From the IMG/VR virus record IMGVR_UViG_3300037189_000455, positions 1 through 22,037 of that record: a DNA stretch of 22,037 bases; one strand, given 5' to 3'. The translations under genes and the position numbers were made by a program. Below are positions 1 to 22,037 of the stretch, piece by piece; positions within the stretch are counted from its first letter, which is position 1, and each line of letters begins with the position of its first letter. This stretch comes from a virus. A model generated the notes under the pieces. That model did no database searches, was not told the origin of the DNA, and worked only from the letters and a program-made list of their open reading frames with translations.

Positions 1-21
1 CGAATCAGGCGAGGTGTGACT

Positions 22-882
22 CTAGTTGGCGAGAGCCAAATGAATTCCTTCTTCCAAAGAAATCTTTGGTGTGTAGAAGGTTTTCATCAGTTTGGCATCG
101 CCTACTCGGTAGGCAACGCCAACCGGCTCTGCCTCTAAATGGCGCACTGCTGGCGCATAGCCAACAGCATCTGCCACTAGGCGAGCCAAGTCATTGAAGG
201 ATGTCGGTCTGCCGGTAGCAAGGTTGACTGTCTCAATGTCAGTCTCCCAAGCCGTAAGCACCGCCTGGACGATGTCATCGATATGGATAAAATCGCGCAC
301 TTGAGTGCCATCGCCCCATATTTCAAAAGGATTTGCCTTACTCAAGCCACGAGCAATAAATGATGGAAATGGGTAATCAAGTGCCTGGTCTGATCCGTAA
401 CCCGAGAATGGACGAAAGACTTGCACTTTCAATCCTTGCGCTCTTGCGTGAACTGCCAACATCTCCCCTGTCAGCTTTGCCCATCCGTAAGTTAAATCAG
501 GTGTTTGGATGTATGACAAATCAATAAATGATTCTTCCAAACGAATTGATGGCATTCCTGGTGCTTGCAAGAAAGTTGGATATGCAGCAGATGAGGAAAA
601 ATAGGTGATGTTCTTTGGCTTGGTGCGTAGCGCCCAACCGAACATTTCTGCATCGATGGCGAGATCGACAGCCAGGGCAAGTGGCGAGCCTTCAATCATC
701 TTGCGCCCACCGACAACTGCTGCCAGGTGAATGACTTGGTCAAAATGGGTGTCATCAGTGCGGAAGAAGTCGCGAGTATCGATGCCGTTGACTATATCCA
801 CGCCGGTAATGTCGTGGCCTTCTAGGTGACGCTTAAAGTTGCGACCAACAAAGCCAGCGTCGCCTGTGATGAGGATTCTCAT
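22..882 (-). CDS. NAD-dependent nucleotide-sugar epimerase/dehydratase (extended SDR)
   Basis: A 286-aa extended short-chain dehydrogenase/reductase that probably converts an NDP-sugar (4,6-dehydratase, 4-epimerase or GDP-fucose-synthase type chemistry). Seen: the Rossmann motif GDAGFVG at residues 7-13, an acidic residue at the end of beta-2 (VDI, about 28-30), HLAA at 52-55, the catalytic-type SSS at 96-98 and the YGWAK (YxxxK) pair Y132/K136, then FRPFSGYG and RDFIHIDDI, typical of the sugar-binding half. The start is set at the ATG at 882. A longer in-frame reading to 1080 would overlap the upstream glycosyltransferase by about 185 bases and begins with a TTG. It lies 13 bases downstream of that glycosyltransferase and is probably co-transcribed with it. 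The exact substrate cannot be read from the sequence. The call as an SDR sugar enzyme is secure; dehydratase versus epimerase is open. Confidence 0.9.
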   Translation of the reverse strand: MRILITGDAGFVGRNFKRHLEGHDITGVDIVNGIDTRDFFRTDDTHFDQVIHLAAVVGGRKMIEGSPLALAVDLAIDAEMFGWALRTKPKNITYFSSSAAYPTFLQAPGMPSIRLEESFIDLSYIQTPDLTYGWAKLTGEMLAVHARAQGLKVQVFRPFSGYGSDQALDYPFPSFIARGLSKANPFEIWGDGTQVRDFIHIDDIVQAVLTAWETDIETVNLATGRPTSFNDLARLVADAVGYAPAVRHLEAEPVGVAYRVGDAKLMKTFYTPKISLEEGIHLALAN

Positions 883-895
883 TTGCAAGGCAACA

Positions 896-1573
896 TCATG
901 CCTGGTCTCGTAAATCCTGCAAGAGATATTGATAGAGGTCGCTGGCGATGTATTCGTGAAAAGCCTTGGCATCAGCGGAATAGACCTCGTCTGCATTAAC
1001 AGCGCGATATCCCTCGTCCCATTGGGCTTTGCCGTTTGTAGGGTGGAGATGCTCGATGATGACTTCAGGAAGATAAGCAATCGCAGTGTCTTGACCTAGT
1101 TTCAGCCAAAAGTTGTCCAGGTATAAGTGAATCATGTCAGGCGGTGTCATGCCGCCAAGTGCCTGGACTATGTCTGCGCTCATGGCAACAGCCGTTGGCA
1201 AACCTTCTCCTTGGAGAAGGTCGTTGCCGTAGGCGATGCCTGTGCCTATCTCATCGAGTGCATTCATTAACTTGGCATCCCAATGCTGAGTGCGTGGCCT
1301 GTGGTCGTCGCCGATGAATGCAAAGAATGCGTAATCGCCAGTGCTGATAATTTCACGAGCTGCGCGATTAAGCGGCTTGGCCATTCCCTTGCCTTCGCGT
1401 GGATACACAAGAAGAGTGAACCCTGGAAGTTCCCGGTAGGCGTCAATTGTCGGATCATCATTGTCAACAACTACAAACAAGTCAGCCTTAGTTTCAGTTT
1501 CCTTCCACGCAATAAGTAAATCTTCTATGTTAGAAGGTCTGCCTCTGCTTGGAATGATGACTGCCATGCTCAT
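896..1573 (-). CDS. glycosyltransferase, GT-A fold (GT2-like)
   Basis: A 225-aa soluble protein with the look of a small phage GT-A glycosyltransferase, expected to move a sugar from a nucleotide donor to a glycan or protein. Seen: the N-terminal beta strand AVIIPSRGRP (residues 4-13), VVDNDDP (35-41), a metal/donor-binding acidic motif IGDD at 87-90 (in the DxD place), LDNFW at 152-156 and a C-terminal EHLHP at 174-178 that could supply the metal-binding histidine. The start codon overlaps the preceding stop by four bases (ATGA), indicating translational coupling; an in-frame ATG two codons later (1567) is an alternative. It sits directly before the nucleotide-sugar SDR gene, so the pair looks like a donor-making/transfer unit. 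Acceptor and donor sugars are unknown. Confidence 0.82.
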   Translation of the reverse strand: MSMAVIIPSRGRPSNIEDLLIAWKETETKADLFVVVDNDDPTIDAYRELPGFTLLVYPREGKGMAKPLNRAAREIISTGDYAFFAFIGDDHRPRTQHWDAKLMNALDEIGTGIAYGNDLLQGEGLPTAVAMSADIVQALGGMTPPDMIHLYLDNFWLKLGQDTAIAYLPEVIIEHLHPTNGKAQWDEGYRAVNADEVYSADAKAFHEYIASDLYQYLLQDLRDQA

Positions 1574-1827
1574 ACAATTTCACCGGCAATGCTGGCATAA
1601 GCTGCCATATCCACAAAGGAATCCATGTGCGTTGGCGTTTCAACAAGCCTTGCGAGTTTGACGCCAACCATGCACAAAGCCACTTGCGATGGCGTTATAT
1701 CCATGTCAAGAATGACTTTCCATATATCGGCAATCCGCTGATGATTGATAAGCGGTGTCCCATAGTTCTTTTGTCGATCCGTTGATGTCAGGCGTAGTGC
1801 CTCGTTGAGTATCTCTTCCCTGTTCAT
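1570..1827 (-). CDS. DUF6378-like small phage protein
   Basis: An 85-aa protein that by memory matches the phage DUF6378 pattern: an N-terminal helix, then DRQKNYG (residues 17-23), an N-H-xx-IADIW segment, ITPSQVALCM, KLARL, and a C-terminal D-S-F-V-D-M-AAYA segment ending in AGE. The all-alpha look, the invariant YG and the paired aspartates recall MazG-like nucleotide pyrophosphohydrolases, but catalysis is not demonstrated and I assign no reaction. The start is an ATG with a strong GGGGAG ribosome-binding sequence three bases upstream. The stop overlaps the next gene by four bases. It is preceded 8 bases upstream by the endonuclease-VII-type gene, so it may belong to a DNA/nucleotide pair inside the lysis-proximal cluster. 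Confidence 0.7.
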   Translation of the reverse strand: MNREEILNEALRLTSTDRQKNYGTPLINHQRIADIWKVILDMDITPSQVALCMVGVKLARLVETPTHMDSFVDMAAYASIAGEIV

Positions 1828-1835
1828 GCTCTCCC

Positions 1836-2210
1836 CTAGATGAGTTTGATTTCGTGGTGTTTCAAATATCCAATTGCTTGAGCCAGGATTTCAACTGAGT
1901 CATCAGCCATCCCAATCAAGGTGTTGCAGTGTGCGCAGAGCAAAGCTCGAATTGGATTCTCGACATTGCTGTGGTCGTGATCGATGGAGAAACGTTTGCC
2001 GTAGGTTTCAGCGTCAATGTTGCAAATAGCACATTTGCCATTTTGTGCTACAAATAAAGCGTCATAGTCAACAGCGCGAATTACCTTGCGCTTGGCATTT
2101 CGACACTCATTGCACTCATCCCTGCGCCCATCCGAGGTGCGTATATTGCGGGAAAAGTGATGAAATTCCTTCACTTTTGCACAATATTGGCACTTCTTAG
2201 TTTGCATCAT
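1836..2210 (-). CDS. HNH / recombination endonuclease VII-type nuclease
   Basis: A 124-aa protein with the endonuclease VII (T4 gp49-like) HNH signature. Seen: a zinc-type CAIC at residues 60-63, the catalytic IDHDH at 76-80, LLCAHCN at 91-96 (second zinc knuckle and active-site Asn), then a helical tail of the form LAQAIGYL typical of the family. An additional N-terminal Cys pair set (CQYC at 7-10 and CNEC at 33-36) looks like a small zinc ribbon. Family members resolve branched DNA before packaging, or act as homing-type HNH nucleases; either is possible here. The start ATG shares one base with the endolysin stop (TAATG), and a second ATG follows immediately at 2207. It is placed between lysis genes and glycan genes, away from any visible replication genes. 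Confidence 0.88.
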   Translation of the reverse strand: MMQTKKCQYCAKVKEFHHFSRNIRTSDGRRDECNECRNAKRKVIRAVDYDALFVAQNGKCAICNIDAETYGKRFSIDHDHSNVENPIRALLCAHCNTLIGMADDSVEILAQAIGYLKHHEIKLI

Positions 2211-2704
2211 TAGTCAGTGAAAGGAGGCAATCCAAAACCGACAATGAATACAGGCAAAGATGGCTTGAGAGCGCTGCGATTCTTTTTGTTAAATGCTCGA
2301 ACTTTCAGGCAGACTTCCCCGCCATTGCGCTGGTCGCCTTTTTTATCAGGTGCGGTGTTGCCTTCAATAGTGTTGACAGTGCCATCTTCGTTGTTCTTGA
2401 CCACGATTCCAATGTGACTGATTCGATCCACGCCGTCGCCCGGGAAGTCAAAGAACACCAGGTCACCAACTTGAGGTGTAGCACCTTCGGCATCTTGCCA
2501 AGCCTTCTTCTTTTGGAAGGCTGTTGCACCTGCCAGGGTTGAGGTGCAGTCAGGAATCTTTACTCCCACATTCTTAAAAATCCAGTTGACGAACGCACCG
2601 CACCAAGGCTGGTCTGTCTTTTGATACTTGGTGTGATTCTCGCCGGTCTCGATATACCCCAACTCAGCGCGAGCAGCGGTTGCTACTTGATAGCGTTGTC
2701 CCAT
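2210..2704 (-). CDS. endolysin, CHAP-domain amidase/peptidase
   Basis: A 164-aa protein made almost entirely of a CHAP (NlpC/P60-fold) domain, expected to cut peptidoglycan peptides or the amide bond at the end of infection. Seen: the catalytic cysteine in DQPWCGAFVNW (C35), the catalytic histidine in RISHIGIV (H97), and the third polar residues in TIEGNT (E114, N116), with the VGDLVFFD strand (79-86) in between. There is no signal peptide, so it needs a holin for export, and candidate holins lie directly upstream. No separate cell-wall-binding repeat is visible; the roughly 40 C-terminal residues are basic and could help binding. The start is coupled to the previous stop by TAATG, and its own stop is coupled the same way to the nuclease gene. 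Confidence 0.92.
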   Translation of the reverse strand: MGQRYQVATAARAELGYIETGENHTKYQKTDQPWCGAFVNWIFKNVGVKIPDCTSTLAGATAFQKKKAWQDAEGATPQVGDLVFFDFPGDGVDRISHIGIVVKNNEDGTVNTIEGNTAPDKKGDQRNGGEVCLKVRAFNKKNRSALKPSLPVFIVGFGLPPFTD

Positions 2705-2949
2705 TACTTTGTCCCCTCGGTCTTTGTTGCTTTTGCAAATGCGTGGTTGATTTCCTTTTCAGACAACTTGCCATCGGCCACATAGAAGCGTGAAAGCTCG
2801 GCGATGACGTCCATTGTCGCTAGTAGGCCAGCAACTGAGGCTGCCTTCCATACATCAATGCCAAAGATGGAGGCTGCTCCGATAGTGCCGAGTGCTCCAA
2901 TGATGAATGTCGCGATGATGCGCAGAATGATGTCTTTGATGATTCTCAT
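2704..2949 (-). CDS. holin candidate (r1t-like, two-TM membrane protein)
   Basis: An 81-aa protein starting at an ATG with AAAGGAAT upstream. Two hydrophobic helices are visible (about residues 8-28 and 33-50) separated by GIDVWKAA, a layout that resembles r1t-type holins. A soluble charged tail with DGKLSEKEIN follows, which is common in holins of this group. It would make lesions in the cytoplasmic membrane that let the CHAP endolysin reach the wall. Its stop overlaps the endolysin start by one base, which is strong contextual support. An upstream in-frame extension to 3090 is rejected because it lacks a Shine-Dalgarno sequence and would read through the 56-aa membrane protein gene in another frame. 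The neighbouring small membrane proteins could equally be the holin or antiholin. Confidence 0.72.
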   Translation of the reverse strand: MRIIKDIILRIIATFIIGALGTIGAASIFGIDVWKAASVAGLLATMDVIAELSRFYVADGKLSEKEINHAFAKATKTEGTK

Positions 2950-2963
2950 GGTTATTCCTTTGC

Positions 2964-3134
2964 TCAGGGGTTGCGGAGTGGGAATGTGATGACCCAACCG
3001 ATGAATGACGCGATGATTGCGTAACCAACGACTGTCTTGGCTGATCCGGTGAGAACTAGCCAGCCAACGAATAAGCCCACAAATGTCCAAATCTGATTAG
3101 CCATATCTGATGCAAACTCACGAAAACGCTTCAT
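2964..3134 (-). CDS. 56-aa two-TM membrane protein in lysis cassette
   Basis: A short gene encoding 56 residues. It begins MKRFREFASDMANQ, then has two hydrophobic helices (about residues 15-30, IWTFVGLFVGWLVLTG, and 35-51, ending IGWVITFP) and ends LRNP. The start is well supported: GGAGGA lies four bases upstream, and the ATG overlaps the stop of the preceding FN3/coiled-coil gene by four bases (ATGA). The stop is 14 bases before the start of the next membrane protein. Size, topology and position next to the holin candidate and the endolysin suggest a holin, antiholin or other lysis-timing partner, but no family is recognised. The basic N-terminus would keep it cytoplasmic under the positive-inside rule. 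Confidence 0.75.
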   Translation of the reverse strand: MKRFREFASDMANQIWTFVGLFVGWLVLTGSAKTVVGYAIIASFIGWVITFPLRNP

Positions 3135-4624
3135 GGATTCCTCCTTAAAACAGCCCCGGCAAAAATGGTTGCAACAAGAATCTTCTTGGCCTTCTTGCGC
3201 GTAATAGGTGACATGTCGTTTCCAACGTTCGCCATCGCGACATAGGCATCGGCAATTGCTTGCGCCGCTTGCCCCACGCCAGGAATCTCAATGTTGACCT
3301 CTATCGGTTCAACGGGAACTGCAACGTCAGGTGCGTTGAAAGTGACGCCGCCGGGTTGCCCGATAAAGGTCTCAGCGGTAGTAATTGCATCGGGAGGAAT
3401 CGGATCACCTGTGCCTGGTAATGGCGCTGGCGCTGTCAAAGTGCCATCTTCATTGACCACTTGCGGTTGGGATTGAGTGCCGAAGAATTCAATGCCGCCG
3501 TTTTCCACACCTTGAACGTCTTGCTGGATGCGTGGTGTCAAAAGGTCACCTTCGGGAACTTTTGGCTTATCAATAGGAAGTTGCTCTGCGCTGTTTGGCT
3601 TGACGCCGATTTCTGCAATCGCCTTGGCTTCTTCAGCCTTAGCCTTTACCTCTTGCGCCTTAGCCTTTACCTCTTCAGCCTTGATGCGAGCTAACTCTGC
3701 AATTTGCTTATCTGCCTCAGCCCTGGCTGCATCTGCAATCGCTTTTGCATTGATTGCAATCTGAGCCTTTGCCGCAATGTCGGCTGCAATTCTTGCTGCC
3801 TCCGCCACTTGCCTATCAGCCTCGGCCTTTGCCTTGGCTATCTCGGCGGCAACTCGATCCGCTGCATCTTTTTCTTGCAGCGCCGCCAGGATTGCATCAG
3901 CTTGCGCCTTTGCTTTGGCTTCGGCTTCGGCCAATCGTGCTGCTATCTCAGACTCAATGCGCTTGGCTTCGGCGATGCGAGCATCTATCTCTGCCCTAAT
4001 GCGCGATGCCTCTGCCTCTCGCGCTGCTTGCTCTGCTGCGACTGCGCTGGCGATTGCGGCTTGAGCTGTTGCCTCTGCTTGACGTTGCGCCTCCATATCA
4101 ACTGCCGGAGGCGGAGTAGGAATCACGACAGTCTGTGTTTCCAAAGTTGCCGTTCTCGTATCAAGGATGACCCCTGCGCCTGTAGTTGATGTCTCTATTG
4201 GCACAAGAATTGGTGGTGGGTCTATCGCGATTGTTGGTTTACCCAACTTGACGGATTTGCTGATGTAGCCTGAATACATCTGCAAGGAATCGTTATCGGA
4301 TCGAATAGAGAAATCAAACAAGCGCCCGTCTAGTGCTCCGGCGTCATCAACAACGTCAAAACTCAGATTGATGTGGGTCTCCGTTGAAGCTATTGCCCTG
4401 CCGCCGCCTTCGCATCCCTTGCAAAACCAAAAGACGCCATATCTTTCAACAGGCGCGGAATCTTGTGGCGCTTGCCATTGTAATTTTACTTGGCGGGTTT
4501 GGTAGTCAACTTCTAACTCAAGGTTTGTTGGTGTCCCAATCACGCCTGAATCTGCGCCAGCCCAATCAGGGATGATGGCAAAAATTATTCCAAGAACGAT
4601 TGCAACGCGAGCAATCTTTGGCAA
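3131..4624 (-). CDS. secreted FN3 / long coiled-coil protein with C-terminal hydrophobic tail
   Basis: A 497-aa protein of unknown function starting at TTG (4624) with AGGA five bases upstream; no ATG lies nearby and the hydrophobic leader begins at this codon. Seen in order: a signal-peptide-like start (basic MPKIAR, hydrophobic 7-19, possible cleavage after AGA at about 24); a fibronectin-III-like beta domain (about 28-128) carrying CKGC at 68-71; a Pro/Thr-rich linker (130-175); an Ala/Glu/Lys/Arg-rich coiled coil (about 176-340) with near-perfect heptads such as EVKAKAQ/EVKAKAE; a second Pro-rich linker; and a C-terminal basic patch TRKKAKK (475-481) followed by a short hydrophobic stretch (482-493). 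No lipobox is present. It sits among membrane and lysis genes, so a wall-spanning, spanin-like or surface role is conceivable; a virion role is also possible. Confidence 0.8.
   Translation of the reverse strand: MPKIARVAIVLGIIFAIIPDWAGADSGVIGTPTNLELEVDYQTRQVKLQWQAPQDSAPVERYGVFWFCKGCEGGGRAIASTETHINLSFDVVDDAGALDGRLFDFSIRSDNDSLQMYSGYISKSVKLGKPTIAIDPPPILVPIETSTTGAGVILDTRTATLETQTVVIPTPPPAVDMEAQRQAEATAQAAIASAVAAEQAAREAEASRIRAEIDARIAEAKRIESEIAARLAEAEAKAKAQADAILAALQEKDAADRVAAEIAKAKAEADRQVAEAARIAADIAAKAQIAINAKAIADAARAEADKQIAELARIKAEEVKAKAQEVKAKAEEAKAIAEIGVKPNSAEQLPIDKPKVPEGDLLTPRIQQDVQGVENGGIEFFGTQSQPQVVNEDGTLTAPAPLPGTGDPIPPDAITTAETFIGQPGGVTFNAPDVAVPVEPIEVNIEIPGVGQAAQAIADAYVAMANVGNDMSPITRKKAKKILVATIFAGAVLRRNP
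3139..3144 (-). promoter_or_regulatory. strong ribosome-binding site for the 56-aa membrane gene
   Basis: On the minus strand this reads GGAGGA, four bases before the ATG at 3134. It is one of the best Shine-Dalgarno matches in the window and is the main reason to accept the very short gene downstream. Confidence 0.75.
3636..3675 (-). repeat. 21-bp tandem repeat encoding a heptad of the coiled coil
   Basis: A 19-base match (gccttagcctttacctctt on the plus strand) occurs at 3636-3654 and again at 3657-3675, a period of 21 bases or seven codons. It encodes the adjacent heptads EVKAKAQ and EVKAKAE, suggesting that part of the coiled coil grew by slippage or unequal recombination. Confidence 0.7.
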
Positions 4625-4693
4625 AGGATTCCTGCTATCTCCCTGGTGATTTTACTTGTGAGAGGAATGTTCCTAGTCGAGCCAGGAAGTACC

Positions 4694-4957
4694 TCACGAG
4701 ACTCGGCGACGCTTAGGTGTAGTGATTTCCATCTTCGCCTTCATCACTGCAATGTCGGTCTTGATGCAAGCCTGATTGTTGTGCAGCTCTTCAACTTGCT
4801 GTTTCATTCCGTTGCCGTCGTTAAAGATTGCATACTCAATTCGATCCAACTTCTTGATGATGTGCATATACACGCGAAAACCCCCACCGAGTATGACGAG
4901 GGTGTTGGCTAATGCGCTGATTGTTGCAAGGAGCATGGATGAGTTGGAAAGGTTCAT
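4694..4957 (-). CDS. membrane-anchored coiled-coil small protein
   Basis: An 87-aa protein with one N-terminal hydrophobic helix (about residues 8-32, containing LLATISALANTLVILGGGF), then a charged, coiled-coil-like segment (IKKLDRIEYAI, then MKQQVEELHNN) and a basic tail (TPKRRRVS). The start is an ATG at 4957 with AGGAGA about a dozen bases upstream, a slightly long spacing; an in-frame ATG seven codons later (4936) is possible. The TM-then-coil layout is the reverse of XhlA-type proteins and resembles several phage holin-accessory proteins, but I recognise no named family. It lies between the tail fibre cluster and the FN3/coiled-coil gene, at the border of the lysis cassette. Confidence 0.65.
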   Translation of the reverse strand: MNLSNSSMLLATISALANTLVILGGGFRVYMHIIKKLDRIEYAIFNDGNGMKQQVEELHNNQACIKTDIAVMKAKMEITTPKRRRVS

Positions 4958-4987
4958 AAGGAATTGCTTCTCCTATGTGTGGATGAG

Positions 4988-5221
4988 TTAGATGACGAGT
5001 GTGTCTGCCTCGGCTTGAGTTAAAGGTGTGCCAGCGATGAGCTTTGCCTTGGCCGATGCTTTAAGTGTGGCTAGGGCTGCGGCTGCTGCCTCACGAGTCA
5101 CTCGATCCGCTTCGGCAACCGCTGCATCTGCTTGCATCTGTGCTACTTCGGCATCGGTGAGTTCAATAATTGACTCCACGCCTGTCTCGCAGTTTATTTC
5201 GATTCGTGTTGGGTTAGGCAT
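4988..5221 (-). CDS. small acidic/Ala-rich helical protein downstream of tail fibres
   Basis: A 77-aa protein of unknown function. It has a short beta-like N-terminus with INCETGVES, an LTDAEVAQMQ helix, an alanine-rich helical middle, and a C-terminus of the form KLIAGTPLTQAEADTLV. Such small proteins commonly follow tail-fibre genes in phages and may assist fibre assembly, but this is only contextual. The start is an ATG with GGAG six bases upstream. The first codons overlap the end of the last receptor-binding paralogue by eight bases, so it is probably translationally coupled to it. Confidence 0.7.
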   Translation of the reverse strand: MPNPTRIEINCETGVESIIELTDAEVAQMQADAAVAEADRVTREAAAAALATLKASAKAKLIAGTPLTQAEADTLVI

Positions 5222-5750
5222 TTTTTACTCCATATAGGTAGGCGGTTGTGTATTGAGCCCAAACTCCTGAGAGTGGGAATATAGTGACGCGATTTATTGC
5301 AGATGTTCCTGTCCAAATTCCTGCTGTAATACCTAAACTTCCAATGGATGACGAGTTTGCTTCCACAACTGTATCAACCGAAACACTTTTTTGTGTTGAG
5401 CCTAAATAGTTTGGTATGTATAACTCACCATTTGAAAATGTGTTTGCAGTATCGTTTGCGTTGTTTGCTCCGTAACTTGATGTGCTACACCACAATTCAG
5501 TTTGAGCGGAGCGAGTATTCGAACCAGCCGCACCGCCACCACCTGCAAGACCTATTGATGTGTAATTAGAACCTGAATCATTATTAAAACGTAATAGCAA
5601 ATACTCTTGATTACCGCTTGTGCTTGTGCTTCGCAACGATACTTTCAAACACAAATCAGTAAATGTTGAAACAATGCTTGTAAAGTCAATAGTTGCAGCA
5701 CCGCCGCTGCCAACTGTACTTGACGAAATTAACTCAAATGTATTAGCCAT
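5214..5750 (-). CDS. receptor-binding/tail-tip paralogue C (third copy in transcript order)
   Basis: A 178-aa beta-rich protein, the last of three consecutive paralogues. Shared landmarks: ATIDFTSIVSTFTDL (residues about 19-33), a strand ending SLRST, RFNNDSGSNYT (54-64), a Gly-rich loop, SVSVDTV, and the C-terminal TSAINRVTI and TTAYLYGV. The Ser/Thr/Asn/Gly-rich composition with regular beta strands suggests a jelly-roll-like module on the tail tip, probably carbohydrate binding. It starts at an ATG coupled by TAATG to paralogue B. The copy has diverged strongly from the other two, and the DNA is AT-richer than the tail genes upstream. The function as a receptor-binding or tail-tip protein is inferred from position and fold-like features. 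Confidence 0.68.
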   Translation of the reverse strand: MANTFELISSSTVGSGGAATIDFTSIVSTFTDLCLKVSLRSTSTSGNQEYLLLRFNNDSGSNYTSIGLAGGGGAAGSNTRSAQTELWCSTSSYGANNANDTANTFSNGELYIPNYLGSTQKSVSVDTVVEANSSSIGSLGITAGIWTGTSAINRVTIFPLSGVWAQYTTAYLYGVKNA

Positions 5751-6274
5751 TATGCCGCCGCGATTCCGTAGAGGGTTGCTGTTGTTCCTGAAGCCAAATT
5801 TGCTGCTCCATCGCCATAAATCTGTACTTGGTTAATTGCGCTCGTACTACGCCAAAGCCCAACTGTTGCTTCTACATATAATTCTGGTTGATTTGAACGT
5901 ATTAACAATGTTTTATATGTGGTGCTGTTTGAATAATTATTGATAGAAATTGTGGTAACGCAAAAAACTCCGGCGGTAGCAGTTGCGCCCGGAATGGAAT
6001 CCCAAGCAATAGTAGTCGAACCTGTACCACGAGCAGATGATGCAGCAGAGCCAGTTCCTAATAATCGAGTCCTAGAATAATTAGCGCCTGTGTCTATTGA
6101 GCCATTGCCAACTCTAATAAATCCTGCTACATCTGCACCTGAATAAGTTGAACGAGCAGAAATAATAATTACTAAGTCTGTATAACTCTGGCTAATTCCA
6201 GTAAAAGTAATATCTGCTGCGGAACTACTAAGCGTTGTAGTCGCTATCGGTGTGTAGGTTGATCCGGCTGCCAT
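5750..6274 (-). CDS. receptor-binding/tail-tip paralogue B
   Basis: A 174-aa middle member of the tandem trio. Landmarks that align with its neighbours: YTPIATTTL near the start, ADITFTGISQSYTDLV (about 20-35), SARST, a DTGANYSRTRLLGTG segment in place of the NDSGSNY motif, INNYSNSTTYKT, and C-terminal TSAINQVQI plus TTATLYGI. The start is an ATG two bases after the stop of paralogue A, with a GGGG ribosome-binding sequence. G+C is low here (bases 5881-5940 contain 16 G or C by my count). It is probably a virion tail-tip protein contacting the host surface; no enzymatic motif is seen. Confidence 0.68.
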   Translation of the reverse strand: MAAGSTYTPIATTTLSSSAADITFTGISQSYTDLVIIISARSTYSGADVAGFIRVGNGSIDTGANYSRTRLLGTGSAASSARGTGSTTIAWDSIPGATATAGVFCVTTISINNYSNSTTYKTLLIRSNQPELYVEATVGLWRSTSAINQVQIYGDGAANLASGTTATLYGIAAA

Positions 6275-6276
6275 GA

Positions 6277-6822
6277 TTACCCCTTAATCCCGTATAGTGC
6301 AAATGATGAACCAGTTGTCCAGTTGCCACTTGAAGCCGCGGTAATTGTAATTGAAGTAATTGCCGCAGTATTGAGCCATAATGCTGATGCAAAATTAATT
6401 TGTCCTGAGCCATTAAGGTCGTAAGCACCCATTGAACGGCTAGTCTTATATTTGTTTGTATTTGTGTAATCAAGAATATCAACTACAGCAGCGGCATAAA
6501 TGTTTGAAGCCGCTGATGCGTCCACTTCCAAACCAAGCCAAGCACCCGTGCGTCCTGTGTATGCATCTGCTGATGCAGAAGCACCATCACCAATAAGGCG
6601 GTGAAGTGTATAGTTAGCACCTGAATCGCTGTTGTACCGCATATCAGTTCCATTTGCGCTTGCTGCTGCAGTACCTCTAAGTATTGCCCGCACTTGAAGA
6701 TGCTTATATGTCTGTGGAATTGATGTAAAAGTAATTATTCCACTTGACCCCGTACCGGTTGCAGTCGCAATAGACTCATAAGAGTTGGTTACTGCTTTGC
6801 TGCCGCTGATTGAACTAGCCAT
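6277..6822 (-). CDS. receptor-binding/tail-tip paralogue A
   Basis: A 181-aa first member of the trio. Landmarks: YESIATATG, IITFTSIPQTYKHLQVRA, MRYNSDSGANYTLHRLIGDG, ILDYTNTNKYKT, an LWLNTAAITSITI strand pair, and the C-terminal FALYGIKG. These align with the two following genes. I chose the ATG at 6822 because the protein then begins MASS, like the MA starts of its paralogues, with AGGG just upstream. An in-frame ATG at 6843 would overlap the stop of the tail-fibre gene as TAATG and add seven residues; it is a real alternative. Receptor binding is inferred from position at the end of the tail module. Confidence 0.68.
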   Translation of the reverse strand: MASSISGSKAVTNSYESIATATGTGSSGIITFTSIPQTYKHLQVRAILRGTAAASANGTDMRYNSDSGANYTLHRLIGDGASASADAYTGRTGAWLGLEVDASAASNIYAAAVVDILDYTNTNKYKTSRSMGAYDLNGSGQINFASALWLNTAAITSITITAASSGNWTTGSSFALYGIKG

Positions 6823-6842
6823 AATCCCTAGCATTGGAGTCA

Positions 6843-7850
6843 TTAGGCAAGGTCTCCAAATACAATCCAACTATTTGCCGCAATTTTCTTGCAAGTTGCA
6901 CCTGAGTTGGCTACACGAAGTTTGGGAGTAGCACTAGTAGCGCCGGTAGAAATCACAGTAGTTGTTCCTGGTGTCACTGCACCTATAGTTGGTTGACCTG
7001 CACCTGTAATCCAAAAGACGTTAATCTCTGTGCCTACTGCGAAGTTGAAGGTGGCATCTGTCGGGATATTAAACTGGACGGATGCTGCGTTGTTCATCGA
7101 GAACAACTGACCTTCATCGCCGGAGGCAAATGTGTAGGCCGCAGTCTTGGCTGTGTAGGTAGATGAAATCTTAGGGCTGGATATTACTGGTGTTGTCAGC
7201 GTCTTATTTGTAAGGGTGTCAGTTGTCGCTCTACCGACGAGCGTATCGGTCGAAGTCGGAAGGGTCAAGGTTCCGGTATTGCTGATTGTAGAAATGATTG
7301 GGGCGGTCAGTGTCTTGTTTGTGAGGGTGTCTGTGGTTGCTTTACCGACGAGCGTATCTGTTGCATCTGGCAAAGATAAAGTTTTGGCAGTGGTGAAGGC
7401 GGTTGCAATCGTTCCGGTGATCGCTGTCGTTCCGGCCACGTCAAACTTAATTGCTTTAGTTGCATCTGTAACGTCTACGATTGTCGTCGTTGAATCTGAA
7501 AGTTTCTTATTTGTCAACGTCTGCGCTGTGGTTAAATCGGCTGTAACGGCGGTGTTGATTGCAACGGTTGGAATCGGCCCGGTTCCACTGGTGACGCTGA
7601 TGCCTGTGCCGGCTGTTATTTCGGTGATATCGCCGGTTGCTCCAACCCAGGCGGCTCCGTCGTAGACTTCAAGGACGTTTGTGTCCTGGAGATATGAGAC
7701 CATGCCCTCTGCCAATACTCCGCTGAGTGCTGTGGTTCGAGCTGCTGAAGATGCAAATACCATGACAGTCTGTTGCATCAAATATGTTGCGACATTGTTT
7801 GCGGTCAATACTTCGCCTGTTGAAAATAGCTTATAGCCTGCGCCAGCCAT
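6843..7850 (-). CDS. tail fibre protein with TLTNKTLT repeats
   Basis: A 335-aa protein. The N-terminal part (about 1-95, MAGAGYKLFSTGEVLTANNV) looks like a baseplate attachment module containing a VLEVYDGAAWV strand. The middle (about 105-215) is a beta-repeat shaft with several TLTNK motifs, including two near-identical 37-residue units each containing TDTLTNKTLT. The C-terminal part (about 225-335) is a compact beta domain ending WIVFGDLA, as seen at the ends of many phage fibre proteins. It would project from the tail tip and support or present the receptor-binding modules encoded just downstream. The start is an ATG with AAAGGAG upstream. The composition is Thr/Ala/Val/Ser-rich with almost no cysteine. 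Confidence 0.8.
   Translation of the reverse strand: MAGAGYKLFSTGEVLTANNVATYLMQQTVMVFASSAARTTALSGVLAEGMVSYLQDTNVLEVYDGAAWVGATGDITEITAGTGISVTSGTGPIPTVAINTAVTADLTTAQTLTNKKLSDSTTTIVDVTDATKAIKFDVAGTTAITGTIATAFTTAKTLSLPDATDTLVGKATTDTLTNKTLTAPIISTISNTGTLTLPTSTDTLVGRATTDTLTNKTLTTPVISSPKISSTYTAKTAAYTFASGDEGQLFSMNNAASVQFNIPTDATFNFAVGTEINVFWITGAGQPTIGAVTPGTTTVISTGATSATPKLRVANSGATCKKIAANSWIVFGDLA
7195..7357 (-). repeat. 111-bp period direct repeat in the tail fibre shaft
   Basis: About 50 bases at 7195-7247 recur with few changes at 7306-7357 (both contain taccgacgagcgtatc). The period of 111 bases equals 37 codons and encodes the duplicated shaft unit with TDTLVG and TDTLTNKTLT. Confidence 0.75.
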
Positions 7851-7864
7851 TGTGTCTCCTTTAC

Positions 7865-9133
7865 CTAGTAACTCAAGAGTCCAGCAGATGAATTGAGAAC
7901 ACCTGTGGTCGTGCTGTTAAGAACAAATCCTGAAATTTGTGGTTCATTAGTCAATAACTTAGCCACAAAACTTTTTTTAGTGATGTCGTACTGAACGCCC
8001 TGCACCAATAAAGTCTTGGTAATGGATGAACTCCCGGACATTGTTTTTTGCACACTAATGACGTCAAAAATGTCGGCATCTAAACCTGCTGCAACACGAG
8101 TTGGTGAGCTTGAATCAAAAAGATTAAGCATGAGCGATGAGATACGCACCGAAACATCTTTGCGAGTAGCCAGTGCAATTTGTGCCTGGGATAAAGCCTC
8201 AGTGTCAGTCTGCACCAAAATATCTGTGCGCACTCCTGATTTTATGAAATAGATGCCTTGCGAAGTAGCATCTTGCACTCGTTGCGCTACTCCCCCAAGT
8301 CTTTGGACTGTCACATCATTGAGAATAAGGGTGTCATCTTGTAGGACTTCCACACCTTGATAGTCGATTCCTGTGCCGGTATCAGTAAAGACAATCGGAG
8401 ATACACTCGGTTTCTTTGCCATACTGTCACGAGAGAGAAAAACCGCATTCCCCGCACTATCAATGAAGAAGCCACCATTTTCACTCTTGTCTGCGACAAG
8501 TTGAATAGCATCAAGTAAGTTGCGATTGGCTGTTCCAGGGTCATTTTGCATCGTTGATGAACCGGCATCAATGGATCGAGCAGCAATAGGCCAAGACGCG
8601 GTATCCAGTAGTTGCGTCACGCGAGTACCACTTAAATCACCAGCGGCAGCGCCAGTGACAGTGGTGAAGGCAACGTTGTTGAGCAATCTAAATCCATCAA
8701 CGCACTGCAAGGTCACGCTGTTGATGTCATTGACGCCCACTGCAAAGTTTGTGGTGTATTGCTGAATGAATCCGTAAAAGAGTGGATAACGAATACCATT
8801 GAAGTCTGCAAATATTTGAATCTTACGCAGAGGGATGAGCTGCCCCGCATAGGGCGATGAGGCATTGCTTGGGTTGAAATACCCTTGCTCATCTTGCAAG
8901 ACCACAGTTGCAGTCCCTGCTTCAAACTTGTCAAGGATGCGGTTTCGACCACGACGTATAGCCACCTGCAAGGTGATTGCAGAGACATCCACTCGATCAT
9001 CTGCATCAGCAAGTTGACCTGTGCCAAGAAGTCCTTTTGTAGCGTTGTCCAAGGTAAAAGCAGTGGTAATGAATTGAGCGCCGTTGGTAAAGTCAATGAT
9101 GACGCCAAGTTGGGGAAATCCAGCAAGTGACAT
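7865..9133 (-). CDS. minor tail protein / baseplate hub-like
   Basis: A 422-aa protein that follows the tape measure with no spacer (the tape-measure stop ends immediately before the ATG in the other orientation), in the usual place of distal tail or hub proteins. Seen: VDVSAITLQVAIRRGRNR (about 48-65), DKFEAGTATVVLQDEQGYFNP (in the 68-90 region), and YPLFYGFIQQ, a pattern I associate with actinophage-type minor tail proteins. The second half has mixed alpha/beta segments such as LLDAIQLVADKSENGGFF, consistent with a gp27/gpD-like hub. It probably links the tube end to the fibre proteins encoded downstream. There is no obvious catalytic motif. The lack of a clear Shine-Dalgarno sequence suggests coupling to tape-measure translation. 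Confidence 0.78.
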   Translation of the reverse strand: MSLAGFPQLGVIIDFTNGAQFITTAFTLDNATKGLLGTGQLADADDRVDVSAITLQVAIRRGRNRILDKFEAGTATVVLQDEQGYFNPSNASSPYAGQLIPLRKIQIFADFNGIRYPLFYGFIQQYTTNFAVGVNDINSVTLQCVDGFRLLNNVAFTTVTGAAAGDLSGTRVTQLLDTASWPIAARSIDAGSSTMQNDPGTANRNLLDAIQLVADKSENGGFFIDSAGNAVFLSRDSMAKKPSVSPIVFTDTGTGIDYQGVEVLQDDTLILNDVTVQRLGGVAQRVQDATSQGIYFIKSGVRTDILVQTDTEALSQAQIALATRKDVSVRISSLMLNLFDSSSPTRVAAGLDADIFDVISVQKTMSGSSSITKTLLVQGVQYDITKKSFVAKLLTNEPQISGFVLNSTTTGVLNSSAGLLSY

Positions 9134-11287
9134 TTAGAAATACTGTCCATTGAATGTCAAGGCTTTTCCTGACAACTGATTCTGCTGGACTCCTTGCGTG
9201 ATGGATGCGACAAGGTCTGTGTTTGAGATGACAGAGCCAGCATTGTTGACAGTGATGTAAAGTCCCCCGCCGATAGATGCAGACGAGTCGGTTGCAGGGG
9301 CGCTAGTGGCAGCAAACATGGAAGTTGAAGTACCTGTGACAGCGCCAAAACCACCACCGCCGCCAGCTTGACCAGCACCGGAGAGTCCCCCGTAATTGTT
9401 TGCGCCGGTGTTATAGGTCTTGGCAGGTATATTCTTCAATGCGTCCAAAATCTTATTTAACTCAGGATCATTGATGGCTTTTTCTGCTGCCGCAATAGCC
9501 GCATCTGCCACAGCAATGGCAGCCTCTGCTGCTTTGGTTGCGGCATCTATATCGGCAACTTGTGTTGCTACAAATGCAGCCCCACTGGTCACATTTGGAT
9601 TGTAAGCGGGGATTGCCTTGAGTGTGGAAATATAAACATCAAGTTGACTCAGAGCGTTGCGCCATCCCATTGCTGCGACGTCACCAGGGTTTGTCAATGC
9701 CTTTGAATAGGTATCAGCGCCAAGAACAGATGCAATGTATGCAACAACTGCCTCTTGCGACTCTCCCCATTTCTTAGCCAACATATTGACTTCATTGACT
9801 GAAATATCTTTATCGGCCAAAGTGCCAAGAATGTCTGCGTATCGCTGAGCCGCAGTATTGTTAGACATCTGAGCTTCATAATTTGCCATCAAACGGGCGT
9901 AAGCCATATCTAGCTCAACATTGTGCTGCTTGAGCAGGTTAAGTCGTACCGCTTCAAGTTGGATTGGGTCTGTCTCAGTTGTTGCAGTAACACCTTTGTT
10001 CGCCAATTGTTTTTGTAACGCTAGGAGTTCCGCAGCAACTTTGGCTGCTTTTATCTGATCCGCAGTGAGTTTCGTTGTTGCACCTGATGTTTTGCCAAGA
10101 CCTTTGAGGTAATCGGCGGTTGTGAGAGCAAGACCCTTGAAGTTGAACTTCAGGTCGCCCACTTTTGCCGCCGCTTTTTCAGCGTCCTTATCAAACTTAT
10201 TTGTGGCCACATTGATTGCTATCAAGGCAACGCCAAATGCCGCTGCCCCTGCCGCTGCCGATATTCCACCGGTGGCGAGGGCTTCGGCTGCGGCTGCGCC
10301 TAGTGAGACTGTGCGAAGTGCTTTCATCACCTTGATGATTGCCATGACAGCAGTAATCATCCCTTGAACTGCCGCCGCTACCTTTGCGCCAAATAGAGCG
10401 GCAACAATAACAGCGCCAAGGACTTCAAAAGTTTTAATGTTGCGAGCTACAAAGCTGAAAGTGTCATACAAAACTTGAGCGAAGGCGACGCCATAAGAAA
10501 TGCCAGTAATAAAGAACGCGGCTATTTTCTTGCCGTTGGCATCCAGCCATTTTTCGATTTGAGGCAAATACTTTGTGAACTTATCAAGGAAAGGTTGCAA
10601 AGCCAAGATGATTGCGTTGCCAATTGTCTTTCTTACCTCGTCAAAAGCCAAGCCGATGCGACCTATCTTGCCAGCAAATGTGTCTGCGGCTGCCGCTGCT
10701 GATCCCTTGGTGGCGGATTCAAGTTCCTTGACGATGCCAACGAAGTCTTTGCTCTTGATAAGAGTCTCAGATAAAGGAATTCCAAGTCGCTTAAGTGCAT
10801 TGAAATTTCCCGCATAAGCCTTTGCAAGTGCGATTGACACAGCAGTCAAATCTTTTCCACGATTTGCACTGACATCAAGTGCAATCTGCTGCAAACTTTC
10901 TGCCTTGGTAATATCGTGAGTGGCAATCAATAACGCCTGAAGGCTTGGACGAAGGAGTTCATCCTGGACGTTGAGGCGAAGCATGGTCTGCTTTATGTAG
11001 GTATTGACTGACGCAATTTGTGAGTCAGTTGCACCTGTAACATTTTGCAAAGTCTTGGCGAGGATAGCCATCGACTGTTCTTCAGCCATTGCAGCTCGGA
11101 CTGAGTCAACGCCCATCTTGATGGCGAATGCTGCCGATGCTGCGGCTGCGATAGCAAAGGACTTTGCAACCTTGTTACCGAAATCGTGAAATTGTTTCCC
11201 TAGTTTTTCAGCATCCTTGGCCGCTGCCTTTGTGCCCTTGTCTGAGTATTCGGAAATGATTCGAGCAATTACTGCGCCTTTTGCCAC
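9134..11287 (-). CDS. tape measure protein
   Basis: A 717-aa protein, the longest gene in the window. It begins at a GTG with GAGG five bases upstream. Seen: an N-terminal amphipathic helical region rich in Ala/Lys, ALAKAYAGNFNALKRLGIPL (about 153-172), a pattern common in phage tape measures, hydrophobic helices at about 255-275, 287-318 and 328-360, a long alpha-helical region, and a Gly-rich C-terminal stretch (SGAGQAGGGGGFGAVTG) before a short beta end. It would set tail length and pass through the tube at DNA entry. The rule of about 1.5 angstrom per residue gives a tail near 105-110 nm. Position after the chaperone genes and before the minor tail protein fits. No lysozyme or peptidase motif is visible in it. 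Confidence 0.93.
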   Translation of the reverse strand: MAKGAVIARIISEYSDKGTKAAAKDAEKLGKQFHDFGNKVAKSFAIAAAASAAFAIKMGVDSVRAAMAEEQSMAILAKTLQNVTGATDSQIASVNTYIKQTMLRLNVQDELLRPSLQALLIATHDITKAESLQQIALDVSANRGKDLTAVSIALAKAYAGNFNALKRLGIPLSETLIKSKDFVGIVKELESATKGSAAAAADTFAGKIGRIGLAFDEVRKTIGNAIILALQPFLDKFTKYLPQIEKWLDANGKKIAAFFITGISYGVAFAQVLYDTFSFVARNIKTFEVLGAVIVAALFGAKVAAAVQGMITAVMAIIKVMKALRTVSLGAAAAEALATGGISAAAGAAAFGVALIAINVATNKFDKDAEKAAAKVGDLKFNFKGLALTTADYLKGLGKTSGATTKLTADQIKAAKVAAELLALQKQLANKGVTATTETDPIQLEAVRLNLLKQHNVELDMAYARLMANYEAQMSNNTAAQRYADILGTLADKDISVNEVNMLAKKWGESQEAVVAYIASVLGADTYSKALTNPGDVAAMGWRNALSQLDVYISTLKAIPAYNPNVTSGAAFVATQVADIDAATKAAEAAIAVADAAIAAAEKAINDPELNKILDALKNIPAKTYNTGANNYGGLSGAGQAGGGGGFGAVTGTSTSMFAATSAPATDSSASIGGGLYITVNNAGSVISNTDLVASITQGVQQNQLSGKALTFNGQYF

Positions 11288-11305
11288 GATTGCCTCGCTC
11301 TCCGA

Positions 11306-11902
11306 TTACCTAGTTTTCTGTGATTCCATTGCTTTTTGAAGGTCTGCTTTTGCAGTATCAAGTGCCTCATCAAAGTTCTTCTCAATCTTGGCTTTATCTC
11401 GATCCACTATGCGCCAAATCATGCGAGAGGCTTTGCCGTAACGATTGGATAAAGTACGTTTGAACTGTTCTCCACTGCCAGCATCCTCGGTAACAGATGA
11501 ACTACCTTGTTTGCGACCTACAATTTCAAAAATTACCCCTGCTGGACTTGCATTTATCAACGCTCCGGCGCTGGTTGTGTAATCCCCTCGCATTTTTCCT
11601 TGCGCTTTGGAAGATTTGATTCCCGCAACCACTGCATTCACATCCCATGCGGGGAAACCTTTATCATCTTTGTTTCCCTTACGCCTTCGAGGATTCTTGG
11701 CGGGTGTTGTTTTCCAACCACTCATCGGAGCGCCAGCCCCATGAACGGAAGCTGTGGTCGCGATTTGTTTTGCATCATTTTTTGCTTTGCGAAGTTCTTT
11801 GTTGATTACTTTGCGAAATTTTTTCAAGGCTTGTTTGTCAAACTCTTTCAGACCTGCAATTGTCTCTTTTACTCCTGAAACAACAACTGCGTTTTGCGCC
11901 AT
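11306..11902 (-). CDS. HK97 gp10-like tail-completion/minor structural protein
   Basis: A 198-aa basic protein. Seen: an N-terminal helix with GVKETIAGLKEFDKQALKKF, a very basic loop (NPRRRKGNK, about 69-77), SPAGVIFEIVGRK (about 119-131), and a C-terminal helical segment MIWRIVDRDKAKIEKNF. The VIFEIVGRK strand and overall layout recall HK97-gp10-like/neck proteins, but the match is weak. The location is unusual: gp10-like genes normally precede the tail-tube gene, while this one sits between the chaperone region and the tape measure. The start is an ATG with GGGAG seven bases upstream; the stop of the -1-frame chaperone extension lies four bases before it. It could instead be an uncharacterised tail protein. 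Confidence 0.6.
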   Translation of the reverse strand: MAQNAVVVSGVKETIAGLKEFDKQALKKFRKVINKELRKAKNDAKQIATTASVHGAGAPMSGWKTTPAKNPRRRKGNKDDKGFPAWDVNAVVAGIKSSKAQGKMRGDYTTSAGALINASPAGVIFEIVGRKQGSSSVTEDAGSGEQFKRTLSNRYGKASRMIWRIVDRDKAKIEKNFDEALDTAKADLQKAMESQKTR

Positions 11903-11906
11903 ATCA

Positions 11907-12062
11907 TCACTCCCGACTTTTGTTCTTCTCTTTCAAATATGCAACGATAGATTCAAGAACACCTTCAGGCGCATCAAGTAAGGACGTCGGAGACAACCCT
12001 GTTTCCACCGAGAGAGCCGCTATTGAATAGGTCAGGCTGTCTCGGTGGATACGAAAGATTCG
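11907..12062 (-). CDS. tail assembly chaperone T extension (-1 frame, by programmed frameshift)
   Basis: An open stretch of 51 codons in the -1 frame relative to chaperone G, overlapping its end and continuing to a TGA at 11909-11907, four bases before the next gene. It contains no ATG. It reads LTYSIAALSVETGLSP, then LLDAPEGVLESIVAYLKEKN, which looks like the second domain of siphovirus chaperones (xTGLSPxxLL, then a helix ending in YL). The shift must occur between 12062 and 12034, because the -1 frame has a stop at 12065-12063 and the zero frame stops at 12034-12032. If it occurs at the TTC codon (12055-12053), the fusion would be about 134 residues. A 10-bp stem starts directly downstream. 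No canonical X-XXY-YYZ heptamer is present; TTC can slip to TTT. Confidence 0.72.
   Translation of the reverse strand, partial: RIFRIHRDSLTYSIAALSVETGLSPTSLLDAPEGVLESIVAYLKEKNKSRE
12004..12049 (-). promoter_or_regulatory. RNA hairpin, probable frameshift stimulator
   Basis: In the transcript UCCACCGAGA (12049-12040) pairs perfectly with UCUCGGUGGA (12013-12004). Inside, after one mismatch, AGCC and GGCU add four more pairs. The hairpin begins three bases after the TTC codon of the G frame and contains the G stop codon. There is no U-run, so it is not a typical terminator. Position and strength fit a -1 frameshift stimulator for the G/GT chaperones. Confidence 0.65.
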
Positions 12063-12310
12063 TCAGTAACCAGTTCCACAGTTTTTACTGTGTCAAGGAA
12101 TTCAGCTCCAAAAGGCTTGACAACCTGTCCGTTGCATTTCAGTGCTTCATGCCCTAACCAATAGATGTGCTCAAGGCGCTGTTGATCCCCAAGCAACTTT
12201 GCAAATCCTGCTCCGAACTTCTGCTCGAACGCAACGATGATTCTTGGTCGCAGTGGATAGGTGAATTCTGATCCATCTGAAAGCACGATTTTTACTGATA
12301 AGCCGTCCAT
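12032..12310 (-). CDS. tail assembly chaperone G
   Basis: A 92-aa protein between the tail-tube genes and the tape measure, the usual place of tail assembly chaperones. Seen: VKIVLSDGSEFTYPLRPR (residues 6-23), a KFGAGFAKLL helix, EHIYWLGHEAL (47-57), and an acidic C-terminus (VELVTDESFVSTETA). The YPL beta start and the Ile/Trp-containing helix resemble small phage chaperone families. The start is an ATG with AAGGGG a few bases upstream. A -1-frame extension continues past the stop and would yield a GT-type fusion. Chaperones of this kind bind and hold the tape measure while the tube polymerises; they are usually absent from the virion. Confidence 0.82.
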   Translation of the reverse strand: MDGLSVKIVLSDGSEFTYPLRPRIIVAFEQKFGAGFAKLLGDQQRLEHIYWLGHEALKCNGQVVKPFGAEFLDTVKTVELVTDESFVSTETA

Positions 12311-12338
12311 ATATTTCCCCTTAGTTAGTTTTTGATGA

Positions 12339-12746
12339 TTAAGCAGTCGCCTTAGTGATGACGCCGGATACCGGCCAAGTCACTGATGCTGTTGCTAGTT
12401 GACCAATTCCACCCTTGAGTGGAGTCCACTCTGAAACAAGTGCTGAGACTGTGTAGCTCGGATTTGTTGTTGTAGTGGTTGTTGAAACTGGCTTGATGAC
12501 AATTGCTGCGGCTGTGCCGAGCAATGGAAAGATAATTGATTCAACTGATGACGATGCAAAATCCTGGAAGAAGTCGATGCTCACAGAATTATCTGCAAGA
12601 CCAGCAACTCTCTTTTTCGCGGTGTCGCCAAAACTTGTGGTCTCAACGATGTCATATTTTGTATCAAGTGTGACGCTTGAAATGTGGTCACTGAGGTCTG
12701 TTCCTGCGATTGTGATGGAAGGATTGGTGAGAACAAGTTTTGCCAT
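12339..12746 (-). CDS. tail tube protein, second copy
   Basis: A 135-aa tail-tube-like protein, the downstream member of a tandem pair. By hand alignment about 92 of 135 residues match the upstream copy with no gaps. Identical stretches include KRVAGLADNSV-like residues about 45-55, the DFFQD segment, and a 23-residue block beginning at LVSEWTPLKGG, before the closing ITKAT. Beta-rich, Thr/Ser/Val-heavy composition fits a tube subunit fold. The start is an ATG one base after the stop of copy one. Differences concentrate in surface-like positions (residues 8-17 and 60-95). Whether both copies enter the tube or one has a specialised place (for example tip or terminator side) cannot be told. Confidence 0.82.
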   Translation of the reverse strand: MAKLVLTNPSITIAGTDLSDHISSVTLDTKYDIVETTSFGDTAKKRVAGLADNSVSIDFFQDFASSSVESIIFPLLGTAAAIVIKPVSTTTTTTNPSYTVSALVSEWTPLKGGIGQLATASVTWPVSGVITKATA

Positions 12747-12747
12747 G

Positions 12748-13155
12748 TTATGAGGTCGCCTTTGTGATTGATCCGGAGATTGGCCATGTGACTGATGCTG
12801 TTGCTAGTTGTCCAATTCCACCCTTGAGCGGAGTCCATTCTGAGACAAGAGCAGTAAATGTATATGTTGGATTTGTTGTACTTACAGAAGTTGATGCTGG
12901 TTGAACCACAATTGTTGTGGTTGACCCGATAAGAGGATAAATTGTTGCTTCAACATTTGTTGCGGCATAATCTTGGAAGAAGTCCAACATCACAGAATTA
13001 TCTGCAAGACCAGCAACGCGTGTTTTGGCTGTTGAACCAAATCCTGTTGTCTCGATTATGTCCTCTTTTGTGTCAATTGTGATGCTAGAAATATGATCCG
13101 AAAGCACCACCGAGTTGATGGTTACCTTCGCATCCGTCAATACGATTTTAGGCAT
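12748..13155 (-). CDS. tail tube protein, first copy
   Basis: A 135-aa major tail protein candidate. Seen: IVLTDAKVTINSVVLSDHIS near the start, TKEDIIETTGFG (29-40), RVAGLADNSVMLDFFQD (46-62) and SEWTPLKGGIGQLATASVTW (in the C-terminal third). The DxTxxxD-type start, the helix region with FFQD, and the WxPLKGG strand are of the kind seen in actinophage tail-tube proteins. The start ATG overlaps the end of the 60-aa gene by eight bases. The family is assigned from position (after the terminator, before chaperone and tape measure) and composition. This copy and its downstream duplicate are the only tube candidates in the window. Confidence 0.85.
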   Translation of the reverse strand: MPKIVLTDAKVTINSVVLSDHISSITIDTKEDIIETTGFGSTAKTRVAGLADNSVMLDFFQDYAATNVEATIYPLIGSTTTIVVQPASTSVSTTNPTYTFTALVSEWTPLKGGIGQLATASVTWPISGSITKATS

Positions 13156-13330
13156 TTATTTCTCCTTCTTGGCGTGGTGATGCTGATTTGGTTGTGGTCT
13201 CATCTTTGATATGACCTGCTGAAATCAGAGCGTCAATGTTTGCTCCCATTTCAAGCAATTCTTTTTCTGTAATGGAATCACCCAATGACTTTTCACAGTC
13301 CAGGTATTCCGATGTGATTGTGTATGCCAT
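13148..13330 (-). CDS. 60-aa small protein between tail terminator and tail tube
   Basis: A 60-aa protein beginning MAYTITSEYLDC, with a helix-like ITEKELLEMGANIDALISAG segment and a polar tail rich in Ser, Thr and Lys. The ribosome-binding AAGGAG lies about eight bases upstream of the ATG. The gene ends eight bases inside the start of the first tail-tube gene, implying coupled translation. Small proteins of this kind (a beta start followed by an 'L...G.I' helix) are frequent next to tube genes, but I recognise no named family and assign no function. Confidence 0.65.
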   Translation of the reverse strand: MAYTITSEYLDCEKSLGDSITEKELLEMGANIDALISAGHIKDETTTKSASPRQEGEINA

Positions 13331-13342
13331 TTGTGGTGCTCC

Positions 13343-13804
13343 TTATGACTGTGCTTGGTAAGTGATTGTGAAAGTGATGATGACTGCTGAACCCATTTGA
13401 GTTTGTGCATATCCGACATTCCCTGATTGCAAATATGAATAGAAACAAGTACCTGTGAAAGTTGGGTCTGCTCGGATGACTGTGTCAATCTTGGAAAGTA
13501 CAGAGAAGGCGCGAGTGCGCTTTGCTGTGAGATCAGTTCCACCATCTTGAGTCCAAAGAGCGCAACTGATTGAGCCATCTTCTTGATGTTGGTCTGTAAA
13601 GTTTTGTGGATTGTTAGTAATTGACCCGGCTTGCATTTCTGCATCACCGAATGAACCATCATGGCCGATTGCAATTGCATCGCTTGGATAGGAATCGTCA
13701 ACTTCAGCTCCATCAAAAACGCGGATGCCGGTCAACGTTGCGGCTGCACCTAGTGCTGTGATGATTTTGTCAATCATCGTTGGAAATGCGATGGTGACTG
13801 TCAT
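13343..13804 (-). CDS. tail terminator-like protein
   Basis: A 153-aa protein located three bases after the connector gene stop and before the tail-tube genes. Seen: an N-terminal helix (MIDKIITALGAA), GIRVFDGAEVDDSYPSDAIA (residues 26-45), IGHDGSFGD, an ISCALWTQDGG strand (about 79-89), a helix TKRTRAFSVLSKIDTVIRA-like (about 93-112), and a final beta strand AVIITFTITYQAQ. The 'RVFDGxE..' strand, the polar insertion and the closing ITYxA strand are the pattern of actinophage tail terminators (gpU/gp17-like), which cap the tube and dock it to the head. No catalytic motif is present. The identification is moderate and rests on position plus these strands. Confidence 0.72.
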   Translation of the reverse strand: MTVTIAFPTMIDKIITALGAAATLTGIRVFDGAEVDDSYPSDAIAIGHDGSFGDAEMQAGSITNNPQNFTDQHQEDGSISCALWTQDGGTDLTAKRTRAFSVLSKIDTVIRADPTFTGTCFYSYLQSGNVGYAQTQMGSAVIITFTITYQAQS

Positions 13805-13807
13805 TTC

Positions 13808-14653
13808 TTACGCGATTCCAGGAAGGCCAATAGGGTCGAGAAGTTCCATTGCTCTGCGAGGAAGGGAATATGTTGGAGTTTGATACTGCTCATCCCCTGC
13901 CAAATTGCGTCCCATGACGCTCATTGAGCCGCGCTGTGTCTGCCATAGATGACGAATGACCTCAAGGACACCTTGCTTTGCAGCAGCAGGTGGGTTCACA
14001 TAACCAGCAACATAGGTCACTTTGATGTTTTGCATCCCGCCTGACCAGTATCCATAAGAATTTGTGGCATAAAGCGTTCCCGACCCCACGCGATAAAGGC
14101 GCTGACCTGTCGGATCAAGTGCATATTGACCAGAGTTGAGCAAAGCATTGTTTTCATAAACTGTGGTGATAGAAATTGCCTTGGGGTTTTGAAGGCGAAT
14201 GAATTCGTTGTTGCCATCGTAAAGCTCATTTGTATATGTGCGACGACCCAAGACAACGCCGACGTAGGATTCACATAAATCGGCGGCGGCATCAATCATT
14301 CGTGTGAGTTCGGCATCTTGGGTGACATCTGTGCTTGGTATATTCAAGTGATACTTGGCATCATCGAGTGAAACAATGCCAATGTCAGTGATGTCACGCA
14401 CTGTAAAGACATCGTTGTTGGCTTGCGGCCACGCACCTGTTGCAGTCCAAGCGTAAATGTGACGACCAACCAAGGTTGGCAAATATGTGGTTGTGTAAGT
14501 GCCAGTGACTGCTGTTGCTGTAGTCAACGAGACAGTTGTTGCGTCAGGAAGAGTGACAGATGCGGTGACTGTGCCTGGATTTACTGCTGCACCGGAGGAA
14601 TCAACTGTTGACCAAGAGAGATATACCTTGTCTCCGAGATCGTATGTTGCCAT
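13808..14653 (-). CDS. head-tail connector (HK97 gp6-like) with extra N-terminal beta domain
   Basis: A 281-aa protein with two parts. The C-terminal two thirds (about 95-281) is a head-tail connector: ISSLDDAK-type start (SLDDAKYHLNIP, 95-106), then DAELTRMIDAAADLCESYVG (113-132), a beta insert around LYDGNNEFIRL, and a helix VLEVIRHLWQTQRG. This matches HK97 gp6/SPP1 gp15-like adaptors that bind the portal ring. The first 90 residues form a Thr/Val-rich beta-sandwich-like domain (DKVYLSWSTVDSSGAAV, GRHIYAWTATG), absent from most gp6 proteins of about 100-190 residues, so it may decorate the neck. The start is an ATG with AAGGAG upstream. Confidence 0.78.
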   Translation of the reverse strand: MATYDLGDKVYLSWSTVDSSGAAVNPGTVTASVTLPDATTVSLTTATAVTGTYTTTYLPTLVGRHIYAWTATGAWPQANNDVFTVRDITDIGIVSLDDAKYHLNIPSTDVTQDAELTRMIDAAADLCESYVGVVLGRRTYTNELYDGNNEFIRLQNPKAISITTVYENNALLNSGQYALDPTGQRLYRVGSGTLYATNSYGYWSGGMQNIKVTYVAGYVNPPAAAKQGVLEVIRHLWQTQRGSMSVMGRNLAGDEQYQTPTYSLPRRAMELLDPIGLPGIA

Positions 14654-14673
14654 TGTTACTCCTTAGAAATAGG

Positions 14674-14714
14674 GCATGAGGTTGGTTTGCCAGGGGTACG
14701 AACCAACCTCATGC
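14674..14714 (-). promoter_or_regulatory. 14-bp perfect RNA hairpin after the glycosyltransferase gene
   Basis: GCATGAGGTTGGTT (14674-14687, plus strand) is perfectly repeated in inverted orientation as AACCAACCTCATGC (14701-14714), with a 13-base loop. In the transcript the stem begins in the last codons of the glycosyltransferase gene (stop at 14711-14709) and ends about 20 bases before the connector start. No strong U-run follows (UAUUU only), so it may be a weak terminator, an mRNA-stability or processing element, or a scar of insertion. Confidence 0.7.
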
Positions 14715-15416
14715 TTTGTAATGCTGAATTGCTGCCTCACGCAACGGAGCGTGATGACGTTCATCAAGCCAAAATTGCTTTTGATGAGGCAAAATTGCAC
14801 CTGTGTGAGCATGGATTTTGTAACCCATAGATTTCAAACGCTTTGAAAAAAGTAAATCCTCGCCAAAATATGTGCCGTCAATAGCACCTTCAACGAACCA
14901 AGCCCAATCTTTGCCTTGATTCGCTGTTGCTTGCTTGCGCATGGTCTCCAAGACGCTGCGATGAATAAGTAAGCAACCAGTGCCAGTCGCATCGACTTCC
15001 AGCAGAGTGTCGATTGGGTAATCATCAATAGGCTGCAAACCCTTGTCGGTAGTCATGCGATAAATTGTGGGAACTGCTCGCAAGTTGTCTTTATCATCAA
15101 AAAAAGCTGCGAAAACTAGCCCTGAAACAATTGGGCGGTCTTTGTCGTGAGCTGCGTCAACCAATTTGAAGAATGTCTCCATTGGAAGGCGCTCATCTGA
15201 GTCAATCATTAAGAGCCAAGGTGTCGTTACTTCGTCAAGGAAGTTTCTCACAACCACATTTCGTGATCGAGTGGTCAGTCCGACGTTGGCAACCTGAACC
15301 ATTTGATCCAGTTTTTGTGTCTTATGCCGAGCAATATGAATCAAATCAATAGCCAGTTGGCCGTTTATTTTGCCGTCTGTGACCATTCCAACGCAGATTT
15401 TGTCGGATGTTTTCAT
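14709..15416 (-). CDS. glycosyltransferase, GT-A fold, in the head module
   Basis: A 235-aa GT-A-type glycosyltransferase. Seen: VGMVTDG strand at 9-15, a TTRSRNVVVRNFL helix (48-60), the DxD metal/donor motif IDSD at 71-74, TGTGCLLIHR (145-153), the GEDLLF acceptor-side motif at 185-190 and a C-terminal IHAHTG (201-206) that could coordinate metal. Such enzymes use nucleotide sugars to glycosylate proteins or glycans; the acceptor here is unknown. The start overlaps the preceding 48-aa gene by four bases (ATGA). It sits between the capsid and the connector, a place normally reserved for structural genes. A strong hairpin lies on each side of the two-gene unit, so it looks like a moron. Glycosylation of the capsid or tail is a reasonable guess only. 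Confidence 0.85.
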   Translation of the reverse strand: MKTSDKICVGMVTDGKINGQLAIDLIHIARHKTQKLDQMVQVANVGLTTRSRNVVVRNFLDEVTTPWLLMIDSDERLPMETFFKLVDAAHDKDRPIVSGLVFAAFFDDKDNLRAVPTIYRMTTDKGLQPIDDYPIDTLLEVDATGTGCLLIHRSVLETMRKQATANQGKDWAWFVEGAIDGTYFGEDLLFSKRLKSMGYKIHAHTGAILPHQKQFWLDERHHAPLREAAIQHYKA

Positions 15417-15559
15417 CGAGTCTCTGCCTGTACTCGTAAGGCTGCGGTTTCAATCGCGCCACTTTCGTGCTCTGCAATCAAAGCATCAAGTTTTGTAGTG
15501 TCACCCTTAACCAATTGCCTTGCTGCTTTCAAACCTTCAAGAAAAAACGAAGTACCCAT
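15413..15559 (-). CDS. 48-aa small helical protein after the capsid gene
   Basis: A 48-aa protein of unknown function starting MGTSFFLEGLKAARQLVKGD and continuing as a mostly helical charged segment. The ATG at 15559 is preceded by GGGGGA with five bases of spacing. A longer in-frame reading to 15631 would run into the capsid-downstream hairpin and has no comparable ribosome-binding site. Its stop overlaps the glycosyltransferase start by four bases, so the two are translated together. It may be a fragmentary structural protein or a partner of the glycosyltransferase. Confidence 0.6.
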   Translation of the reverse strand: MGTSFFLEGLKAARQLVKGDTTKLDALIAEHESGAIETAALRVQAETR

Positions 15560-15564
15560 AACAA

Positions 15565-15570
15565 TCCCCC
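15565..15570 (-). promoter_or_regulatory. ribosome-binding site deciding the 48-aa gene start
   Basis: The minus strand reads GGGGGA five bases before the ATG at 15559. This fixes the start of the 48-aa gene and argues against the longer upstream reading. Confidence 0.6.
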
Positions 15571-15587
15571 GATTGTGTTTGTGCTTT

Positions 15588-15621
15588 CGCACCTTCCCTG
15601 ACCTAAGCCAAGGAAGGTGCG
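15588..15621 (-). terminator. 10-bp hairpin downstream of the major capsid gene
   Basis: CGCACCTTCC (15588-15597) and GGAAGGTGCG (15612-15621) form a perfect 10-bp GC-rich stem with a 14-base loop, 12 bases after the capsid stop. Terminator-like hairpins are common after phage capsid genes. The following bases (AAAGCAC in the transcript) lack a U-run, so it is either a partial terminator that lowers downstream expression or a stem protecting the capsid mRNA. Confidence 0.6.
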
Positions 15622-15633
15622 TCAGCGTCAAAA

Positions 15634-16983
15634 TTAGTAGCCTGAAGGAGCTACTGTGCCTGTTCCTGCGATTGTAGAAACCGACTTGTTGAAGCGGTGT
15701 GCAAGTGCTGCGTATCCATAGACCTGGAAACGAACTGTGAGGTTCGCTGATAGGACATCAGGAAGAACGCGAGTCTTAACGCCTGACTCGAAGAGGTAAG
15801 AATCTGAGAACTTACCGACGAGAACTGGTGTCTGATTTGTTGCAGCGCCGTATGTCTTTGGCATTGTTGCATCAATGAATACAGGAACTCCTTGAATTGT
15901 TCCAACAAGACCGGCAGGTGCTCCTGGATTTGTGACAGTTCCTGCTGCATTAAATGCCTGTGATGCGCCTGTTACTGGTACAACGAGTGGACGAGTTGAT
16001 CCGTCAACCTGTGATGCGAACCAGTACCAAAGTGATGGATGCATGACAATTGCTTCTGCTGCCTTGTAGCGGTTTGTTGTCACCTTTGAAATCGCCTTAG
16101 CGATTGAGATGAGACCGTTTGCTGCTGAAGGTGTTGTTTCTGTCCATGTTGTTGGGATGCCGTTTGTTGTATCAGCACCAAGAGTGATGAGACCCTTGAA
16201 TGTTCCTGATGTTCCGTCACCTGTTCCAACAACTGCTGTGTTCAGTTGCAATGCGTAGTCAGCCATTAAATCGCCAAATACGAGACGATCAAGACCGCCA
16301 GCAAGAGGAGATTGTTCAACAAGCTGAATTGATACATTCTCGTAACCACTGATTGTACGAACTGGCGCAGTTACAGTGCTTGAGACCATGTCGCGAGTTG
16401 TTGTCGCTGAATTGTCTGATGACTGGAAAGCACTCAAAGTACCTGTTGTAATCTGCGGAATGTTGATGCTGTCAGTTCCGGCAGGTAATGCCATGCCTGT
16501 AACAAGGTCAGCAGTTACACGAGCTGCACGAGCGAACTCTGCGTATTCGTTGATGAGGTAAATAGGAGGCACAAAATCTCCACCAGCACCATCTGTGCGT
16601 GAGATGTCACGAGTTTCAACAGCAACTTCTTGCTGATGACGATGTAGGCGCTCCCATGACTTTGCGTCATTGCGAAGTGTTCCTGCAATCATGTCGCGAA
16701 CAAATGAGTTCTCGCCATTCTTCTCGTATGTGTGTGCTTCGCGTGTTACTACAGCGCCACCGAATGTCTTGATTCCGGCTTCCTTGCGTGATTCTGCAAG
16801 TGCTGATGTGCGGGCTTCGAGCTTTTCTGCTGTTGCAATGCGCTCATCGAGTGCTGCAACTTCTTCCTGCTTTGCTGAAACTGCGTCTAATGCTTCGGCT
16901 GTTACATCGTCAGCGACAAGAATTGCCTCTGCTTCCGTTGCTACTGCATCACGCTGTTCCTTGAGTTTTGAAACTAGAGACAT
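15634..16983 (-). CDS. major capsid protein, HK97 fold
   Basis: A 449-aa HK97-type capsid protein. The N-terminal part (about 1-72) is a charged coiled coil acting as a scaffold-like delta domain (KLKEQRDAVATEAEAILV). A linker follows, and the capsid fold proper begins around GAGGDFVPPIYL (132-143). Further landmarks are ALPAGTDSINIPQITTG, PVRTISGYENVSIQLVEQSP (about 207-226), the long spine-helix segment and the closing strand FQVYGYAALAHRFN. Cleavage of the delta domain by the protease encoded just upstream is expected somewhere before the GGDF region. The start is an ATG with AAAGGG six bases upstream. No lysine/asparagine crosslink can be assigned from sequence. A strong hairpin follows the stop. 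Confidence 0.95.
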   Translation of the reverse strand: MSLVSKLKEQRDAVATEAEAILVADDVTAEALDAVSAKQEEVAALDERIATAEKLEARTSALAESRKEAGIKTFGGAVVTREAHTYEKNGENSFVRDMIAGTLRNDAKSWERLHRHQQEVAVETRDISRTDGAGGDFVPPIYLINEYAEFARAARVTADLVTGMALPAGTDSINIPQITTGTLSAFQSSDNSATTTRDMVSSTVTAPVRTISGYENVSIQLVEQSPLAGGLDRLVFGDLMADYALQLNTAVVGTGDGTSGTFKGLITLGADTTNGIPTTWTETTPSAANGLISIAKAISKVTTNRYKAAEAIVMHPSLWYWFASQVDGSTRPLVVPVTGASQAFNAAGTVTNPGAPAGLVGTIQGVPVFIDATMPKTYGAATNQTPVLVGKFSDSYLFESGVKTRVLPDVLSANLTVRFQVYGYAALAHRFNKSVSTIAGTGTVAPSGY

Positions 16984-17043
16984 GATGTCCCTTTCTCTTG
17001 GATTGGATGAATGAATCCGTCGGGGCAGTAGCGCCGAGGGGTG

Positions 17044-17064
17044 CGTCTGCTACTTGCGCAGACG
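17044..17064 (-). promoter_or_regulatory. 7-bp hairpin over the protease stop codon
   Basis: CGTCTGC (17044-17050) and GCAGACG (17058-17064) form a perfect stem with a seven-base loop that includes part of the protease stop. It sits in the protease-capsid junction and may affect mRNA processing or capsid translation. It is short, so chance cannot be excluded. Confidence 0.4.
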
Positions 17065-18585
17065 AAGTTGATTGAACTTCAGTTGTAGTTGTCGCTTGCG
17101 AAGAGCAAGGTTCTCGTCGTCGGCTTTACGCATTCCCACTGAAGTTGAGGAATATGCTGGCATTGTTACAACGCTGATTTCGTAGAGGTCAAGGTCTGTT
17201 AGTGTGCGAAGGCCACCTTCGCGAGTATCTCCACCATCTGCGACAGTGAATGCAAATGACATCTTGTCCACGTCGCCACGAGTCAATGCTGATGCGAGTT
17301 CTTGTGCGCGAGGATTTGCGGGATCGAGTGTTGCTTCCATGCGCAATCCGACTGAATCTTCAGCCAGGACAAGAGTTCCTGACTTTGTTGCTGCAAGTGG
17401 CAGGGATTCAAAGTCATGGTTGACAAGCAAAAACATTGGTTGCTCTGATGCCAAGGTGCGTGTGAATGCTCCTGGTGCGATTACTTCGCGGAAATTAAGT
17501 CCATCAGCTTCTTGGTTAAATGTTGCAGCGTATCCTGCGATTTTGAGTGAACCATCTTCGGTGGACATTGAACGAATATCTGCAACCATTGTAAGACGCT
17601 CTGCGGTTTCCATAGCGTTCTTACGAGCCTCAATCAACTCATATTCTTTCGAGCGTAGAGCCTCAATTGCGTTCAAGGTTTCACCTAGATGAAGAACAGT
17701 TGTGTCGGTTGCTTCCCAACCATCTGCCCCTTCTTTGTAAAGAGTAATTTTATACACAGGCTTGTCTGCACTTGCATCCATCTCATAACCATCAGAGGAG
17801 ACAGCCGTTCCTGAAGTGATGATGCTTTCAACTTTACCTTTTGCCATGCCACCTGATGAGTTCCAAGATACAAATGAGCCACTTGAGATTCTCAATTCAG
17901 TCAAAGCGTTCTTTGATGCGGAATACATCCCCATCATCCCCATTGCTGGCATTTGAGCATCTTCTTCGCTCATGTCGTCATCTTCATCAGCACCACCAAG
18001 TGCTTCGATAACTGCGGTCAACGCAGCATCTGCTGCACAGATGAGGTAGTAAGCCTGAGAAACAATTGGATCGAGGTTGTTAGCAAGCAAGTTTTGAGCT
18101 GCATCCATCGCGGCATCTGCTGCCATAACTGAATGGAGAACTGAGTCAGTTCCCATCTCTGTCTCTTGCATAGGAACATCTGTCGTCATCAAATCTGAAT
18201 TGGTCGGATCAACCATGATTGCACCCTCCTCGGATGTCATTTGTTGCAAAGCTCGAACATTGTTATCAAGTTGGTTTTTTATCTTGGTTGCCCATGAGAA
18301 TCCAGCGTCCCCGCCCCACGCATCCCATGAAACTCTCCCCGGTGATGGATAACCCTCTTCACCTGAGTTGAAGCCTGTGGCTTTCTTGTCCACTTCATGT
18401 CGAGCGAAGAATGAATACATTCGCATGACAATCTCTTGGGACATTGAACGTCCTGCTGCAATGTCGGAGGCACGTTTGCGTCCAACATCGGTGAAGCCTT
18501 GTCCCGCCTTGCCATCCTTAATCCATGCAAGAGCACGAACTGCGGCTTCTTGCATTCCCTTGGTTGGACGATATGTCTCGGCCAT
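17050..18585 (-). CDS. prohead protease fused to N-terminal and Tudor-like domains
   Basis: A 511-aa three-part protein. Residues 8-105 form a conserved-looking helical domain (ALAWIKDGKAGQGFTDVG, RHEVDKKA, GYPSPGRVSWDAWGGDAGF). A flexible Ala/Met/Asp-rich region follows. Residues about 233-302 (GSFVSWNSSGGMAKGKVESI, DKPVYKITLYKEG, TVLHLGETL) match the pattern of Hva1/DUF2945 Tudor-like domains. Residues 332-486 are an S78-type HK97 prohead protease, with H390 in VNHD, S443 in MSFAF and an acidic partner probably at E469. It would cleave the capsid delta domain during head maturation. Ordinary HK97 proteases are about 200-230 residues, so the added domains are notable. The start is coupled to the portal stop by TAATG. 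Confidence 0.88.
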   Translation of the reverse strand: MAETYRPTKGMQEAAVRALAWIKDGKAGQGFTDVGRKRASDIAAGRSMSQEIVMRMYSFFARHEVDKKATGFNSGEEGYPSPGRVSWDAWGGDAGFSWATKIKNQLDNNVRALQQMTSEEGAIMVDPTNSDLMTTDVPMQETEMGTDSVLHSVMAADAAMDAAQNLLANNLDPIVSQAYYLICAADAALTAVIEALGGADEDDDMSEEDAQMPAMGMMGMYSASKNALTELRISSGSFVSWNSSGGMAKGKVESIITSGTAVSSDGYEMDASADKPVYKITLYKEGADGWEATDTTVLHLGETLNAIEALRSKEYELIEARKNAMETAERLTMVADIRSMSTEDGSLKIAGYAATFNQEADGLNFREVIAPGAFTRTLASEQPMFLLVNHDFESLPLAATKSGTLVLAEDSVGLRMEATLDPANPRAQELASALTRGDVDKMSFAFTVADGGDTREGGLRTLTDLDLYEISVVTMPAYSSTSVGMRKADDENLALRKRQLQLKFNQLRLRK

Positions 18586-19805
18586 TACTCAAGGACTCCC
18601 ATCACAGGTGCAGATGGATCAGCATCTTGACCAAGAGCAGGTGTGTCACCACCGGCGGTGACGCTGCCAGTCAATGCTTGATGGAATACATCGCCACCAT
18701 CAAAAGGCTCAAGACCTTCAATTTGGCGAACTTCATTTGGAGTACGAGCGCCCATCTGAACATTTATCATATTCACGCGAGAGCGAGTCAGAGCATCTGT
18801 GCGCAAGATTGACGATGTATCAAATGCAACATCTGTTCCAGTCAAAAGAATCTTGGACATTCCAATTTCAATGCGACGAATCCAGGGTGCAATTGTGTGA
18901 GTCAGGAAGTTGATGGACGCCTGTTCGACGTTTTGATAAGTCTGACTGCCACCCATTGCGCCGATAAGGTGGTCAGGAATTCTAAAGATTCGGGCAATGT
19001 CACGAATGAGCTGCTCGCGAGTTGCAATCATTTCGTTGTCGGCTGCCGATGTTGTGATTGGACGCCATTTCAATCCGTCTGAAAGAACTGCTGGCTTACG
19101 ATGGCGGCGATGAGTCGCCTCCCATGTGCCTTGAATGATGCGAGCCTGGTCGAGAGTCAACTTTTGGTCAGTCTCAAGAACTGAAGAAGGAGTGCCGCCT
19201 TCGCCATAGAACTGCGCAAGGTGTCGATCCATTGCGATGGAAAGGCCAACAAGGTTGCGAGCTTGATTGAGTGGAGAGATGCCAACCAAAGACTGCGGCG
19301 GTGTGAACCAACGCATGTGAATCATGTCCTCGTTGCTTATTTCATTCCCAAGGTGCAAGTAAATGCGACCAGTCTGCGCCCCATTAGGCATGACCTGCAT
19401 CTGATACGGATGCAAAGGCACTAGGCCAATCATCTCTCCGCGTGAGTCTCTATCAATCTTGATGTATGAATTTCCATGCAGCGCCATTGAAGCGACTATC
19501 TGATGGATGAGTTCGTAAGTGTTGGATTCAGGATCAGGGTCTGCAAGAATAGTTGGCAGCGGCTGCATTACTCGCTTGCCATCTTTATTAATCACAAAGC
19601 ATCGCAGCGACATTGAAGCCACAGAGTCAGCAAGCAGGGAAACTGCCGCCAGCACTGATGAAACTCCAAGCGCCGTCCACTCATCAATTCGTTCTCCGGC
19701 TGCGGAGGTCATTGATGTCTGTCCGTACAGTTGACTTAAAGGTGAAACGTAGTTGTTAAACTGTGGGTATCTGCCGCTTGTGCTACCTCTACGCAGGAGA
19801 CTCAT
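18585..19805 (-). CDS. portal protein, HK97 type
   Basis: A 406-aa HK97-family portal. Seen: an N-terminal segment (AAGERIDEWTALGVSSVLA, about 36-54), ASMSLRCFVINKDGKRV, LHPYQMQVMPNGAQTGR, a central helix region with EGGTPSSVLETDQKLTLDQA, and the conserved IFRIPDHLIGAM (about 264-275). The C-terminal part has NQ-rich helices and a polar tail. It forms the dodecameric DNA channel at one capsid vertex and docks terminase and connector. The start codon overlaps the preceding 52-aa gene by four bases (ATGA). Length is typical for the family. A downstream fusion with a head morphogenesis domain is not present; the protease is separate. Confidence 0.94.
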   Translation of the reverse strand: MSLLRRGSTSGRYPQFNNYVSPLSQLYGQTSMTSAAGERIDEWTALGVSSVLAAVSLLADSVASMSLRCFVINKDGKRVMQPLPTILADPDPESNTYELIHQIVASMALHGNSYIKIDRDSRGEMIGLVPLHPYQMQVMPNGAQTGRIYLHLGNEISNEDMIHMRWFTPPQSLVGISPLNQARNLVGLSIAMDRHLAQFYGEGGTPSSVLETDQKLTLDQARIIQGTWEATHRRHRKPAVLSDGLKWRPITTSAADNEMIATREQLIRDIARIFRIPDHLIGAMGGSQTYQNVEQASINFLTHTIAPWIRRIEIGMSKILLTGTDVAFDTSSILRTDALTRSRVNMINVQMGARTPNEVRQIEGLEPFDGGDVFHQALTGSVTAGGDTPALGQDADPSAPVMGVLE

Positions 19806-19960
19806 TCAATTGCTCCTTCAGATGTTACAAAATAACTGCCAGCAATGAGCAAAACTCCTGACGCGATGCAAGCTGCACCAATTCCGAGAATGATTCCAAT
19901 GCCAACAGCAATCAGGATTGCGCCAAGGATTTCAATTATTGTCGTGATTAGACCAAACAC
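19802..19960 (-). CDS. 52-aa two-TM membrane protein between terminase and portal
   Basis: A 52-aa hydrophobic protein starting at GTG (19960) with GAGGAG seven bases upstream. Two hydrophobic segments rich in Ile/Gly/Ala (about residues 4-22 and 23-41, with IGIILGIGAACIASGV) make up most of it, followed by a short tail (TSEGAIE). The longer reading to 20077 is rejected because it would extend deep into the terminase gene. As chosen, it still overlaps the terminase end by 29 bases and the portal start by four. Small membrane proteins at this place occur in several siphoviruses, but I know no assigned role. Involvement in membrane-linked assembly is speculation. Confidence 0.7.
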   Translation of the reverse strand: MFGLITTIIEILGAILIAVGIGIILGIGAACIASGVLLIAGSYFVTSEGAIE

Positions 19961-21506
19961 TTGGTATCTCCTCTTCTTGAAGTGACCAGGGATCAAAGAC
20001 TTGCGGCAAGTTGCCGCTTTGGGTTTGCCACCAGGCTGCTCTTTCGAGTGCCATGACAGATGCCACTGCCAAGTCAATGCGACGCATAGAGCCGCGTTTC
20101 TCTTTTGCTAGGCGTGAGCCACGCGCATCGACGCGCAAGGTGGCGTTGGAGATATGACGAGCCAGTTGTGGGTCGCCATTGTGCGTAATGCTTTTGTTGA
20201 CTACTGCCTCGAAGAAGCGGGTGGTGGCAGGAGTCATTCTTGAGGCATTCTGTGGAAAAGTTACGACGGGCAAATTTTCATCTTCTAGGACTTGAAATGT
20301 TCTTGCCCATCGATACGGGTCGCATGAAATCTCTAAGACCTGCCAGCGCCTTGCGGCTTCGCGAATGGCATCTTCTACTTCTAGCACCGGCACTTGCCAG
20401 TTGGCGTCGGCCTCGTCGGGTTTCTCCCACACCTTCACAGGTACAACGTGATGAACATCTTCGACAGAGACTGCAACAATTGCTGTGCAGTCGCCATTGA
20501 ATGATCCGTCAAAGCCAATGACTACGTCAGAGCCGTCAGGAATTTCTTGAGGGTTTGCAATCGCATCCCATGCGCCATGAGGCAACCAAGTCTCAGACAC
20601 CGAAGTCCAGATGTTTAGACGCTTGGTCTTGAACTCGGCCTCGGGTGTTCGCAAGATTGCTGATGCAAAGTCACCGGCTGCGACTATGTCGTCAAAGCCA
20701 GGATTGGAAGATTTCCAAATATCAGGTGAGCGATAGTCGCTCTCTTCTCCGTTGGCAGCTTCCCACCACGAGAAGAAGAAAGTCGGATCATCGACTTCCC
20801 CACTAGCGACGCGCTTGCCGTACTCGTAGAGAGAGAAGCAAATGGAATCTTTACCTGAGTTGTCAGTCTTGACTCCTGCTGTCGTGATAGCGACCATCAG
20901 AGGCTCTACGCGAGCACCCATCGCCAGTGACATGACATCAAAGAGTTCGCGATTGGGTTGTGCATGGAGTTCGTCAAAGGCAACGAAGGTTGGGTTCAAT
21001 CCTTCTTTGGAGAATGCCTCGGCGGATAAAGCTCGGTACACAGAGCCAGTTTTGGGATTGTAAATGGCATCTTTGAATACATCGAGAACTTCAGAGAGTT
21101 CAGGTTGCATCTCAACCATGCGCTTGGCTGTGCCAAACACAATCTTTGCCTGTTCCTTCTCAGCGGCGCAGGAATAGATTTCCCCGCCAACTGATCCAAA
21201 GACTAGGGACTCAAGTGCAACTGCTGAGAGCCAGGCACTCTTTCCGTTTTTTCGAGGAAGGCCGATGAGCGCAACCTTGTGACGAAGTGTCCCGTCTGCT
21301 TTCTCAGCAAACAGTTGACGAGTCAACTCTCGCTGCCATCCACGAAAATTCAATGGTTGACCGGCATTACCAGCAACCGAGTCTTTTGTAATCTTGCAGA
21401 GTGCTTCAGCAAAATCAGAGACATGAGCGCCGCGAGAACGTTTCAAATCAGCTTCAGGAACTGTTGTCAGCCAACGTGGTGGCCAACCTTCAATTTTCTT
21501 TGCCAC
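19932..21506 (-). CDS. terL: terminase large subunit
   Basis: A 524-aa packaging ATPase and nuclease. Seen (numbered from the GTG at 21506): Walker A-type GLPRKNGKS at about 82-90, Walker B VAFDELH at about 175-181, a TTAG coupling-like motif (about 208-211), the nuclease IGFDGS with the first catalytic Asp (about 333), ISCDPYRW (second Asp, about 396), and a late DLAVASVMAL for the third. I chose the GTG at 21506 because AAGGAG ends eight bases upstream; an earlier in-frame GTG at 21515 lies on top of that Shine-Dalgarno and is less likely. The gene follows the small subunit at short distance and its end overlaps the 52-aa gene. It translocates DNA into the prohead and cuts concatemers. Confidence 0.94.
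   Translation of the reverse strand: MAKKIEGWPPRWLTTVPEADLKRSRGAHVSDFAEALCKITKDSVAGNAGQPLNFRGWQRELTRQLFAEKADGTLRHKVALIGLPRKNGKSAWLSAVALESLVFGSVGGEIYSCAAEKEQAKIVFGTAKRMVEMQPELSEVLDVFKDAIYNPKTGSVYRALSAEAFSKEGLNPTFVAFDELHAQPNRELFDVMSLAMGARVEPLMVAITTAGVKTDNSGKDSICFSLYEYGKRVASGEVDDPTFFFSWWEAANGEESDYRSPDIWKSSNPGFDDIVAAGDFASAILRTPEAEFKTKRLNIWTSVSETWLPHGAWDAIANPQEIPDGSDVVIGFDGSFNGDCTAIVAVSVEDVHHVVPVKVWEKPDEADANWQVPVLEVEDAIREAARRWQVLEISCDPYRWARTFQVLEDENLPVVTFPQNASRMTPATTRFFEAVVNKSITHNGDPQLARHISNATLRVDARGSRLAKEKRGSMRRIDLAVASVMALERAAWWQTQSGNLPQVFDPWSLQEEEIPSVWSNHDNN
19968..19973 (-). promoter_or_regulatory. ribosome-binding site deciding the GTG start of the 52-aa gene
   Basis: The minus strand reads GAGGAG seven bases before the GTG at 19960, inside the end of the large terminase gene. 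It supports the short start over any longer reading. Confidence 0.65.
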
Positions 21507-21514
21507 CCCTGGCA

Positions 21515-21520
21515 CTCCTT
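21515..21520 (-). promoter_or_regulatory. ribosome-binding site deciding the terL start
   Basis: AAGGAG on the minus strand, eight bases before the GTG at 21506. The nominal earlier GTG start at 21515 overlaps this element and so is unlikely. Confidence 0.6.
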
Positions 21521-21521
21521 G

Positions 21522-21971
21522 CTATTGCTTGCTTTGTCTCTTGGCAATCAATTGGTCAAGAGCTGAAACTCGTTTGACCTCGGCAACGCCAAGGCGTGTG
21601 CGAGATACAGGATCGAAGCCAAGTGCGGAAAGGGAATCGACAAATGCTTTGTTGACGTGAACCAACAACCTTCCGTCGGCTGCTTCCAAAGTTGCGTGGT
21701 ATTTATTTCTTGCGGCTCTTAAATCATCTGCCAGCCGCGCTGAGTTCTCAATGGCTTGTCGATCCGATGCCGGAGACAACCAAGTGATTGCGTGTTCCCA
21801 TGCGTTATTCCATAGCTCAAGTCCATCTTTGCCCAAACCTTCGGGCGCAGGTGGAGTGCGGTCTGCCATTGGCAAAGTTGTAACAACTGCAAGTTCAGTC
21901 AACGGACGTTTGCCAGGATTACCTGTTGCTCTTTTTATTTCATTTGGCTTGGGAGGTCTGCCAGCAACCAT
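21522..21971 (-). CDS. terS: terminase small subunit, P27 type
   Basis: A 149-aa P27-family small terminase. Seen: VAGRPPKPNEIKRATGNPGK near the start (the GRPPKP...KRxxGNPGKRPL signature), then a helical core with ELWNNAWEHAITWL (about 53-66), SDRQAIENSARLADDLRAA, and a C-terminal RTRLGVAEVKRV helix that probably forms the oligomer or terL contact. The start is the ATG at 21971 with GGAG eight bases upstream; a TTG two codons earlier (21977) is less likely. The ATG frame stays open to the window edge, so a longer version cannot be fully excluded. It recognises the packaging site and regulates terL. Its stop lies 15 bases before the terL start. Confidence 0.88.
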   Translation of the reverse strand: MVAGRPPKPNEIKRATGNPGKRPLTELAVVTTLPMADRTPPAPEGLGKDGLELWNNAWEHAITWLSPASDRQAIENSARLADDLRAARNKYHATLEAADGRLLVHVNKAFVDSLSALGFDPVSRTRLGVAEVKRVSALDQLIAKRQSKQ

Positions 21972-22037
21972 GTGCAAATCTCCAAATCTTGAGGCCGAAC
22001 GTGCAATTTCGCGGTCATATCGCTTCCCCAGATCGGA
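21972..22037 (-). other. window edge upstream of terS, coding status unresolved
   Basis: In the terS frame this stretch reads through as open sequence (LGKRYDREIARSASRFG, then LHM), while another minus frame ends inside terS. It could be the end of an upstream gene or a missed N-terminus of terS. I see no promoter or hairpin in it. Confidence 0.35.

Follow-up and report, generated by a model that had tools for sequence, protein, structure and literature searches.

A phage from lake water very probably makes a longer form of a tail-assembly helper protein through a one-base backward slip of some of its ribosomes, as judged from comparison of its sequence with those of its relatives. The DNA analysed, hereafter the window, is a stretch of 22,037 nucleotides (IMG/VR record IMGVR_UViG_3300037189_000455), and the features concerned lie on its minus strand (Table 1). 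It is highly likely that a short and a long tail chaperone, G and GT, are produced by a -1 slip of tRNA-Phe at the UUC codon 12055-12053 over a stem spanning 12049-12004. Most ribosomes would terminate at 12034-12032 to release G of 92 residues, and some would be held by the stem while tRNA-Phe sits on UUC. The tRNA would then re-pair one base back on UUU, and reading would continue in the -1 frame (CGU AUC CAC CGA...) until the 11909-11907 stop, giving GT of 134 residues. As in lambda, the two forms would act in a fixed ratio on the proteins of the tape measure and the tail tube.

The anatomy of the locus, the conservation of the -1 frame and the coding of T from an Arg residue onwards, the covariation of the stem and the fixation of U_UUC where a heptamer is absent were obtained directly. 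Events of this kind are known, and the comparison argues convincingly for the presence of one here. The family has no named description in the libraries searched, and the type of slip site is unusual for a tail chaperone gene.

Table 1. Positions of the features of the G/T locus and its neighbours in the window
Feature	Position	Strand	Remarks
Tandem pair of major tail protein genes, directly upstream of G	12339..13155	-	phrog_4574, E 2e-25 and 1.5e-27
Gene G, putative short tail assembly chaperone	12310-12032	-	92 aa; stop TGA 12034-12032
TGA of the -1 frame, bounding the shift on its upstream side	12065-12063	-	
U_UUC, proposed tetramer for the -1 slip (tRNA-Phe UUC -> UUU)	12056-12053	-	T_TTC in 66/66 relatives without a heptamer
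T segment, -1 frame	11907..12053	-	48 codons + stop, begins RIHRDSLTYSIAALSVETG; would give GT of 134 aa
5' arm of 10-bp stem	12049-12040	-	TCCACCGAGA; pairs with 12013-12004
Inner 4-bp extension, 5' arm	12038-12035	-	AGCC, pairs with GGCT
Inner 4-bp extension, 3' arm	12018-12015	-	GGCT
3' arm of 10-bp stem	12013-12004	-	TCTCGGTGGA; perfect pairing with 12049-12040
717-aa ORF, probable tape measure	9134..11287	-	Assigned by position and length; no PHROG match

Conservation of the -1 frame behind gene G

The codons of G up to codon 86 encode the N-terminal part common to G and GT, and the zero-frame codons across the junction are GAC GAA TCT TTC GTA TCC ACC GAG ACA GCC TGA. Beginning at 12062, the -1 frame stays open for 51 codons until its stop at 11909-11907, and T has no ATG and a single GTG at 12008. 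Its stop lies four bases short of the ATG of the next gene (11902-11900). A sequence-only reading of the window had described such a frame, with about 50 codons, no ATG and an end four bases before the next gene; this description is borne out, and all of its coordinates are correct. Since 3.6% of equally long -1 stretches in the other genes of the window are open, the open 51-codon frame by itself is weak evidence. It is significant because it is conserved among relatives.

A search of IMG/VR with profiles of G and T yielded 480 loci, in which some contigs are counted more than once, and 285 distinct G-T regions remain after removal of duplicates and cut records. G is encoded in 477 of the 480 loci and both parts in 474; the three G-containing loci without T are contigs that end before T. 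T is in the -1 frame in 474/474 loci holding both parts (285 distinct sequences). The -1 codon right after the proposed slip encodes Arg in 284/284 sequences through six different codons (CGA, AGA, CGT, CGG, CGC and AGG), and the zero-frame residue overlapping it varies among Glu, Gly, Val and Ala. A later Arg (five codons), a Ser (six codons) and a Leu (five codons) of the -1 frame are likewise fixed in 284/284, the invariant Leu spanning the zero-frame stop of G, and the residues R, I, H, R, S and L after the slip are invariant or nearly so. As judged from these comparisons, the -1 frame is under purifying selection and is translated from the Arg straight after the slip onwards. A chance overlap, which the 3.6% of open stretches might allow, is contradicted by the 474 loci and by this codon-level selection, and so the comparison refutes it with practically no probability left. 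The programmed -1 frameshift and the G/GT arrangement put forward in the sequence-only reading are supported by the same data.

The point at which T is entered can be narrowed down. A -1-frame stop is present at one fixed codon, three codons before the first Arg, in 31/284 relatives, in which T must therefore be entered within the last codons before the Arg. In three relatives (L123:2501-2755, L224:1744-1998 and L226), a zero-frame TAA lies directly 3' of C_CCU_UCC, with G seven codons shorter and T intact; entry into T must therefore occur no later than that point there. It has also been considered that T is a separate protein, unfused to G, made by reinitiation or from an internal start such as GTG 12008, because the stop of G is near this GTG and a GTG is found at this place (offset 45) in 243/285 relatives. 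However, it is missing from the other 42/285, it lies inside the 3' arm of the stem, and in the window it is not preceded by a clear Shine-Dalgarno motif. Any ATG, GTG or TTG within the first 39 nt of T occurs in just 67/285 relatives, and selection on the -1 frame (R, I, H, R, S, L) reaches well upstream of position 12008, making a separate T protein quite improbable.

The U_UUC tetramer and the heptamers of relatives

From the -1 stop to the stop of the zero frame, the window has no canonical X_XXY_YYZ heptamer, which confirms what had been noticed from its sequence. Of the window codons that separate the -1 stop from the conserved Arg, only TTC has a tRNA able to re-pair, on TTT, and the zero-frame T_TTC lies between the two stops with the stem following from 12049, the layout of a Z_ZZN tetramer site. 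The slip sites of the 285 relatives fall into C_CCA_AAY (174), C_CCU_UCY (44), C_CCU_UUU (1) and none of these (66), so that a heptamer is found in 175/285, or in 219/285 when C_CCU_UCY is counted. U_UUC, as TCT TTC, is present in 66/66 of the relatives without a heptamer, the group to which the window belongs, and the bases before it are nearly free (AGT, GAT, GCG, GAA, ACT, GGG and one U CCU). The fixation of U_UUC in these 66 is not circular, because U_UUC played no part in defining them; zero changes within the heptamer itself are partly circular.

Slip-site changes were counted on a tree built from columns outside the junction, and the figures exclude L181, a cut-short outlier inflating the tree length. 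TCT TTC shows 0 changes in the non-heptamer lineages (65 sequences, tree length 8.9) versus 12-20 expected, an expectation based on the heptamer lineages, where the U_UUC codon and its preceding base change 48 times (tree length 21.6). Sequences with a heptamer show drift at the U_UUC codon, and three of them have a stop (TAA) there. A TTC -> TTT slip universal among the relatives is ruled out by TTA, TCC, TCA or TAA at that codon, and it was the relatives with these codons that led to the heptamer one codon upstream. The sequence-only reading had placed the slip at TTC 12055-12053 and called it a weak single-codon type. The position and the single-codon slip are backed by the 66 relatives; the undefined weak type is better replaced by the known Z_ZZN tetramer U_UUC.

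A -1 shift at the preceding codon, TCT 12058-12056, or a two-tRNA slip over TCT TTC would also lead into T. TCT is invariant in the U_UUC lineages, and where a T precedes it (AGT, GAT or ACT before TCT) UUC could accept the tRNA-Ser through a G-U pair at the middle position. However, the preceding base is A in the window (GAA TCT) and G in the GCG and GGG lineages, where tRNA-Ser is unable to re-pair and TTC is still fixed. Only TTC -> TTT works across all 66 relatives, and a shift involving TCT is thus unlikely. A slip of tRNA-Phe on UUC, which would take place from the A site, is preferred. RNA polymerase slippage in place of a ribosomal shift is far less probable still. In 284/285 relatives, homopolymers around the site reach 3 nt at most, too short for programmed polymerase slippage, and the conserved structure is positioned as for ribosomal shifting. 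Some IS elements and bacterial genes do use polymerase slippage (PMC5009743, PMC4066793).

U_UUC is a known, though weaker, class of slip site. The hierarchy of Z_ZZN tetramers in E. coli is A_AAG >> U_UUC > U_UUU, with U_UUC the second-best of 16 when a pseudoknot lies downstream, and C_CCU is likewise shift-prone in E. coli; tetramers of the U_UUC class serve in IS elements (Sharma et al. 2014, PMC4066793). The window shares with these sites a zero-frame U_UUC and a downstream structure. It differs from them in that the gene is of the tail chaperone type, from an uncultured phage, and the structure a plain stem, whereas they were tested with an IS3 pseudoknot in E. coli. The SPP1 chaperone pair 17.5/17.5* also has a putative -1 shift with tRNA-Phe on UUC, but within a full heptamer (UUUUUUC), whereas only the A-site half is slippery in the window (PMC6316719). 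According to PRFect, some SEA-PHAGES chaperones have none of its motifs (PMC10885494). The open-access literature, which does not include the main survey (Xu et al. 2004), yielded no report of a tail chaperone with a lone U_UUC, a weak negative. Frameshift sites are usually sought by their heptamer motif, and therefore chaperone genes with a lone U_UUC escape heptamer-only searches.

The hairpin and the exchange of slip sites

The predicted hairpin has a minimum free energy of -28 kcal/mol over 71 nt (z -4.67), and 0/200 dinucleotide shuffles are as stable. The perfect 10-bp stem and the further 4-bp stem are exactly as the sequence-only reading had given them. Among 180 distinct stems, 96.4% of the main-stem cells are paired, compared with 38-52% when the partner is slid. 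Compensatory changes are seen at two pairs: A-U and C-G each make up about half of the cases at pair 8-43, and both also occur at pair 10-41. If the 3' arm is recoded synonymously, 75% of cells would pair (71% for the window) versus 96% observed (100% for the window). The suggestion that the hairpin carries unusual weight over a weak site is not supported: the mean predicted stem energy is -20.3 in the U_UUC lineages versus -19.6 and -22.2 in the heptamer lineages, and stronger stems in the U_UUC lineages were rejected for want of a clear mean difference. The stem of the window itself is at the strong end, with -26.3. An upstream Shine-Dalgarno stimulator was rejected as a general part of the site, since a Shine-Dalgarno-like motif occurs in just 44/285 relatives.

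The spacer from the A-site codon to the stem is 6 nt for the heptamers and 3 nt for U_UUC, and it is again 6 nt for U_UUC without the lowest 3 bp of the stem. These 3 bp are intact in 218/219 heptamer sequences versus 25/66 of those with U_UUC. Pairing of the inner extension is more frequent in the U_UUC lineages, at 77% of cells versus 43-53% in the heptamer lineages. These differences, which go back to few independent events (4 changes), suggest that the base of the stem adjusts to the position of the slip site. The window keeps the lowest 3 bp and so is not an instance of full spacer adjustment. Its spacer of just 3 nt between UUC and the stem, unless the lowest 3 bp open, counts against the proposed slip, as the spacer measures 5-9 nt in most of the heptamer cases studied, with more variety elsewhere (PMC5009743).

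The heptamer state switches at least five times on the tree. In comparisons of heptamer loss with U_UUC between independent lineages there are only 4 pairs, too few for adequate power, and none of them is opposite in direction (p 0.125-0.5). A scheme somewhat favoured by these data is that the heptamers C_CCA_AAY, C_CCU_UCY and C_CCU_UUU and the U_UUC one codon downstream have been exchanged about five times, with one hairpin serving both kinds of site by releasing its lowest 3 bp and extending its top when the slip is 3 nt closer. C_CCU_UCY, the slip on which requires middle G-U re-pairing, would be a working intermediate in this exchange. The novelty lies in heptamer and tetramer, one codon apart, having replaced each other repeatedly, of which the relatives give a clear natural record, together with a suggested accompanying change at the base of the hairpin. 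The evolution of the slip site is unusually readable in this family, with hundreds of relatives and two kinds of site one codon apart. Its members form a natural set of different slip sites that share a stem and a protein pair. They allow direct measurement of what going from two-tRNA to one-tRNA slippage costs and of how structure and spacing compensate.

Gene context and the relation to known tail chaperones

G follows the major tail proteins and precedes the probable tape measure, which is the gene order of the lambda type. A tape measure gene usually comes directly after T. In the window, a 198-aa gene without a significant family match (11306-11902, minus strand) stands between the two. 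The two tandem major tail proteins are 68% identical and may be tube proteins that differ in role. Both genes occur in 380/388 relatives with enough upstream sequence, and the eight with a single copy include the L244-L249 group. With lambda G/GT (PMC5009743) the window shares a gene between the major tail protein and the tape measure, a short G with a -1 extension T, a shift near the 3' end of G and the expectation of two forms in a ratio. It differs in that no sequence relation is detected, in that X_XXY_YYZ is absent and in the extra gene between T and the probable tape measure.

Neither G nor T has a significant match in Pfam or PHROG. The best Pfam match is Phage_TAC_11 (E 0.04, in 3/29 members). 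The AlphaFold (AF2) model of G has a pLDDT of about 80-90 up to residue 80 and below 50 from residue 86, which is the slip codon and from which the model is disordered, and it has no match among solved PDB structures. Its BFVD matches are mostly unnamed phage proteins of similar length, with one annotated chaperone (E 0.16). A GTDB scan with the G profile found no relative, and blastn and tblastn searches of G and T against named phages gave only Pontimonas phage phiPsal1, with a score at noise level.

phiPsal1 was accepted as a relative because position, frame and T similarity agree. Its gene 016 region (MG835450) has the gene order of the window, and the 717-aa ORF occupies the same place as its annotated tape measure. 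Its G is weakly similar to that of the window (27.5%, E 0.8), and its T segment, also in the -1 frame, is 29-31% identical. phiPsal1 differs in having one major tail protein and a canonical A_AAA_AAA directly before the G stop (TCA AAA AAA TAA). Gene order, the two-frame design and the likeness to phiPsal1 together point to a probable chaperone function of G. The T segment behind A_AAA_AAA in phiPsal1 (L083:3253-3364) is unannotated in MG835450, and phiPsal1 also has a gene where the 198-aa gene of the window sits. Between the capsid and connector genes of the window, the ORF 14709-15416 (minus strand) weakly resembles glycosyltransferases (PF00535, E 0.005, short of the cut-off), and phiPsal1 carries annotated glycosyltransferases in the region matching this ORF.
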